Shown piece after piece: positions 1 through 64,000 of a stretch of 64,000 nt of DNA (positions are counted from its first letter, which is position 1; each line of letters begins with the position of its first letter). Below the pieces are notes generated by a model. It had not been told where the DNA came from. It saw only the letters and a list, made by a program, of their open reading frames with translations, and searched no databases. The stretch comes from Acidiferrobacter thiooxydans (lineage in GTDB: Bacteria > Pseudomonadota > Gammaproteobacteria > Acidiferrobacterales > Acidiferrobacteraceae). A program made the translations under genes and the position numbers. The stretch is from positions 434,001-498,000 of the forward strand of contig NZ_PSYR01000001.1 of the NCBI RefSeq assembly GCF_003333315.1, written 5' to 3'.

Positions 1-211
1 TCAGGGCGGCGATGATGTAAAGCTCCTGATAATGGCCGAAGTAGGCGACCGCCGCGGACAGGGCGGCAATCGTCCAGGATTCGAGCGCGAAGGCATAGAT
101 GTGGTTCTTCAGCCAATGGGAGCCGAGCATGACGAAGGACAGAAACAGGCTCACGATGGCGAGCACGGTAAAGAGCGAGGCGGCGAGCGGTCCTATGGCG
201 AAAGTTGGCAT
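1..211 (-). CDS. hyfE: Hydrogenase-4 component E-like membrane protein (HyfE), cut by window edge
   Basis: The minus strand reads open from an ATG at 211 to the window edge, giving 70 residues of a strongly hydrophobic protein that begins MPTFAIGPLAASLF. It starts three bases after the hyfC stop, so the two are co-transcribed. HyfE is the small NuoK-like integral membrane subunit of hydrogenase-4-type and related proton-pumping complexes; in autotrophic sulfur and iron oxidisers such membrane arms also occur without a hydrogenase. The identity rests on the hydrophobic profile and on the hyfC neighbour. The catalytic partners would lie to the left, outside the window, so the actual complex cannot be named. 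Confidence 0.7.
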   Translation of the reverse strand, partial: MPTFAIGPLAASLFTVLAIVSLFLSFVMLGSHWLKNHIYAFALESWTIAALSAAVAYFGHYQELYIIAAL

Positions 212-214
212 GGG

Positions 215-1159
215 TCAGACCTTGTAGGCGACGATCGCGAGCACCGCGAACAGAAACGAGGCGGCGAGCGGCTCTTGGTAGCGGTAGAAGCGCAATCGCG
301 CCTGGGCGGTGTCTATGACCGCCATGAACAGCCCAAGCGTTGCGTACTTGACGAGAATCCACGCGACCGCCATCAAAAGGTCGACCGGATGCCCTGAAGT
401 GGCGAGACCCCACGGAAACAGAAAGACATTCAGGAATATGGTGTAGAGGATGAACTGCTTCATCCATGACGCCCAGCGCAACAACGCCAGCAGCGGTCCC
501 GAATATTCCAGGACGCGCGCCTCGTCGATCATGTAGATCTCGTAGGGTATGGTCGAGTGGATGGGCAGGCGGTCGGTCTCGACCGTAAGCAGGATGAAAA
601 ACGCCGCCACCAGAAAGACATGGACCGGGCCCCAGTACGCCACCGGGTCCTTGGCCAGTAGGTGATTGGCGACGAATGGCAGCATGGCGTGATCCAGGAA
701 GGTGATGCCGACGAATACCAGGATCAGGGTCGGCTCGGCGAGGATCGCGAGCATGGCCGCGCGGCTTGCGCCAAGCCCCCCGAACGGCTGCCCAGAGTCG
801 AGGCCGGCGAGCAGGATCATGAAATTCCCGAGGGTGAGGATGAGGCCGCCGCCCAGGATGTCGCCCATATCGGAGAGCGGCAGCGGGTAGTTGGTGAGAA
901 CCGGAATCAGCAGGGGCACGATCAGCATCACCGTGAAGGCGATGACGGGCGCCGCCCAGAATATCCCCGAGGCCGATTCGGGGGTCAGTTGCTCCTTATG
1001 GAGAAGTTTCCAAAGGTCACGGTAGGGCTGGAAGATCGAGGGGCCACGGCCGCGCTGGATACGTTCCTCGGCGGTGGCGATAAAGCCGTGCAGCAGTGGC
1101 GCAAGGGCCAATGTGATAAATACTTGGCCGCACTGTACGATAACGGGGTTCAGAACCAT
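215..1159 (-). CDS. hyfC: Hydrogenase-4 component C / NuoH-like membrane subunit
   Basis: The 314-residue product is an integral membrane protein of about eight hydrophobic segments in the HyfC/HycD/NuoH family, the subunit that links the soluble redox module to the antiporter-like membrane arm. A family-typical loop is visible near residues 30-60 (RIQRGRGPSIFQPYRDLWKL), as is the acidic loop around ETDRLPIHSTIPYEI. The ATG at 1159 is preceded by a GGAG ribosome site. It is the first gene of the minus-strand operon, with hyfE 3 bases downstream and a sigma70-like promoter about 100 bases upstream. In E. coli hyfB precedes hyfC; here nothing resembling hyfB lies upstream. Confidence 0.85.
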   Translation of the reverse strand: MVLNPVIVQCGQVFITLALAPLLHGFIATAEERIQRGRGPSIFQPYRDLWKLLHKEQLTPESASGIFWAAPVIAFTVMLIVPLLIPVLTNYPLPLSDMGDILGGGLILTLGNFMILLAGLDSGQPFGGLGASRAAMLAILAEPTLILVFVGITFLDHAMLPFVANHLLAKDPVAYWGPVHVFLVAAFFILLTVETDRLPIHSTIPYEIYMIDEARVLEYSGPLLALLRWASWMKQFILYTIFLNVFLFPWGLATSGHPVDLLMAVAWILVKYATLGLFMAVIDTAQARLRFYRYQEPLAASFLFAVLAIVAYKV

Positions 1160-1259
1160 AAGTCTCCGTCGATACCCTTACATCCCGCGCTCGGCAGGTC
1201 ATTCAGGAGTCATCAGCCCAGAGGCGGTTATACGGCGAACCCCATCGCCCTTTGGCTCA

Positions 1260-1287
1260 AGGATACAAGACCCGCCCCGACTGTCAA
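1260..1287 (-). promoter_or_regulatory. Predicted sigma70 promoter for hyfC
   Basis: On the minus strand a perfect TTGACA (1287-1282) is followed after 16 bases by TATCCT (1265-1260). The expected start point is around 1253, leaving a leader of roughly 95 bases before hyfC. This is the best consensus match noticed in the upstream region; activity is inferred. Confidence 0.55.
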
Positions 1288-1990
1288 GCTGACCCCTGAC
1301 CAGGTCGTGAGGCGCCGATGGCATCGATACCGGTTTCAAAACGCGGGTGCTGTGTCTGCAAGGCTATCGGCAAGAAAAGAGGGGGCCCACCCCCCCCGCG
1401 AGGCGATAGAAGCCGTTCACCAGAGGGACCACGCCGGGTTGTAGAAAGTATGCCGCGCGACGCCCTCGCGCTCTCGCCATCGCATCCTGTGCAGGCCGCC
1501 TTATTGCTCTCTAAGCGCGGTGCGTTCTTCCGAAAGCGAGGCGGCCCTTGGCGCGCTCACCCATGGCCGGGTCACCGCGGCTTTGCACCATGCGATAGTC
1601 GGTCGCATCAGGCACCGCGTAGCCTGATACAGGGCCCTCGGCCGACCGGCAGGGAGCGACCCGGACAGCGGGCCCCAGGTGCGCGGCAGATCGCCCAGGT
1701 GCTGGTGGTCCGCCACGGATCGATCACGCGTGCGTGGTGAGATAAGGTGTGCACGGGGCTGCATCGTTCAGAATATCCATTCCCGCGATGTCGCAGACAT
1801 AGATCATGCGCCCAGGGCATCGAGGGTGTTTGTGATGGCGGTCTTTGTCCTATTTGGGCGCGGCGGATGGGCTTATGGCGAGGCGGCACACACGGCCCGG
1901 GGCATCGGGGGGTATTGCGTGGAGGTCCTGACATGGGCCCGCGCCCGCCTCTCTTGATCGGGCTTCCCGGGGCTTAAGGGTTCCGTCATG
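1288..1990. other. About 700 bases without a convincing gene
   Basis: Open frames on both strands here are short, rich in Arg/Pro/Gly, lack good ribosome sites and show no recognisable motif. I see no tRNA-like fold and no transposon end. The stretch separates the hyf promoter from the terminator of the cytochrome operon. Confidence 0.5.
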
Positions 1991-2021
1991 CGGCCCGGCG
2001 CCCCCTTGTGGCGCCGGGCCG
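1991..2021. terminator. Strong hairpin downstream of cyc1
   Basis: A perfect 12-bp GC stem (1991-2002 with 2010-2021) closes a 7-base loop, 22 bases past the cyc1 stop. No T run follows on the minus strand, so it may act as a 3' stabilising hairpin or a Rho-assisted terminator rather than a classic intrinsic one. It suggests that the cytochrome transcript ends here. Confidence 0.6.
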
Positions 2022-2043
2022 GTCCTACTTCCTGCGGATCGTC

Positions 2044-2712
2044 TTACAACGACGACAGATACGCGGCCACCTCCTTCATCTGCGGCACGGTGATGTTCTT
2101 CGCGATCTGGTTCATGAGCTCGTTCTTGCGCGTCCCATTATGGAAGTACGTCAGCTGCTGGACGATGTAGCGGTAGCGCTGTCCGGCGATATCCGGGAAC
2201 GTGCTGGCACCCTGGGCATTGGCCCCATGGCACTCCATGCATGCCGGGATCTGCTCGGAGGTCACGCCGTTCATGAAGATCGCCTTGCCGGCCTTGGCGC
2301 CGGCATGATGCACGCCGCTTGCCTGCATGCGCGGGCGCTGCGCTGCGAAGTAGCTCGCCACCTGGTCGATCTGGCCTGTGGTCAACCCCTGGGCCACCGG
2401 GGCCATGTAGATGTTGCCGTTCTGGTCGGCGCGGTGGCCGTTGCGGAACTGCTTCAGCTGCATGACGAGATAGGCCTTATGCTGGCCGGCCAGCCGCGGG
2501 ATGATGTTATAGTCGGTGCTCGCCCCGTGCATGCCGTGACATACCGCGCAGTCGCTGCTCACGCGATAGGGCGTGGGCCCCGACACCACCTTGGTCTTGG
2601 TGGCCGCCCCGGCGACCCCCGCCATGGCCAACAACACCGCCGCCGCCACCGGGCGCCAGACGGTCCCCATGGAGGGTCGCTTCGATTCCTGTGTCTGTGA
2701 ATGGTTTGTCAT
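2044..2712 (-). CDS. cyc1: Cyc1-type dihaem c4 cytochrome (periplasmic electron carrier)
   Basis: The product has two CxxCH haem sites (CAVCH near residue 55, CMECH near 157) inside two homologous c4 domains, each with the family pattern IxxLAGQR/H-xx-Y...QL...F-x-G-x-R and a distal Met (YMAP; LMNQ). The N-terminus carries a signal peptide ending near AGVAGA. At 222 residues it matches Cyc1 (c552) of Acidithiobacillus ferrooxidans, which carries electrons from the outer-membrane iron oxidase to the terminal oxidase. I chose the ATG at 2712 because GGAAGG lies 9 bases upstream; a longer frame from 2739 would overlap cyc2. It follows cyc2 directly, with a 16-base gap. Confidence 0.85.
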   Translation of the reverse strand: MTNHSQTQESKRPSMGTVWRPVAAAVLLAMAGVAGAATKTKVVSGPTPYRVSSDCAVCHGMHGASTDYNIIPRLAGQHKAYLVMQLKQFRNGHRADQNGNIYMAPVAQGLTTGQIDQVASYFAAQRPRMQASGVHHAGAKAGKAIFMNGVTSEQIPACMECHGANAQGASTFPDIAGQRYRYIVQQLTYFHNGTRKNELMNQIAKNITVPQMKEVAAYLSSL

Positions 2713-2728
2713 AATCCGCATCCTTCCC

Positions 2729-4174
2729 TTAATAGGCAATCCAGGCGAGCAGCTCGATGGTGTTGAACTTCGACGGACTCACCCCGTTATTCCCCGTCAG
2801 ACCCCGGAACTTGTTGAACACCGTGTAACGCACCGACAGGCGCGTGTTCCACCACGGCAGGTAGGAGGCCTCCACCCACTCGTCGGTGGTGTTGGGCGAG
2901 CCGTTGGCGGAGGTGTAGACGTTGCCGCCCCAGAAGCTGCTGTTGGCGGTCCCGGTCACGTCCTGGAAGCCGCCCTGCGCGCCGTATTCGTCGTGGTACC
3001 AGTAGGTGGCGTTCAGGTTGAAGGTATTGAGCTGACCGTGCGAATCGCTGGATCCGACCCCGACATCCGAGGCTGCAAAGTTGGCATCCTCGTGGATCAG
3101 GTTGGCGCGTACCGTGACGTTATCGTTGTCGTTGATATCGAGCCACTGCAGCTGCGAGTCGAGGTCATAGTCATAGAAGCGGTCGACTGCGGAGCTCGTG
3201 GGGTTCGCGTAGACGCGCGACCACATGTCATAGGTCCCAACCTCCCAGTTCCAGTCCGACCAGTCGTGCTGATAGGCGAGGCGCAAATATGGGGCCGTCC
3301 CTGCCAGCTGCCCAAAAGCGCCCATCTGGTTACCGCCATTTTCACTAAAAATGCCCCCGTTCGGTGCGTTTCCGGTGCCCTGGGAGTTGTTGTAGGCATC
3401 GGCCTCGGCATAGAACCAGTTGGCGCGGTTCGGCCCGACAATGTCGGCGGCGTAGGCGCCCAGGCCAATGAGCGGGAAGCTTGCCCCCTGGCTGGCCGCG
3501 ATAAAGGTCGTGGGCACCTCGCCTGCGGCCGTATAGTTCGACGAGAAGAAGGGTGCCTGCCAGTCGGTCGAGGTGTTCCAGAGGTCGGTGGCGCTCGGGG
3601 TGTTGTTGACGTCCACGCCCGTAATCAAGGTATCGTAGTGCCCGAGGCTCCAGGCCTGGGCGCGTACGATGCTCGAGTCGTCGAAGCTGAAACCGCCACT
3701 ATTGCCGCTGTAGGTGATGTGCAGGAAGTCACCGACATGCGGGGTGATCTCGCCGGCATAGAACAGACTCACCTGCTTGGGCACCTGGAGGTTATTGTTG
3801 CCTCCCACCGGGCCCCCGCTCGCGCGCGATGGCCGGCCAAGAACGGCCTGGCCGCCGGCGACATGGGTATCGGCGGCCTGCACGAAGATCGAGAGCTGCG
3901 AGATGCGCGGCAACAGCAGGTGCACGACATTTCCGACCTTGGCCTCGACCTTCTGCTGCGGCTGGAGGTTCGTCGTGGTATAGCCCATCAGCTTGAATAT
4001 CCGCCCCATGGGGGTGAGCTGCGGGTAGGAGGTGTGACAGGTGGCGCACGACCAGCCGGTCTGCCGACTAAAGCTTGGGACCGCCCAGGCGTTGGCCGAT
4101 ATCGCCAGTCCACCCAGGACCGAGGTCAGTGCGAGAAGCTTCCGGGGTTCCAGCCGTGATAGTCTGAATGCCAT
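2729..4174 (-). CDS. cyc2: Cyc2-like outer-membrane cytochrome c fused to a porin barrel (iron oxidase)
   Basis: The 481-residue protein has a signal peptide (cleavage near AWA, residue 31), then PSFSRQTGWSCATCHTSYP with one CxxCH haem site (Cys43, Cys46, His47), then about 400 residues of alternating aromatic/polar strands ending in Tyr, as expected for an outer-membrane beta-barrel. This layout is that of Cyc2, which oxidises extracellular Fe(II) and passes electrons inward; A. ferrooxidans Cyc2 is about the same length. A ribosome site (AGGGAGAAG) precedes the ATG. cyc1 follows in the same order as in the A. ferrooxidans rus operon, but cox and rusticyanin genes are not next to it. Confidence 0.88.
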   Translation of the reverse strand: MAFRLSRLEPRKLLALTSVLGGLAISANAWAVPSFSRQTGWSCATCHTSYPQLTPMGRIFKLMGYTTTNLQPQQKVEAKVGNVVHLLLPRISQLSIFVQAADTHVAGGQAVLGRPSRASGGPVGGNNNLQVPKQVSLFYAGEITPHVGDFLHITYSGNSGGFSFDDSSIVRAQAWSLGHYDTLITGVDVNNTPSATDLWNTSTDWQAPFFSSNYTAAGEVPTTFIAASQGASFPLIGLGAYAADIVGPNRANWFYAEADAYNNSQGTGNAPNGGIFSENGGNQMGAFGQLAGTAPYLRLAYQHDWSDWNWEVGTYDMWSRVYANPTSSAVDRFYDYDLDSQLQWLDINDNDNVTVRANLIHEDANFAASDVGVGSSDSHGQLNTFNLNATYWYHDEYGAQGGFQDVTGTANSSFWGGNVYTSANGSPNTTDEWVEASYLPWWNTRLSVRYTVFNKFRGLTGNNGVSPSKFNTIELLAWIAY

Positions 4175-4699
4175 AATTATCTTCTCCCTGTAAACCTAAA
4201 TAAGGCGGGCGTCGATGGACGCGCCCACTGGGACGCCAACCGCCGATCGATGGCGGCACGCGGGTATCAGTCCCGTTGCGTGTTGCCCATAATCGTTCTT
4301 TCGCGTAGCAGTCGCCCGTTGTCGCCGGAGGGCCGCACGCGAATCCGGTCTTTTTTAACGGAGAGACGGTAGGGAAAACCGTGCGGCGATGTCATGATGG
4401 ATGTCAAATTTCTAATATAATGATTTACGAATAGCACCCTGACGATCTTTCGGTACCTGTAGGGATCGAGTGGCGATAGGCTAAGTGCTGGTCAAGGCGC
4501 CGGAATGTCCGCGATATGTCGCGGCCTCTCTCAGGAGATAGGCGGGGTATCGAAGGCGCGCCGCGCTGTGGGCGGATGCGCAGGCCTAAGCCGCGGGATG
4601 GCTAGGTCACCGATTGCGATCGCAGGTCGGAATGCTGGTCGTGGCGGGCTTCGGGGGTATGATCGCGTCGAATCGGTGGCGGTGGCATGAGAGGGGGCG
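4175..4699. promoter_or_regulatory. Divergent control region between cyc2 and the K+ channel gene
   Basis: The 525-base gap has no convincing ORF. It contains an AT-rich block at about 4400-4440, unusual in this GC-rich window, with several TATAAT-like hexamers on both strands, and a TTGACA on the minus strand near 4408. No single -35/-10 pair with ideal spacing stands out. Regulation of cyc2 from here is inferred. Confidence 0.45.
4388..4406. repeat. Direct repeat GATGTCA x2 upstream of cyc2
   Basis: GATGTCA occurs at 4388-4394 and again at 4400-4406, a 12-base period, next to the AT-rich block in the cyc2 upstream region. Tandem heptamers at about one helical turn are a common form of activator site. 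The binding protein is unknown. Confidence 0.4.
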
Positions 4700-5971
4700 G
4701 TGGGACAACGGCCGGTTGTAAAACGACCTCAAAGGCCTGAACGTCAGGCGGGTACAATCCCGGTCGAGGTGTTGCGCCTCGCGCCGTGGGCACGACTGCG
4801 CCAGGGGTTCGAGCAGGGCCGGCGGCGTTTCCGGGCATGGTTTCCGCATGCGCCGGTGGCGCTGGTGGTGCTGCTGTTGGGTCTCATGAATCTCGGGCCA
4901 GTCCTGCACCTCGTGCGAATCGGGGTGTTCGCCACTCCGCTTACGATCCCTAGGCTGACAGCTGAGGCCTGGCGTAGTGCCCCGCGTATCGTGGCCGGAT
5001 TCCTGTTGTTCGGGGCTGCAGGCGGTCTGCTTTGGCGATCGCGGTTGTCCTGGACTGTGGCCTTGCTGCTCGTGGCCGCCACATTGATGCTCGCGTGGCG
5101 GTCGGGGGCGGGTGTCCCGCAGGCCTTGACCGTTTTCAACGGGGTCGTACTGCTTGCGCTCCTGGTGTTTCAGCGGGACTTCGACCGCTCGAGCCTTGCG
5201 GCCGGGACATTGTTTGCGATCGTCAGTATCCTCTTGTTGCTAGGGTACGCTGTGTTCGGGGCCTTCGTCCTGGGTCAGGGATTCGCGCCGCCGGTGACGA
5301 CGCTCACAAGCGCCCTATACTTCGCGGTGGTCACCATGTCGACAGTGGGTTATGGCGACATCGTGCCAAAGAGCGCGGATGCGCGATTCTTCGTGATGTC
5401 GGTCATCATTCTCGGCATTACGGTGTTCGCCACGTCCATATCGGCGGTCATCGTGCCGGCCATGACCGCGCGCATGCAGAATCTGATGAAGGGGGGCGGC
5501 AAGCGGATGATGCGCAAGAATCATTATGTGATCGTGGGTGCCACATCGCTCGCACGCAATACCTGCCGGGAGCTTTTGGCGCGCCATCTTCCGGTTACAG
5601 TGGTCGTGGCCAGCGCCGCGGACGCCGGGGCCTTCGGAGATGCCGATGTGCTGGTGGGCGATGCCAGTGATGCCGACACCTTGCGCACGGCGGGCGTCCC
5701 GGATGCAACCGCGGTGCTCGCGTTGCGCGACGATGACTCGGAGAATGCCTTCACGGTCCTGGCCGTCAAGGAGCTAAACGGCGCGACGCGTACGGTAGCC
5801 GCCGTCAATCATGGCAAGAACATGGCGCGCATGCACCATGTCCGGCCGGATCTCGTCATTGCCCCGCAAGTAATGGGCGGGGAGCTGCTGGCCATGGCCC
5901 TCAATAACGAGGAGCTCGACAGCGATACGGTGATGCGTCGCCTGTTTCGCAAGGGCGAGGTCGATTCGTGA
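4700..5971 (+). CDS. kch: Potassium channel with RCK/TrkA-N regulatory domain
   Basis: The 423-residue inner-membrane protein has a hydrophobic N-terminal half (about six segments between residues 50 and 255), a canonical K+ selectivity filter TVGYGD at residue 215, and a cytosolic Rossmann-type RCK domain from about residue 270 (HYVIVGATSLARN). It resembles E. coli Kch, with the usual fused layout. In an acidophile, K+ uptake supports an inside-positive membrane potential; that role is inferred. The GTG start at 4700 is preceded by GAGGGGG. The gene converges with the next one, 30 bases away. Confidence 0.85.
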   Translation: MGQRPVVKRPQRPERQAGTIPVEVLRLAPWARLRQGFEQGRRRFRAWFPHAPVALVVLLLGLMNLGPVLHLVRIGVFATPLTIPRLTAEAWRSAPRIVAGFLLFGAAGGLLWRSRLSWTVALLLVAATLMLAWRSGAGVPQALTVFNGVVLLALLVFQRDFDRSSLAAGTLFAIVSILLLLGYAVFGAFVLGQGFAPPVTTLTSALYFAVVTMSTVGYGDIVPKSADARFFVMSVIILGITVFATSISAVIVPAMTARMQNLMKGGGKRMMRKNHYVIVGATSLARNTCRELLARHLPVTVVVASAADAGAFGDADVLVGDASDADTLRTAGVPDATAVLALRDDDSENAFTVLAVKELNGATRTVAAVNHGKNMARMHHVRPDLVIAPQVMGGELLAMALNNEELDSDTVMRRLFRKGEVDS

Positions 5972-6001
5972 GGCATCCCCAAGGACGCGCGGTGCGCGCC
6001 G

Positions 6002-6565
6002 TCATGAGGCCGTTTTGGGCTTGCGGTACTGCGCCGGGACGCGTGTGAGCCCGCGGAATTCCGCCTTTTCCATGCGTGCCATGAGGTCGCGATCATGTTC
6101 GTCCCGATAGGGCTTGAGATCGAGGTCCGCGGGGACGTGTTTTAGCCGCTCGTCGCCTACGCTCTTGACGTAGCGTTGCATGAAGGCGTCATAGGCCCGC
6201 CAGGAGATGCGATCGGCGCGCACCGCCGACTCCTCGGCGCGAGTGGCGATCTGGTGGGCATGGAGGTAGTGAAGGTCGAGTTCGTCGATCAGGGATTTCT
6301 CGACGGCCTCGTGGAGGATCAGGTAGCGATCCACTTCCACTGTCCGCCCCTTGTCCGTGAAGGTCGTTGGCAGGTGGCGATCGATATAGATCGTGCGCCC
6401 ATCCTGGCTGTAGCCGGCCAGATAGGGGATATCGCAATCCCGCCGCAAGGTGACGCGCCGCAGGACGGCATCGACCGTGCGCTCCAGCATCAGGGTCGAT
6501 ACATACCAGTCCGGGATATGGAGCTTGCGATGCGGGGCGATTGGGTGACAGCTGGACGTAGGCAT
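6002..6565 (-). CDS. Uncharacterised protein with a zincin-like HExxE motif
   Basis: The 187-residue soluble protein is not one I can name. It begins MPTSSCHPIAPHRKLHIP at an ATG (6565) with a clear GGAGG upstream; the longer open frame to 6862 has no such site. A segment reading IDRHLP is followed by LILHEAVEKSLIDELDLHY, in which HEAVE plus later His residues (HYLHAHQIA) could bind a metal as in small metallopeptidases. There is no signal peptide or membrane segment. It stands alone, convergent with kch. Function unknown. Confidence 0.65.
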   Translation of the reverse strand: MPTSSCHPIAPHRKLHIPDWYVSTLMLERTVDAVLRRVTLRRDCDIPYLAGYSQDGRTIYIDRHLPTTFTDKGRTVEVDRYLILHEAVEKSLIDELDLHYLHAHQIATRAEESAVRADRISWRAYDAFMQRYVKSVGDERLKHVPADLDLKPYRDEHDRDLMARMEKAEFRGLTRVPAQYRKPKTAS

Positions 6566-7205
6566 CAAGACCTCCTTCAGGAAACACCGTCTGTTCGGGA
6601 TTATACTAAGGTGTCTGCCACGGTGCTCGCCGAGTTGAGCGGCGGCAGGGGCCATGAGGAGACGCGCATGTCCGTTTTGTAGCCGCCATGGCGCTGTGTC
6701 GCCGCCCAAGACCTGTGTGTCGGCGAGCCAGATGGCTTTTGTGTCTTTCCGACACGATCCCATGAAACGCCCCCGGCGACACCATTGTGGCGTGGCCGGC
6801 GTCTTGTGTCTCAGGGGGCTCACGGCGCCCGCGCCGTTGCCGGTCGGCCCTACCGATCCCACACTGTCTCCGGCGGCCGTCGGGGCGCTCGCGCTGAGGG
6901 TCTCTGGTGCCCATGACGCGGTCTTGTATTATGTGGTGACAGTTCGGATTTGTGCGGGCATGGCGGGCTTTTTGCGCCATGATCAGGCCCAGACGCAAGG
7001 CCTTGTGGGGCGGTGCAGGGCGTGCCGCTTCCGTGATCTTGCCATCCAGCACTCCTGGAAGCATTTCCCTAGGACATAGCCGCCCGGCGGACGGGGAGGT
7101 GGGATGGGCGGCTTTGCGCATCCGATATCGCCGGGGTACAGTGAAGCCCGCGTGCCGGCGCGGGCGATGTGACGCCCTTTCGGGCGGGTCGTGGGAGGAT
7201 GGACG
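6566..7205. other. 640 bases without a convincing gene; tandem hairpins at the right end
   Basis: A 141-codon frame (6654-7079) has no ribosome site and unlikely composition, so I do not call it. Two small hairpins stand in a row before the lipoprotein: 7146-7165 (7-bp stem) and 7173-7186 (5-bp stem, loop TTTC). They may belong to the leader of the lipoprotein mRNA. Confidence 0.45.
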
Positions 7206-7913
7206 ATGAGGCGTTGGATAAGGGTCTGGGCCATGATGGGTGCGGCCTTGCTGTTACTGAGCGGGTGTGTCGTGCGCCCCGGCGGGTATGGGTATAGCGA
7301 GGCGACCTTTGCAGTGGCCGGGCCGCAGGTGGCGTTTACCTTCAGTGATGGGATCGACGCCTACTATGAGCCGGCCTTTGGGGCCTATATCTACGGCGCC
7401 AATGGCTACTATTATCGCTGGGTGAATGACGGCTGGGTCTATGCCACCTACTATGATGGCCCTTGGCTCCCGGTGGTCGCGACCGTCTATTTACCGCCCC
7501 TTCTGGCCTACGGTCCTCCGCCCCCCATCGTTCGTTACCGGCCCTATTTCGTCTGGTGGCGGATGCATGCCGCGCGCTGGTACGCCATACATCATCCCCA
7601 CTGGTGGTATCGGCACCATTTTTACATGCGTCATTATGCCGCTTGGAGGGCGCATGTCATACGGTACTATGAGAATCATCCCGGCCGCCGTCCGGCGATG
7701 CGCGCGCTCTTCCATCGCCGCGAGCAACGAATCGATCACCTGCAGAGGCAGCGACGCCTGATGCGCCAGAGACGAGATCGATTCTACAATCACCATCCCA
7801 TGGCGCGGAGGCCTGGGCCACCCCGCTATCGCAGACCGTTCATCCGTGGCGCTCATCCCGGGCGGCGGGCGCGGGGGCGTGCGCGGCTGCGACGCCGGAA
7901 CAACAGGCCATAA
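7206..7913 (+). CDS. Tyr/His/Arg-rich lipoprotein of unknown function
   Basis: The 235-residue product starts MRRWIRVWAMMGAALLLLSGC, a lipoprotein signal with lipobox LLSGC at about residue 21, so it should be membrane-anchored in the periplasm. The mature part has two sections: a Tyr/Trp-rich segment (residues 50-110, with ANGYYYRWVNDGWVYATYYDG) and a very basic, His-rich tail (residues 120-235). Acidic residues are rare in the second half. The ATG at 7206 was chosen because GGGAGG lies 7 bases upstream. The aromatic repeats recall small cell-surface domains, but I do not recognise the family. Confidence 0.65.
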   Translation: MRRWIRVWAMMGAALLLLSGCVVRPGGYGYSEATFAVAGPQVAFTFSDGIDAYYEPAFGAYIYGANGYYYRWVNDGWVYATYYDGPWLPVVATVYLPPLLAYGPPPPIVRYRPYFVWWRMHAARWYAIHHPHWWYRHHFYMRHYAAWRAHVIRYYENHPGRRPAMRALFHRREQRIDHLQRQRRLMRQRRDRFYNHHPMARRPGPPRYRRPFIRGAHPGRRARGRARLRRRNNRP

Positions 7914-7959
7914 GCGATGGGCCGCAGCCGCCACCACAAGTCGGTGGCGGCGCGAGGCT

Positions 7960-8754
7960 TCAGCACGTAGCGGTGCCCTGCGCGGGTCGGTCGTCCGGTC
8001 GGCGGTGACCGGCTGCGGCCCAGAGCCGCCGCAGCCGGTCTTCCTTGGCGGTGATGGCCTGTTCCTTGCCCGCAACGACGCGCTGCCGCAGGGCCAGCTT
8101 CGTATCGAGTTCGGCGCGCACTTCCGCGATACGCAAGTCGGTAGAGGCGAGCATATACCAGAGGTCGTACAGGTCGCGCGGTTCGTTCCGCGCCCGGTCG
8201 CTCAACGCCAGCAGCTTTTCAACCACGATTTCTTTTATGGCGTAGACCTTCACGGTGGGCCCGTCAGGCAAGTCGTCAAAACCGTCGTAGATGCGCTGTA
8301 TGGGGCGATCCTGCAGCGGGAAACATAGGACTTCGTTGATCGTGATGTCGACCTTCATGTCGTTTGCGGCCGGCAGCGGCCCCTGATAGCGCAAGTAGAG
8401 GGTGTGGGTGTTCCGGTGGCCGTGGCGGTCTTCGCGGTCAAATGCGATCCGCAGGCCGCAGGCGGCTTCAAGCGCCGCAAAGATTTCGTTAAACCCCGCC
8501 AGGATCTCTTCGATTGCAATAGAACGGATCAAGGTGAAATCTAGGTCTTCCGAAAACCGGTAGTCGTCAAACCAGCAGCGGCGAAGGGCCGTGCCGCCTT
8601 TGAAGGCCAGCACCTCGCGCAGCGGATGACGGGCCAGACCGGTCAGGAACCAAGCCAGCACGTAATCGCGTTCGATGACGGCCTCGGGGATTCGTCTGCC
8701 GCCAGCGCTCACCAGTGTGTTCGAGATCAGGGAAATGTTGCGCTGGGGAATCAT
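7960..8754 (-). CDS. AbiEii/AbiGii-type nucleotidyltransferase toxin
   Basis: The 264-residue product belongs to the AbiEii nucleotidyltransferase-like toxins: KGGTALRR near residue 55, FSEDLDFT about 15 residues on (the nucleotidyltransferase acidic pair) and the later DITINEVL and KVYAIKEIVVEKLLALSDRARNEPRDLYDLW segments are all family marks. AbiE systems block phage by abortive infection. The ATG at 8754 overlaps the TAA of the upstream antitoxin frame by one base (TAATG), so the pair is translationally coupled. The toxin frame is intact. Confidence 0.85.
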   Translation of the reverse strand: MIPQRNISLISNTLVSAGGRRIPEAVIERDYVLAWFLTGLARHPLREVLAFKGGTALRRCWFDDYRFSEDLDFTLIRSIAIEEILAGFNEIFAALEAACGLRIAFDREDRHGHRNTHTLYLRYQGPLPAANDMKVDITINEVLCFPLQDRPIQRIYDGFDDLPDGPTVKVYAIKEIVVEKLLALSDRARNEPRDLYDLWYMLASTDLRIAEVRAELDTKLALRQRVVAGKEQAITAKEDRLRRLWAAAGHRRPDDRPAQGTATC

Positions 8755-9591
8755 TAGCCAAGCCTCGTGGCATCCAGTTCTTCGGGGGTCACGTTGAGCC
8801 GGAGCCGCCAACGTGATAGGAATACCCCCTCGGCGGGGAGCAGTGGATCAAGGCGCTGGTAAGTTGCCGTGAGCATGCCGCGCAGTGACTCCAGCACCGA
8901 AGCATCGGCCAGACCATAGTATTCCAAACAGGTAGCCCAAGCGACGCACGACGGCGCCGACGCCGAGGCGTCGTGCATAGCCCACCAGCTGTTCGATTTT
9001 CAGTACGCCCCGCTTCATCCACAAGCCCTTGGCGACTTCGGTGATGCCACTAGCAAATGCCGGGTGGCGCAGGCCGTCGATGATGGTGCGCTCAGCGTCG
9101 CTGATCATCACGAAGCGCTCCTTGTCAATCCAATGCTTCATGACCCCGAATTCTTGCTCTGCCGTAATGTGGACGAACCGAAAGTCATAGCCGCCCACCA
9201 CCTGCGGACGCACGCGCTGTGTGCACGACACATAAACGGTGAGGTTCGGTTGCGTCACCATACGGTGCAGTTCAAGCGCGGTGCCATGCGACAGAAAGTA
9301 GGACGCGCTACCCGCGAGTTCACGCGCGATCAGGTACGGGCTGTCGATATGCTCGGTGGCCCGGCCGAGATCGAAGGGCACGAGATTGTATAGGCCAGGC
9401 TTCAGTCGCGTGACCAAGCCTCGCCGCTGGGTCTTGTGCACGAGATTGCGGGCCGCCGCCGCCGATAAGCCGGTGATCGATTCCACATCCGTCAAGGTGA
9501 ACGTCGACCGGCGTAGTTCATTCAGCTCAGTAAAGAGCTGCGCTGCGCGTGGGCCTAGCGTTTTCGTTTGTAAACGATACTTTGTGCTCAA
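8754..9591 (-). pseudogene. AbiEi-type antitoxin/transcriptional regulator, frameshifted
   Basis: The first 235 or so codons from a TTG at 9591 (GAGG upstream) encode the AbiEi layout: an N-terminal winged-helix part (TFTLTDVESITGLSAAAARN), then the AbiEi C-terminal domain. After RRLGYL the frame runs into unrelated sequence, while EYYGLADASVLESLRGML continues in the +1 frame down to 8754. One extra T in the TTT at about 8930 accounts for the shift; removing it restores a 278-residue protein, a normal length. It may be a real mutation or a sequencing error. If real, the antitoxin loses its last 57 residues or so. Confidence 0.75.
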
Positions 9592-9829
9592 TATGCACCT
9601 CGAAAAGAAACATACTGCGCGGTAAATATAACGTAAATGATACTAGGAGGCGCGTTCGTCTCTTTCCAGGAGACAAATTGCGCATATAAGATCATTATTA
9701 GAGGCAAAAATCCCCGTAGGCCGCGCCAAGTCATGGGCCGGCCCAAAAAAAGGGGAGGGGGAATGCCCAATGACCGTCAGTGTCCACAATCCCGACGAGT
9801 ATATGGCCGCTAGCCCACAAAGGGAGGCC
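9592..9829. other. AT-richer leader of the AbiE operon and spacer
   Basis: This stretch is noticeably richer in A/T than its neighbours (especially 9600-9700), consistent with acquired DNA and with the abiE promoter on the minus strand. A run of seven A followed by a purine-rich block lies near 9745-9762. No gene was found. Confidence 0.4.
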
Positions 9830-9846
9830 CCCCGGCTCTGCCGGGG
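9830..9846. repeat. Small GC hairpin at the left side of an IS200-like remnant
   Basis: CCCCGGC (9830-9836), loop TCT and GCCGGGG (9840-9846) form a perfect short hairpin. With the larger hairpin at 9891 it looks like the subterminal structures of an IS200/IS605-type left end. Confidence 0.45.
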
Positions 9847-9890
9847 AGGCAGGTAAAGTTTGACAAATAGGGGAGTCTATCGACGAAGCG

Positions 9891-9922
9891 CCCATGGGTG
9901 AGCCCGGCGGCTCACCCATGGG
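9891..9922. repeat. Perfect 14-bp hairpin just upstream of tnpA remnant
   Basis: Two 14-base arms, 9891-9904 and 9909-9922, are exact reverse complements around a CGGC loop. Y1-family transposases recognise such hairpins, and a tnpA remnant begins ten bases downstream. Confidence 0.6.
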
Positions 9923-9931
9923 AGATTCCCG

Positions 9932-10165
9932 ATGGATGAGCATCAAGACTCCAGCCACTCGAAGTGGGAGTGCAAATATCATGCGGTGTTTATCCCGAAA
10001 TGTCGCCGAAAAACTCTATACGCACAATTGCGGCAACAGTGAGGCGAGGTCTTCCGCAATCTGGCAGAACGCAGGGCATCCGGATCGAGGAGGGCCGCCT
10101 GATGTCAGATCATGTGCACATGATGATATCGATTCCACCCAAGTACGCAGTCTCACAGGTGGTGG
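9932..10165 (+). pseudogene. Remnant of an IS200-type Y1 transposase (tnpA)
   Basis: From the ATG at 9932 the frame gives WECKYHAVFIPKCRRKTLY, the start of IS200/IS605 TnpA, but meets a stop after about 35 codons. The signature IEEGRLMSDHVHMMISIPP, with the catalytic HxH pair, follows in another frame near 10085-10140, then KYAVSQVV. After that the similarity ends, so the catalytic Tyr part is missing. It carries at least one frameshift, a stop and a 3' truncation, and is inactive. Confidence 0.75.
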
Positions 10166-10219
10166 ACGAGCGAACCGGGCTCCTGGCTAGTTCTCTTCCA
10201 CACAAGACGGTAAGGGGTA

Positions 10220-10404
10220 CGCGAATGACAACTACGGTAGCTGCGTCGGAATACCAGCTTATAGGTTTGACTGAAGGCGGCGACCTCGGCGATTGCCTCA
10301 CCGGTCTCGATCAAAAACAGGCGCGCATACGCGTGCAGGCGCTTGTCGCCGTCGGAGATACCCAGGGACCGGGGCCAAGATCGATATGCGCCACCGCCAC
10401 GCAA
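10220..10404 (-). pseudogene. Possible fragment of a REP-associated tyrosine transposase
   Basis: The minus strand encodes a short stretch (AYRSWPRSLGI, then HAYARLFLIETGEAIAEV) that resembles the C-terminal region of TnpA-REP-type transposases, where a YxxLF pattern precedes a helix with alternating acidic residues. There is no start, no HxH motif and the context is debris. The match is by eye and weak. Confidence 0.3.
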
Positions 10405-10752
10405 AGCCTGTCAAAAGCCACTGGATCTATCCGCTGACGCGCGACTTAGTGGCAACTCGGCAAGGGATAAGCGTGACCTGCCCTCGGCCGTCTGGCATGC
10501 CTGCCGCTCATCAAAGGATGTAACGGAAGGCGCGTTGATCCAGGCTCATGTGTCGGTGTAGCGCAGGCGCCAGGCGTTGCAAGGGGCAGGGTTTTATGGG
10601 CGCGCGCACAGCCGAGCGCCGCGGATGGGTTCGATCGGATTTCCATGGATGCGTGAGTTTTGGCCGTGATGTGCGCTGGGCCACGCGAGGCGCGACTGCC
10701 ACGCTGTATGAGCCCGCGTTGTGCTACAATAGCCAGATCTCCGGGGTTTGAA
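10405..10752. other. No gene recognised
   Basis: Short frames on both strands have no ribosome sites or motifs. The stretch joins the mobile-element debris to the next operon; CGGGG before 10753 may serve as the ribosome site of the following gene. Confidence 0.4.
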
Positions 10753-11241
10753 ATGCTGGGGGGCCGCACCCACATCTATCCGGCCATGATGACGATGACC
10801 TGCCATTTGCGTGAGACCCGCCGCTGGGCCATGACCTTGGTCCTGGCCGGCACTTTGCTCGTGGGCCCGGCGTGGGCGGCGCAGCCGCGGCATCCGGTCC
10901 CTATGACGCATGTCGCGATGGCGTCGACTGCGCAACCTCCGCGGCAGTCGCTCATGGATCTCCTCAACACACCGCCGGCGCGGCGCAGGCCGCCCGCGGG
11001 TCAGGTGGCCGGCGCGCTGAGCAGTCTCGGTCAGGCGCTGGTCCTGAAGCCGGATCTCGGCGCCTGCCAGTCGTTCGTCCATGGTTGCCACGAAGGCGCG
11101 ATCGTCACCATGCCGCATAACGATGTCATGCAGACCATGGGCGCGGGGCTCGGCATGCGTGTTGGCGGCGTGCGCTTCGAGTATGCCTACGGCCTTCACA
11201 CCGGGGCGAATTTCCTGGGGATTCGAACGAGGATCCCCTGA
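10753..11241 (+). CDS. Small secreted protein of unknown function
   Basis: The 162-residue product has an N-terminal signal peptide (RRWAMTLVLAGTLLVGPAWA, cleavage before AQPRH), then a Pro/Arg-rich linker and a C-terminal part with alternating residues (GGVRFEYAYGL...) and two Cys (CQSFVHGC) that could pair. I do not recognise it. The ATG at 10753 follows GGGG; a shorter start at 10795 is possible and would put the signal closer to the N-terminus. Its TGA overlaps the next ATG by one base, so it is coupled to the thioredoxin-like gene. Confidence 0.55.
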   Translation: MLGGRTHIYPAMMTMTCHLRETRRWAMTLVLAGTLLVGPAWAAQPRHPVPMTHVAMASTAQPPRQSLMDLLNTPPARRRPPAGQVAGALSSLGQALVLKPDLGACQSFVHGCHEGAIVTMPHNDVMQTMGAGLGMRVGGVRFEYAYGLHTGANFLGIRTRIP

Positions 11242-12071
11242 TGCCAGGGCCTATGGCGGTTCTTCCTTACGTCATCGACGGCACCGCGGAGAACTTCGCG
11301 CGGGTGGTGCTCGAGAATTCCCGGCGCGGTCCGGTAGCGGTCAACTTCTGGTCACCGCGCGCCGGGCCGTGCCTCGTGCTCATGCCCCGTCTCGTGCGCA
11401 TTGCCCAGGAATTCGGCGGGCGCATCCTTTTGGTGATGCTAAATACCGACGACCATGGCGAGCTCATCGCGCGTCTCGGGGTGCGGGCCTTGCCGCTTGT
11501 CCAGGTCTTTCGTGCAGGTGAGGTGAAAGACAGCCTGCAGGGGGTGTCGTCGGAGGCGGACCTGCGTGCGCTGTTTAGTAGGCACGCCCCGGTATCGGAT
11601 GCCGTCATGCAGGCCCATGTGCGTGGCGACACCGCGCAGGCGGCCCGCCTTGCCGCGCAGTCGGCCCTGGAGCGCCCGGGTGACCCCTATGCGGCCTTGC
11701 GCGTGGCACGGCTTCTGGTTCTCGACAAGCGGCCCCGCGAGGCCTTTGCGTTGCTCGATGCCCTGCCGTCGGAGGCGCGTAGCGAGGGCGAGATCGCGGC
11801 GCTTCACGCGCATCTTGCGCTCATCGCGACGCTCCTCGAGGGGGGTGATGAGCCTCCGATATCGCAGGCCGATGGTCTGTTTCGCGAGGCCGCCGCGGCC
11901 GTGGCGCACGACGAATACGAGACCGCCTGCGAGCGGCTCATCGCCTGCGCGGCCTGCGACCCGGATTACCGCCAAGGGCTCGCGCTGCGCGCTGCGCGAG
12001 CCCTGGCCGCCTTGCCGATGGCCGACGAGGCGCGCGCGCATATCGACGCCTTGCTTGCCTCCCGGCGTTAG
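11241..12071 (+). CDS. Thioredoxin-fold/TPR protein of the YbbN (CnoX) type
   Basis: The 276-residue product has an N-terminal thioredoxin domain (NFWSPRAGPCLVLMP at about residues 35-49, cis-Pro loop RALPLVQVF) and a C-terminal helical TPR-like region (residues 115-276). In place of the CGPC active site it has AGPC, so only one Cys remains; E. coli YbbN/CnoX likewise lacks a normal CxxC and works as a chaperone-like holdase. The C-terminal CAACDP pair is characteristic of YbbN-like TPR repeats. The start overlaps the upstream stop; the end overlaps the opposing yihY stop. Confidence 0.75.
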   Translation: MPGPMAVLPYVIDGTAENFARVVLENSRRGPVAVNFWSPRAGPCLVLMPRLVRIAQEFGGRILLVMLNTDDHGELIARLGVRALPLVQVFRAGEVKDSLQGVSSEADLRALFSRHAPVSDAVMQAHVRGDTAQAARLAAQSALERPGDPYAALRVARLLVLDKRPREAFALLDALPSEARSEGEIAALHAHLALIATLLEGGDEPPISQADGLFREAAAAVAHDEYETACERLIACAACDPDYRQGLALRAARALAALPMADEARAHIDALLASRR

Positions 12072-12078
12072 CGCCGGG
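12061..12078. terminator. Bidirectional hairpin spanning two opposing stop codons
   Basis: CCCGGCG (12061-12067) and CGCCGGG (12072-12078) surround TTAG, which holds the stop codons of both convergent genes. The hairpin is symmetrical and could mark the end of both transcripts, although T runs are absent. Confidence 0.5.
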
Positions 12079-13009
12079 CCTCGCGTCGGTGCCCGTGGTC
12101 GGTGGCCCCGCGTTCGTCGGTGGATGTCTCGGTCTTTGTGGCGCCGTCCTCGGCGGCATGCTTGATCACGGAATTGATCTGGCCGCCGATGAGCAGTACA
12201 AGTCCCCCGAGATACATCCAGGTGAGCAGCACGATCACGGCCCCGATCGAGCCGTAGGTTTTGTTGTAAGAACTGAAGTTATTGACGTAGAAGGCGAAGA
12301 GTAACGAGCTCGCAGTCCATCCAAAGAGCGCGAACAGCGATCCCGGGGTCAGCCAGCGCCACTCCTGACGCACGTTCGGCGTGAAATAGTAGAGCAGCGC
12401 GGTCGCCAGGACTACCGCCAGCAGCAGGATGGGCCAGCGGATGATGCCGAGCACGATCGGAAGCAGATGTATCCCGAGGCGGCCGGCCAAGGCATTGGCG
12501 GCAATGGGACCGAAAAAGAAGATCGCAAATGCCGCCAGGAACACGAGCGCCAGTGCCAGCACGAGCAGCAGCGCCATCAGCAGTACGCGCCAGTACGGCC
12601 GTTTCTCGCGCACATCATAGGCCTGATTGAGGCCGGCGCCGATGGCGGTGATGGCGTTGCCGGCCGAGTACAAGGCAAACGCCATGCTAAATGACAAGAG
12701 CCCGTCCTGGTGCTGATGCATAAGCCCTTCGAAGTCCCCTTTGACGAGCAGCAGCGCCTGGGTCGGCAAGGCCTTACCCAGTACCGCGAGTACTGTCCGC
12801 GTGCGGTGATGCACGGGCAGGTAGGCGAGCAGGGTCGCGAGAAACAGCAGGAGCGGGAACAGCGACAGGAAGAAGTAATAAGCGAGCTGGGCGCTATACC
12901 CGGTCAGATTGTTTTCGCTCACGCCGACGAGCACGCGCCGCACGAGCCCTCGGGCACCGAGGTGGGCCAAGGTCCAGGTCGGAGACTTGCGATCGGCCTT
13001 CAACGTCAT
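12068..13009 (-). CDS. YihY/BrkB-family inner-membrane protein
   Basis: The 313-residue product has about six membrane segments and the YihY/BrkB family pattern: the amphipathic LTGYSAQLAYYFFLSLFPLLLFL near residues 35-60, the conserved FxYxxP-like segment LLYYFTPNVRQEWRW, and SSYNKTYGSIGAVIVLLTWMYL near the C-terminus. Once proposed to be RNase BN, the family is of unknown function. The start at 13009 (MTLKADRK) excludes a poorly coding 61-codon extension. It lies 55 bases after nadA and may be transcribed with it. Confidence 0.85.
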   Translation of the reverse strand: MTLKADRKSPTWTLAHLGARGLVRRVLVGVSENNLTGYSAQLAYYFFLSLFPLLLFLATLLAYLPVHHRTRTVLAVLGKALPTQALLLVKGDFEGLMHQHQDGLLSFSMAFALYSAGNAITAIGAGLNQAYDVREKRPYWRVLLMALLLVLALALVFLAAFAIFFFGPIAANALAGRLGIHLLPIVLGIIRWPILLLAVVLATALLYYFTPNVRQEWRWLTPGSLFALFGWTASSLLFAFYVNNFSSYNKTYGSIGAVIVLLTWMYLGGLVLLIGGQINSVIKHAAEDGATKTETSTDERGATDHGHRREARR

Positions 13010-13064
13010 GACAACAGGATACGAAGGCCGTCCTGGTCCTGCCAGGGGCCAACGGCCTGTCCGT

Positions 13065-14111
13065 CTAGGCGTTTCCGAGGCCCAGCACCTCGGTTTTTGC
13101 AGAGGCCGCGAACTCCAGCATGCGCAAGACCGGTTCCAGGGCCCGTTGCCGGATCGATTCCTCGATATGGATCTCGGGTCCGCCGGTGGCAAGGACGGTC
13201 TCCAGGGTCGCCAATGTATTCATGGCCATCCACGGGCAATGGGCGCACGACTTGCAGGTCGCGCCATGCCCGCCGGTGGGTGCCTCCAGGAACTCCTTGC
13301 CGGGCGCGGCCTGACGCATCTTGTAGAGGATGCCGTGGTCAGTGGCGACGATGAAGCGGCGCGCGGGCCTGGTGCGCGCGGCCTCTATCATGGCGCTCGT
13401 GGAGCCGATCATGTCGGCCAGGGCGAGGACTGCGGCCGGTGATTCGGGGTGGGCGAGCACGCAGGCATCCGGGTAGCGTTTTTTGAGGTCGAGCAAGGCC
13501 TGGGAGCGGAACTCCTCGTGCACTACGCATGATCCTTGCCAAAGCAGTATGTCCGCGCCGCTTTCGCGTCTCACATAGTCGCCCAGGTGGCGGTCGGGCG
13601 CCCACAGGATCTTCTCGCCCCGCGCCGCCAGATGGCGCGCGAGCCTCAAGGCTATGCTCGATGTCACCACCCAGTCGGCGCGCGCCTTGACGGCCGCGCT
13701 GGTGTTGGCATAGACGACCACGGTGCGGTCGGGGTGGGCATCACAGAATGCCCCGAAGGCGTCCGCCGGACAGCTCTCGTCGAGCGAGCAGGTGGCCTCG
13801 AGCGTCGGCATGAGCACGCGCTTTTCCGGATTCAGGATCTTGGCCGTTTCGCCCATGAACCGCACGCCGGCTACCACCAGGGTCTTAGCCTTGTGTTCGT
13901 GACCGAAGCGCGCCATGTCGAGAGAGTCGGAGACATAGCCGCCGGTCTCCTCGGCCAGGGCCTGCAAGTCGGCGTCGGTGTAGTAATGCGCGACGAGCAC
14001 GGCGTCCCGTTCGACAAGGAGTTTCTTGATGCGCTGGATGCGGCGCGCGCGGTCGAGCGCCGTGACCGACGGCTCGCGCGCCAAGCGCTGCAGGGATGGG
14101 GTGGTGTTCAT
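13065..14111 (-). CDS. nadA: Quinolinate synthase A
   Basis: The 348-residue product condenses iminoaspartate with dihydroxyacetone phosphate to quinolinate, the first committed steps of NAD synthesis, using a [4Fe-4S] cluster. Visible marks are [20 protein letters not shown] near residue 40, [23 protein letters not shown] and [13 protein letters not shown], which hold the cluster Cys residues. The ATG at 14111 has GAGGAA 6 bases upstream; the frame extends further but without coding character. It lies 16 bases after nrtR, so an NAD-responsive operon is likely. Confidence 0.95.
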
Positions 14112-14127
14112 CAAAAATTCCTCGCAG

Positions 14128-14748
14128 TTATCCCGCAGTCGCGGGCTCAGTATCGCGCAGACGGTAGAGCCGCGCCGGGCGATGACATCCATTGCGGCGC
14201 ACGTCGCGGGTCTCGACCAGGTGCGCCGAGGCGTGCATGCGCCGGCGGAAGTTGCGCTTGTCCAAGGTCTGGCGTCCGATGATTTCATAGACGGACTGCA
14301 GCTCACTCAGGGTGAACCGCTCCGCCAGGAACTGATAGGCGATCGGGGCGTATTCGAGTTTGCCCGCGAGACGCTCGCACGCTCGCTGCACGATGATCTG
14401 GTGATCCACAGCCAACAGCGTTGCGACCTGGGCGGGGTCCGCCCAGCCGACGCCCGGCCGGCGGATCGGCAGCCGCTCGCAGGGCGCTAGCGCATAATAG
14501 GCGACGATCGCCTGCGCCCCGGCGCGTCCCCCGTCGAAGGTGTAGAGTTGCTCGAGAAACACATCCTCGATGCCGGTGGCCGTCTCCAGGGCGCGGCGCG
14601 CGCCGGCCTCCAATCCTTCCCCCTGTCTGAGTGCGACCATGGGGAGCCGCCCCTGCTCTGCGCCTACGCGCAAAAACTGAAGGCGTTCGCGGATGGTAAA
14701 GAGCGCCACGGCGGTGTGAACCGCCGGTGTCACATTGGTGTCATTCAT
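14128..14748 (-). CDS. nrtR: NrtR-like Nudix-related regulator of NAD metabolism
   Basis: The 206-residue product has a Nudix-like N-terminal domain (residues 10-130) whose Nudix box is degenerate ([20 protein letters not shown] lacks the REUxEE core) and a C-terminal winged helix with [27 protein letters not shown], the hallmark of NrtR. NrtR proteins sense ADP-ribose and repress NAD genes, and nadA lies immediately downstream, which fits. An inverted repeat covers its own start codon, suggesting autorepression. Confidence 0.85.
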
Positions 14749-14755
14749 ACACCAA
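14735..14755. promoter_or_regulatory. Candidate NrtR operator over the nrtR start
   Basis: TTGGTGT (14735-14741) and ACACCAA (14749-14755) are perfect inverted arms separated by 7 bases, and the central 7 bases include the nrtR start codon. The 14-base centre-to-centre spacing suits a dimeric winged-helix regulator. The site also lies in the divergent region shared with the Nudix hydrolase gene. Confidence 0.55.
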
Positions 14756-14863
14756 CGCTACGCCGCCCGGCTTGCCCCCGTCAAGGGTCGGTCCGGTCGC
14801 CGGGCCCGGCCGTGTGTCCCCCTGTGCTACACGGCGGGGCCCATACGGCGTTACAATCGCCTC

Positions 14864-15439
14864 ATGCACTTTTGTTGTCACTGCGGCGGCGGCTTGACCC
14901 GGCGGGTCCCGGAGGGGGACACGCGTCCGCGCGATGTCTGCGATCATTGTTTGGCCATCCACTACGAGAACCCGAAGATCGTGGCCGGCTGCCTGGTGTC
15001 GTGGGAGGGCCGAGTGCTGCTCTGCCGGCGCGCCATCGAGCCCCGCCGCGGGTTTTGGACCCTGCCGGCAGGCTTTATGGAAAACGAGGAAACGACCCGC
15101 GAGGCGGCGGTGCGCGAGACCTGGGAGGAGGCCCGTGCGCGCGTGGACATCGATGGCCTCTACACCCTGTTCAATCTCCCGCAGATCAGTCAGGTCTACC
15201 TGCTGTTTCGTGCGCATCTGCGCGATGCCCAATTCGGACCGGGCCCCGAGAGCCTCGAGGTGGCGCTCTTCGACGAGGCCGACATCCCCTGGGATGAACT
15301 GGCATTTCCCGTGGTTCGGGAGACCTTGCGGCTGTACTTCGGGGATAGCCGCAGCGGCCGGTATCCCTTCCGTTCCGGCGACCTGCTGCGCGCCGCCGAC
15401 GGCAGCGATTACCGCGTCCGCCTTCTCGAGATCTCTTGA
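14864..15439 (+). CDS. Nudix hydrolase with N-terminal zinc ribbon
   Basis: The 191-residue enzyme starts with a four-Cys zinc ribbon (CCHCGG near residue 4, CDHC near residue 27) followed by a complete Nudix box, GFMENEETTREAAVRETWEE, which binds the catalytic metal. This zinc-ribbon/Nudix layout occurs in NADH-pyrophosphatase-related and ADP-ribose-type hydrolases; the substrate cannot be fixed from sequence. It is divergent from nrtR, so ADP-ribose or a dinucleotide would be a sensible substrate. The start is an ATG about 115 bases from the nrtR ATG. Confidence 0.85.
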   Translation: MHFCCHCGGGLTRRVPEGDTRPRDVCDHCLAIHYENPKIVAGCLVSWEGRVLLCRRAIEPRRGFWTLPAGFMENEETTREAAVRETWEEARARVDIDGLYTLFNLPQISQVYLLFRAHLRDAQFGPGPESLEVALFDEADIPWDELAFPVVRETLRLYFGDSRSGRYPFRSGDLLRAADGSDYRVRLLEIS

Positions 15440-15655
15440 AAGTCCCGTCGCGCGCCCCCACGAACCGCCTTGAGCGTGCAAAGGTCGGGGCGGTCCAGAC
15501 AGGAAGGGGCGGCAGACCGGCCTTGCGCGATCACGGCCTTTGCTGATCGCGGGCCGTGCGGGCGCCGTGGCCCCGGACCAGCCCAACCCGGGCTCGGGGG
15601 CGCATCCCGCACCTGTCTGGCCAATTGTCTACCGTCGACGACTAGGAGAAAGACC

Positions 15656-16306
15656 TTGGAAAAATACGTATTGCCCGATCTTGATTACGATTACGGCGCC
15701 TTGGAGCCGCACATCTCCGCGAAAATCATGGAGTTGCATCACAGTAAGCACCATCTCGCCTATGTAAACGGTGCCAATCAGGCGCTCGAAGGACTGAAGG
15801 AGGCGCAGGAAACCAAGAATTTCGCGCGCGTGGCGGCCCTGGAACATGCCCTGGCCTTCAACCTTTCGGGGCATATCCTGCACTCGCTTTTCTGGAAGAA
15901 CCTCTCACCCAATGGCGGCGGCAAGCCCGAAGGGGAGTTGGCGCGCGCCATCGATCGCGACTTCGGGTCCTTCGAAGGCCTGAAGGGCCAGTTTGTGAAC
16001 GCCGCCATGACCACCATGGGGTCGGGCTGGGCGGTTCTGGCGTGGGACCCGGCCGGGCAGCGCCTCATCACCACCGAGATCCACGACCACCAGTCTGAAA
16101 TGACGCCGGGCGCGGTGCCGCTTATGGTCCTAGATGCCTGGGAACATGCTTATTATCTGCAATATCAAAACGATAAGGCCAAGTTCTTCGAGGCGGTATG
16201 GAACGTCTGGAACTGGAAGGATATTGGCGAACGTTACAACAAGGCGAAGGCCGCGGAGGTCGGCATTGCCTCCGCCGCCACTTCCAAGAAGGGCGCCGCC
16301 CGCTAA
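15656..16306 (+). CDS. Superoxide dismutase (Fe/Mn family, Mn-type features)
   Basis: The 216-residue enzyme converts superoxide to peroxide and oxygen. Metal ligands are visible: His in LHHSKHHLAYV (about residue 27), His in GHILHSLFW (about residue 75), and Asp/His in LDAWEHAYYLQY. A Gly at the position before HILHSLFW and a Gln in the HDHQSEM loop resemble the Mn subgroup rather than Fe enzymes, but metal use needs an assay. The start is a TTG with AGGAG 7 bases upstream; the open frame further upstream lacks similarity. No signal peptide, so cytosolic. Confidence 0.92.
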   Translation: MEKYVLPDLDYDYGALEPHISAKIMELHHSKHHLAYVNGANQALEGLKEAQETKNFARVAALEHALAFNLSGHILHSLFWKNLSPNGGGKPEGELARAIDRDFGSFEGLKGQFVNAAMTTMGSGWAVLAWDPAGQRLITTEIHDHQSEMTPGAVPLMVLDAWEHAYYLQYQNDKAKFFEAVWNVWNWKDIGERYNKAKAAEVGIASAATSKKGAAR

Positions 16307-16355
16307 TCGGGCCGCGCGCCCGGGGCCGGCGGAGCGCTGGCCCTATCGTTTTACA

Positions 16356-16394
16356 GCGGGCCCCGGTAGACTTAAAGCCGCAACCGGGGCCCGC
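16356..16394 (+). terminator. Long-stem terminator candidate after the superoxide dismutase gene
   Basis: A perfect 11-bp stem (16356-16366 with 16384-16394) closes a 17-base loop and is followed by TTCCTT. It sits 50 bases past the stop codon. Confidence 0.6.
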
Positions 16395-16456
16395 TTCCTT
16401 AGCGCACGTCCGAACCGGGCGTCCCGTCGTTTACCCACTTACGACTAGGAGCTTAC

Positions 16457-17137
16457 ATGCATAAGAGGTACGCCGCGTTGGCGGCTATAGGCTGCCTGTT
16501 GGCGGCCCCCGTCATGGCCAAAGGCCTCTCGCCCCAGGCGCAGTTGAGTTACAGCCTTGGCTATCAGTTTGGCGAGAACCTGCGCAATAACGGCATCCCC
16601 GTCGAGCCCGATATCTTCACGCGCGCCATAAGCGATGCCCTGAAGGGCGCGAAGCCGCTTTTGCCACCGGCGCAGATGGCGTCGGTGGTGGCCAAGTTTC
16701 AAAAACAGATGCAGGCCCACAATATCGCGATGTTGAAGGCCCTGGGCGCGCGCGAGCAGGCCGCGGGCCGGGCGTTCCGTGCCAAGTATGCGAAGAAGCC
16801 GGGCGTGAAAATCCTGCCGGGCGGCGTCGAGTATAAGGTTCTGACCGAGGGGCACGGGCCGCGGCCGACCTTGCAGGATACGATCAAGGCCGACTATTGG
16901 GGGCGCTTCATCAATGGCCGGCTGTTTGCGACGAATCAGAAGACCGGCAAGCCGGCGGTGTTTCCGCTAAACGGTCTTATCGCCGGCCTGAAGGAGGCCT
17001 TGGTGCTGATGCCCGTGGGGTCCACCTGGCAGATCGTGGTCCCGGGCCATCTGGCCTATGGGCCGCAAGGGCGTCCGGCTATCCCGCCCAATACTACCCT
17101 GGTGTTCACCATGCACCTCCTGGGTATTGTGAAGTAG
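16457..17137 (+). CDS. Periplasmic FKBP-type peptidyl-prolyl isomerase (FkpA/Mip-like)
   Basis: The 226-residue product has a signal peptide (MHKRYAALAAIGCLLAAPVMA), an N-terminal helical dimerisation domain (residues 22-110, LSYSLGYQFGENL) and an FKBP domain (residues 120-226, ending VPGHLAYGPQGRPAIPPNTTL). It should catalyse prolyl isomerisation and assist folding of envelope proteins. Several FKBP pocket residues differ (DYWGRFINGRLFATNQKTGK in place of the usual HYTGTLxDGxxFDSS), so activity may be low. The ribosome site AGGAG precedes the ATG, and a strong terminator follows. Confidence 0.88.
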   Translation: MHKRYAALAAIGCLLAAPVMAKGLSPQAQLSYSLGYQFGENLRNNGIPVEPDIFTRAISDALKGAKPLLPPAQMASVVAKFQKQMQAHNIAMLKALGAREQAAGRAFRAKYAKKPGVKILPGGVEYKVLTEGHGPRPTLQDTIKADYWGRFINGRLFATNQKTGKPAVFPLNGLIAGLKEALVLMPVGSTWQIVVPGHLAYGPQGRPAIPPNTTLVFTMHLLGIVK

Positions 17138-17164
17138 CTGGGTAAGCGTTCCTGCAACCGTGAA

Positions 17165-17189
17165 ATAGGGGCCCTCGGGCCCCTATTTT
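17165..17189 (+). terminator. Intrinsic terminator after the FKBP gene
   Basis: ATAGGGGCCC and GGGCCCCTAT (17165-17174 and 17177-17186) form a hairpin directly followed by TTT (17187-17189), the T run including the last stem base. It can also stop minus-strand transcription from the cold-shock gene. Confidence 0.85.
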
Positions 17190-17222
17190 GCCCTATCGGG
17201 CAGCGGTGGTCCGGGACGCGAT

Positions 17223-17429
17223 CTAGCGCATCGGCCGCACGTGAGTTGCCTGCATCCCCTTCTGGCTTCGAGTGCTTTCGAACTCGACCACCTGGCCTTC
17301 AGACAGATTCCGAAACCCGTCGCCCTTGATGGCGGAATAATGCACGAACACATCCGGGCTGCCGTCCTGGGGTGCTATGAAACCGAAGCCCTTGGCCTCG
17401 TTGAACCACTTCACTGTTCCCATTTGCAT
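17223..17429 (-). CDS. Cold-shock-domain RNA chaperone (CspA family)
   Basis: The 68-residue protein is a single cold-shock domain with both RNA-binding motifs, KGFGFI (RNP1, residues 13-18) and VFVHY (RNP2, residues 27-31), and the N-terminal [11 protein letters not shown]. It binds single-stranded nucleic acid and melts RNA secondary structure. A second in-frame Met (residue 3) could be the true start. It converges with the FKBP gene and shares its terminator. Which paralogue it is cannot be told. Confidence 0.93.
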
Positions 17430-17550
17430 CTGCGTCTGCCTCTTTTCGTGAAGATTGAAGTGTCTATGACGGATGGGCCGCCTGGACCGTAATACTCTAT
17501 CCCGCGACCGGAACCCCCGGTACCAGCAAAAGTCCGAGAGCCTTGGAATG

Positions 17551-18003
17551 TTAGGAAGGATTCGGCGAGGGCATCCGGCCTTCGTGTATCACCCGACCCT
17601 GTTCGTCGGTGACCGCCACGTTGATCGGAATGCCGGCCCTGACGCTTTGGGTGACTGTGCAGTAGTTTTCGAAGAGGCTCAGGCATCTTGGGGTCGCGCC
17701 CGGGGCGATCAGCGTCACGTCGATGCCGGTGATCCGCAACCGGCCGGAGGCATCGCGCCCGGTGTGCCCCTGGGCACGGGCCCTGAGCGGCCCGGTTTCG
17801 GTATGGGATTTATTCAGACAAAAGAGTAGGCTTGCCATCAAGCAATTGGCGACCGCGGCCGCCAGAAGTTCGGTCGGTTGGGGCCCGCTGCCGGTGCCCG
17901 TGGGTGGCGGCTCGTCGGTCATCAGGTCGCCTTGCGCGAAGTGCACTGTGAATCGGAAATCCTCGACCTGCGCGATGTCCACAACCAATCCGTCCTGCGC
18001 CAT
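17551..18003 (-). CDS. OsmC-family peroxide/organic hydroperoxide-type protein
   Basis: The 150-residue product belongs to the OsmC/Ohr superfamily: the fold regions are recognisable, with one Cys in [15 protein letters not shown] (the first catalytic position) and a second in [14 protein letters not shown] (the second). Such pairs reduce organic hydroperoxides. A proline-rich insertion ([16 protein letters not shown]) precedes the catalytic helix, as in YhfA-like members. The ATG at 18003 was chosen because AGGAG lies upstream. It is divergent from glcD with a 54-base shared promoter region. Confidence 0.82.
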
Positions 18004-18057
18004 GACATGATCTCCTGGGCTTGCCCGTCGAGGCTTTGCTCGGCAGTATAGGATCGT

Positions 18058-19539
18058 ATGAACGAAATTGCAGAGTCCAACCGGTGTCCGTGGCCCGCGG
18101 CCTTCATGCGACGCCTGAAGCGTATCTTGCCTGGCGACGGTCTTCTCCAAAAATCCTCGGATGTGACGGTGTACGAGTGCGACGGCCTGCCGGTCTACCG
18201 GGCGCGGCCGTTGGCGGTGGCGTTGCCGCGGAGCGTGACTGAGGTTGGGCAGGTGTTGGCCTTGTGTGCGGAGTATGATGTCCCGGTCGTGGCGCGCGGC
18301 GCCGGTACCGGCCTGTCCGGGGGCGCGCTTCCTCACCCGGAAGGGATCGTTCTCGGGCTTGCGCGCCTCGATCGCATCGTGGCGATAGACCCGGACAACC
18401 GCATGGCGCGTGTGGAGCCTGGGGTCCGCAATCTGGCGATCTCCGAGGCCGCGCGGTCCTTCGGCCTTTTTTATGCCCCGGATCCGTCCTCGCAGATCGC
18501 CTGCACGATCGGCGGCAATGTCGCCGAGAACGCCGGCGGGGTGCACTGCCTCAAATATGGCCTCACCACGCACAATATTCTCGCCCTCAAGTTTTTTACC
18601 GCAGACGGCACCCTTCACGAGATCGGCGGTCCGACCGCCGAGGCCCCCCTGGATCTGTGCGCCTTGTTGACGGGCTCCGAGGGCTTGCTGGGGGTGGTGG
18701 TCGAGATCACGGTGCGGCTATGGCCCCGGCCGCCGACGACCGTGACGTGGCTCGCCGCGTTCCGGTCACTCGAGGATGCCGCGGCGAGCGTGAGCCAGGT
18801 GATCTCGGAGGGGATCGTTCCGGCGGGACTTGAGCTCATGGACGGTCTCGCGCTGTCGGCCGCTCAGGACTATACCGGCATCCGTTATCCCGAGGGGTCG
18901 GCGGCGGTGGTGCTGGCGGAGGTCGATGGTGACGATCTGGCGGTGGTCCTGGACGGGGAGCGGTTACGCGCGATCTTCGCCGCCCACGGGGCGTTCGCCC
19001 TGCAGCAGGCGTCGCATGACGAGGACCGGCGCCGGTTGTGGCTGGGCCGTAAGTCGGCATTCCCCGCGGTGGGACGGCTGGCGCCCGATTACTACTGCAT
19101 GGATGGCACCATCCCGCGTCGGTCCCTGGTACCGGTGTTGGCCGAGATTGCGGCGCTCTCGCACCGTTACGGACGACCGGTCGCGAACGTCTTCCATGCG
19201 GGTGACGGGAATCTCCATCCGTTGATCCTGTACGACGCGGCGATCCCGGGACAACTCGAGCAGGTCGAGGCCCTGGGCGCCGAGATTTTGCGGCTTTGCC
19301 TGCGGCATGGGGGCACGATCAGCGGCGAACACGGGGTCGGCGTCGAAAAGCTCGACGGCATGTGCGCGCAGTTTTCGGCCGCTGAACTCGCGGTCTTTCA
19401 TGCCCTGAAGTCCGCGTTCGACCCGCATCATTTGCTGAACCCGGGCAAGGCCGTGCCCACGCCGGCACGATGCGTGGAGCCTGGGGGCATGCATGTCCAC
19501 GGGGGGCGTCTGCCGTTCTCGCGCCTCGAACGGTTTTAG
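18058..19539 (+). CDS. glcD: Glycolate oxidase FAD-binding subunit GlcD
   Basis: The 493-residue protein is an FAD-linked oxidase of the PCMH type. The FAD-binding part (residues 55-230) shows ARGAGTGLSGGALP and IGGNVAENAGGVHCLKYG; the C-terminal cap has FHAGDGNLHP and SGEHGVGVEKL, both typical of GlcD. With GlcE and GlcF it oxidises glycolate to glyoxylate, salvaging the phosphoglycolate made by the Rubisco oxygenase reaction, which fits an autotroph. D-lactate dehydrogenases of the same family are possible alternatives. Confidence 0.9.
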   Translation: MNEIAESNRCPWPAAFMRRLKRILPGDGLLQKSSDVTVYECDGLPVYRARPLAVALPRSVTEVGQVLALCAEYDVPVVARGAGTGLSGGALPHPEGIVLGLARLDRIVAIDPDNRMARVEPGVRNLAISEAARSFGLFYAPDPSSQIACTIGGNVAENAGGVHCLKYGLTTHNILALKFFTADGTLHEIGGPTAEAPLDLCALLTGSEGLLGVVVEITVRLWPRPPTTVTWLAAFRSLEDAAASVSQVISEGIVPAGLELMDGLALSAAQDYTGIRYPEGSAAVVLAEVDGDDLAVVLDGERLRAIFAAHGAFALQQASHDEDRRRLWLGRKSAFPAVGRLAPDYYCMDGTIPRRSLVPVLAEIAALSHRYGRPVANVFHAGDGNLHPLILYDAAIPGQLEQVEALGAEILRLCLRHGGTISGEHGVGVEKLDGMCAQFSAAELAVFHALKSAFDPHHLLNPGKAVPTPARCVEPGGMHVHGGRLPFSRLERF

Positions 19540-19587
19540 GATGAGGCCGGTCGTCATGGCGAGCGCCATCGAGGGCGCGAGGGGCGC

Positions 19588-20634
19588 ATGAGGGACAATG
19601 ACAGCGCGCAGGCGCTTGCCGCGGCGGTGCGTGCCGCCTACGACGCCGGTACCCCCATCGAGATCGTCGGCGGCGGGACGCGTCGGGCGTTGGGACGGCA
19701 ACCGACCGGGGCGCCGCTTTCGGTGGCAGGGCACGTCGGCATTGTGGAGTACGACCCGGCCGAGTTCGTGGTGACGGTTCGCGCCGGCACGCCCATCGCC
19801 GCCCTCGAGGAGATTCTGGGGCAAGAGCGGCAGGCCCTGGCGGTCGATGTTCCACGCCTTGACGCGACCTCCACCATCGGCGGGGCGCTCGCGATCGGGC
19901 TCACCGGCCCTTCGCGCCCCTATAGCGGGGCATTGCGCGATGCGGTGCTTGGCGTGCGCATCGTGTCGGGGACCGGCGAGATCCTGCGGTTCGGCGGACA
20001 GGTCCTGAAGAACGTCGCCGGCTTCGATGTCGCACGGCTCATGGTCGGGGCTTACGGTACGCTCGGGCTGCTCCTGGATGCCAGCCTGCGCCTGACCCGG
20101 CGCGCCGAGGTCGAGGAGGTGCGTGACCTCGTCCTCGACTGGCCCGCGGCGCACGCCGCCTTGAGGCGCTGGGAGGGCGCCTTACCGGTGACCGGCGCCT
20201 GTTATGTCGGCGGGACATTGCATGTGCGTCTGGCGGGGCGTGAGGAGCGGGTGGCGGCGGCGCGCCGGATCGTCGGTGGGGAGACGGGGAAGCCCGCGTT
20301 TTTTACGGATATGCGTGACCTGCGTGGGCCGTTTTTCGCGCCATCGGATGATCTGTGGCGCCTGCTTGTCCCCTCGGGCGCGCCCTGGGAGCCCGAGACC
20401 TTGATCGATTGGGCTGGCACGCAGCGCCTCTGGCGGCTTTCGGGAGATCCCGGGCCGGTCTTCCAGTATGCCGCGCGCTGGCGTGGACAGGCCATGCGCC
20501 TCATGGGGGGCGATCGCAGCCAAGGTCCGTGGGCGCCGATCGCCCCTGCGACCATGGCGCTCATGGGGCGTATCAAGGCGGCCATGGATCCGCGCGCCAT
20601 CCTCAATCGCGGGCGACTCTATCCCGATTGGTGA
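19588..20634 (+). CDS. glcE: Glycolate oxidase subunit GlcE
   Basis: The 348-residue protein is a second, shorter FAD-binding subunit with the same fold: EIVGGGTRRALGR near residue 22, TSTIGGALAIGLTGPSRPYSG near residue 92 and GGQVLKNVAGFDVARLMVGA near residue 132, ending in NRGRLYPDW, where family members typically end NPGRLYP. It lies 48 bases after glcD. Its last 32 bases overlap the 3' end of glcF on the opposite strand, so the usual glcDEF order is broken. Confidence 0.9.
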   Translation: MRDNDSAQALAAAVRAAYDAGTPIEIVGGGTRRALGRQPTGAPLSVAGHVGIVEYDPAEFVVTVRAGTPIAALEEILGQERQALAVDVPRLDATSTIGGALAIGLTGPSRPYSGALRDAVLGVRIVSGTGEILRFGGQVLKNVAGFDVARLMVGAYGTLGLLLDASLRLTRRAEVEEVRDLVLDWPAAHAALRRWEGALPVTGACYVGGTLHVRLAGREERVAAARRIVGGETGKPAFFTDMRDLRGPFFAPSDDLWRLLVPSGAPWEPETLIDWAGTQRLWRLSGDPGPVFQYAARWRGQAMRLMGGDRSQGPWAPIAPATMALMGRIKAAMDPRAILNRGRLYPDW

Positions 20635-21823
20635 GTGCATCGTAGACGAGATCCAGCCAGTGATGCACGGGGCGATCGCCGTGGCGCGCCAGATGCTGCT
20701 GGCAGCCGATGTTGGCGGTTACGACCATCTCCGGATCGGCGCCTGTCAAGGCTTGCCACTTGCGCCGGCCAAGGGCCGTGGCCAGACGCGGATGACGCAC
20801 GGAGTAGGGTCCCGCTGAACCGCAGCACAGCGCGCCGTCGGCGACCGGGACGAGCGTGTGGCCCAGCGCCTGCAGGATGGCCTCCACGCGTCCGGCCTCC
20901 TTCAGGGCATGCTGCAGGCTGCACGGGGCATGCCAGGCGATACGCCGTTGCTGTTGCTCCGGCACGCGCGGCAGGCGCGCGGGATCGATCCACGCGGCGA
21001 TATCGGTCACGGTGGCGGCGAACGCCTGGGCGCGTCCCGCGGCATCCGTGTCCTGAAAGAGTCGTGGATAGTCTTTCAGAAACGCCGTGCATCCGCTGGC
21101 GGTGCTAGTCAGACCCTCCCAATCGCCGGCCTCGGCCAGGGTCAGCGTCGCCCGTGCCGTCGACCGGCCGTCGTCATGGGCGTGAAGGTGGTAGGGGAGC
21201 GCGCCGCAGCAGCTTGGCCCCACCTGCTGCGCACTGATGTCGAGGTGATCGAGGACGAGCGCCGCCTTGATGTCGAGGTCTGGACGCAGCGCCGGTTGAA
21301 CACAGCCCACGAGCAATCCGACGCGGCGGGCGTGGCGCACCGCCGGCCACTCGAGCCCACGGGTGCTCGGCAACACACGCTGCCTCAAGGCCTTGGGGGC
21401 GAATGGTCGCAGGCGCCGCGCGCCGCCCATGATCGCCGCCAGCGGCCGGCGCGCAGAGAGCGCCACCATCGAGAGGTGGTCCAGGACGCGTTGTCCCCTC
21501 GGCCGCTGCTCCTGGGTGCGCTCGCGTACCGTGTCGAGTATCTCACTGTAATGGACCCCCGCAGGACAGGTGGTCTCGCAGGAGCGGCAGCTGAGGCAAT
21601 GGCTGAGCGGCTCGAGATCGGCGCCGCCGGCGTTGCCCGCCAGTAGGTCTTTCATGAGGTAGAGGCGGCCGCGCGGGCCTTCGCGCTCATCGCCGGTCAG
21701 GGTGTAGGTTGGGCATGTGGCGTTGCAAAAACCGCAGTGCACGCACGCGCGCAAGAGTTCCTGCGCGCGGCGGGCGCGGTCCTCGGGCGGCGGGGAGATC
21801 GGTTGGTCCGATGGATTGCTCAT
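20603..21823 (-). CDS. glcF: Glycolate oxidase iron-sulfur subunit GlcF
   Basis: The 406-residue protein has two [4Fe-4S] ferredoxin motifs near the N-terminus (CVHCGFCNATCP and CLSCRSCETTCP) and the two CCG-domain signatures (GPSCCGALPYHLH and GALCCGSAGPYS) of the GlcF/HdrD group. It passes electrons from GlcDE to the quinone pool. I chose the ATG at 21823; an earlier Met at 21853 is in frame but lies over TATACT, a likely -10 box. It runs tail-to-tail into glcE with a 32-base overlap, a layout different from the usual co-directional operon. Confidence 0.9.
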   Translation of the reverse strand: MSNPSDQPISPPPEDRARRAQELLRACVHCGFCNATCPTYTLTGDEREGPRGRLYLMKDLLAGNAGGADLEPLSHCLSCRSCETTCPAGVHYSEILDTVRERTQEQRPRGQRVLDHLSMVALSARRPLAAIMGGARRLRPFAPKALRQRVLPSTRGLEWPAVRHARRVGLLVGCVQPALRPDLDIKAALVLDHLDISAQQVGPSCCGALPYHLHAHDDGRSTARATLTLAEAGDWEGLTSTASGCTAFLKDYPRLFQDTDAAGRAQAFAATVTDIAAWIDPARLPRVPEQQQRRIAWHAPCSLQHALKEAGRVEAILQALGHTLVPVADGALCCGSAGPYSVRHPRLATALGRRKWQALTGADPEMVVTANIGCQQHLARHGDRPVHHWLDLVYDALTNRDRVARD

Positions 21824-21945
21824 GGGCTGAAGGCGACCGTATACTGTGCCCATAGTATAAGGGGGTCGGCCCCGGGTCAAAGTGGCCCGCGGCGCGTGGG
21901 GGCGTGTCCAATGATCGCGCTGACGGGTTTCGCAGGGCGGGCGCT

Positions 21946-22533
21946 ATGACAACGATAGTAGTGGTGCGCAAGGGCGATGCGGCGGTGATCGGCGCCGATA
22001 CCCTGGGCACATATGGTGATCAGCGCGAATCCGCCGATTTCATCAAGAACGCGAGCAAGCTCATACGGGTCGATCATAGCTGGCTTGCCGTGACCGGGCA
22101 TGCCGCCATGGACATGGCGCTCCGCAACATCTTCCAGGAGACCTCCTGTCGGCGTTCGTTCAAGGATGTGAATGACATCTATAAGACGAGCCTGCAGCTG
22201 CATGCCATCTTGAAGGACCATTATTTCTTGAGGCTCGATGGGGACAATGGCGAGGAGGCCTTTGAATCTATGCAGGTGAGCCTCCTGATCGCCAATGCCC
22301 ACGGGATCTTCGGGGTGTGCTCCAAGCGGACGGTCCTCGAATACACCAAGTTCTATGCCTTCGGCTCCGGCGAACAGTACGCGCTGGGGGCGATGCATGC
22401 GGTCTACGACCGCGAGTCGGACCCGGAGCGCATCGCGCGCGCCGGCCTCGAGGCCGCCGTGACCTTCGACACCGGCAGCGGGGCACCGGTCGAGGTGCGA
22501 CGTATCCCCTTGAAGGATACCGGCGCCTCCTGA
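21946..22533 (+). CDS. HslV/proteasome-like Ntn hydrolase of unknown role
   Basis: The 195-residue product begins MTTIVVVRKGDAAVIGADT, so removal of Met would expose a Thr nucleophile as in HslV, whose start is nearly the same. The Asp of GADTLGTYG and the Lys of NASKLIRV match the catalytic Asp and Lys of HslV. It is longer than HslV (about 175) and has no HslU ATPase beside it. It resembles the stand-alone beta-proteobacterial proteasome homologue group, but that assignment is tentative. I chose the ATG at 21946 to give the free Thr; the frame opens at 21904. Confidence 0.65.
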   Translation: MTTIVVVRKGDAAVIGADTLGTYGDQRESADFIKNASKLIRVDHSWLAVTGHAAMDMALRNIFQETSCRRSFKDVNDIYKTSLQLHAILKDHYFLRLDGDNGEEAFESMQVSLLIANAHGIFGVCSKRTVLEYTKFYAFGSGEQYALGAMHAVYDRESDPERIARAGLEAAVTFDTGSGAPVEVRRIPLKDTGAS

Positions 22534-22592
22534 TCTCGCGGCTCGGCGTAAAGGCCGATGGCGCGGGGGTCGGTGTGGGGCAGCATGGGGCC

Positions 22593-24026
22593 ATGGCCGA
22601 GATTACCCTAGTACAGATCAACGATAGCCATGCCTATCTGTATGAGCATCCCGAGGCGTTTGCCGGCGCCGGCGGCACGGTATACCGGAACGCTGGCGGC
22701 TATGCGCGCATCGCCACACTGCTGAGCCGGTGGCGGCGAACGGCGCCGGTCTTGTTTCTCGATTGTGGCGACACCCTGCACGGCACCTGGCCGGCGGTAG
22801 CGACCCACGGTGCGCTTTTGCCCCCGCTCTTGAACAGGCTCGGGATCGCCGCCATGACCGGTCACTGGGAGTTCGCCTACGGCCCCAAGGGGTTCCAGGA
22901 CCGGGCGCGCGCCCTTGACTACCCGGTGCTGGCCTGCAACGTCTACGACGAACGCTCCGGGGCGTCTTTATTTTCCCCCTGCGAGGTCTTCGAGGTCGGC
23001 AATTGCCGCGTGGGCGTCATCGGCGTGGCCAGTAATATCGTCGACAAGACCATGCCGGCATCGTTTAGCGAGGGCGCGTTCTTTACTTTGGGCCTGGAGG
23101 TCATAGGGCCGCTTGCCGCGCGCCTGAGGCGTGATGACAAGGTCGATCTCGTGGTGTTGTTGTCGCACCTCGGTCTGCCGCAGGATCTCAAGCTGCTGGG
23201 CATGGCCTCGGGTATCGATGTGTGCCTGAGCGGGCATACCCATAACCGGTTGTTTGCGCCTATGCGCGCCGGCGGCGCGCTGGTCATCCAGTCGGGGGCG
23301 CAAGGCTCGTTTCTCGGGCGCCTGGACCTGAGCGTGGAGGGTGGGAGGATCAGGGACTATCGCCACGAGCTCGTCTGCGTGGCGGCGGGGATCGTCCCGG
23401 ACGCGGCCATGGCCGATGCCGTGAGCGAGGCGTTGCGTCCCTACCGGGAGGAGCGCGATGCGGTGCAAGCCGAGGCCGCGGGCGGCTTCGATCGTTTTGC
23501 CATGTGGGAGTCGACCGCCGACAACCTCCTGCTGGCGGCGATTCGCGCCAAGACCGGCGTCCCGCTCGCGTTCACCAATGCCTGGCGTTACGGTGCACCG
23601 ATCCCCGCCGGCCCGGTCACCCGTGGCGCCTTGCGGGACTGGGTTCCCATGAACCCGCCGGTCTCCGCAGTCACCCTGACCGGCGCTGAATTGCGCACAC
23701 TCCTGGAGCAAAACCTGGAGCGCACCTTTGCTGCCGATCCCTTTTCGCAGATGGGCGGCTACGTCAAGCGCGCCCTCGGACTGCGCGCCTATGTGAAGCT
23801 CGAAAATCCATCCGGATCGCGGCTTGCGGCGTTGTTTGTGGGCGATGAGCCGGTGCGCGACGAGGCCCGCTATGAGGCCTGTTTCCTGACCGAGCAGGCA
23901 ATCCCCGCGGGGGTTGGGGAGAATCGCCAGGCCCTGGGTCTTGGGGCCGGCGACGTGCTCTGTGAGTACGCCGGTAGTCGCCGCGTGCTGCGCCCTGAGA
24001 TCCACGGGACCTATACGCTGATCTAG
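22593..24026 (+). CDS. SoxB-like metallohydrolase (5'-nucleotidase superfamily) without signal peptide
   Basis: The 477-residue protein has the two-metal phosphoesterase motifs: QINDSHAYL (residue 8), FLDCGDTLHGTW, MTGHWEFAYG, VLLSHLG and SGHTHNR. The GHWEF/YG motif, in place of the nucleotidase GNHEF, is the SoxB (thiosulfohydrolase) form, and DPFSQMGGYVKRALGL in the C-terminal domain also matches SoxB. True SoxB is exported by a Tat signal; this protein starts straight at the first motif, MAEITLVQIND, so it should be cytosolic. The start was chosen at the ATG following GGGGCC. Substrate unknown; no other sox gene is nearby. Confidence 0.78.
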   Translation: MAEITLVQINDSHAYLYEHPEAFAGAGGTVYRNAGGYARIATLLSRWRRTAPVLFLDCGDTLHGTWPAVATHGALLPPLLNRLGIAAMTGHWEFAYGPKGFQDRARALDYPVLACNVYDERSGASLFSPCEVFEVGNCRVGVIGVASNIVDKTMPASFSEGAFFTLGLEVIGPLAARLRRDDKVDLVVLLSHLGLPQDLKLLGMASGIDVCLSGHTHNRLFAPMRAGGALVIQSGAQGSFLGRLDLSVEGGRIRDYRHELVCVAAGIVPDAAMADAVSEALRPYREERDAVQAEAAGGFDRFAMWESTADNLLLAAIRAKTGVPLAFTNAWRYGAPIPAGPVTRGALRDWVPMNPPVSAVTLTGAELRTLLEQNLERTFAADPFSQMGGYVKRALGLRAYVKLENPSGSRLAALFVGDEPVRDEARYEACFLTEQAIPAGVGENRQALGLGAGDVLCEYAGSRRVLRPEIHGTYTLI

Positions 24027-24052
24027 ACCCTCGGCCGAGCGCTCGGCCTGCC

Positions 24053-24082
24053 GGCGGCGCCGGGCCATGGACCGGCGCCGCC
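24053..24082 (+). terminator. GC hairpin between the SoxB-like gene and miaB
   Basis: GGCGGCGCCGG (24053-24063) pairs perfectly with CCGGCGCCGCC (24072-24082) around an 8-base loop. CCCGGTTTTCC follows within ten bases, so it is a likely terminator of the upstream transcript. Confidence 0.65.
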
Positions 24083-24167
24083 GCGCCCGGTTTTCCCGCC
24101 CATCGTCTTCGTGGGTGGTAATTCCCTCGCAAGGTCGGTATTGTAAATCCCACTTCAAGGAGCGGGA

Positions 24168-25547
24168 ATGGCGGGCGCTGTCTATATCAAGACCTACGGC
24201 TGTCAGATGAACGAGTACGACTCGGCCCGGCTTGCGGACCTTTTGCGGGAGACCCACGGGCTGGTGCGTGTGGACGACCCGGCGCACGCCGATGTCCTGC
24301 TCGTAAACAGCTGCTCGGTGCGCGAGAAGGCCCAGGAAAAGCTGTTCTCCGACCTCGGCCGCCTGAACGAATGGAAGGCCATGCGTCCGGGGGTCGTAAT
24401 CGGCGTCGGAGGGTGTGTGGCAAGCCAAGAGGGCGAGGAGATTCGCCGGCGCGCGCCCTATGTCGATCTCGTATTCGGGCCCCAGACACTCCATCGCGTG
24501 CCGGCGCTGCTCGCCGACGCGCGCGCCAGGAAACCGCGTGTCGACATTGCGTTCGTGGAGATGGAGAAGTTCGACAATCTCCCGGAGCCGCGCGCCGACG
24601 GGCCGCGGGCATTTGTATCGATCATGGAGGGGTGCAGCAAGTACTGCAGTTTTTGCGTGGTGCCCTACACCCGCGGCCAGGAGTTCAGTCGCCCGTTCGA
24701 CGATGTCTTGGCAGAGATTGCCGCGCTTGCCCTGCAAGGGGTGCGCGAGGTCACGCTGCTCGGCCAGAATGTGAATGCCTACCAGGGCCGTCGCCGCGAC
24801 GGACGCATGGCCGATCTCGCGACTCTCATAGGGTATATCGCGCACATCGAGGAGATCGGGCGCATCCGCTTCACGACCTCCCACCCGCTGGAGTTCGGGG
24901 ACACCTTGCTCGATGCCTTTGCCGCCGAGGATAAGCTCGTAAGCCATCTCCATCTGCCGGTGCAAAGTGGGTCGGACAGGATTCTCGCGCGCATGAAGCG
25001 CGGATATACGGTGGCCGAATATCGCGACAAGATCGAAAGGCTACGGTGCGTGCGGCCCGACATCAGTCTCTCGACCGATATCATCGTCGGTTTCCCGGGG
25101 GAGACTGATGAGGATTTCGCGGCGACCATGGCGCTGATCGAGGAGATGCGCTTTGATTTGTCCTACAGTTTTGCCTACAGCCCGCGGCCGGGCACGCCGG
25201 CTGCGGCGTTTGCAGACGATGTACCGGCGTCGGTGAAGGCCGAGCGCCTGGCGCGCGTACAGTCGCGAAATCTCGAGCACGCTGCCGCCATCAGCCGCGC
25301 CATGATCGGACGCATCGAGACGATCCTGATCGACCGCCACGCCCCGCGCGGGCGTGGCGATCTCTCGGGACGGACCGCGAACAATCGCGTCGTGAATTTT
25401 CCGGGCGATGGCCAGGATCTGGTCGGCCGTTTCGCCACGGTTGAAATTCTGGAGGTCCGACCCAATTCCTTACGCGGCCGCCTCGTGGGGGTCGAAACCG
25501 ACGTTCCATCGACGATATCGAAGCAAAGGGAGGCCGCTATTCCTTGA
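24168..25547 (+). CDS. miaB: tRNA-2-methylthio-N6-dimethylallyladenosine synthase MiaB
   Basis: The 459-residue radical-SAM enzyme adds the methylthio group at A37 of tRNAs reading UNN codons. The N-terminal UPF0004 domain has its three cluster Cys ([27 protein letters not shown]); the radical-SAM motif CSKYCSFC with VVPYTRG lies near residue 157; a TRAM domain ends the protein. CAAGGAGCGGG precedes the ATG. It is the first gene of the miaB-ybeZ-ybeY-corC-lnt operon, an order well known in gammaproteobacteria. Its TGA overlaps the ybeZ TTG start. Confidence 0.96.
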
Positions 25548-26515
25548 GCACCAAGCCCCAGGCGATACAGTTTTCCGTCCAACCTCCCGACAGCGAACGG
25601 CTGTCGCGTCTTTGTGGTCAACTCGACGAGCATCTCCGCCAGATCGAGGGCAGTCTCGGGGTGGAGATCGCGAACCGCGGCAATCAATTCCGCATCACCG
25701 GTCATCATGATCAAGCCCGCCACGCCCAACGCCTGATCACCGCCCTCTATGCGGTCACAGGTCAATCCCAGGCCATCACACCATCGGGGGTCAATATGGC
25801 GCTGAAAGAGGTATCGAGGACACGCGACGATCGCGATCCGCCCACCGAGTTGCGCATGCCCAAGCAGCGCGTCTACGGGCGCACCGACGCGCAGCGCGAC
25901 TACATTCGCAAGATCCTGACCCACGATGTGACCTTTGGGGTGGGGCCCGCCGGTACCGGCAAGACCTTCCTGGCGGTCGCCTGCGCCGTGGATGCCCTGG
26001 AAACAGGGCGGGCGCAGCGCGTGGTCCTGGTCCGCCCGGCGGTGGAGGCCGGTGAGCGTCTGGGCTTCCTGCCAGGCGATCTCGAACAGAAGGTGGATCC
26101 GTACCTGCGACCGCTCTACGATGCGCTGCACGACATGCTCGGCCCCGAGCGCGTCGCCAAGCTGGTCGAAAAGGGTGTGATCGAGATCGCACCCCTTGCA
26201 TTCATGCGAGGACGGACATTGAATGAGTCGTTCATCATCCTAGACGAGGCGCAAAACACCACCGCCGAGCAGATGAAGATGTTTCTGACGCGCCTAGGTT
26301 TCGGGGCCACTGCGGTGGTTACGGGTGATGTCACGCAGATCGATCTTCCGCGTCCGGAGATGTCTGGTTTGCGCCAGGCCTTGCATATCCTGAAGGATGT
26401 GGAAGGTATAGCGTTCACGCATTTCGCCAGCGCCGATGTCGTGCGCCACCCGTTGGTCCAGCGCATCGTCGAGGCCTATGAGGCGCGCGAGCCGCGTGTA
26501 CAGGGCGTGTCCTAG
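25544..26515 (+). CDS. ybeZ: PhoH-family ATPase YbeZ
   Basis: The 323-residue protein is a PhoH-type P-loop ATPase: Walker [13 protein letters not shown] at about residue 135, Walker [12 protein letters not shown] at about residue 228, and the arginine-rich ending [14 protein letters not shown]. The N-terminal domain of about 100 residues is KH-like. In E. coli it works with YbeY in rRNA processing, and ybeY follows by two bases here. The TTG start overlaps the miaB stop (TTGA), with an AGGGAGG site slightly far upstream. Confidence 0.93.
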
Positions 26516-26517
26516 GC

Positions 26518-26970
26518 GTGCGCCGTGTGTATATCGATCTGGCGGTGGACTGCGATGATTGTGCCGTTCCATCCCGTCCGGCACTGGTCCGCTGGTGCAA
26601 GGCGGCGCTCGCGGAGGCCGAGGGCAGCATGCGTCTAGGGCTGCGGGTGGTCGCCGAATCGGAGGCGGCGGAGCTGAACGGGCGCTTTCGGGGACGGCCC
26701 GGGCCGACCAATGTGCTGTCCTTCCCGTATCATGACGCGCCGCTTGGCAAGACCCGCTTTCTGGGTGATATCGTCATTTGCGCCCCGCTCGTGAAGGCCG
26801 AGGCATCGCGCGCCGGATACCCGGAAAACGCCCATTGGGCGCATCTCGTCATTCACGGTATACTGCACCTACAAGGGCTCGACCATGAGACAGATCAGGA
26901 CGCACGGGTAATGGAAGCGCGGGAAACACGCATATTGACGGGTTTGGGGTTTAGGGACCCTTATCGTTGA
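26518..26970 (+). CDS. ybeY: Endoribonuclease YbeY
   Basis: The 150-residue zinc-dependent endoribonuclease takes part in 16S rRNA 3' maturation and ribosome quality control. The zinc motif HGILHLQGLDHETD (residues 113-126) holds the three His ligands, and NVLSFPY is the family's other marker. Translation starts at a GTG two bases past the ybeZ stop, and corC starts three bases after its own stop, which indicates tight coupling. Confidence 0.95.
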   Translation: MRRVYIDLAVDCDDCAVPSRPALVRWCKAALAEAEGSMRLGLRVVAESEAAELNGRFRGRPGPTNVLSFPYHDAPLGKTRFLGDIVICAPLVKAEASRAGYPENAHWAHLVIHGILHLQGLDHETDQDARVMEARETRILTGLGFRDPYR

Positions 26971-26973
26971 GCC

Positions 26974-27837
26974 ATGGGTCAGGACGATAATGGCCACGCA
27001 CCCGGGCGGTCGTTTCTCGACCGTTTGGGGCACGTCTTATGGGGGGCGCCGGAGGACCGTGATGCGCTGCGCGAGACGTTGCGCGAGGCGCACGAGCGCG
27101 GTCTCATTGGAAGCGACGCCCTCGACATGATCGAGGGGGTGTTTCAGGTCGCGGAGATGCGGGTCCGTGACATCATGGTCCCGCGCGCGCAGATGGATGT
27201 GATCGATCGCGAGGAGCTGCCCGAGAGCTATCTGCCGCGGGTGATCGAGACCGGCCACTCGCGCTTTCCCGTCATCGATGGGGACAAGGACAAGGTGGTG
27301 GGGATCCTTTTGGCGAAGGACCTGCTGCGGTATTTTCATGGCGAGCAGCGTGCGTCATTCAACGTCTACGATTTGCTGCGGCCAGCGGTATTCGTGCCGG
27401 AGAGCAAGCGTCTGGATGTCTTGCTGCGCGATTTTCGATCCAGCCGCAATCATATGGCCATCGTGGTCGACGAATACGGTGGCGTGGCGGGCCTTGTCAC
27501 GATCGAGGACGTCCTGGAGCAGATCGTGGGCGACATCGAGGATGAGCACGACCTCGATGCCGATGACGTCATGATCATGCAGCGCGCCGAACACGAATTT
27601 GTGGCCAAGGCGCTTACGCCCATCAAAGAGTTCAACGAATACTTCGGCACCCATTACGATGACGAGGAAGTGGATACCATCGGCGGCCTCGTCATGACCA
27701 CGCTCGGTCGTGTCCCTAAGCGCGGCGAGCGCCTCGAGATCGGCGGGCTGCAACTTGAAGTACTGCGTGCCGACTCACGCCGCGTCCATCTCCTGAAAGT
27801 CGTTCCGATTGCCGAAGAAAGCGAAGTGGCTGGTTAG
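26974..27837 (+). CDS. corC: CBS-domain protein CorC/YbeX
   Basis: The 287-residue protein has two CBS repeats (DIMVPRAQMDVID near residue 67; PAVFVPESKRLDVLLRDF near 137), the signature VVDEYGGVAGLVTIEDVLEQ near 166, and a C-terminal CorC_HlyC transporter-associated domain (residues 205-280). In E. coli CorC/YbeX is linked to Mg2+/Co2+ efflux and to ribosome metabolism. There is no membrane segment, as expected of CorC. The gene overlaps the lnt start by 29 bases. Confidence 0.93.
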   Translation: MGQDDNGHAPGRSFLDRLGHVLWGAPEDRDALRETLREAHERGLIGSDALDMIEGVFQVAEMRVRDIMVPRAQMDVIDREELPESYLPRVIETGHSRFPVIDGDKDKVVGILLAKDLLRYFHGEQRASFNVYDLLRPAVFVPESKRLDVLLRDFRSSRNHMAIVVDEYGGVAGLVTIEDVLEQIVGDIEDEHDLDADDVMIMQRAEHEFVAKALTPIKEFNEYFGTHYDDEEVDTIGGLVMTTLGRVPKRGERLEIGGLQLEVLRADSRRVHLLKVVPIAEESEVAG

Positions 27838-29332
27838 CGGATTTCCGCGATGGCCGGCCGCGTTCCTGGCGGGCGCGGTCTTGAATCTGGCCTTTGCCCC
27901 CTACCGTCAGCCGTGGGTTGCGCCACTCGCCCTGGGGACCCTCTATGCGCTCCTCATCGCCACGCCGGTGCGTGCCGCTTTCGGTCGTGGTTTCGCCTTC
28001 GGCGCGGGGTTATTTGCCTTCGGCGTGCCCTGGGTCTATCTCACGCTGTCGCGTTTCGGTGGTATGCCGCCCCCCCTGGCGGCGCTCGCCTGTATCCTGT
28101 TCATCGCGATCCTCGCGTCGTATGCCGGGCTCGCGTGCATGGCCTTTGCGCGCCTGCAAGGACATGACGGCCTCGACCCCTGGCTCTTTGCCGCGATCTG
28201 GGTGCTCGGCGAATGGGTGCGGGGGGTGTTTCTCACCGGATTTCCGTGGCTTGATGTCGGTTATGCCGCGAGCCTGCCGCCGCTCATGGCCTGGGCGCCG
28301 CTCGTGGGCGTCCTCGGCCTGTCGTTCCTTCTGACCGCAGCCGGCGCGCTCACCGTGAACGCCTTGCGGGGGCGGCGGCGCGACCTGCTACCGGTGTTGC
28401 TCATGCTCGGCGTGACACCGGCGCTTGCGGGACTTTCCTTCGTGCATCGCGCCGGCGCGCCGATTACCGCCTCGCTGGTCCAGGGCGATGTCTTGCCCAC
28501 TGTCAAATGGCATCCGGGCATGCTGCGCATGATCATCCGGCGCTATCTGCGTCTGACCGCAAAGAGTGACGGTCGCCTGGTCATCTGGCCCGAGACGGCG
28601 ATCCCGACCTATTCGCATCAGCTGCGGCGGCGATTCATACCCTACATGCAGCACTTGGCGCGCGTCGGCGGCCGCCACTTCCTGTTCGGCCTCATCGAGG
28701 GTAATGCCAACGATCCCAATGGACCTGTCTATAACGCGGTCATGAGTATCGGGCGTCATGACGGTTTCTACCGTAAGCGCCACCTGGTGCCATTCGGCGA
28801 ATATCTGCCGTGGCCGGCACTCTTGACCCCGGTCCTGGACGTCCTGCATATCCCGATGGCGAGCTTCACGCCCTGGCATGGCGCAGAGCCCCCCTTGCCT
28901 GTTGCGCACGCACGCGTCGGTGTGTCGATCTGCTATGAGATCGCCTACGGATCCTTGGTCACCCAGGGCCTGCCGGGTGCGACCCTGCTTGTCAATGTCA
29001 GCGACGACTCGTGGTATGGGCATTCGAACGAGGCTGCCCAGCAGTTCCAGATTGCGCAACTGCGCGCCGCCGAGGCCGGCCGTGACATGGTGATCGCGAC
29101 CAATGATGGCATCACGGCGCTCGTGGGTCATACCGGGCGGATCCGTGCCCGGCTCGCTCCTTTTCGGGAGGGTGTGCTGACGGTGGTCGCGCAACCGTAT
29201 GTAGGGCTTACGCCCTATGATCGTTTCGGCAACACCGGCGTCCTGGTCATGCTCGCACTCATCGTGGCCGTGGCCGCGTGGCGACGCCGCGCAAGCCCGG
29301 CGTCCGTGCGCCGAGGCGGGACTCCGGGTTGA
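27809..29332 (+). CDS. lnt: Apolipoprotein N-acyltransferase
   Basis: The 507-residue inner-membrane enzyme adds the third acyl chain to lipoproteins. The first 200 residues hold about six to seven membrane segments; the periplasmic nitrilase domain (residues 215-480) has the catalytic Glu (VIWPETAIP), Lys (YRKRHLVPFGEYLP) and Cys (VGVSICYEIAY). The start is taken as a TTG inside corC because the Lnt-like hydrophobic part begins immediately; the ribosome site is weak. It is the last gene of the operon, followed by an IS605-type element. Confidence 0.93.
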   Translation: MPKKAKWLVSGFPRWPAAFLAGAVLNLAFAPYRQPWVAPLALGTLYALLIATPVRAAFGRGFAFGAGLFAFGVPWVYLTLSRFGGMPPPLAALACILFIAILASYAGLACMAFARLQGHDGLDPWLFAAIWVLGEWVRGVFLTGFPWLDVGYAASLPPLMAWAPLVGVLGLSFLLTAAGALTVNALRGRRRDLLPVLLMLGVTPALAGLSFVHRAGAPITASLVQGDVLPTVKWHPGMLRMIIRRYLRLTAKSDGRLVIWPETAIPTYSHQLRRRFIPYMQHLARVGGRHFLFGLIEGNANDPNGPVYNAVMSIGRHDGFYRKRHLVPFGEYLPWPALLTPVLDVLHIPMASFTPWHGAEPPLPVAHARVGVSICYEIAYGSLVTQGLPGATLLVNVSDDSWYGHSNEAAQQFQIAQLRAAEAGRDMVIATNDGITALVGHTGRIRARLAPFREGVLTVVAQPYVGLTPYDRFGNTGVLVMLALIVAVAAWRRRASPASVRRGGTPG

Positions 29333-29633
29333 GGCCCTATCCCCATGGGTCCGGGTTCAATTGAGAGGCACGGCAAGCCTGCGGGTCAGGTCTTCGGGTA
29401 GGCCGACCTTGCGCGCCGGAAAGACGTTGACAGGGTATTGGAATCCATGGCGAGCGTCGGGAAGATTCGCGGGCTCAACCCTCGAAGGCTACGCGTCGGC
29501 GGCGCTCCTCCTGGGCGGGAAACGTCGAGCGCACAGCAGCCGCGCGGCACGAGCACATGGCCTCCTGTGTGCGACCGGCCATACGACTACCCCGGGGCCC
29601 CGATTATCCTGCAGCGCCGTAAAACCCCGCCAT
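29333..29633. other. 300-base spacer between lnt and the IS element
   Basis: I found no gene here. The frames are short and poorly coding. It may contain worn transposon DNA, but no end or motif can be pointed to. Confidence 0.35.
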
Positions 29634-29640
29634 CATTGTG

Positions 29641-29676
29641 GGCCGTACATTGTAGGCCGGATGGCCTATGGCCCAT
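29641..29676. repeat. Left-end palindromic repeat of the tnpB element
   Basis: The repeat begins GGCCGTACATTGTAGGCC and holds several interleaved GGCC/ATGGCC half-sites able to fold. CATTGTRGGCCG also occurs just outside (29634-29645), giving a tandem 14-base period at the left end. Confidence 0.65.
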
Positions 29677-29714
29677 CAGGGCGGGGATATAAGGCGCATC
29701 TGTCGTGTATCGGC

Positions 29715-29720
29715 TATAAT
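29715..29720 (+). promoter_or_regulatory. Perfect -10 box immediately before tnpB
   Basis: TATAAT lies only 7 bases before the tnpB ATG, so transcription from it would give a nearly leaderless mRNA. No good -35 box is seen at the usual distance. Confidence 0.45.
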
Positions 29721-29727
29721 TCCCGTC

Positions 29728-30969
29728 ATGTTCCACGCCACAAAAATCCGCCTCTATCCTAATGTCGCGCAGCAAGACCTCATCGCGCGGCAATTGGGGT
29801 GTGTGCGCTTCGTCTGGAACAAGGCCCTGGATGTGAAGAAGGTGGCGTGGAGGGAGCGGCGCGAGTCTCTTTCGATCCATACCCTCATCACCATGCTGCC
29901 GGTGTGGAAGGCCAGAGACACTCCCTGGCTCAAAGAGGCCGACTCCCAGGCCCTGCAGATGACTCTTCGTCATCTCGATCGGGCCTATACGAACTTCTTT
30001 GCCCATCGCGCCGGCTTTCCCAAGTTCAAGAAAAAGCATGCGCCACGTCAGTCTTACGCCTATCCCCAGCGGGTGAAGGTCGAGGGCGATAAGGTCTTTC
30101 TCCCCAAGGTCGGCTGGGTGAAGGCCGTGGTCCACCGGGAGATCACAGGCGCCATCAAGACCGTCACGGTCTCACGGTCTGCGACCGGAAAGTATTACGC
30201 CGCGGTGCTGACCGAGGACGGAAAGACCCGGCCGGAGCCGGTGCGGCCTGTCACGCGGGTCACCGGCATCGATCTTGGGCTCAGTGACGCCGTCATCACA
30301 AGCCATGGCGCCAAGACCCCCAACCCCCGCTTCCTGCGCCGGTCCCTGAAGAACCTCCGACGCAAACAGCAGTCGCTCTCCCGTAAGATCGAGGCCGCCA
30401 AGACCCGGTGTGCGGCGGCGGGTCGTCCCGTGGCCGATCTGCGGGACTATTTCGGCAGCAATGTGGCCCAAGCGCGCCAGCAGCTCGCCCGGGCCCATGA
30501 ACGAGTACGCGATGCGCGCACGGATTGGCAACACCAAGTCTCCCGGCGCCTGGCTGACGAAAACCAAGCGGTCTGCGCCGAGACCTTGAACGTGAAGGGG
30601 ATGATGAAAAACCGGCGGCTTGCCCGCGCCATTGCCGATGTCGGCTGGTCGGGGCTTGTCACCAAGCTCGAGGCCAAGCTGAAGGCCCGGGGCGGGTATC
30701 TCATCCGCGTCGATCGCTTCTTCCCCTCCAGCAAGACCTGCTCTCATTGCGGAGCGAGAAACACGACGCTGACGCTGAAAGACCGGACGTGGACCTGTGC
30801 CGCCTGCGGCACCACCCACGACCGCGACGTGAACGCCGCGATCAATATCCGCCATCAGGGCATTTTGCAGTTAAAGGCCGCAGGACTGTCGGTCTCCATT
30901 GTAGGCCGTATGGCCTATGCCCATGGAGGCGGCGTAAACCCATCTCCTATCGGGATGGTAGCTGCCTAG
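29728..30969 (+). CDS. tnpB: TnpB-type RNA-guided nuclease (IS605 OrfB)
   Basis: The 413-residue protein has all TnpB parts: the N-terminal helix-turn-helix (residues 1-45, IRLYPNVAQQDLIARQLGCVR), and a RuvC-like domain with catalytic residues in GIDLGLSD (Asp), CAETLNVKGM (Glu) and HDRDVNAAINI (Asp), plus a zinc ribbon (CSHCG and CAACG). All catalytic residues are present, so it may be active. TnpB proteins use an RNA from the element's own right end to cut DNA and keep the element in place. The ATG at 29728 follows TATAAT directly, and a longer frame upstream lacks coding character. Confidence 0.92.
   Translation: MFHATKIRLYPNVAQQDLIARQLGCVRFVWNKALDVKKVAWRERRESLSIHTLITMLPVWKARDTPWLKEADSQALQMTLRHLDRAYTNFFAHRAGFPKFKKKHAPRQSYAYPQRVKVEGDKVFLPKVGWVKAVVHREITGAIKTVTVSRSATGKYYAAVLTEDGKTRPEPVRPVTRVTGIDLGLSDAVITSHGAKTPNPRFLRRSLKNLRRKQQSLSRKIEAAKTRCAAAGRPVADLRDYFGSNVAQARQQLARAHERVRDARTDWQHQVSRRLADENQAVCAETLNVKGMMKNRRLARAIADVGWSGLVTKLEAKLKARGGYLIRVDRFFPSSKTCSHCGARNTTLTLKDRTWTCAACGTTHDRDVNAAINIRHQGILQLKAAGLSVSIVGRMAYAHGGGVNPSPIGMVAA
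30897..30924. repeat. Third copy of the end repeat inside the 3' part of tnpB
   Basis: CATTGTAGGCCGTATGGCC and the following bases match the left-end repeat with one substitution and one missing G. It lies in the last 70 bases of tnpB, where the guide RNA (omega RNA) of such elements is usually encoded. Confidence 0.6.
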
Positions 30970-30994
30970 GAAGTGGGAAGCTCCGGCCTCTGCA

Positions 30995-31030
30995 GGCCGT
31001 ACATTGTGGGCCGCATGGCCCATGGCCCAT
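30995..31030. repeat. Right-end palindromic repeat of the tnpB element
   Basis: It begins GGCCGTACATTGTGGGCC and differs from the left-end copy at three positions. It starts 25 bases past the tnpB stop, where the right end with the omega RNA scaffold should be. Confidence 0.65.
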
Positions 31031-31091
31031 GGCCTGTGAGGCCGGGGAGCAGTCACGGCGAGCATTGCCCTGAAGGTCGGGCCGTGCGCCG

Positions 31092-32378
31092 CTATCGGGG
31101 CGCGGGCCGCTCGTAGACGATGCGTCCTTCGTGGATGGTGGCTATGACCTGACCGCGCAGGGAGGTCCCGTAGAACGGACTATTGCCTCCCCGGGTGCGA
31201 ACCGAGGAGGGGGTCGGCGTCCAGACGGCCTCGGGGTCGTAGAGGCAAATGTCGGCGCACTCGCCGACGCCCAGCGTCCCACCCGGGATTCCCAGAAGCG
31301 CCGCCGGACGATGGGTCACCGCCGCCAGGGCGTCCTTGAGGGTCAGGATGTTTAATTCCACGAGACGCAGGGTGAGTGGCAGCAGCGTCTCGAGCCCCGC
31401 GATCCCGGGTTCGGCATCACTGAAGGGCCGTTCCTTGGCATCAGCTTCATGCGGCTGATGATCGGAGCACAACGCATCGATTGCGCCCGCTGCCAGCGCC
31501 GCGCGCAGCGCCTCGCGGTCGGCCATGGTGCGTGCCGGTGGACGGAGGCGATAGTTGGTGTCGAAGATGCCGACATCGTCTTCCGTCATATACAGCTGAT
31601 GGATGGGCGTATCGGCGGTGATCGCAAGTCCCCGTCTCTTGCCTTCGGCAATCAAGGCCGCGCCGCGCGCAGACGAGATCCCGCAAAAGTGCGCGCGTAC
31701 CCCGACTTCCTCGATGAGCATAAGGGCGCGCGCGATCTCGATGGTCTCGGCGCTCTCCGGGATCCCCGCAAGCCCCAGACGGGTCGCTATCCGACCCTCG
31801 TGCATGACACCTGGCGCCGACAGCCACGGGTCTTCAGGCGTCAGGAACACGAGTAACCCGATACCGGCAGCGTACTCCAGGGCGTGACGCAAGACGGCGC
31901 TGTCCTTGATGGGCACGAGGGCGTTGCCGACCCCCACGCAGCCGGCCTGACGCAAGGCATGCATGTCCGCGAGATGCGTCCCGTTCAGTGCCCGCGTCAA
32001 GGCACCGATCGGCCGTACCCGCGCACCTGCGCAGGATCGGGCCCGGTCGACCAGCCATTGTGCGGCGACCGCGGTGTCGATGACCGGGTCGGTGTCCGGC
32101 GGACAGCAGAGTTGCGTGATGCCGCCGGCCAACGCCGCGTGCGTCTCGGTCTGCACCGTCCCCTTGTGTTCGAGCCCGGGCTCGCGCAGCCGGGCGCGCA
32201 GATCGACGAGGCCCGGGCACACCACGAGCCCTCGGGCGTCTATCGTGCGTTCGGGCAGGAACCCCGAAGGCGCCTCCCCAAGGCCTGCGATCACGCCGTC
32301 TTGCACAAACAGCGAGGTGGTGGCATCGACGTCGTGCGCAGGATCGAGTATGCGACCGCCGATTATGGCGATATTCAT
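31092..32378 (-). CDS. pyrX: Dihydroorotase-like, catalytically inactive partner of PyrB (PyrC'/PyrX)
   Basis: The 428-residue protein has the dihydroorotase fold and length but lacks the metal site: where active enzymes have DxHxHLREPG it reads [10 protein letters not shown], and the later His ligands appear as FCGISSARG and ADTPIHQL. In Pseudomonas such an inactive PyrC' forms a dodecamer with PyrB and is needed for aspartate transcarbamoylase activity. The ATG overlaps the pyrB stop by four bases. A separate active pyrC must exist elsewhere in the genome. Confidence 0.88.
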
Positions 32379-33346
32379 GAGGCGCGACCCTCTCCGGCGG
32401 AGGCCCCGGCAAGACGCGCCAGGATGGCCATGCGTACCGCGATCCCATTGGTGACCTGCGGCAGGATCACGGATTGCGGGCCGTCGGCCACGTCCGAGGC
32501 AATTTCCAGGCCGCGGTTCATGGGTCCGGGATGCATGACGATGGCGTCCTTGTCGGCAAGCGCCAGGCGCTCGCGAGTCAGGCCATAGAGGTCGAAATAT
32601 TCGCGGGCACTCGGGATCAAGGCCCCGCTCATGCGCTCGAATTGGAGTCGCAGCATGATGATCACGTCCGCGCCCGACAGACCTGTCGCCATGTCGGTGT
32701 GGGCGCGGACTCCCAAGGTCCCGACCGCGGCCGGCAACAGCGAACGCGGACCCACGACGCGCACCTCCTTGGTGCCGAGCGCCGTCAGCGCGTGGATCTG
32801 CGAGCGTGCCACCCGCGAGTGCAGGACATCGCCCACGATGGCCACGGTCAGCCGCCGGAAGTCCCCCTTGTAGCGGCGGATGGTGAACATGTCGAGCAGG
32901 CCTTGGGTAGGGTGGGCGTGGCGTCCGTCGCCGGCGTTGACGACATGCACATGATGGGGCACCGAACGGGCAATGAGGTCGGCGGCCCCGCTCAGCGGGT
33001 GGCGGATCACGAACAGGTCGGTGTGCATGGCCTCGAGATTGCGCACGGTATCAAGCAGGCTCTCGCCCTTTTGCGTGGCGGATACGCTGGTATTGATATT
33101 GATGATGTCGGCGGACAGGCGTTTGCCGGCGATCTCGAAGGTGGTGCGCGTGCGCGTGCTGGCCTCGAAAAACAGGTTGACGATGGTCTTACCGCGCAAC
33201 AGCGGCACCTTCTTGATCTCGCGTTCGCCGACGCTGATGAATGATTCGGCCGTGTCCAGGATCTCGCCGATGGCGTCGCCGCTCAGGTCCTCGGTGGTGA
33301 GGAAGTGTCGGGCGCGGTGGGCACTGCCAGGCTGTGCCGACATCAT
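32375..33346 (-). CDS. pyrB: Aspartate carbamoyltransferase catalytic chain
   Basis: The 323-residue enzyme joins carbamoyl phosphate and aspartate in pyrimidine synthesis. Motifs: [19 protein letters not shown] (carbamoyl-phosphate binding, about residue 58), [18 protein letters not shown], and [12 protein letters not shown] near the C-terminus. Adjacent ATG codons at 33346 and 33343 overlap the pyrR stop; GGAGAAG lies upstream. It is flanked by pyrR and the inactive pyrC', the Pseudomonas arrangement, with no pyrI. Confidence 0.95.
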
Positions 33347-33831
33347 TCGCGCTTCTCCATGATGCGGATCCCCAGGGGATCGGGTCCTGTCAGTTTGATG
33401 TGTTGCCACGGTCTCAGGGATATCGTCGCCCCGGCGATGTCGGGCTGCACCGGGAGCTCGCGCCCATCGCGCACGATCAGGACCGCGAGCGCAATGGACG
33501 CCGGACGCGCGAAGTCGAATATCTCGTTCATGGCCGCCCTTATGGTGCGCCCGGTATGCAGCACGTCATCGATCAGGATGATGTGGCGTCCATCAAGCGG
33601 AACCGGGAGGTGCGAGGTCTTGACCTGGGGGTGTATGCCGACCCGGCTGAAGTCGTCACGATAAAACGAGATATCGAGGGTCCCGAGCGGCTCATCGAGG
33701 CCCAGGCCCTCATGGACGCGCTCGGCGACCCATACCCCGCCGGTGTGGATGCCGATCAGGAGCGGTTTGCGTTCGCTGAAGGCCCGTGCGCCGTCGATTA
33801 CGCGTGAGAGCGCCAGTTCCACGTCGATCAC
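33343..33831 (-). CDS. pyrR: PyrR-type regulator/uracil phosphoribosyltransferase
   Basis: The product is a phosphoribosyltransferase-fold protein with the PRPP loop [16 protein letters not shown] near residue 95, [17 protein letters not shown] near 28 and [15 protein letters not shown] near 52. In Gram-positive bacteria PyrR is an attenuator; in gammaproteobacteria the role is less clear. I chose a GTG at 33831 (162 residues), which matches the usual length; an ATG at 33897 would overlap ruvX by 50 bases. The TGA overlaps the pyrB start. Confidence 0.88.
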
Positions 33832-33847
33832 GGATGCCCCATCCCCT

Positions 33848-34303
33848 TTATCCTGCTTTGCCTTGTTCCTGCCAGCGCGTGCGCTGCTGCGGCTCATCAA
33901 AGAACGCCTGAAGGATCGCCACCGCCGCCAGGGTATCGAGCATGGCCTTGCGCCGGGTCTTGCGTGCCCCGGTATCTCTGACATGCTCGCGCACCGCAAC
34001 CGTGGTCAGCCGTTCGTCGACCCAGTATACCGGGAGATGATAGCGGCCGTCCAAGCGCCTCCCGAAACGCAGACTCAAGGCTGTCATGGCGTTATCGGTG
34101 CCATCCATATTGCGTGGCAGGCCGACGACCAATCCCTGCGGTTGCCAAAGTTGCACGAGCCGGGAGATGGCATCCCAGTCCGGTCCGCTCTTTAATCCGG
34201 CGACGCATCCGGCGCCCTCGGCACGAGCGCTCGCCAGGCGTCCGACGGCAACCCCTATGCTCTTTGTCCCGTAATCAAACCCCAGATAGGTCTGCGTGTT
34301 CAC
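33848..34303 (-). CDS. ruvX: Holliday-junction-resolvase-like protein RuvX/YqgF
   Basis: The 151-residue RNase H-fold protein has YLGFDYGTKSIGVAVGR at its start (first acidic residue), VVGLPRNMDGTDN and VDERLTTVAVRE (second acidic site). It is implicated in 16S rRNA 5' processing. The GTG start at 34303 overlaps the yqgE TGA by four bases; the frame continues upstream but into yqgE. It sits between yqgE and pyrR, a conserved order. Confidence 0.93.
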   Translation of the reverse strand: MNTQTYLGFDYGTKSIGVAVGRLASARAEGAGCVAGLKSGPDWDAISRLVQLWQPQGLVVGLPRNMDGTDNAMTALSLRFGRRLDGRYHLPVYWVDERLTTVAVREHVRDTGARKTRRKAMLDTLAAVAILQAFFDEPQQRTRWQEQGKAG

Positions 34304-34863
34304 GCGTGGCCTGCGTCCCCGCACAGTTGCGCCATGTCGACGCCGAGCAGGTGGGCGGCGGCCGACCAACGCGTCTCGGAGGGTGTCTGAAAGAGGATCT
34401 CGGAGCTTGCCGGTACGCTCAGCCACGCGTTATCGGCGATCTCTTGCTCCAGTTGCCCGGGGCCCCATCCGGCATAGCCCAATGCCAGCAGAAAGTGCGC
34501 CGGACCCTCGTGATGGGCGATCGCTGTCAGGACATCGCGCGAGGTCGATACGCCCAGCGTATCGCTCACCGCCAAGGTCGATTCGTAGGCCCCCAGAGGT
34601 TCATGGAGGACGAAGCCGCGGTTGTTCTGGATGGGGCCGCCCAGATATACCGGCTGTCCGGCCACGCGCGGATCGGGGTTGGCGATGTCGAGCTGCTGAA
34701 AGACATCGCCCAGGGTCAAGTCGACGGGGCGGTTGATGATGATGCCCATGGCCCCTTCCGCGCTATGTTCGCAGACCAGGGTCACGGTGCGAAAGAAGTT
34801 GGGATCGCCAAGCCCCGGCATGGCGATGAGAAATTGATTGGCGAGCGGTGTGGTCATATTCAT
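34300..34863 (-). CDS. yqgE: YqgE/AlgH family protein
   Basis: The 187-residue protein matches the YqgE/AlgH family: LANQFLIAMPGLGDPNFFRTV at the start, GAMGIIINRP at about residue 38, and GPGQLEQEIADNAWL at about residue 135. Family function is unknown; in Pseudomonas AlgH lies in the same gene order. The start may be the first ATG (34863) or the one two codons in. It is the first gene of the yqgE-ruvX-pyrR-pyrB-pyrX run and lies 184 bases after the TonB-like gene. Confidence 0.92.
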   Translation of the reverse strand: MNMTTPLANQFLIAMPGLGDPNFFRTVTLVCEHSAEGAMGIIINRPVDLTLGDVFQQLDIANPDPRVAGQPVYLGGPIQNNRGFVLHEPLGAYESTLAVSDTLGVSTSRDVLTAIAHHEGPAHFLLALGYAGWGPGQLEQEIADNAWLSVPASSEILFQTPSETRWSAAAHLLGVDMAQLCGDAGHA

Positions 34864-35047
34864 GGGGCCCTCACAGCGAAGTGGTGGATGTGTGGCCTCG
34901 CGCCGCCGACGCCCCTTGAGCGCCGCTTACCCGAACAGGATGGTTGGCGGCCTGCCCTTTCGCCGATGTCCTCTCGCCGGGACGCGCAGTTTTAAAGGTC
35001 ACCCTAGTATCCGGCATGCCTGCGGGTCTTTCAAGGGAAGTCCGGGT

Positions 35048-35917
35048 TTACGGGGTGGCGTTTGTCGAGGGTGCGGTCCCAGTCATATGCCCCCCCTGAA
35101 ATCGCCATGTCTCAATGATCGGCAGGATTCGAAGCCCGGGCCCGCGCACGGCCGGAAGGGGCGCGAACGGGGCGGCGCTGCGCACCATGGCGATGGCCGC
35201 GTGGTCGAGCGCCGGATGGGATGAGCGGCGCAGGATCTTCACGCTTTGCAGGCCGCCATTTTTGAGAATCTTGACCTCAAGCACGAGCGCCCCGGTCAGG
35301 TCATGCCCGGCGAACATGCGCCGATACTGCCGGCTCCCGATACGCTCCATGCGCCGAACCCATCGCATGATATAGGCCGCATAGGCAAAGCGGCGCGTGG
35401 AGACGCCGCCACGGCCACGGCCCGTAGCCCGCGCGACACGCCAGTCACGGCGGATTTCGGCCTTGAGGCGCGCCTCCTCGCCGGCCAATTGGCGGGCGAT
35501 GCCGAGTTGCTCGGCGATCGCGGCGTGCAATTGCCAGACGGGCTTGGCAAAGGTGAGGCGCAATGGACCCTGGCGGGTATGCAGCAGCCGGAGGTGATCG
35601 ACCGGCGACTGGCGCGCGCGCTGTCGCCGCTGCGGTTGCGGCGTGCCGCCATCGCGGGCGGCGGCGATGAACGGCGTGTGGGCCGCGCGCTTCTTGTGTA
35701 CGCCGCCTCCGCCGCGCATGTCGACCTGCGCGAGCCGTCGCGCATGGCGCGGCTTGCTAGCACTTGCCGCCTGGACGAGCGTCACATCGAGGGCATGCCC
35801 CCGTGATCCGTGAGGCATGTCGAAGCGCACGCCCAGGATCAACACGAGGTGCAAAAGCCCGGCAAGAAAGAGCGCGATGCCGAGGCGGTCGGCGGGTTTC
35901 ATGCGGACCGGTGTCAT
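35048..35917 (-). CDS. TonB-like energy transducer next to gshB
   Basis: The 289-residue protein has one N-terminal membrane anchor (residues 8-32), a long basic/Pro-Gln-rich periplasmic region, and a TonB C-terminal domain (residues 200-280) with GALVLEVKILKNGGLQSVKIL and ALDHAAIAMVRSAAPFAPLP. It corresponds by position to P. aeruginosa TonB3 (gshB-tonB3 next to pilG), which is needed for twitching motility. The start overlaps the gshB stop by four bases. It is distinct from the second TonB at 62598, which has exbBD beside it. Confidence 0.85.
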   Translation of the reverse strand: MTPVRMKPADRLGIALFLAGLLHLVLILGVRFDMPHGSRGHALDVTLVQAASASKPRHARRLAQVDMRGGGGVHKKRAAHTPFIAAARDGGTPQPQRRQRARQSPVDHLRLLHTRQGPLRLTFAKPVWQLHAAIAEQLGIARQLAGEEARLKAEIRRDWRVARATGRGRGGVSTRRFAYAAYIMRWVRRMERIGSRQYRRMFAGHDLTGALVLEVKILKNGGLQSVKILRRSSHPALDHAAIAMVRSAAPFAPLPAVRGPGLRILPIIETWRFQGGHMTGTAPSTNATP

Positions 35918-36879
35918 GGCCTGCCGGCGGTCTTGGTCATTTTGCGCTCCAGGACATCAAAAAGGTCGCTGGCGATGTTCAGGTGAAAGAGCCGGTCGAG
36001 TTCGCGCAGGCCGGTGGGGCTTGTGACGTTGATTTCGGTCAGGGATTCCCCTATAACGTCGAGCCCTACGAACAGGAGGCCTCGCGCGCGCAACGCTGGG
36101 CCCACGCGCTCACAGATGCGCCGGTCCGAGGGGCTAAGCGGCTGGCCGACCCCGGTGCCTCCGGCGGCGAGATTACCGCGCGTCTCGCCAGGCGCGGGCA
36201 CGCGCGCCAGGGCAAACGGAACCGGTTCCCCGTCGATCATGAGGATGCGCTTATCGCCGTCGGCAATGGCCGGCAGGAAGCGTTGCGCCATGGTAAGGCG
36301 CTGCTCGTTGCCGGTCATGGTCTCGAAGATGACGTTGACATTCGCGTCGCCTGTCGCCACGCGGAACACCGAGCTGCCGCCCATGCCGTCCAGCGGTTTG
36401 ACAACGATGTCCCCGTGTTCTTGCAGGAAGGCGTGCAAGGCATCCTTGCGACTGGTCACGAGCGTGGGGGGCATGCACTCGGGAAACCAGGTGGCGAACA
36501 ATTTCTCGTTGGCATCACGTAGGCTCGCCGGATCATTGACCACCAGCGCCCCGGCGGCCTGCGCGTGCTCGAGCAGATAGGTCGCATAGATGTAGTCCAT
36601 GTTAAAAGGCGGGTCCTTGCGCATCAATATGACGTCGGCGTCCGCCAGCGCGAGTTCGCGCGTCTCGCCGAGTTCACACCAGTCCTTGTCCGAATTGCGC
36701 ACCACCAGGCTGCGCACCCGCGCCACCGGACGATTGGCGGCCAGCGCGAGGTCGCGCGCCTCGAGGAAGTCCATGCGGTAGCCGCGCCGGCTGGCCTCGC
36801 GCAGCAGTCCCACGGTCGTATCCTTGTAGGCCTTGATGTGATCGACCGGATCCATCACCACCACTAGGTGTCGCGTCAT
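35914..36879 (-). CDS. gshB: Glutathione synthetase
   Basis: The 321-residue ATP-grasp enzyme adds glycine to gamma-glutamylcysteine. Family motifs: HLVVVMDPVDHIKAYKDTT at the start, VLMRKDPPFNMDYIYATYLL near residue 85, DIVVKPLDGMGGSSVFR (ATP lid, near 150), and FVGLDVIGESLTEINVTSPTG near the C-terminus (metal Asn/Glu). The ATG overlaps the gshA stop by four bases and the gene ends in overlap with the TonB-like gene, so all three are coupled. Confidence 0.95.
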   Translation of the reverse strand: MTRHLVVVMDPVDHIKAYKDTTVGLLREASRRGYRMDFLEARDLALAANRPVARVRSLVVRNSDKDWCELGETRELALADADVILMRKDPPFNMDYIYATYLLEHAQAAGALVVNDPASLRDANEKLFATWFPECMPPTLVTSRKDALHAFLQEHGDIVVKPLDGMGGSSVFRVATGDANVNVIFETMTGNEQRLTMAQRFLPAIADGDKRILMIDGEPVPFALARVPAPGETRGNLAAGGTGVGQPLSPSDRRICERVGPALRARGLLFVGLDVIGESLTEINVTSPTGLRELDRLFHLNIASDLFDVLERKMTKTAGRP

Positions 36880-38186
36880 TTTGTGTCCCCCGGCGCCTCC
36901 TGGAGTTCGCGCGCGGCGGCCAGCAGCGCGAGGCGCGCGACCACGCCATAGGCGTAAAAGCGGTTGGGCCCCGAGTCCGGGGCCAATGTCCCGTCGGGGT
37001 TCGTGCAGCATTCGGCAAAGGCCAGCGACTGGAACTGCATGCCGGGCGCGTTCAGGTTTTCATCGATGCCGCGCGCCTCGTGGAGGCGATAAAAGCCGCC
37101 CACTACGAAACGGTCCACCATATAGACCACCGGTTCGGCCACGGCCTGCTCGGGCCCGATGGTCTCGAACGTGTAGACGCCTTCTTGTACCATCACCTCC
37201 TGGACTGTCTGGCCCTCCTTGATCACCGCCATTTTATTGCGTTGCCGGCGATTGAGCTGGCGCACCTCGTCGGCGTGACGCACGGTCATGATGCCCATGC
37301 CGTAGGTCCCGGCATCGGCCTTGACGATTACGAAGGGTTCCTGGGTGATGCCGTAGTCCTGGTACTTCTCACCGACCAGGCGCAACACCTCCTCGACGTT
37401 GTGAGCGAGACAGTCTTCGCCCTCGCGTTTTTGAAAATCGATGCGCCCGCAACGGCGGAAGATCGGGTCTATGAGCCAGGGGTCTATGTCGTTTAGGGCC
37501 CCAAACTCGATGGCGAGCTCCCGGTATTGAGTAAAATGGTCGGATTTGAGGCGATTCCACCAGCCAAGCGACAGCGGCGGCATGACCGGCTGGGCGAGGC
37601 CTTGCAGGATCGCCGGCGGGCCCGAGGACAGGTCGTTGTTTAAAAGTACAAGACAGGGGTTGAAGTCCGGGACACCGACGCGGTCCCCATGACGCGTGAC
37701 CGGCGCCACGTGGATCGCGCGCCCGTTCGCCAGGGTCACGCGCGGTGGCACCGTGTTGTCCGCCAGCAGCGATCCGACGCGAACCTCGTAGCCGGCGCGC
37801 TCCAGGAGCATGACGAGCGCGCCGATGTTTTCCCAATAGAAGGTATTGCGGGTATGGTTCTCCGGTATCAGCAAGACGCGCGCCGCGCGCGGACACAGGC
37901 GTTCGACGGCCGCCTGCAAGGCCTGCACGCACAGCGGGTGGAAGGCCGGATTGAGGTTGTTGAATCCGGCCGGGAACAGGTTAGTATCCACCGGGGCGAG
38001 CTTGAAGCCGGCATTGCGCAAGTCGACCGATGTGTAGAAGGGGACTGGCGTTGTCAGCCATCTCTCATGAAACCACTGCTCGATCCGCGTTTCGCGTTCC
38101 AAAAACCGCTCCTCAAGGGCCAATAAAGGGCCGGTCAGGGCGGTTGTGAGGTGGGGGACGGGCTGATGTATGGGCTCACAGCTCAT
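36876..38186 (-). CDS. gshA: Glutamate-cysteine ligase (proteobacterial 436-residue type)
   Basis: The 436-residue product looks like the glutamate-cysteine ligase class described from A. ferrooxidans, unrelated in length and motifs to E. coli GshA (518 residues). Visible segments include SVDLRNAGFKLAPVDTNLFP (about residue 55), VLLIPENHTRNTFYWENI (about 102) and IVKADAGTYGMGIM (about 275). It makes gamma-glutamylcysteine for glutathione, of use under metal and oxidative stress. The ATG at 38186 has GAGG 7 bases upstream. It stands first in gshA-gshB-tonB, divergent from pilG. Confidence 0.88.
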   Translation of the reverse strand: MSCEPIHQPVPHLTTALTGPLLALEERFLERETRIEQWFHERWLTTPVPFYTSVDLRNAGFKLAPVDTNLFPAGFNNLNPAFHPLCVQALQAAVERLCPRAARVLLIPENHTRNTFYWENIGALVMLLERAGYEVRVGSLLADNTVPPRVTLANGRAIHVAPVTRHGDRVGVPDFNPCLVLLNNDLSSGPPAILQGLAQPVMPPLSLGWWNRLKSDHFTQYRELAIEFGALNDIDPWLIDPIFRRCGRIDFQKREGEDCLAHNVEEVLRLVGEKYQDYGITQEPFVIVKADAGTYGMGIMTVRHADEVRQLNRRQRNKMAVIKEGQTVQEVMVQEGVYTFETIGPEQAVAEPVVYMVDRFVVGGFYRLHEARGIDENLNAPGMQFQSLAFAECCTNPDGTLAPDSGPNRFYAYGVVARLALLAAARELQEAPGDTK

Positions 38187-38412
38187 GAGCGAACCTCGCA
38201 ACGGGAAAGAAGGCGAATAGTGACACCATGCGTCAACGAAAGGAAAGGCGCGGGCGGGACTTTCCTGGGACCGGGGGCCGGCCGCACGATGCCGGCCGCG
38301 TCCCGGGCGGCCGGCGGCCTAGAAATTTTTATCCACCCGTTAAATGGATTTCGTGACCAGCGTATGCTAGTAAATCAGGAGGGTGCGGAAAGACACGCAG
38401 GAGCGGCCCAAA
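38187..38412. promoter_or_regulatory. Divergent promoter region between gshA and pilG
   Basis: The 226-base gap holds GC palindromes around 38277-38320 (GGCCGGCC and GCCGGCC arms) and an AT-rich block (38321-38375) likely to contain the pilG promoter, with TATGCT near 38363 as a possible -10. Nothing else was recognised. Confidence 0.4.
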
Positions 38413-38811
38413 ATGGCCGTCCGAAACGTAGCGGCGAGGATTCCCGTGAGTATCAAGGTTATGATAATCGATGACAGCAATACGATACGACGAACGGCGG
38501 AGGCCCTTTTAAAGAAGGCGGGCTACGACGTCTACACGGCGGGGGACGGGTTCGAGGCCATGTCGGTCATTACCGACCGTCGGCCGGACATCATCTTCGT
38601 GGACATCATGATGCCCCGGCTAGACGGCTATCAGACCTGTCTTTTGATAAAAAACAATAAAGACTTCAAGCATATACCGGTCATCATGCTTTCCAGTAAG
38701 GACGGCTTGTTCGACAAGGCGCGCGGACGTATCGCCGGATCCGAGGAGCATGTGAACAAACCCTTCACCCAGGAAGAGCTGGTGGAGGTCATTGCCCGGC
38801 ATGTGCACTAA
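38413..38811 (+). CDS. pilG: Twitching-motility response regulator PilG
   Basis: A single receiver domain of 132 residues. VMIIDDSNTIRRTAEALLKKAG carries the acidic pocket, the phospho-acceptor Asp is in IIFVDIMMPRLDGYQT, and the conserved Lys is in HVNKPFTQEEL; LLIKNNKDFKHIPVIMLSSKDG is close to P. aeruginosa PilG. PilG is phosphorylated by ChpA and promotes pilus extension. An ATG at 38413 with AGGAG was taken; a GTG at 38446 with GAGGA is a good alternative. First gene of the pil/chp cluster. Confidence 0.93.
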   Translation: MAVRNVAARIPVSIKVMIIDDSNTIRRTAEALLKKAGYDVYTAGDGFEAMSVITDRRPDIIFVDIMMPRLDGYQTCLLIKNNKDFKHIPVIMLSSKDGLFDKARGRIAGSEEHVNKPFTQEELVEVIARHVH

Positions 38812-38871
38812 CCGTCCGTGGTCGCAACGTCCTGCGATTGGGCACCTTAGATAGAGAGGAGAGAAGCAAGA

Positions 38872-39234
38872 ATGGCGATTAAGAGTATTTTGGTGGTGGA
38901 CGATTCGCCAACCGAACTGCACCTCCTGCAGGAGATGCTTGGGCGTAACGGGTTTACGATCTCGACGGCGAGAAGCGGCGAGGAAAGCCTGGAGAAGCTA
39001 AAGACCATGCGTCCGGACTTGATCCTCATGGACGTGGTGATGCCCGGCATGAGCGGGTTCGAGGCCACGCGGACGATATCGAAGAGCCCGGCCACCGCCG
39101 GCATCCCGATCATTATTTGCACGACCAAGGGGCAGGAGACCGACAAGGCCTGGGGCCTGCGCCAGGGCGCAAAGGATTACATCGTGAAGCCGGTAGTGGA
39201 AAGCGTGCTGCTCGACAAGATCCGGGCGCTGTGA
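38872..39234 (+). CDS. pilH: Twitching-motility response regulator PilH
   Basis: A single 120-residue receiver domain: SILVVDDSPTELHLLQEML (acidic pocket), LILMDVVMPGMSGFEATR (phospho-acceptor Asp about residue 52), IICTTKGQETDKAWGLRQGA and IVKPV (Lys). This sequence is characteristic of PilH, which acts opposite to PilG, favouring pilus retraction. A GAGAGGAGAG ribosome site precedes the ATG. Its TGA overlaps the pilI GTG by four bases. Confidence 0.93.
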   Translation: MAIKSILVVDDSPTELHLLQEMLGRNGFTISTARSGEESLEKLKTMRPDLILMDVVMPGMSGFEATRTISKSPATAGIPIIICTTKGQETDKAWGLRQGAKDYIVKPVVESVLLDKIRAL

Positions 39235-39776
39235 GCGATATCGCCCAGGATAGCGCGTTCGCGCTCCTCCTGCGGATGCAGGCCGAGGCGCGGGCGCAGG
39301 CCCCGGGTCTGCCGGAACAGACACAGGCCGCACCCTTGTGGAGCGGCCTCGGATTCCGGCTGGCGGGCCTATCGCTGCTCGTGTCGCTCGACCAGATCGC
39401 CGAGGTGCTGGTGCGGCCGGAGGTCACGCGTGTCCCGGGTACGAAGCGGTGGGTGAAGGGCGTTGCCAACGTGCGCGGCTCGCTCCTGACCATCATCGAT
39501 CTGGCGGAATACTTCGGCAAGGCGCCGGTACCCATGGACGACAAGGCGCGCCTGCTCGTAATGCATGTGGGCGATTTTAGTACGGCACTCGTGGTCAACG
39601 AGGTCTTGGGATTAAAGCATTTCGATGCCGAGCGGGATCGGCGCGACATCGCGGGGCTCGATAACGCCGTTCTTATGCATGTGCAGACCGCATATGCCCA
39701 GGACGATACGTTATGGGGCGTCTTTGATCTGCGTTCGCTTACGGAAAGCCTCACTTTCAAGCACGTGGCGGCCTAA
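39231..39776 (+). CDS. pilI: CheW-like coupling protein PilI
   Basis: The 181-residue protein is a CheW domain (residues 38-175): FRLAGLSLLVSLDQIAEVL, VPGTKRWVKGVANVRGSLLTIIDLAEYFG and VNEVLGLKHF are typical. It should link the receptor PilJ to the kinase ChpA. The GTG at 39231 overlaps the pilH stop (GTGA) and gives a normal length. Confidence 0.92.
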   Translation: MSDIAQDSAFALLLRMQAEARAQAPGLPEQTQAAPLWSGLGFRLAGLSLLVSLDQIAEVLVRPEVTRVPGTKRWVKGVANVRGSLLTIIDLAEYFGKAPVPMDDKARLLVMHVGDFSTALVVNEVLGLKHFDAERDRRDIAGLDNAVLMHVQTAYAQDDTLWGVFDLRSLTESLTFKHVAA

Positions 39777-39832
39777 GGCCGGCACGACAAGCAATCGGGC
39801 GCATATAAGAACGTTAACGAGGAACATCGATT

Positions 39833-41962
39833 ATGGTGGCGAGACTATCCAAAAAGAAGGGGGTCGTTTTGGATCAGCCGACCGAAGAGCTGGCGTCCTT
39901 GGGCAGCGGGCAAGGCGAACGGTTCGTCGAGGTGCAGCCGGCACCCAAAAAACGCGCCAAGGCCGAGCGCGGCAAGAAGGGATCACGCGTCGGCCGCAGC
40001 ATGACCGGCATCTCAGTGCTGCTTCTGTTGATGGTCATGTCGCTCGTCGGGGTCGCGATTTTGTTCGGTTCGGAGGCCCAGCAGGCCAATCGCGACTCGA
40101 AGTATATCGAGCAGTCCGACCAGTTGCTCATGTTGTCGCAGCGTATCGCGAAGGATGCGGCGGCGACGATGCTCGGCGAGGAAAGCGCGTTTAGTGACCT
40201 CAAGCGCGCGCGTCTCGACTACCAGAACATCATCGACAGTCTGAAGGACGGTAACGTAAGCCTCGGCATACCGCCCAGCCCGATGATAGTTCGGCCGGCG
40301 CTCATGGCGCTCAATACCACCTGGCTCGGCGTGCGCCATCATGTCGATCAGATCATAAAAGAGGAAGAGCCGTCGCTCATGATGCACGACTATGTGGCGA
40401 CGGTGAACCAGACCGCGCCCATGTTGCTCGCCTTGTGGGATGAGATCGTGACGCGCGGCATGCGGGCCCATATGCCGCCTCATCTGATCTATCTTGCGGC
40501 GCGTCAAGGCATGCTGAGCCAGCGTATCACGATGGAGGTGAATCTGTTCGCCGAAGGCGGCAGCGCGGCGGCCGTGGCGGCCGCGGAATTCGGTGAGGAT
40601 ACGAAGCTCTTCAAGCAGACCCAGACGCAATTGGGACCGGAGCTTCCGGCGGTCACGCACGCCAAGTTCGAGCGCGCCGTGCGTACCTTCTCGGCCATGG
40701 ACGACAGCGTGCAAGGCATTCTGGCCGATGCCGCTCCGTTGTTCGTCGCGCAGCGCGCGGGTGCCAAGATCTTCCATAGCAGCAACAAGCTGCTCGCGCA
40801 AAGCCGCGCCCTCGTTGCGGGCTATATGGCGCTTTCGCATAAGCGCCGGTTCGAGAAGTACGCCGGTTACGCCCTGGCGGGGTTATCGCTCGTGTTCCTT
40901 TTGTTGCTCGGGCGCAAACTTGTCGGCGACGAGCGGATGCGGGCGCGCCAGAGCGCCAACCAGAACCGCGAGACGCAAGACGCGATCCTGAAGCTGCTCG
41001 ATGAGATGGGCGACCTCGCCGACGGTGACCTGACCATCCAGCCGCAGGTGACGGAGCAGATCACGGGCGCCATCGCCGACTCCATCAACTACGCCGTAAA
41101 GGAGATGCGTAACGTCGTGTACCGCATCAATACCACGGCGCAAGAGGTGGCGAGCGCCTCGAACCGCAGCCGCCGGACTGCGGCGGAGCTGAATGACGCC
41201 GCCACGCGCCAGGCCGCGCAGATCCTGGCGACCACCGAGCGCATCCGTACGATGGCAAAGTCCATGGACGATATGTCGCAGAGCGCGGGACGATCCGCAG
41301 AGGTGGCGCAGGGTTCGGTGTTGACCGCCAAACGCGGCGCCGAGGCCGTGCAGAACACGATCAAGGGCATGGATGAGATGCGCGAGCAGATCCAGGAAAC
41401 TGCCAAGCGCATCAAGCGTCTCGGCGAGAGCTCGCAGCAGATCGGGGAAATCGTGGAGCTCATCAACGACATTGCCGAACAGACCAATATCCTGTCGCTG
41501 AACGCCGCCATTCAGGCGGCCATGGCCGGAGACGCGGGGCGCGGCTTCGCGGTGGTCGCAGATGAAGTGCAAAGGCTTGCGGAGCGCTCGGGGGCGGCAA
41601 CCAAGCAGATCGCGGATCTCGTGAAGACCATTCAGGCCGATACCAACGAGGCTGTAAGTTCCATGGAGAAGGCCACGAACGGCGTGGTCGAGGGTACGCG
41701 CCTTGCGGATGCCGCGGGCCAGGCGCTCGGCCAGATCGAATCGGTGTCAGAGCAACTGTCGGGACTTATCGTGCGTATCGCCAAGGACGCGCGCGCGCAG
41801 TCCGAGGCGGCGACAACCGTCTCGACCAGCATGACCGAGATCCAGGAGGCGACGGCGACCACATCGGCAGGGACTCAACAGACCGCCGAATCGATTGCCA
41901 AACTCTCCGATCTCGTGGGCGAACTGCAGGCATCGGTTGCGGGCTTCAAGCTGCCGGCTTGA
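39833..41962 (+). CDS. pilJ: Type IV pilus methyl-accepting chemoreceptor PilJ
   Basis: The 709-residue receptor has a basic cytosolic N-terminus of about 55 residues, TM1 (about 57-78), a periplasmic PilJ-type sensing region with two similar halves ([14 protein letters not shown] and [13 protein letters not shown]), TM2 (about 344-363), a HAMP-like linker and the long signalling coiled coil with hairpin tip [24 protein letters not shown] at about 545. In P. aeruginosa PilJ senses pilus retraction and surface contact. The methylation enzymes pilK and chpB are absent from this cluster. Confidence 0.94.
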
Positions 41963-41988
41963 GGGCTGGCGTGCCGGCCGGGGGTAAG

Positions 41989-44900
41989 ATGGTCACCGAA
42001 AGCAGTATCGATCTCGGGACGCTGGGATGGGTCAAAGACGAGATAGATGAGACCCTAAAGCAGGCGCGGCTTGCGCTCGAGGCCTTCGTGGAGCACCGCT
42101 CCGACGAGGCCAAGCTCAGGCTGTGCGCGAGCTACCTCCATCAGGTGAGCGGCACCCTGAAGATGGTCGAGGTCGATGCCCTGGCAGACCTCGTGGGCGA
42201 GGCCGAGGCCTCGGTGCAGGCCCTGCTCGCCACGACCGAGCCACCTCGCGAGGAGGTCCTGGAGCCGCTGGTACGTGCGCTGTTGCTGTTCCCGGATATC
42301 CTCGACCGGGTTCAAACCCGCGGTCTGGGCGACGGTCTTGCCCTGCTTGGGCTCGCCAACGAGTTGCGTGCTGGCCGGGGCGCCGAGCCGTTGCCCCCCC
42401 AGGCCTTCTTCCGGGTGGATCTTACGCCGCGGCCGCCAGGGGCGGCGGCCGCCGATGACGCGGGCTTCGTCGAGGCCTTTCGTCAACAGCGATCGCTGTT
42501 TCAAGCGGCGCTGTTGAAGTGGCTGAAGGGTGTCGCCGATGAGGAAAGCCGGCGCAGCCTGCCGGACCTCGTGCGCGGCTGGCGCGCATACGTCGCGTTC
42601 GCGCCCCTCGCCCAGTGTCTGTGGGTGGCCGAGGCATTTCTGCGGCTTTTGATCGATGCACCCGATCCGCGCGTCGAGGACAAGAAACTGATCTCGCGCC
42701 TCGACCAACTTCTCAAGCGTTTTGCCGACGGCCAGGATCGGGGCGGCAGCCGTAGCGCCTGCGAGCGATTGACGCGCGACATGCTATTTGTGCTGCGCGA
42801 GGGTGTATCGTCCGATCCCGTAATCACGGCCGTCCGTGAGGCCTTCGGTCTCGCGGGGCCGGCCCCTGATGAGTCCACCGAGGTCTCCATGGCCGCGCTG
42901 CGGTCGATTGCGAGCGCGCTGAGTCAGGAGATCGCGCAGGCGCAGTCGTTGCTGTCGCGCTGCTTCGATCCGCACGAAACGACAGACGATGCCAATGGCC
43001 AGCTGGTGCTGCTGCTCGACAAGATGGCCAAGACCTTCGCGACCCTCGAGGTCGCACCGCTGGGTGGACTGGCCGCGGCGATCGCTGAGGCCTGCCGGGC
43101 GCTGGCCGACGGGCGTCTCCAAAAGTCCGGGGCCGTGGCCATGGCCCTGGCCCAGGGGCTTTTGCAGATCGAGAGCGCGGCGCGCGAGATCCCTTATGGG
43201 GCCTCCGGTTGGCGGCTGGGGATCGACGAACAGACGCGGGTGTTGGTGAATCTCGCATCGCTGCCGGACACGAGCGGCATGGAGGTCTCCGAGGGGCCCC
43301 TGTCGGCGCAGGACAGGCGCCAGCTGGTGGGGGCGGTGTCCACCGAGATCCGTGCCAATCTCGCGCGTATCGAGGAGGCCTTCCTGGCATTTGTCGCCTC
43401 TCCGCGGGATCGCGAGGGATTGGCGGAGGTGCCGACCCTGGCGGCGCAGGTCGAGGCGGCCTTCCAGGTGCTCGAGGAGGAGCCCGCCTCTGATCTGGCG
43501 CGTGCCCTCCATGGGGCCCTGAACCGTCTGGCGCAGGGCCATTTGGCCCCCGGCGGGGCGTTTGCCGAGGCCCTGGCCGCCGCGGTCGCCGGTCTCGAGG
43601 CGCATGTCAACGGACTGGAGCGCGGCCGTCCCTTGCGTCCCGCGGAGCTTACCGACCTGGCGCGACCCTTGAACGAGATCGTGCGCGAAGAGCCCGCCCG
43701 TGAGGCCGTGCCGCCTCAGGCGCCGGCGGTGGCGGGCCCACAGCTCGCCATAGATCCTGAGATCCTGCCGGTATTTCTCGAGGACGCGCATCAGGCAGTA
43801 GCGCAGCTCGATGAGGCGTTGTCGGCGTGGCGTGCCGACTTGTCCGATGAAAACGCCGTGACCGTCGCGCGCCGCGCGTTTCATACCCTGAAGGGTAGCG
43901 GACGCATGGTGGAGGCCGGTGAGATTGCCGAGCTCTCCTATGATGCCGAGACGCTCTTGAACAAGATCCGCGCCCGCGAACAGGCCGTCAGCCCTGCCGC
44001 GCTCACCTGGGTGGCGCGCGCCCATGAGGTGGTACGGGATTGGGTGGCGGCCGTGGAGCAGGGCCAAGGACTCCCGGAGATGGCGGTCGTTCGCGATGCC
44101 CTCCAGGCCTTGGCGGCGGGGCGCGAGCCATCCCCGGCAACGCCCGTGCCGGACACGGCCGCGGGCCCCATCACTCTGCTGGCCGAGGGCGATGGCGTCG
44201 TGGTGCTGTCCGGCGAGGGCGCGGCCTGCGGCGACGAGATCCTGGTCCCGGGCGACGAGGGATTGGATGGCGTCGCACACACCGCCTCGCCGCCCCACGC
44301 GTCACCGCTTTTTGCCGATCCCTTGCTGCGCGATATCTTCGTCGCCGAGACGCGCGACCACCTGCGCGTGTTGGCGGCCGTGCTCGCCGATGGCCCTCAA
44401 CATCCGGTGTCAGCCGATCTATTGCGCGCCGTGCATACGATGCAGGGAAGCGCCCGTTCCGTGGCGCTCCTGGCTATGGCCGACTCATGCGCCGGTCTGG
44501 AGCGTTGCCTTCAGGCCCGCGAGATCGATCAAAAACCGCTCGGGACCGAGGCTGCCGACCTCTTGGGGTGCCTAGCGGTCGCCATCGAGGGCGTGCTCGC
44601 CGCCCTGGGCGACAACGGCGATCCGGACGCGCCGCTTGCGGCCCTTGCGGAACGTCTGGACGCGCTCACGCGGGAGGGGCTGCCGCACCCCGGGCTCACC
44701 TGGTGGCAAAAGAATCTGGCGTTGCAGGAGGGGGTGCGCGAGGCTGTACCCGGGGAGTCCGATGGACAGGGCGTACCCGAGGGCGCGGTGGTAAGCGCCC
44801 TACCCGGGGAACGCTCGGGGAGTCCGATCGAGGCCCTTCAGTCCGCCGACCCGGTGGTATTTCCCGGAGCGGATGCGCCGTACGAGGCGATCGACCCCGA

Positions 44901-47193
44901 GCTGCGCGCCATTTTTCGCGACGAGGCGCGCGATCTTCTGGACAGCCTGGAGGCGGCCCTTGGCCAGTGGCGGGAATACCGGGACCGCGACGACCTGCTC
45001 GATGCGCTAAAGCGGGTCCTGCACACCTTGAAGGGCGGCGCACGCATGTGCGGGGCCGCGCGCATGGGCGATGTGGCGCATGCAACAGAAGACCTCCTGC
45101 GCCGAGTCGAGGACGGCGAACAGCCACGCGACGAGCGGCTGTTTGCCTTGTTGGATGCCGCTGCCGAACATCTGGGTGGGCTCTATAACGCCTTCGTGTC
45201 GGGCCGCGATGTCCTGGGCGAGAACATCACGCGGGCCTTGATGGCGAGCTTGTCGGCGGACAATCCGCCCGATGGGGGGTTTGTCGCGCCGCCTCCGGTT
45301 CCCGTACCGGCAGCGGCGCCAGCCGCCACCATCGTGGCGTCGCCGGCGCTAAACGACCCCGCCGAGGATCTCTTCAAGGCCGAGGCGGCCAGTCAGGTGC
45401 GCGTGCATACGGCGCTTCTCGACCGGTTGGTAGCCTATGCCGGAGAGGTCAGTATCGCGCGGGCCCGCATGGAGCAGCAGATCTTCAGCTTGAAAGGGCA
45501 TCTGGCGGAGCTAAACGGCAACGTCAAGCGTTTCCGGGACCAGGTCCGTGAACTCGAGATCCAGGCCGAGTCCCAGATCGTGTCGCGCGCGCGCATCGAC
45601 GAGGGCAATGTCGCCCCGGATTTCGATCCCCTGGAGTTCGATCGCTACTCGCGACTCCAGCATCTGTCGCGAGGTCTGACCGAGAACCTGCACGATTTGA
45701 TCACCGTGCACGGCACGCTCGATGCCGTGGCAAGTCAGGCGGAGGCCGTCCTTCAGCAGCAGGCGCGTGTGAATACCGAGCTTCAAGAGGGGCTCATGCG
45801 TACGCGCATGGTGCGATTCGCCACCCAGGCCCACAGGTTACGGCAGATCGTCCGGCAGACGGCGCGCGAGCTCAATAAACGCGCCGAGCTTGTCCTGGCC
45901 GCTGCCGATGTCGAGCTCGACCGCCACCTGTTGGAACGTATGATCGGCCCGTTCGAACACATGATCCGCAATGCCATCGACCACGGGTTGGAGCCCGCCG
46001 CGGAACGGGAGCGTCTCGGAAAGCGCCCAGTGGGCACTATTACCATACAGGCCGTACAGGAGAGCGGGGAGATCGTGATCCGGGTGTCGGATGATGGCGC
46101 CGGGCTCAATGTCGAGCGCATACGCGCCAAGGCCATCGAGCGCAAGCTCGTGCCGACGGCGGCACTGGTCAGCGATGAGCAGGTCATGCAGTTCATCCTG
46201 CTGCCCGGTTTCTCGACCGCCGCTAGGATCACCCATCTGTCGGGTCGTGGCGTCGGCATGGATGTCGTGCATAGCGAGGTCAAGAAGTTGGGAGGCGCGA
46301 TCAGCGTCGACACCCAGGCTGGCCGGGGAACGACCTTCGTCATCCGGTTGCCGCTCACGCTGTCGATCACCCAGGCGCTGATGGTGGGGTGCGGCGATCA
46401 GATGTTTGCGATCCCGCTTGCTGCGATCGTCAATATCGTGGAGGCGCCGGCCGGGGCGATCATGGAGGCGCTGGCCGGCGACCACCCGAATCTGCGCTAC
46501 GGGGGCCGCGACTACCCGTTCATGGATCTCGGGGCGCGCCTCGGTATCCCTCGCGGAGGTGTCTGGCCGCGCAAGTTGCCGGTGCTGCTGCTGCGGCTTG
46601 ATACGCGGGAGGTCGCAGTCGGGGTGGATAGCCTGTTTGGGACGCGCGAGATTGTGGTCAAGTCCCTCGGCCCGCAACTAGGCGAGATCCGCGGGCTTTT
46701 CGGGGCGACCATCATGGGAGATGGGCGCGTACTGCTGATTCTCGACATCCCGGCACTATGGAACGAAGCCGAGGGCCTGCGTGTCAACACGATCGCCGCC
46801 GAGGCACCGGCCGTGGAACGACCGTATGTCCTGGTCGTCGATGATTCCCTGACCGTGCGCAAGGTCACGACCCGCTTCCTGCAAAAGCAGGGTTATGATG
46901 CCGCGACCGCGAAGGATGGCATCGAGGCCCTGGAACAGCTGCGCGATCGTATCCCGGATGTCATGCTCGTGGATATCGAGATGCCGCGTATGGACGGCTA
47001 CGAGCTCACAGCGCGGGTGCGCGCCGACACGCGTCTGCGCCATGTCCCGATCGTCATGATCACGTCGCGCTCGGGTCGCAAGCACCGTGAACATGCCATG
47101 GCGCTCGGCGTCGACGTCTATCTTGGGAAGCCGTACCAGGAGGAGGATCTGCGCCAGGAGATCGAGGGATTGTTGCGACGGGGCCATTCATGA
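41989..47193 (+). CDS. chpA: Hybrid histidine kinase ChpA of the twitching chemosensory system
   Basis: The 1734-residue kinase has HPt sites visible at about His51 (LHQVSGTLKM), His632 (FHTLKGSGRM), His816 (VHTMQGSARSV) and His1012 (LHTLKGGARM), then a CheA-type dimerisation/ATPase core (HMIRNAIDHGLE near 1323, DDGAGL), a CheW domain (about 1450-1590) and a C-terminal receiver (VLVVDDSLTVRK; Asp in VMLVDIEMPRMDGYE). P. aeruginosa ChpA has eight Xpt sites in 2472 residues, so this one is shorter. The ATG at 41989 has GGGGG upstream; a TTG overlapping the pilJ stop is a longer option. It phosphorylates PilG and PilH. Confidence 0.93.
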   Translation: MVTESSIDLGTLGWVKDEIDETLKQARLALEAFVEHRSDEAKLRLCASYLHQVSGTLKMVEVDALADLVGEAEASVQALLATTEPPREEVLEPLVRALLLFPDILDRVQTRGLGDGLALLGLANELRAGRGAEPLPPQAFFRVDLTPRPPGAAAADDAGFVEAFRQQRSLFQAALLKWLKGVADEESRRSLPDLVRGWRAYVAFAPLAQCLWVAEAFLRLLIDAPDPRVEDKKLISRLDQLLKRFADGQDRGGSRSACERLTRDMLFVLREGVSSDPVITAVREAFGLAGPAPDESTEVSMAALRSIASALSQEIAQAQSLLSRCFDPHETTDDANGQLVLLLDKMAKTFATLEVAPLGGLAAAIAEACRALADGRLQKSGAVAMALAQGLLQIESAAREIPYGASGWRLGIDEQTRVLVNLASLPDTSGMEVSEGPLSAQDRRQLVGAVSTEIRANLARIEEAFLAFVASPRDREGLAEVPTLAAQVEAAFQVLEEEPASDLARALHGALNRLAQGHLAPGGAFAEALAAAVAGLEAHVNGLERGRPLRPAELTDLARPLNEIVREEPAREAVPPQAPAVAGPQLAIDPEILPVFLEDAHQAVAQLDEALSAWRADLSDENAVTVARRAFHTLKGSGRMVEAGEIAELSYDAETLLNKIRAREQAVSPAALTWVARAHEVVRDWVAAVEQGQGLPEMAVVRDALQALAAGREPSPATPVPDTAAGPITLLAEGDGVVVLSGEGAACGDEILVPGDEGLDGVAHTASPPHASPLFADPLLRDIFVAETRDHLRVLAAVLADGPQHPVSADLLRAVHTMQGSARSVALLAMADSCAGLERCLQAREIDQKPLGTEAADLLGCLAVAIEGVLAALGDNGDPDAPLAALAERLDALTREGLPHPGLTWWQKNLALQEGVREAVPGESDGQGVPEGAVVSALPGERSGSPIEALQSADPVVFPGADAPYEAIDPELRAIFRDEARDLLDSLEAALGQWREYRDRDDLLDALKRVLHTLKGGARMCGAARMGDVAHATEDLLRRVEDGEQPRDERLFALLDAAAEHLGGLYNAFVSGRDVLGENITRALMASLSADNPPDGGFVAPPPVPVPAAAPAATIVASPALNDPAEDLFKAEAASQVRVHTALLDRLVAYAGEVSIARARMEQQIFSLKGHLAELNGNVKRFRDQVRELEIQAESQIVSRARIDEGNVAPDFDPLEFDRYSRLQHLSRGLTENLHDLITVHGTLDAVASQAEAVLQQQARVNTELQEGLMRTRMVRFATQAHRLRQIVRQTARELNKRAELVLAAADVELDRHLLERMIGPFEHMIRNAIDHGLEPAAERERLGKRPVGTITIQAVQESGEIVIRVSDDGAGLNVERIRAKAIERKLVPTAALVSDEQVMQFILLPGFSTAARITHLSGRGVGMDVVHSEVKKLGGAISVDTQAGRGTTFVIRLPLTLSITQALMVGCGDQMFAIPLAAIVNIVEAPAGAIMEALAGDHPNLRYGGRDYPFMDLGARLGIPRGGVWPRKLPVLLLRLDTREVAVGVDSLFGTREIVVKSLGPQLGEIRGLFGATIMGDGRVLLILDIPALWNEAEGLRVNTIAAEAPAVERPYVLVVDDSLTVRKVTTRFLQKQGYDAATAKDGIEALEQLRDRIPDVMLVDIEMPRMDGYELTARVRADTRLRHVPIVMITSRSGRKHREHAMALGVDVYLGKPYQEEDLRQEIEGLLRRGHS

Positions 47194-47645
47194 CCGACCT
47201 GCGCCATTACCTGCAGTTGCGGTTTGCCGGGCAGGTCTTTCTCATGCCCAACCTCCCGGACATCCTTGTTGAGCCGCGCGAGAATATGCAGGTCGAGCGC
47301 ACCGGGCGGGCCGCGGCGCAGCGTACCGTCCAAGGCGTATCGTGGCTTGCCTATGCCCTGGGGCCGGATTGGGCGCCGCTCCCTGAAAGCGGCTGGACGC
47401 GGGCGGTGTTCCTTGGGGTCGGCACGGCGCGGCCGGTCGGCCTCCTGGTGGATGATCTGCATCTCTTGCCGGCCGGCGATTTGCGTATCGCGCCGTTCAC
47501 GCCGCTCGGGCCGGCACCGGTTCCCGGGCAGCATCTCTTCCCAGGGGCGGCGGTGGGCCGGAACGACCTGACTCTGGTGTTGGCGACCGACGCCGTGGCT
47601 TCTTATCTGCGCGCCTTGGAGGGTGACCATGGCCTTGGCCAGTGA
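47190..47645 (+). CDS. Unrecognised small protein between chpA and chpC
   Basis: The 151-residue protein overlaps chpA by four bases (ATGA) and chpC by 17, so it is surely part of the operon. It begins MTDLRHYLQLRFAGQVFLMPNLPDI and has no membrane segment or Cys. Segments such as GLLVDDLHLLPAGDLRIAPF recall a CheW-like beta core and it may be a reduced CheW homologue, but I cannot show this. It occupies the place where P. aeruginosa has chpB, to which it bears no resemblance. Confidence 0.7.
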   Translation: MTDLRHYLQLRFAGQVFLMPNLPDILVEPRENMQVERTGRAAAQRTVQGVSWLAYALGPDWAPLPESGWTRAVFLGVGTARPVGLLVDDLHLLPAGDLRIAPFTPLGPAPVPGQHLFPGAAVGRNDLTLVLATDAVASYLRALEGDHGLGQ

Positions 47646-48120
47646 TCGTGTCCATGCCCTGTTGTTACCCGTTTGCGACCGTTACCTGTTGGTGCCAAGC
47701 GCGCTGGTCGCGGAGGTTGGGGTGGTGGAGAGGTTGACGCCGCTCCCCTTGAGTCCGTCGTGGGTGCTGGGCGTGATGAGCTGGCGTTCACGACCCATTG
47801 CAGTGTGTGACCTGGGCCGTTTCTGGGGGCCGCCCGCCACCATCGGGCCCAAGTCGCGGGTCGCGGTCTTTTATCCGCTCCCGGGCCGCGCGCCCACGGA
47901 ATTTTTCGCGATCCTGACCAATGCCGAGCCCCAGTCGCGGACGATAGAGGCGCCCTCCGTGCTGCTCACCGATGAGGACGCCGTGCATCCCTATCTTGCG
48001 GTGTCGCTCGATATCGACGGCAAGCGCGCCGGCATCCCGGATCTGGCCGGACTGAAGGAGCTTTTCTATGATCCCGTCGCGGCCGAGGCCCCGCTCAGTG
48101 TCGCCCCGGTAATCGCCTAA
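47629..48120 (+). CDS. chpC: CheW-domain accessory protein ChpC
   Basis: The 163-residue protein is a CheW-type domain: LLLPVCDRYLLVPSALVAEV, LPLSPSWVLGVMSWRSRPIAVCDLGRF and VFYPLP match ChpC. ChpC links additional receptors to ChpA in P. aeruginosa. The start is the ATG at 47629 with GGAGGG upstream; a GTG at 47623 is also in frame. Last gene of the pil/chp operon. Confidence 0.85.
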   Translation: MALASDRVHALLLPVCDRYLLVPSALVAEVGVVERLTPLPLSPSWVLGVMSWRSRPIAVCDLGRFWGPPATIGPKSRVAVFYPLPGRAPTEFFAILTNAEPQSRTIEAPSVLLTDEDAVHPYLAVSLDIDGKRAGIPDLAGLKELFYDPVAAEAPLSVAPVIA

Positions 48121-48530
48121 GCCGTCAATCAGTAGCCCCAATAGATCTTCAGGAGACGGTCCTGCCCGCGGTATTGGCGCGCATGCGCGATCACGAAGCG
48201 CGGCAGGCCGAGCGCCTGAAACAGGCTTGCCGGCGCCCCAAGGAGCGCGTGCTGCAGCCGTGCGTATTGGGCGGCCGATAGGCCCGGGGCCGCGGACAGC
48301 GCAATGTTAGGGATCGGCGGGGTGGTGGTCACCACCGACAGATCGGCCCCTGCGCCATTTTGCGGGCGACGAGCGGTGTCGGGATCATGGCCGCGGCCAC
48401 GCGCCGTCCATCGTACCCGACCCCCCGGACGACCACCCTGCGACTTATGTCCTACCGTTGAGTATAGACAGCAGTCGATCAAGGTGTGCCATAATGCAGC
48501 CCCCACGGCATGCCAGTTTGACGAGGCGCT
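48121..48530. other. 410-base gap after chpC with a possible gene remnant
   Basis: Apart from the doubtful remnant at 48129-48350 (minus strand), nothing is recognised. The right part (48440-48520) is AT-richer and may hold the promoter of the redoxin gene. Confidence 0.4.
48129..48350 (-). pseudogene. Possible C-terminal remnant of a periplasmic substrate-binding protein
   Basis: The minus strand codes for TTTPPIPNIALSAAPGLS followed by AQYARLQHALLGAP and ends ILKIYWGY-like. PhnD-type binding proteins have a similar PPIPxxxxxxxPGLxxxxxxRLRxALL passage near their ends. No start codon or upstream body is found in frame. The link is by eye and may be chance. Confidence 0.25.
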
Positions 48531-49085
48531 ATGGTCAGTACAGAAACCCCGGTGTGCGACTTCGGGCGGCCCGCCCCCGATTTCGTCCTCCCGGCCACCG
48601 ACGGCCGCATCCTCAGTCTCGCCGATGTACGCGGTGAACGCGGTCTGCTCGTGATGTTTATCTGCAATCATTGTCCTTATGTGAAGGCGATCCGGGATCG
48701 TCTCATCCGTGACGCCGCGGCCTTGCGCGCGGAAGGTATCGGAAGCTGCGCCATCATGTCCAACGATCCGACGGATTATCCGGAGGATTCGTTTGCCAAC
48801 ATGCAGCGTATCGCGGAGGAGTACCACTTCCCGTTCCCCTACCTGTACGACGAGACGCAGGAGGTGGCGCGCCGCTTCGGGGCGGTGTGCACGCCGGATT
48901 TCTTCGGTTATGGGGCCGACCTTACGCTTCAATACCGGGGTCGGCTCGATGCGAGTCGCAAGGAGGCGGTAGCCGGCGCGCGTCGCGAGCTCTTCGAGGC
49001 CATGGTCCAGGTGGCACGTACCGGTCACGGGCCGCGTGAGCAGATCCCGAGCATCGGCTGCTCCATTAAATGGAAGGAGGCATGA
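48531..49085 (+). CDS. Thioredoxin-fold redoxin (AhpC/TSA-like)
   Basis: The 184-residue protein has FGRPAPDFVLPATDGRILSL at the start (peroxiredoxin/redoxin-type N-terminus) and CNHCPYVKAI, a CxxC active site, at about residue 45. Later TPDFFGYG provides the cis-Pro region. It belongs to a group of cytosolic thioredoxin-like proteins of unknown partner; it may reduce disulfides or peroxides. No signal peptide. Four bases separate it from the next gene, so they are probably co-transcribed. Confidence 0.82.
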   Translation: MVSTETPVCDFGRPAPDFVLPATDGRILSLADVRGERGLLVMFICNHCPYVKAIRDRLIRDAAALRAEGIGSCAIMSNDPTDYPEDSFANMQRIAEEYHFPFPYLYDETQEVARRFGAVCTPDFFGYGADLTLQYRGRLDASRKEAVAGARRELFEAMVQVARTGHGPREQIPSIGCSIKWKEA

Positions 49086-49089
49086 ACCT

Positions 49090-49920
49090 TTGAGCGTCGA
49101 CCAGGGCCTCGATCTTCGCACCTATGCCGCGCTCGAGGTCCTGGAGGGTCTCGTTCAAGAGGTCGCGCATCGGGAGATCATGCCGCTTTTTGGCGTGAGC
49201 CGGTCGCGGCTGAAGGAAGATGGCAGCCTCGTGACCGCTGCCGATACCGCGGTCCAGGCCTGGCTTGCCGAGGAGCTGCGCATCCGCTGGCCGCAGTTTG
49301 CCCTGGTGGGCGAGGAGATGCCGGAGGCCGAACAACGCGCGGCGCTGCAGTCGGCGCATGGTGCATGGTGTCTCGACCCGCTCGACGGGACCACGAATTT
49401 CGTGAACCGCCTGCCATTTTTTGCGGTATCGCTCGCCCTGTTGCAAGACGGCGCGCCGACTCTAGGTATGGTTTATGACCCGGTGCGCAAGGAGTGTTTC
49501 AAGGCATTGCGTGGCCAAGGCGCCTGGTTGAACGGCGAACGCCTGCACGCGTTGGACTGGTCGCCGGCCTTACGGCGATGTGTGGCGCTGGTGGACTTCA
49601 AGCGACTGAAGCCCCGCCTCGCGGGGCGGCTGGGCATCGACCCGCCGTACGGGTCGCAACGTAACTGGGGTTCGTGCGCCCTCGAGTGGTGCTGGCTCGC
49701 GGCCGGGCGCGCCCATCTGTCCGTGCATGGGGGCCAGAAATTATGGGATTACGCGGCCGGCAGCCTGATCCTGCAGGAGGCAGGCGGGATCGCCACGACG
49801 CTCGAGGGGCGCCCGTTGCCTTACGATGGCCTCGCGCCGTCGTCGACGCTTGTGGCCCGTTCCCTGGATCTGTATGAGGCGTGGCGGACATGGATCAACC
49901 ATAATGCCGGAAGGCGTTAG
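49090..49920 (+). CDS. Inositol-monophosphatase-family phosphatase
   Basis: The 276-residue protein has the metal motifs of the IMPase family: GEEMPE (Glu), DPLDGTTNFVNRLPFFAVS (Asp pair) and LWDYAAGSLILQEAGG (Asp). Substrates in this family include myo-inositol phosphate, histidinol phosphate, PAP and fructose bisphosphate; the sequence does not tell which. The start is a TTG at 49090 with AAGGAGG about 9 bases upstream; the nearer ATG at 49082 hits a stop at once. A role as histidinol phosphatase or PAP phosphatase is possible. Confidence 0.85.
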   Translation: MSVDQGLDLRTYAALEVLEGLVQEVAHREIMPLFGVSRSRLKEDGSLVTAADTAVQAWLAEELRIRWPQFALVGEEMPEAEQRAALQSAHGAWCLDPLDGTTNFVNRLPFFAVSLALLQDGAPTLGMVYDPVRKECFKALRGQGAWLNGERLHALDWSPALRRCVALVDFKRLKPRLAGRLGIDPPYGSQRNWGSCALEWCWLAAGRAHLSVHGGQKLWDYAAGSLILQEAGGIATTLEGRPLPYDGLAPSSTLVARSLDLYEAWRTWINHNAGRR

Positions 49921-50170
49921 CCCCCGACTATTGCCGAACAGGGGCAAGGTGAGGGAAAATACGCGGCTCTTGACCGCGGTTGGGTTCGTTGGACCGGCCC
50001 GGGCGGCAAATCGCGTCCCTTTGGTGGGAGATTGGACCGCCAAGGGGATTTTTATTGTTGGTGGGCGGAATGCTCGGGTAGCGCGACTAAAAAGCACATT
50101 CATTCATGGGTGGGGCGGGGCGGTAAGGCAGGATCTGTCAAGCCGCCTGGCCTGATCGAGGAGCAGTGAG

Positions 50171-51093
50171 ATGCAAAAGAGACCGATCCTGCTGGGGATC
50201 GTCGGTGATTCGGCGGCCGGAAAGACGACTATTACGAGCGGCATTGCAAAGGTTATCGGACAGGACCGGTGCACGATCATCTGCACCGATGATTACCACA
50301 AGTATAACCGCGCACAGCGCGCCGAGAAGGGGCTGACGGCCCTGCATCCCGACTGCAACTATATGGACATCATCGAGCAGCACCTGAACCTGCTCAAGGA
50401 TGGCAAGGCCATCCTGAAGCCGCATTATAACCATGCCACGGGCGATTTCGACCCGCCGTCCTATGTCGAGGCCAAGGACTTCATCATCGTCGAGGGTCTG
50501 CTCGGGTTCTCGACCAAGGCCATGCGCGACGCGTATGATGTCAAGCTCTATCTGGCCCCGCCCGAAGATCTTCGCTTTCAGTGGAAGATGCGGCGCGACA
50601 CTCAAAAGCGCGGGCACACGGCCGAGGCTGTGGCCAAGGAGATGAAGCTGCGCGAGCCGGATTCCGAGGCGTTCATCCGGCCGCAGCGGAAGTGGGCGGA
50701 CATGGTCATCTGTTTCTGGCCCCCGAGACCGACAAGAAGGAGACGGGAAGCCATCTGAACGCCTCCCTGGTTTTGCGTCCCACCTTGCCCCACCCCGATC
50801 TTTCCGATGTCCTGGAGCAGGGCGGTAATGGTATCCACATGGACCTCGACCGCGATATGGGGCTGCCGGTGGATCGGCTCGAGATCGACGGCAACATCTC
50901 AGACGAGAAGGCCAAGCGTCTGGAGGACCTGTTGTGGCGTCATATTCCGGGTGAACATCATCATCTGCGGCACGAGAGTATCGGCGACATCACGGGCACG
51001 ACCGGGGAGAAGCTACGGTCGCACCCGCTCGCGCTGACACAGCTCTTGGTCGCCTACCACCTGCTGAAGGCCGCATCCGGCCATTACCAGTAA
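50171..51093 (+). pseudogene. prk: Phosphoribulokinase with a one-base frameshift
   Basis: The first frame gives a normal prk N-terminus: P-loop GDSAAGKTTI at residue 12, CTDDYHKYNR, LKPHYNHATGDF and WADMVICFWPP near residue 183. It then runs into a stop at 50758, while ETGSHLNASLVLRPTLPHPD continues in another frame to 51093. A missing C in the run of five C at about 50720 restores a 307-residue enzyme. The CO2-fixation genes follow at once, so either the read is in error or the gene is truly interrupted. The normal enzyme phosphorylates ribulose 5-phosphate in the Calvin cycle. Confidence 0.85.
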
Positions 51094-51121
51094 GGATTAC
51101 TGTTCTTTTTGAGGATTAATC

Positions 51122-53167
51122 ATGTCTGTGAAGCCCGAAAGCCGCTCGAAAGCGACGGGTCAGGTCGACCCCCGCCGCCGTGAACTCGCCAATGCCGTGC
51201 GCGCGCTCAGCATGGATGCCGTGCAAAAGGCCAATTCCGGCCACCCGGGCGCGCCTATGGGCATGGCGGATATCGCCGAGGTCCTCTGGAACGATTATCT
51301 GAAGCACAACCCGGCCAATCCGGCGTGGGCCGATCGTGATCGCTTCGTGTTGTCGAATGGCCACGGGTCCATGTTGCTCTACAGCCTGCTGCACCTTACA
51401 GGCTATGCCCTTCCCCTGGAGGAGCTGAAGCGTTTCCGCCAGATGGGGTCCATGACCCCCGGGCATCCGGAGTATGGCTACACGCCGGGCGTCGAGACCA
51501 CGACCGGCCCCCTCGGTCAGGGGCTCGCCAATGCCGTGGGCATGGCGATCGCCGAGCGTGCGCTCGCGGCCGAGTTCAATAAGCCTGGGCATGAGATCGT
51601 CAACCATCACACATACGTATTTATGGGCGATGGATGTCTGATGGAGGGTATCTCCCACGAGGCCTGTTCGCTTGCCGGACATCTGGGCCTTGGCAAGCTG
51701 ATCGGCTTTTATGATGACAACGGCATCTCCATCGACGGTGAGGTGCACGGCTGGTTTACCGATGATACCCCCAAGCGTTTCGAGGCCTACGGATGGCACG
51801 TCGTGCCGCGCGTCGACGGCCATGACGCGCAGGCGGTGAAGGCAGCGATCGAGGCGGCCCGCAAGGTCACCGACAAGCCCTCGCTCATCTGCTGTCAGAC
51901 GGTGATCGGCTTCGGGTCGCCGAACAAGGAGGGCAAGGAGGAGAGCCACGGGGCGGCCCTTGGCGAGAAGGAGGTCGCGGCCACCCGCGAGCGCTTGGGC
52001 TGGAAGTATGGGCCCTTCGAGATCCCGGATGCCATCTATCAGGGGTGGAGTGCCAAGGTCCGCGGTGACAAGGCCGAGGCCGATTGGCGCAAGCGCTTCG
52101 ACGCCTATCGTGCCGCGCACCCGGAACTCGCCGCGGAATTCCTACGGCGCATGCAAGGCGATCTGCCCAAGGACTTCGGCGCGCATGCGGACGCCTATAT
52201 CGCCGAAACCAATGCCAAGGCCGCGAGTATCGCCTCGCGCAACGCCTCCCAGAATACTTTGAATGCCCTGGGGCCGAAATTGCCCGAACTCATGGGCGGG
52301 TCGGCGGATCTCGCAGGCTCGAATCTCACCCTGTGGGCGGGTTGTCGCGGGGTGTCAGCGGAGAATCCCGGCGGCAACTACATTTATTACGGCGTGCGCG
52401 AATTCGGCATGTCGGCCATTATGAACGGCATCGCGCTCCATAAGGGTTTCGTGCCCTATGGCGCCACCTTCCTGATGTTTTCGGAATACGCGCGCAATGC
52501 CTTGCGCATGGCCGCGCTCATGAAACAGCGCGTGGTCTTCGTCTACACTCACGATTCCATCGGTCTTGGTGAGGATGGCCCGACGCATCAGCCGATCGAG
52601 CAATTGGCCACGTTGCGCATGATCCCGAATATGTCGGTCTGGCGTCCGTCCGATGCCGTCGAGTCGGCGGTGGCCTGGAAGGAGGCCTTGTACCGCGTCG
52701 ATGGCCCGAGCTGTCTTGTGTTCTCGCGGCAGAAACTCACCCATCAGGCGCGTTCGGCCGAGACCCTAAAGCAGATCACTCGGGGAGGCTATATCCTGGC
52801 CGAGGCCCAGGGGGGCGCCCCGGAGGCCCTTATCATCGCCACCGGTTCCGAGGTCGGAATCGCCATGGAGGCCTACAAGAAGCTCACGGAGGCGGGGCGG
52901 CGGGTGCGGCTCGTGTCCATGCCCAATACCGGACTGTTCGACGCGCAAGATGAGGCCTACCGCGAATCGGTTTTGCCGAAGGCCGTGACCAGACGGGTTG
53001 CGGTCGAGGCCGGTATCACGAGTTTTTGGCGCAAGTATGTGGGGCTTCAAGGCGCGGTCGTGGGTATCGACCGCTTCGGGGAATCCGCGCCGGCGGAGGC
53101 ACTGTTCGAGCATTTCGGCTTCACCGCGGCGCGTGTCACCGAGACCGTCTTGTCTCTGCTGAAATAA
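51122..53167 (+). CDS. tkt: Transketolase
   Basis: The 681-residue thiamine-diphosphate enzyme transfers two-carbon units in the Calvin and pentose-phosphate cycles. Visible: [20 protein letters not shown] near the N-terminus, the ThDP motif [13 protein letters not shown] near residue 168, [14 protein letters not shown], and the pyrimidine domain with [19 protein letters not shown] near 476. It begins 29 bases after prk. The coding frame is intact and of full family length. Confidence 0.96.
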
Positions 53168-53249
53168 TGTGCAAGGCCGGGTGACGGGCGAGCCTGGAGC
53201 CGCCCCCCGGCCTGCTTTCCGGATACTCAATTCAATGGGAGATGGTGGT

Positions 53250-54263
53250 ATGGCAATCAGAGTCGCGATCAACGGCTACGGGCGCATCGGACGCAACGTC
53301 TTGCGTGCCCTTTATGAGTCGGGGCGGAACAAGGAGATCGAGATCGTCGCGATCAACGACCTCGGGAATGCCGAGACCAACGCGCACCTTACGCAGTACG
53401 ACACCGTCCATGGCCGTTTCAAGGGCACAGTTTCGGTCGATGGCGACGCCATGATCGTCAACGGCGACAAGATCCGCGTCCTGTCGAACCGTGACCCGTC
53501 GCAGCTCCCCTGGAAGGATCTCGGGATCGATGTCGTTCACGAGTGCACGGGCTTTTTTACCACCAAGGAGAAGGCCTCCGCGCATTTGAAGGCGGGCGCG
53601 AAGAAGGTCATTATCTCGGCGCCTGGCGGAAAGGATGTGGACGCCACCATCGTGTATGGCGTGAACCACGGCACGCTCAAGGCCTCCGACACCGTGATCT
53701 CGAATGCGTCGTGCACCACCAACTGCCTGGCGCCGCTCGTAAAGCCCCTGCACGACAAGATCGGCATCAAGCACGGTCTCATGACCACCGTGCACTCCTA
53801 TACTAACGATCAGGTCCTGACTGACGTCTATCACAGCGACCTGCGTCGTGCGCGCTCGGCGACGCAGTCGATGATCCCCACCAAGACCGGGGCCGCCGCG
53901 GCCGTGGGTCTCGTGTTGCCGGATCTGAACGGCAAACTCGACGGCTTTGCGGTGCGCGTACCGACGATCAATGTCTCGCTTGTGGATCTTACGTTTACCG
54001 CCGCGCGCAGCACGACCAAAGACGAGATCCACGCGATCATGAGGGCTGCGGCAGACGGCGAGCTGAAGGGGATCCTGAACTATAACGACAAACCGCTCGT
54101 GTCGGTAGATTTCAATCACGACCCGGCCTCGTCCACCTATGAGTCGAGCCTGACGAAGGTCATGGAGGGGACTCTCGTCAAAGTCCTTGCCTGGTACGAC
54201 AATGAGTGGGGTTTCTCGAACCGTATGCTGGACACCACCGTAGCCCTGATGAAGGCGCGTTAA
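53250..54263 (+). CDS. gap: Glyceraldehyde-3-phosphate dehydrogenase (type I)
   Basis: The 337-residue enzyme has the Rossmann start [17 protein letters not shown], the catalytic Cys in [13 protein letters not shown] at about 156 with its His in [10 protein letters not shown], and [12 protein letters not shown] at the C-terminus. It serves both glycolysis and the reductive pentose-phosphate cycle; NAD versus NADP preference is not clear from the sequence. The ATG at 53250 is preceded by GGGAGA. It lies between tkt and pgk. Confidence 0.96.
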
Positions 54264-54282
54264 CAGGCCTCGGGAGACCGAT

Positions 54283-55464
54283 ATGACGATACGCAAGATG
54301 GCCGATCTCGATCTCGCCGGCAAGCGGGTCTTGATCCGTGAGGATTTGAACGTCCCGCTCGCAGACGGCAAGGTGGCCGATGACACGCGTATCCGCGCGA
54401 GCCTTCCGACGATCACCGAGGCAAGCGGCAAGGGCGGTCGGGTCATGCTCATGTCGCACCTCGGCCGTCCCGAGGAGGGGGTGGCGGACGCCAAATACTC
54501 GCTCGCGCCCGTGGCCGAGCATCTCAGTAGTCTGCTCGGTAGGCCGGTGCGCCTGGTCGCGAACTGGCTGGACGGGGTGCCGGGATTGAAGGACGGGGAC
54601 GTGGTGTTGTGCGAAAACGTCCGCTTCAACAAGGGCGAAAAGAAAAACAACGACGAACTGGCGCGCAAGATGGCGGCGTTGTGTGACGTGTTCGTGATGG
54701 ACGCCTTCGGCACGGCGCATCGCGCCCAGGCCTCGACCCATGGCGTCGCGAAGTACGCGCCCATCGCATGCGCGGGCCCTTTGCTCGCCGCCGAGCTCGA
54801 TGCCCTCGGGCGGGCCTTGCATAGCCCCAAGCGGCCGATGGTCGCGATCGTCGGGGGTTCCAAGGTCTCGACCAAGCTCGTGGTCCTGGAAAGCCTCGCC
54901 AAGCGCGTGGATCAGCTGATTGTAGGCGGGGGCATCGCCAATACCTTCATGGCGGCCGCCGGCCTTCCGATCGGGAAGTCGCTCTCGGAGCCGGATCTGG
55001 TCGATACGGCCAAGCGGCTGATACAAGAGACCAATGGGCGTGGCGCGTCCATTCCGATCCCGGTGGATGTTGTGTGCGGCAAGGAGTTCGCGCCCGATGC
55101 CAAGGCCACATTGAAGGATGCCTCGCAGGTCGGGCCCGATGACATGATCTTTGATGTCGGACCCAAGACCGTGGGTCTGTTCGCCGATATCCTGCGCAAG
55201 GCCGGCACCATCGTCTGGAACGGGCCGGTCGGGGTCTTTGAGTTCGATCAGTTCGGCGACGGTACGCGGGCGTTGGCGCAGGCGATAGCGGAGAGTGACG
55301 CGTTTTCGATCGCCGGTGGCGGGGATACCCTTGCGGCGGTCGCCAAATATGGCGTGGCAGACAAGATCAGCTACATATCGACCGGTGGCGGCGCCTTTCT
55401 TGAGTTTCTCGAGGGTCGGACGCTTCCGGCGGTGGCCATGCTGGAAGAGCGGGGCGCTGCTTGA
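54283..55464 (+). CDS. pgk: Phosphoglycerate kinase
   Basis: The 393-residue enzyme shows [11 protein letters not shown] (residue 14), [13 protein letters not shown] (residue 54), [16 protein letters not shown] and [15 protein letters not shown] at the nucleotide-binding C-terminal end. It interconverts 1,3-bisphosphoglycerate and 3-phosphoglycerate; in CO2 fixation it runs in the ATP-consuming direction. It starts 19 bases after gap. Confidence 0.96.
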
Positions 55465-55577
55465 GGCAGCGGCCCGGGCGCGCCACCGGTGATGGCAGGC
55501 AGGGGAGTGGAATAAGGGAGATTATGGGCAAGTATTGCAGGGTAGCGATGGCTGATGCCGTCGCTACGTCGTAAGTC

Positions 55578-57020
55578 ATGCAGCGGCGAACGAAGATCGT
55601 GGCAACCCTTGGTCCCGCCACGGATGATCCCAAGGTCCTCGACAAATTGATCGAGGCCGGCGTGGATGTCGTGCGTCTCAATTTCTCCCATGACCTGGCC
55701 GAGGTTCACAGGCAGCGCGCCGAGTTCGTGCGGGATCGCGCGCAGGCCCATGGGCGGCAGATCGGCGTGATCGCCGACATGCAGGGCCCGAAGATCCGCA
55801 TCGGGCGCTTCAAGGGCAAGCGGGTACGGCTCGAGGAGGGTCAGCGGTTCGTCATCGACGCCGAATTGCCGCTCGATGCCGGCGATGAGACGCGCGTGGG
55901 ATTGACGTATAAGGCGCTTCCCAATGATGTCGCGCGCGGCGCCACGCTGTTGCTGGACGACGGTCGCATCGTACTGTGGGTCGACGAGGTGAGTGGCGCC
56001 GAGATCGTATGCCGCGTGGTAGTCGGCGGCGAGCTATCCGACAATAAGGGCGTGAATCGTCAGGGCGGCGGTCTGTCCGCGCATGCCCTGACCGACAAGG
56101 ATCGGGAAGACATCAAATCGGCGGCGCAGATTCAGGCCGACTACGTGGCCATTTCCTTTCCGCGCAACGCCAAGGATATCGAGGAGGCGCGTACGTTGCT
56201 GCGTGCCGCCGGCGGCACCGGTGGAATCGTTGCGAAGATCGAGCGTGCTGAGGCCGTGGAGGCGATCGAGGAGATCATCCGCGTGTCCGATGCCATCATG
56301 CTTGCGCGTGGCGATCTGGGCGTGGAGATCGGGGATGCGGCACTGCCACCCGTTCAAAAGCGCATCATTCGACTGGCGCGCAAGATGAATAGGGTTGTGA
56401 TCACGGCGACGCAGATGATGGAGTCGATGATCGAGAATGCGATCCCGACGCGCGCCGAGGTGTCGGACGTAGCGAATGCCGTTCTGGACGGGACCGATGC
56501 CGTCATGTTGTCGGCCGAGACGGCCACCGGCAAGCACCCGGTGGCGGCGGTCGCGGCCATGGACCGGGTTTGCCGCGAGGCCGAGAAGGAGGACGAGGCG
56601 GTATTTTCCATGCACCGCATGTCCAATCATTTCGAGCGTGTCGACGAGGCCATTGCGATGGCGGTGATGTACAGCGCCAACCATCTTCCGGTGCGCGCCA
56701 TAGCGTCCCTGACGGAATCGGGATCCACGCCGCTTTGGATGTCGCGTATCAGCTCGGCGGTACCGATCTATGCCTTGACGCCGCATGTGGAAACCCGTAG
56801 AAAGGTGGCTCTCTATCGTGGCGTTTATCCCGTGGGGTTTTCCCTGACCTCCACAGATCCCGAGCGTATCATGACGGAAGCCATCGACGAATTGCGGCGA
56901 CGGGGCGCTGTCCGGGACGGCGATCTCGTCATCCTCAGCATCGGGGAGCCGTTGGCCAAGCCCGGTGGCACGAATACCATGAAGATCGTGCGTGCCGGCG
57001 ACTTCGCGGCCATCAGCTGA
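55578..57020 (+). CDS. pyk: Pyruvate kinase
   Basis: The 480-residue enzyme has TKIVATLGPATDDPKVL at the start, the substrate loop MLARGDLGVEIGDAALP near residue 235, ITATQMMESMIENAIPTRAEVSD near 275 and a C-terminal regulatory domain. It makes pyruvate and ATP, giving an outlet from phosphoglycerate. Its place inside a CO2-fixation gene run resembles clusters in Acidithiobacillus and other autotrophs. It follows pgk after 113 bases. Confidence 0.96.
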   Translation: MQRRTKIVATLGPATDDPKVLDKLIEAGVDVVRLNFSHDLAEVHRQRAEFVRDRAQAHGRQIGVIADMQGPKIRIGRFKGKRVRLEEGQRFVIDAELPLDAGDETRVGLTYKALPNDVARGATLLLDDGRIVLWVDEVSGAEIVCRVVVGGELSDNKGVNRQGGGLSAHALTDKDREDIKSAAQIQADYVAISFPRNAKDIEEARTLLRAAGGTGGIVAKIERAEAVEAIEEIIRVSDAIMLARGDLGVEIGDAALPPVQKRIIRLARKMNRVVITATQMMESMIENAIPTRAEVSDVANAVLDGTDAVMLSAETATGKHPVAAVAAMDRVCREAEKEDEAVFSMHRMSNHFERVDEAIAMAVMYSANHLPVRAIASLTESGSTPLWMSRISSAVPIYALTPHVETRRKVALYRGVYPVGFSLTSTDPERIMTEAIDELRRRGAVRDGDLVILSIGEPLAKPGGTNTMKIVRAGDFAAIS

Positions 57021-57053
57021 ATTCGTTTCACTAGGAATCTTAAGGAGAAGACA

Positions 57054-58118
57054 ATGTCCCTGGTATCTCTGCGCCAACTACTGGATCATGCCGCCGAGCA
57101 CGGCTACGGCGTGCCCGCCTTCAATGTAAACAACATGGAGCAAATACAGTCGATCATGCAGGCCGCGCACGAGGTCGACAGCCCGGTCATCGTGCAGGCG
57201 TCTGCCGGGGCGCGCAGCTACGCCGGCGAGCCGTTTCTGCGCCACCTCATCCTGGCGGCCATCGAGCAGTACCCGCATATCCCGATCGTGATGCATCAGG
57301 ACCACGGTGCAAGCCCGGCGGTATGCCAGCGCTCGATACGCTCGGGCTTTAGCTCGGTGATGATGGATGGTTCCCTTAAGGAAGACATGAAGACGCCGTC
57401 GACCTATGAGTATAACGTCGATGTCACAAGCCGCGTGGTGGACATGGCGCACGCGGTCGGCGTGTCGGTGGAAGGAGAGCTTGGCTGTCTCGGTTCACTC
57501 GAGTCCGGCATGGCGGGCGAGGAAGATGGTTCGGGTGCCGAGGGCAAGCTGTCGCATGACCAGCTGCTTACGGATCCCGAGCAGGCGGCGGATTTCGTGA
57601 AGAAGACCAAGGTAGACGCGCTTGCCATCGCTATCGGTACGAGTCACGGGGCGTACAAGTTCTCGCGGCCGCCGACCGGCGACATTCTGGCGATCGAGCG
57701 CATCAAGGAGATTCACAAGCGCATCCCCGACACGCATCTTGTCATGCACGGCTCCTCGTCCGTGCCCCAGGATTGGCTGAAGATCATCCACGAGTTCGGC
57801 GGGGATATCGGCGAGACCTACGGCGTGCCGGTGGAGGAGATTCAGGAGGGAATCAAGCACGGCGTGCGCAAGGTCAACATCGACACCGACTTGCGGCTTG
57901 CGATCACCGGCGCCATCCGTCGCAGCCTCGCGAAAAACCCCAAGAATTTCGATCCGCGGAAGTTCCTGAAGGACTCGGTGCAGGCCGGCAAGGATATCTG
58001 TAAGGCACGCTATGAGGCCTTCGGTTCTGCCGGGAAGGCATCCAAGATCCGGGTCATCGACCTTGAGGACATGACCAAGCGCTATGCCAAAGGTGAACTG
58101 AACCCGCGCGTCAACTAA
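57054..58118 (+). CDS. fba: Class II fructose-bisphosphate aldolase
   Basis: The 354-residue metal-dependent aldolase has MHQDHGASP (metal His) at about residue 82, [29 protein letters not shown] and [13 protein letters not shown] with further metal ligands, and [13 protein letters not shown] near the end. Length and motifs match the CbbA/Fba group used by Calvin-cycle bacteria. AAGGAG lies before the ATG. It ends the cluster and is followed by a strong terminator. Confidence 0.96.
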
Positions 58119-58136
58119 GAGATGGCATAGCGCGAC

Positions 58137-58172
58137 AAAGCCCCACGGGTCCTTGGCCCGCGGGGCTTTTTT
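58137..58172 (+). terminator. Strong intrinsic terminator of the prk-fba operon
   Basis: A 13-bp stem (58137-58149 with 58157-58169, one mismatch) encloses a 7-base loop, and its last bases run into six T (58167-58172). It closes the Calvin/glycolysis gene run. Confidence 0.92.
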
Positions 58173-58272
58173 CTTATGCGGCCGACGTGATCCCGCCGGG
58201 GCGCCGCGGCCCTGTCAATGCGTCACCTTTTCGTGGCATACTCGGGCCATATGAGTCGGATGGGGAGATGTC

Positions 58273-58701
58273 GTGACCTTTGATCCCCGCACCCGCGTTC
58301 CGATCCGAATCCTGCCCAAGACGATCGACGCGGCCTGCTACAACCGCATATCGCTGGCGTTGGCGCGCCTCGGCGAGCCCCTGAATGTCGAGATCGGAGC
58401 GCTGCGCATGATCATCCGCGTGGAGCGTCGGCTGTGGGTGGCGTGCTCGCTTGTCAATGAAATCCCGCTCATGGCGTGGGTGAATTTTCAGGTTGGCGGG
58501 CGTGGTCTGCACGAACCGGTGCCATGCCAAGTCCGTCTTTATCATTTTCATGCGAGTCTTTTGATGGGTCATGCCCCGCAGCTGCTTGCCAACAAGCTCG
58601 ATTTGCGATTGGAACAGTATGGCAACCGCCTTCGCTGGCGGTCGCCGGCGGTCACGCCCTTGACGAGACGCGAGGGCCCGAGCCCGCGCCGTGGCGTGTA
58701 G
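58273..58701 (+). CDS. Small protein of unknown function
   Basis: The 142-residue protein begins from a GTG at 58273 with GGGAG just upstream. It contains FDPRTRVPIRILPKTIDAACYNR and an even hydrophobic/basic mix with no membrane segment, and ends with a basic tail. I do not recognise the family. It stands between the fba terminator and the DUF302 gene, both on the same strand. Confidence 0.6.
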   Translation: MTFDPRTRVPIRILPKTIDAACYNRISLALARLGEPLNVEIGALRMIIRVERRLWVACSLVNEIPLMAWVNFQVGGRGLHEPVPCQVRLYHFHASLLMGHAPQLLANKLDLRLEQYGNRLRWRSPAVTPLTRREGPSPRRGV

Positions 58702-58728
58702 CGCCGGCTTATCAGGAAATGTGACTAC

Positions 58729-58738
58729 AGGAGGTGAT
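58729..58738 (+). promoter_or_regulatory. Full-length Shine-Dalgarno site of the DUF302 gene
   Basis: AGGAGGTGAT is a ten-base match to the 3' end of 16S rRNA and ends 4 bases before the ATG at 58743. It decides the start against the GTG (58734) that lies within it. Confidence 0.75.
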
Positions 58739-58742
58739 ATTC

Positions 58743-59162
58743 ATGATAGAAAACGGGCAGGTGGCCTACGGGTTCGATGTCGAGGTGGCGGGGGATTTCG
58801 AGGCGGTACGTGGGCGCGTAGTCGAGGCGCTCAAGGGGCAGGGCTTCGGGGTCCTGACCGAGATCGATGTCAGTGCCACCATGAAGGCCAAGCTCGGCCG
58901 CGATATGCCGCGTTACAATATTCTTGGGGCGTGTAATCCCGTGCTCGCGGACAAGGCGATCTCCGCGGAACCCGACATCGGTTTATTGCTGCCTTGCAAT
59001 GTGGTCGTGAGCGAGACCGCCAAGGAGGGGACCACGAAGGTGTCGTTCATGGACCCGGTGTCGGTGTTGGCGATCGTCAACAACGCGCGCGTGACCGAGC
59101 TTGGGTGGGAGGTGCGCGCCAAGCTCGAGGCGGTGCGCGACGCGCTGACATCGTCCTCCTGA
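58743..59162 (+). CDS. DUF302-family protein
   Basis: The 139-residue protein matches the DUF302 fold: GYGFDVEVAGDFEAVRGRVVEALKGQGFGVLTEIDV at the N-terminus and YNILGACNPVLADKAI around residue 60, then LLPCNVVV and VSFMDP. These proteins are widespread in sulfur oxidisers and acidophiles and lack a known activity; the short Cys-containing stretch CNPVLA may bind a ligand. The ATG at 58743 has a ten-base Shine-Dalgarno site, pointing to high expression. Confidence 0.85.
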   Translation: MIENGQVAYGFDVEVAGDFEAVRGRVVEALKGQGFGVLTEIDVSATMKAKLGRDMPRYNILGACNPVLADKAISAEPDIGLLLPCNVVVSETAKEGTTKVSFMDPVSVLAIVNNARVTELGWEVRAKLEAVRDALTSSS

Positions 59163-59211
59163 CCCATCGCGCCACTGAGGCCCTTCGTGTTAAGGCCTCG
59201 GCGGCCCATGA

Positions 59212-59294
59212 CCTGTGCACACGGACCATGGCCTGTGCACACGGATCGAGGGCCAGGCCCCGGTGCTGCCGGGGGTTTCGGAGGGCCCCTCCGA
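59212..59294. repeat. Short direct repeat and palindrome after the DUF302 gene
   Basis: CCTGTGCACACGGA occurs twice (59212-59225 and 59232-59245, 20-base period). A 17-base palindrome, TCGGAGGG-C-CCCTCCGA, follows at 59278-59294 and may be the end of the upstream or the opposing rimO transcript. Confidence 0.45.
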
Positions 59295-59446
59295 GGGCGG
59301 TCTGTGCCCATTTCCTGACTGTGCCCGGGTCGCAGCGGGGGTGCCGGCCAGGGTCGGCAGGCCTCGGCGATGGATGATGCCATGGGGCCGTCTCCTGTCA
59401 TATGGCCGATGATGGCGCGTCGGCCCATGAAGGGCTAGGGGAGATC

Positions 59447-60802
59447 TTAAACCGAGCCAGTGGTCCGCGTGTCAAAGGTCGGGGCCATGATGGCGGTGAG
59501 ATCGTGAGTGCCGGTCGCGACGATGCGGCAGTCCACGAAATCCCCAGGCGGGGCGTCGCCTGCGGTCACGCGGATTACGCCGTCGATCTCGGGGGCCTCG
59601 GCATAGCTGCGGCCGATCAGGCCGTCCTCGGTCCGTTCATCGATCAACACGCGACAGGTTTGGCCGATGCGCGTCTTCAGGCGTTCCGCGCTCAAGGCCG
59701 CCTGGTGGGCCATGAGCCGTTCGAGGCGCGCGTGCTTGATGTCCTCCGGAACGGGGTTCGGCAGGGCATTGGCCGCTGCCCCTTCTACCGCGGAATAGGC
59801 GAATGCCCCGAGACGATCGATCCCGGCGTCTTCGATGAATGCGAGCAAGGTCTCAAACTCGGCCTCAGTCTCGCCGGGGAAGCCGACGATGACCGTGCTT
59901 CGCAAGACCAGGTCGGGTCGCGCCGCGCGCCATGCCTTGACGCAGGCGCTCGGGTGCGCGCGCCCCGCCGGCCGGCGCATGGCGGTCAGCACGCGGGGGT
60001 GCGCATGCTGGAACGGGACATCAAGGTAGGGCAGTACGCCGTCGATATCGAGAAGCGGAAGGATCTCCTCTACGCTTTTATAGGGGTAGACATAGTGGAG
60101 CCGCACCCATACCCCGAGCCTTGCGAGCTCGTGGACGAGCCCCGGGAACGACATCTTGACCGGCCGACCGCCGGCAAACCCCACGCGATGTTTCTGATCG
60201 ACACCATAGGCGCTGGTGTCTTGCGAGACGATCAGCAGTTCCTTGACGCCGGCCTCCACCAAGCGTTCGGCCTCGGCCACGATATCGCCCAATGGGCGAC
60301 TGACGAGGGTACCGCGCAATGACGGGATGATGCAAAACCGGCAGTTATGGTGGCAGCCTTCCGATATCTTCAGGTAGGCATAGTGGCGCGGTGTCAGTTT
60401 GATGCCTTGTGGGGGTACGAGGTCAACGAATGGGTCGTGAGGCTTCGGTAGATGGGCATGCACGGCGGCCATGACCGCCGGCTCGTCATGCGGTCCGGTG
60501 ACGGCCAGGACCTTGGGATAGCGCGCGCGGATGAGGTCGGCCTTGACGCCCAGACACCCCGTGACGATCACGCGCCCATTGTCGGCCATCGCCTCGCCTA
60601 TGGCGTCAAGGGATTCCGTGACGGCGGCCTCAATGAATCCGCAGGTATTGACGATGACGAGATCGGCATCGTCGTAGGAGGCGGCGGTGTGGTAGCCCTC
60701 GCTACGCAGTCGCGTCAGTATCTGCTCCGAGTCGACCAGGGCCTTGGGGCAGCCAAGGCTTACAAAGCCGACCTGAGGGGGCGCGGATGGCGGACGCGGC
60801 AT
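59447..60802 (-). CDS. rimO: Ribosomal protein S12 methylthiotransferase RimO
   Basis: The 451-residue radical-SAM enzyme methylthiolates Asp88 of S12. The start [17 protein letters not shown], the second Cys NTCGFIEAA and third TGCLG form the N-terminal cluster; CHHNCRFC with [14 protein letters not shown] is the radical-SAM motif; a TRAM-like end follows. The [12 protein letters not shown] start sets RimO apart from MiaB. The ATG at 60802 was chosen because the longer upstream open frame is poor in coding character. Confidence 0.95.
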
Positions 60803-60852
60803 GGACGGGCTTCCTGGATGGGTCTTTAGGTCTAACGGAGTCGGGGCGCGTT

Positions 60853-61302
60853 TCAGTTGGCGCCGACGAGGGCCACGAATATGGTGATAAGGCCGAGCCC
60901 CATGTTGATTGCCACCAATCGACGGATCTGCGTGAGGGCATGTCCGGCCTTTACGAGGTCGCCGCTCCCAACCCCCTGTCGCAGGCGCCGGTAGGGGGCG
61001 AAAAAGAGATGGAGGTACAGCAGGATCATGATGACGCCGAGTGCCTGCATGATATTGACATAGGGAGGTAGGGCGGCCATGCCCCCAAAGCGGGCGATGG
61101 CCAGATAGTAGCCGCTTGCCGGCAAGAGGACGACCGCGGCCCACACCCAAGGGAAGAAGCGGCCGAACGTCCGCGCCCACAGGGGCAGTCTATGGGCCGC
61201 CTCCAGCGGTTGGGCGGCGGGCCGCAGGATCATGTACGCAAAGAACATCCCCCCCACCCATAGCATGGCGAGCAACCCATGGATCGCGATCAGATAAGAC
61301 AT
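60853..61302 (-). CDS. Small CopD-family membrane protein
   Basis: The 149-residue protein has four membrane segments (residues 1-25, 48-68, 78-98, 125-148), the family His in [18 protein letters not shown] and HAL near residue 120. CopD-like four-helix proteins may bind haem or copper. The ATG at 61302 has GAGGTGG 8 bases upstream; two Met codons are also available further upstream. It lies 50 bases before rimO on the same strand. Confidence 0.75.
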
Positions 61303-61490
61303 AAAGGCACCACCTCGCATAAAATCCTCCCCCTCATACGCAAGTCGACCCCGGCTGTCAATCGCCGCGGCCGCATATCTCTCCCGGCATGCTGGCCGCC
61401 ACACCCGGTCCGTGTCATCGAACTGTCATCTACACGCCAAACGCAGGTCATATAAGGACGTCATCGTGTCGCCTTTACGGAGGATTGGCG

Positions 61491-62183
61491 ATGACTCTTC
61501 AGTATTTGATCCATCTCGCGAACTATTCGGATGGCGTACTCTATCTCATGGTCGTGATTCTCACGATCGCGCTGGCGGTCATCATTGATCGCTCGTGGTA
61601 TCTGCGGCGTACGCTGCTCGAGGGCAACAGTCTCGTCGAACGGCTCGGTGCCCAAAAGGAGGCGACACGCGCGCAGCTGTCGGCGCTGGCGGCCACGGCC
61701 CCTAACCTTCCAGAGGCCATCCTGCTCGATGTGGCGGCCCGCCACATGGGGGTCACGAGCAGCGAGCAGCTCGCCAACCGGCTCGATGAGGCCACCCTGC
61801 GCCTGGCCCCGGCCCTCGACAAGCGTTTGTGGATCCTCGATACCATCGTGACCCTGGCACCGCTTTTGGGGCTTTTCGGGACGATCGTAGGCATGTTCCA
61901 TGCGTTCTCCGTGCTGTCGGCGCCCGGGCATGCCCCTACGGCCGTGACCGGCGGCATCGCCGATGCTCTGGTGGCCACCGCCTCGGGGCTATTCGTGGCC
62001 ATGACCGGTCTGTTGGCCTTCAATGGCCTCAATAACAAGGTGCGCGTAGTCTTGCATCAGCTCGACATCGTAAAGACCATGCTCTTGAATCGCATGGACG
62101 GCGCCCCGGTCAATATCGCCTCTGATGGTGAGCCTGCAGTCGACCACGGCACGGCGCGCGCACGTATGGCGAAATCCTCATGA
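61491..62183 (+). CDS. exbB: MotA/TolQ/ExbB proton-channel protein
   Basis: The 230-residue protein has an N-terminal TM helix (DGVLYLMVVILTIALAVII) and two further helices (about 120-140 and 165-190) with LLGLFGTIVGMFHAF and GGIADALVATASGLFVAM, the ExbB/TolQ signature. With ExbD and TonB it turns the proton gradient into TonB movement. GGAGG lies 7 bases before the ATG; ATGA overlaps exbD. Confidence 0.92.
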   Translation: MTLQYLIHLANYSDGVLYLMVVILTIALAVIIDRSWYLRRTLLEGNSLVERLGAQKEATRAQLSALAATAPNLPEAILLDVAARHMGVTSSEQLANRLDEATLRLAPALDKRLWILDTIVTLAPLLGLFGTIVGMFHAFSVLSAPGHAPTAVTGGIADALVATASGLFVAMTGLLAFNGLNNKVRVVLHQLDIVKTMLLNRMDGAPVNIASDGEPAVDHGTARARMAKSS

Positions 62184-62578
62184 AGATGCGGTATTTCGAG
62201 ACCAAGAAGGGCCGCATCGAGTTGATCCCTATGATCGACGTGATGTTTTTCCTGCTGGTCTTTTTCATGATCCTGACCCTGCGCATGATACCCGATCACG
62301 GCCTCGGGCTCGCGCTGCCGCAGGCCAGTACCGCCAAGGTACTTCCCAGGCCGCAGATCCTGATCAGCCTGACCGCCAATGGCAAGGTGCATGTCCAGGG
62401 CCATGTGGTTGCGCGTGCCGCCTTGACGCGCCTCTTGTCGCAACGCGTGGGTGGGCGACGCGCGGATGTCACGATCGCGGCCGCCAAGAACGTGCCCTTT
62501 CAGGATTTCGTGGCGGTCATGAGTGCGGCGCGCAAGGCCGGCGTGGCCAGCATCGGCATCGCCGCGCATCAGCGTTGA
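62180..62578 (+). CDS. exbD: ExbD/TolR biopolymer transport protein
   Basis: The 132-residue protein has one N-terminal membrane helix with the conserved Asp in LIPMIDVMFFLLVFFM (residue about 21) and a periplasmic domain of about 95 residues. The Asp carries the proton in this family. The start overlaps exbB by four bases, and tonB starts 19 bases later. Confidence 0.92.
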   Translation: MKMRYFETKKGRIELIPMIDVMFFLLVFFMILTLRMIPDHGLGLALPQASTAKVLPRPQILISLTANGKVHVQGHVVARAALTRLLSQRVGGRRADVTIAAAKNVPFQDFVAVMSAARKAGVASIGIAAHQR

Positions 62579-62597
62579 TACGGACGGGAATGGTCTC

Positions 62598-63305
62598 ATG
62601 AGCGCCTCATCGCTGCCTATCGCCTCGCCCATGCCCGAGAAGCGGTTTTCCTTCCTGCGGGCGACCCTGCTGGCGGTGGTTCTGGAGGGGCTTTTATGCG
62701 CCAGCCTCCTGGCCATGGGGCATGCCAAGCCCAAGACCGTGGGGCTGCGCCGTAAGCCCATGGCCGTGCACTTCGTCACCTTGCCCAAGCCGCCTAAGCC
62801 GCACGTCCGACCCAAGCCGCCTCCGCCGCATCCTGTGGTCCGGCCGAAGCCTCAGCCCGTGCCGCCCAAGCCCCGGCCGATCGTGCACCATCGCCCGGTG
62901 CCGTTGCCGACACCCGTGAAAAAGGTGCCGCCGCCGAGGCCCAAGGTCGTACCGCGTCCGCCCACGCCGCCACCGCCACCGCCGCCTTCCCCGGCGGTCG
63001 TGGCCCAGGCCGTCGATCGCTACGCGGTGATGCTGCGCACGCGTATCCAGCAGGGTCTTGTCGTGCCGCCGCGTGTGGCGGCGTTGCGATTGTCCGGCAA
63101 GGCCGTGGTGGCCTTCGAATTGACCCCTGCCGGTCGCCTCTTGTGGGTGCGTATCATGCGATCGAGCGGCATTGGCGCGATCGATCGGGCGGCCCTGGCG
63201 GCGGTACGAGATCGCAGTTACCCGCCGTTTACAAAGAGCATGCCCCGCCGTCCGACGGTGTTTCGCGTGCGCGTGGGCTTAAACGACGGGCGGCATCGCT
63301 TCTAA
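62598..63305 (+). CDS. tonB: TonB energy transducer
   Basis: The 235-residue protein has a short N-terminal anchor (residues 20-42), a long Pro/Lys-rich periplasmic spacer (residues 55-140, many PKP and PPRP units) and a TonB C-terminal domain (AVVAFELTPAGRLLWVRIM, then AIDRAALAAVRDRSYPPF). It reaches across the periplasm to outer-membrane receptors. The stop overlaps that of pgl on the other strand. Confidence 0.93.
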   Translation: MSASSLPIASPMPEKRFSFLRATLLAVVLEGLLCASLLAMGHAKPKTVGLRRKPMAVHFVTLPKPPKPHVRPKPPPPHPVVRPKPQPVPPKPRPIVHHRPVPLPTPVKKVPPPRPKVVPRPPTPPPPPPPSPAVVAQAVDRYAVMLRTRIQQGLVVPPRVAALRLSGKAVVAFELTPAGRLLWVRIMRSSGIGAIDRAALAAVRDRSYPPFTKSMPRRPTVFRVRVGLNDGRHRF

Positions 63306-64000
63306 GGGGCGCTATCCACGCACAGCGCCTGCCCGGCGGCGCGATCCAGCCAAAACTCGACGGGGGCCTCTGCCATGAGGCGCGCCAGCGGGGTCTGCGC
63401 CCCGGGTACCAGGCTCGCGCGCAAGGCGCGGGCCTTGGCGGCCCCCTGCGCCAGGACGATGCGCCGGCGCGCCGCCGCCAAGGCCGGCAGGGTCAGGGTG
63501 ATACGGGCGACGCGATCCGCGGTCGCCGGCACCGCCTCGGCGATACGGGTAGTGGCGCCTATGGCCCCGGGAAACAGCGAGGCGATATGGCCGTCCGGCC
63601 CGACACCCAACAGCACGATGTCGAGGGCCCGTCCACCCGCCGCCGCGCGTCTTAGCAGGTCATCGTACGCATCCGCCGCTGCCTGCGCCCCAAGCTCGCC
63701 GGGGATACGATGGATGAGCGCGCCGGGCGGGGCCTTTGAGAGCCACGGGAGATGGGCGAGGCGATAGTTGCTGGCCGGGTCCTCCGGACCGACCGCGCGT
63801 TCATCGCTGAAGAAAATCTCGAGTCCCTGCCAGGGGAGGGTGTCGGCACGACCGCCCAGTTCCTCATACAGGCGGCGCGGGGTGGACCCACCGGCCAGGG
63901 CGATGCGTAACGGCCGGGCGTGCGCCCAGGCGGCCTGGATCTCGACTGTGAGGCGATCGGCCAGGGCCCGTGCCAGGTCCTGATCGTCGTCGGCGATGGT
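63302..64000 (-). CDS. pgl: 6-phosphogluconolactonase, 5' end outside the window
   Basis: Read on the minus strand from the window edge, 232 residues are open, with LRIALAGGSTPRRLYEELG, IFFSDERAVGPEDPASNY and LLGVGPDGHIASLFPG, the three motifs of the DevB/SOL family. It hydrolyses 6-phosphogluconolactone in the oxidative pentose-phosphate pathway. Only the first few residues are missing. A shorter frame from an internal ATG (63616) is a fragment. The stop overlaps the tonB stop. Confidence 0.92.
   Translation of the reverse strand, partial: TIADDDQDLARALADRLTVEIQAAWAHARPLRIALAGGSTPRRLYEELGGRADTLPWQGLEIFFSDERAVGPEDPASNYRLAHLPWLSKAPPGALIHRIPGELGAQAAADAYDDLLRRAAAGGRALDIVLLGVGPDGHIASLFPGAIGATTRIAEAVPATADRVARITLTLPALAAARRRIVLAQGAAKARALRASLVPGAQTPLARLMAEAPVEFWLDRAAGQALCVDSAP

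Follow-up and report, generated by a model that had tools for sequence, protein, structure and literature searches.

The SoxB-like gene lies in a 64-kb window of the Acidiferrobacter thiooxydans genome, the window being the whole stretch of DNA analyzed here. It reads intact from its ATG at 22593 to a stop codon ending at 24026 and encodes 477 amino acids (Table 1). An alternative 569-aa frame from 22317 overlaps the gene immediately upstream, whose 209-aa product is an HslV/proteasome-like Ntn-hydrolase scoring far below the NCBIfam cut-offs for HslV and proteasome, yet above the Pfam Proteasome cut-off. Downstream are genes that we take to be miaB, phoH, ybeY and corC. An IS605/TnpB-like transposase gene is also present at 29668–30969, between what are presumably lnt and pyrC/pyrB. 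When the 64-kb window was searched by tblastn with SoxX, SoxY, SoxZ, SoxA and SoxB, the SoxB-like gene was the sole match, in keeping with an earlier note on this DNA that had reported no sox genes nearby.

Table 1. Features of the SoxB-like gene and its immediate neighbors (window positions).
Feature	Position	Strand	Basis and remarks
HslV/proteasome-like Ntn-hydrolase, neighbor	21904..22533	+	Profile matches; genus loci
CDS, SoxB-like protein without signal peptide	22593..24026	+	ORF, start comparison, purifying selection
Metallophosphoesterase domain PF00149	22605..23246	+	Pfam, residues 5–218 matched
D11-S-H13, expected metal ligands	22623..22631	+	D and H columns common to 30/30 SoxB
D60, expected bridging metal ligand	22770..22772	+	Alignment
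GHWEFAYG, residues 90–97	22860..22883	+	Alignment; H91 for nucleotidase Asn, W92 for catalytic His, A95 for catalytic Asp
H192, expected metal ligand	23166..23168	+	Alignment
H215-T-H217, expected metal ligands	23235..23243	+	Alignment
5'-nucleotidase C-terminal domain PF02872	23508..23879	+	Pfam, residues 306–429 matched
W331-R332-Y333	23583..23591	+	R332 common to SoxB; W331 and Y333 invariant in 18 family rows
QMGGYVKR, Q386–R393, SoxB-type QxGGxxxR passage	23748..23771	+	Alignment
miaB, neighbor	24168..25547	+	Then phoH, ybeY, corC; flank conserved in genus loci examined

Across 14 genomes of the genus, that of the window included, the gene is intact in four (G000, the window's own genome, G005, G008 and G011), broken in three (G002, G006 and G009) and not found in seven, some of which are incomplete. 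At the seven loci it sits between the HslV-like gene and miaB–phoH–ybeY–corC, both flanks remaining intact beside the broken copies. The contigs that carry two of these broken copies have about threefold coverage, and part of the damage there may be read-error frameshifts. Six pairwise comparisons of the four intact copies gave dN/dS values of 0.09–0.22, with dS saturated in some pairs. The gene is thus under purifying selection, and it is dispensable in the genus. Each genus locus read has the HslV-like gene ahead of the SoxB-like gene or of what is left of it. Because it remains intact where the SoxB-like gene is broken, a partnership is not favored, and the HslV-like protein is probably not a functional partner.

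Pfam matches in the SoxB-like protein comprise Metallophos (PF00149) and 5_nucleotid_C (PF02872). The best NCBIfam match is SoxB (TIGR04486) at 270.9 bits, short of the equivalog cut-off of 550 bits, with the runner-up family at 72.4. The best PDB sequence match is Thermus SoxB (2wdc, E = 2.8e-40). The AlphaFold model (pLDDT 95.4) is closest to the same structure (Z = 44.3, r.m.s.d. 1.7 Å over 472 residues), followed by Thermus 5'-nucleotidase 2z1a (Z = 41.7, r.m.s.d. 2.4 Å). The predicted model therefore has the SoxB fold; a common fold alone says nothing on function.

Two trees were built to place the protein. Tree 1 contained 70 rows, with SoxB thinned from 117 to 30 rows below 68% identity and with five of 27 other rows dropped for frames longer than 700 aa. 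In it, 18 rows of the SoxB-like family form one clade (100/99), which joins SoxB and the odd protein L011 at 100/98; the GNH-type nucleotidase-like rows fall outside this grouping. Tree 2 (68 rows) gained 11 plasmid rows and lost 13, namely two long branches, ten near-copies among the nucleotidase-like rows and the L187 piece. Here, 26 rows without a signal peptide are grouped (99/90), with a Pontibacter protein bearing a lipoprotein-like N-terminus basal to them on a long branch (99/93). In both analyses the 30 SoxB rows group as a single clade in all 200 bootstrap replicates, and the window protein stands outside it in a sister clade. The earlier note had named a position among ordinary nucleotidases as the outcome that would overturn its proposal; both trees set the protein apart from the 5'-nucleotidases, and that assignment was rejected. 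As judged by these trees, the protein belongs to a distinct family that is sister to SoxB. The further suggestion in the earlier note of a YcbB-like comparison was off target, YcbB being an L,D-transpeptidase. The protein L011 (G024:C3), sister to SoxB, has GNVDFFYN in place of the HWEF motif, with Val where SoxB has Trp.

Active-site residues were compared over 18 genome-contig rows of the SoxB-like family, 30 SoxB rows and 20 nucleotidase-like rows. The earlier note had called both the GHWEF...YG motif and the QMGG passage SoxB-type, and the columns uphold both descriptions. The positions of H91 and W92 hold His and Trp in 30/30 SoxB rows and Asn and His in 20/20 nucleotidase-like rows. The His-Asp dyad (GNHxxD) of the 5'-nucleotidase/UshA family, retained in 20/20 nucleotidase-like rows, is absent from the family, as the catalytic His is replaced by Trp and the Asp by Ala in 18/18 rows. 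In the QMGG passage (residues 386–389, 23748–23759), Q386 is shared by 29/30 SoxB rows and G388 and G389 by all 30. Together with D310, R332, R393 and R410, these residues are present in all 18 genome-contig rows and all nine intact plasmid rows; each is found in 29–30 of the 30 SoxB rows, and they mostly differ from the nucleotidase-like rows. Position 434, where we assume an aromatic residue to stack against the base, is aromatic in 20/20 nucleotidase-like rows and non-aromatic in the family. The roles of D11, H13, D60, H192, H215 and H217 as metal ligands are likewise presumed from the 5'-nucleotidase/SoxB family. H91 is not universal: the metal position is His in 13/18 genome-contig rows and Asn in the other five (GNW, the Sulfobacillus-like branch), and the nine intact plasmid rows all have the Trp, with His at the metal position in seven and Asn in the two Bacillota members. 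The spacing from H13 to G35 is 63 residues in SoxB versus 21–22 in full-length family rows. In the disulfide-linked SoxB–SoxYZ complex 4uwq, the Trp of the HWEF motif is replaced by Cys in the SoxB chain (alignment and structure title), which suggests that the Trp position lies at the carrier cysteine.

The family also differs from SoxB at its N-terminus, which was surveyed in the 18 genome-contig rows (two of which lack the N-terminus) and nine plasmid rows. All 30 SoxB rows of the tree have an upstream RR motif. An RR string occurs in only two family rows (L176 and L178), with no hydrophobic stretch after it. N-terminal hydrophobicity overlaps slightly (up to 1.32 in the family and from 1.29 in SoxB), so the case against a signal peptide rests on the missing N-terminal extension. 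For the orthologue L034, just three codons of open frame precede the ATG, and in L036, L182, L185 and L186 the frame opens 2–4 codons ahead of the conserved start, which excludes a hidden signal peptide in these members; in the orthologue L035 it opens 16 codons ahead with no start codon between. The absence of a signal peptide claimed in the earlier note was thus confirmed, and a true start upstream with a signal peptide, which it had said would count against it, was looked for and none was found; a signal overlooked through a wrong start was rejected. Since the sequence carries no export signal, including the Tat signal of the SoxB equivalog, the protein is apparently cytosolic. Nor is it an ordinary SoxB minus its signal, as the clade examined lacks both the signal and the 63-residue insert.

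The genome of the window (G000; 3.25 Mb in four contigs) encodes two PF02872 proteins, the window protein and a SoxB at about 717.4–719.2 kb of contig C1, which scores 819.5 bits and has a Tat signal match. Ahead of it on the same strand are soxX, soxY, soxZ and soxA (soxY at 112 bits, under its cut-off of 125), and rhodanese, TusA and DsrE2-like genes lie 2.5–4 kb from it. The search for a second, exported SoxB proposed in the earlier note therefore had a clear answer: the organism has the usual exported enzyme in a soxXYZAB cluster, and the window protein is separate from it. A second soxYZ copy (G000:C2:395293–396097; L195:7293–8097), 805 bp long and 99.9% identical to that of the soxXYZAB cluster, was also observed; soxX, soxA and soxB were not found in the 16 kb read around it.

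Outside the genus, the family is scattered. Among 398 sampled genomes of the phylum, 59 gave a match at E ≤ 1e-60, and the window's own genome alone scores as a family member (3.7e-279); the next genome, at 9.9e-96, and those ranked below it resemble SoxB in both score and frame length. Beyond the genus, the closest relatives come from two MAGs, one of Methanotrichaceae and one of Clostridia (46 and 49% identity). Three of 50 genomes of the methanogen order have the gene, one with an in-frame stop, as do 11 of 154 genomes of the Clostridia/Sulfobacillus-like class (E ≤ 2.1e-127), five of which form the GNW-type Sulfobacillus-like branch. Holders thus include methanogens and anaerobic-looking Bacillota. 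Among the 60 matches listed of 74 matching plasmid records, at least eight are at 46–51% identity (two Hymenobacter, Pontibacter, Bosea, two Bradyrhizobium, Novosphingobium and Sphingobium) and at least two at 35% (Cohnella and Sporosarcina); the B. betae plasmid copy is broken into frames. No family member was found in 385 Alphaproteobacteria genomes at E ≤ 1e-110, none of which is a known holder although plasmid members exist in the class, a search of unproven sensitivity there. Candidate links to other sulfur systems were also checked. SoxY model matches occur in only two of 18 family-bearing genomes, both under the cut-off. Strong DsrE2 matches (PF13686, E ≤ 5e-44) are confined to nine of the 18 (four Acidiferrobacteraceae and five Sulfobacillus-like), which does not support the cytosolic DsrE2 pathway as a partner common to all holders.

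Gene company was read separately on genome contigs and plasmids. No sulfur genes adjoin the SoxB-like gene in the window, and the same is true of most genome-contig loci: a core sulfur marker is near two of the 18 scanned, several of which lie on short contigs. L177 has a DUF6691/YeeE pair (PF04143) next door, L035 a dioxygenase-like gene about 5 kb off, and L183 and L185 an ArsR-type regulator and nothing else. On plasmids, nine of ten family loci are near genes for persulfide dioxygenase-like, TusA/rhodanese, YeeE/DUF6691 or DsrE proteins within about 10 kb (6–8 kb where less sequence was fetched), the exception being the Hymenobacter plasmid locus L204. Family models bear out part of these names. 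Two of the plasmid dioxygenases match Blh (NF040641) at 394 and 529 bits, under a cut-off of 625 bits that covers a second domain; one neighbor matches type III SQR and the TIGR01244 sulfur transferase, and three more are rhodanese and metallo-beta-lactamase fusions. Genes for c-type cytochromes are near the family gene in L197, L198, L200 and L203, one in L203 having a SoxA/TsdA domain.

The Trp/His difference was then set against gene company in the wider superfamily. Among 26 plasmid loci, sorted by motif after their contexts had been viewed, a dioxygenase-like gene is near 15 of the 19 Trp-type versus none of the seven His-type loci (Fisher P = 0.0005, exploratory, as the loci are partly related, kinship is ignored and the markers were taken from four counted loci). 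Leaving out these four marker-source loci and one near-copy gives ten of 14 versus none of seven. Annotation keywords counted by eye were positive at 15 of the 19 Trp-type versus one of the five annotated His-type loci (P = 0.028, exploratory; two His-type records without annotation were left out), the positive His-type locus being L220, with DsrE genes. The 16 weak-match loci among the 26, intended as a negative control to the ten of the family, proved mixed: nine are Trp-type (eight haloarchaeal and one Runella), and several of these lie in sulfur islands. In the class of G458, PF04143 (YeeE/YedE) is present in nine of 11 family holders versus 36 of 143 other genomes (P = 0.0003, kinship ignored); no such association was found in the methanogen order (one of three holders versus 12 of 47 others). 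Four of the haloarchaeal plasmids (L207, L215, L219 and L222) encode a Trp-type (GNWD) relative of about 594 aa at about 9.9–11.7 kb, with no signal peptide evident by eye and with a rhodanese plus dioxygenase-like gene about 60–70 bp downstream; these relatives are perhaps a branch of the same idea as the cytosolic SoxB-like family.

Several known systems resemble parts of this picture. Known SoxB chemistry takes place in the periplasm and is tied to the SoxYZ carrier. With the SoxB thiosulfohydrolase (TIGR04486; 2wdc, 4uwq), the window protein shares the fold, the His and Trp of HWEF, D310, R332, QxGGxxxR and R410; it differs in the lack of a Tat signal and of the 63-residue H13–G35 stretch, the score below cut-off, the separate clade and the absence of SoxXYZA from its window. 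The two-domain architecture and most expected metal ligands are common to 5'-nucleotidases, UshA and YunD (PF00149 and PF02872), in which the catalytic dyad and the aromatic residue at position 434, both lost in the family, are retained. According to the available text of a 2020 report, most of the usual genes for thiosulfate oxidation, those of the Sox complex included, are missing from Erythrobacter flavus 21-3; instead, thiosulfate induces a cluster that encodes a sulfur dioxygenase, TsdA and three SoxB-like proteins (D0Y83_01365, 01405 and 01435). When D0Y83_01365 was deleted, sulfur globule formation was almost wholly disrupted, deleting the other two left it unaffected, and tetrathionate was proposed as the substrate (PMC7608252). 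These proteins are likened to the present family by description and name rather than by tree: they have a SoxB-type domain, and two of the three bear the same deposited name as family members here. The words 'signal peptide' and 'cytoplasm' do not occur in the main text of that report, so far as it was available (PMC7608252). The claim that such an enzyme would be new therefore stands in part: no description of a cytosolic SoxB clade was found in the literature searched, whose coverage of subscription papers is slight, whereas Sox-less thiosulfate oxidation with SoxB-like proteins was already published for E. flavus. In the accessible portions of other reports, trithionate is a substrate of SoxB, the SoxYZ thiosulfonate is bound by the enzyme's metal ions, and isolated SoxB reportedly fails to turn over its substrates (PMC5336275); YeeE-like SoxT proteins bring in sulfur to be oxidized in the cytoplasm (PMC11582611), and an acidophilic Firmicute is reported to carry soxB (PMC9387220). 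The Pontibacter akesuensis plasmid (L198:6147–13076) holds three superfamily members close together, a GNW type with a lipoprotein-like N-terminus, an AHW type without a signal and a GNH type, recalling the three E. flavus genes. Its GNW-type member (550 aa) has Trp at the catalytic position and shares the sulfur island; unlike the family, it is likely exported, has Asn at the metal position and is on the long basal branch.

SoxB-type residues, a cytosolic N-terminus and sulfane-sulfur company on plasmids together point to a metal-dependent cytosolic hydrolase of S-sulfonates or thiosulfonates that would act independently of SoxYZ, a reading for and against which we see about equal chances. 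A cytosolic thiosulfohydrolase-like role is best supported, given the genes for persulfide dioxygenase and sulfur transport close to the plasmid relatives. A predicted two-metal site (D11, H13, D60, H91, H192, H215 and H217) would activate water, and R332, Q386, R393 and R410 could hold the terminal sulfonate of R-S-SO3- or R-S-S-SO3-, where R may be a protein Cys, a glutathione-like thiol or a polythionate sulfur chain. The sulfonate would be released as sulfate, leaving a thiol or persulfide; in sulfur islands, persulfide dioxygenase or rhodanese/TusA would take up the persulfide. The substrate may arise from thiosulfate imported by YeeE/YedE proteins or from dioxygenase-made sulfite. That the sulfonate is the substrate and that sulfur flows in this direction are inferences, as is any such role in the window organism, where the gene is without sulfur neighbors. 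The hydrolase reading is hardest to square with the anaerobic holders and with genome-contig genes that have no sulfur genes around them; there, the enzyme may act on S-sulfonated thiols that derive from sulfite or polythionates.

The chief rival is a repurposed phosphohydrolase, in which a cytosolic enzyme of the UshA/YunD kind acts on nucleotides, sugar nucleotides or other phosphoesters and the Trp is common with SoxB by descent, with no sulfur substrate. The Pfam matches are Metallophos and 5_nucleotid_C only, members are deposited as bifunctional metallophosphatase/5'-nucleotidase and similar, and the YunD model 9a7h, YunD being cytosolic, is among the fold matches; the 16 of 18 genome-contig loci without a core sulfur marker and the methanogens among the holders fit as well. 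We nevertheless judge it unlikely, given Trp and Ala for the nucleotidase catalytic His and Asp in 18/18 family rows, SoxB residues at D310, R332, Q386 and R393 in place of the usual nucleotidase ones, the non-aromatic position 434 and the sulfur genes that accompany plasmid members. Improbable to a greater degree is a cytosolic polythionate hydrolase, which would convert tetrathionate or trithionate to sulfate and sulfane sulfur as proposed for the E. flavus 21-3 SoxB, here inside the cell. The almost complete disruption of sulfur globules on deletion of D0Y83_01365, with tetrathionate as the proposed substrate (PMC7608252, available text), the reported activity of SoxB on trithionate (PMC5336275, likewise) and the c-type cytochromes at the four loci, one with the SoxA/TsdA domain, argue for it. 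Against it, TsdA-type cytochromes make tetrathionate outside the cytosol, and the Pontibacter island also contains, in its lipoprotein-like relative, a protein better placed for this chemistry. That the gene is a relic or only conditionally useful, on its way out in the genus and without an important role, is very improbable: the three broken copies and seven genomes where it was not found, with flanks intact at the loci examined, agree with loss, against which stand the low dN/dS of the intact copies, the retention of all expected ligand and SoxB-type residues, and the possible contribution of read errors at threefold coverage.

Building on the cytosolic S-sulfonate hydrolase reading, we tentatively suggest a broader picture, possible though somewhat doubtful, in which a sister family of SoxB, made up of cytosolic thiosulfohydrolases that need no carrier and partly plasmid-spread over Bacteria and Archaea, would strip sulfonate from imported thiosulfate adducts and S-sulfonated thiols and hand the persulfide to persulfide dioxygenase or TusA. 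It would provide the sole SoxB-type enzyme in Sox-less organisms, methanogens included, and SoxB might descend from an ancestor of this kind that acquired a Tat signal and the 63-residue stretch that would fit SoxYZ.

For genome surveys, such a family would be a warning that 'soxB' matches and 'bifunctional metallophosphatase/5'-nucleotidase' labels mix different proteins, and the single position that is either Trp or His points to an easy sequence check to tell sulfur-island members from ordinary nucleotidases. If true, a cytosolic sister family would place sulfonate hydrolysis beside thiosulfate import and persulfide oxidation, and would provide a route from cytosolic thiosulfate or S-sulfonates to sulfate without Sox.
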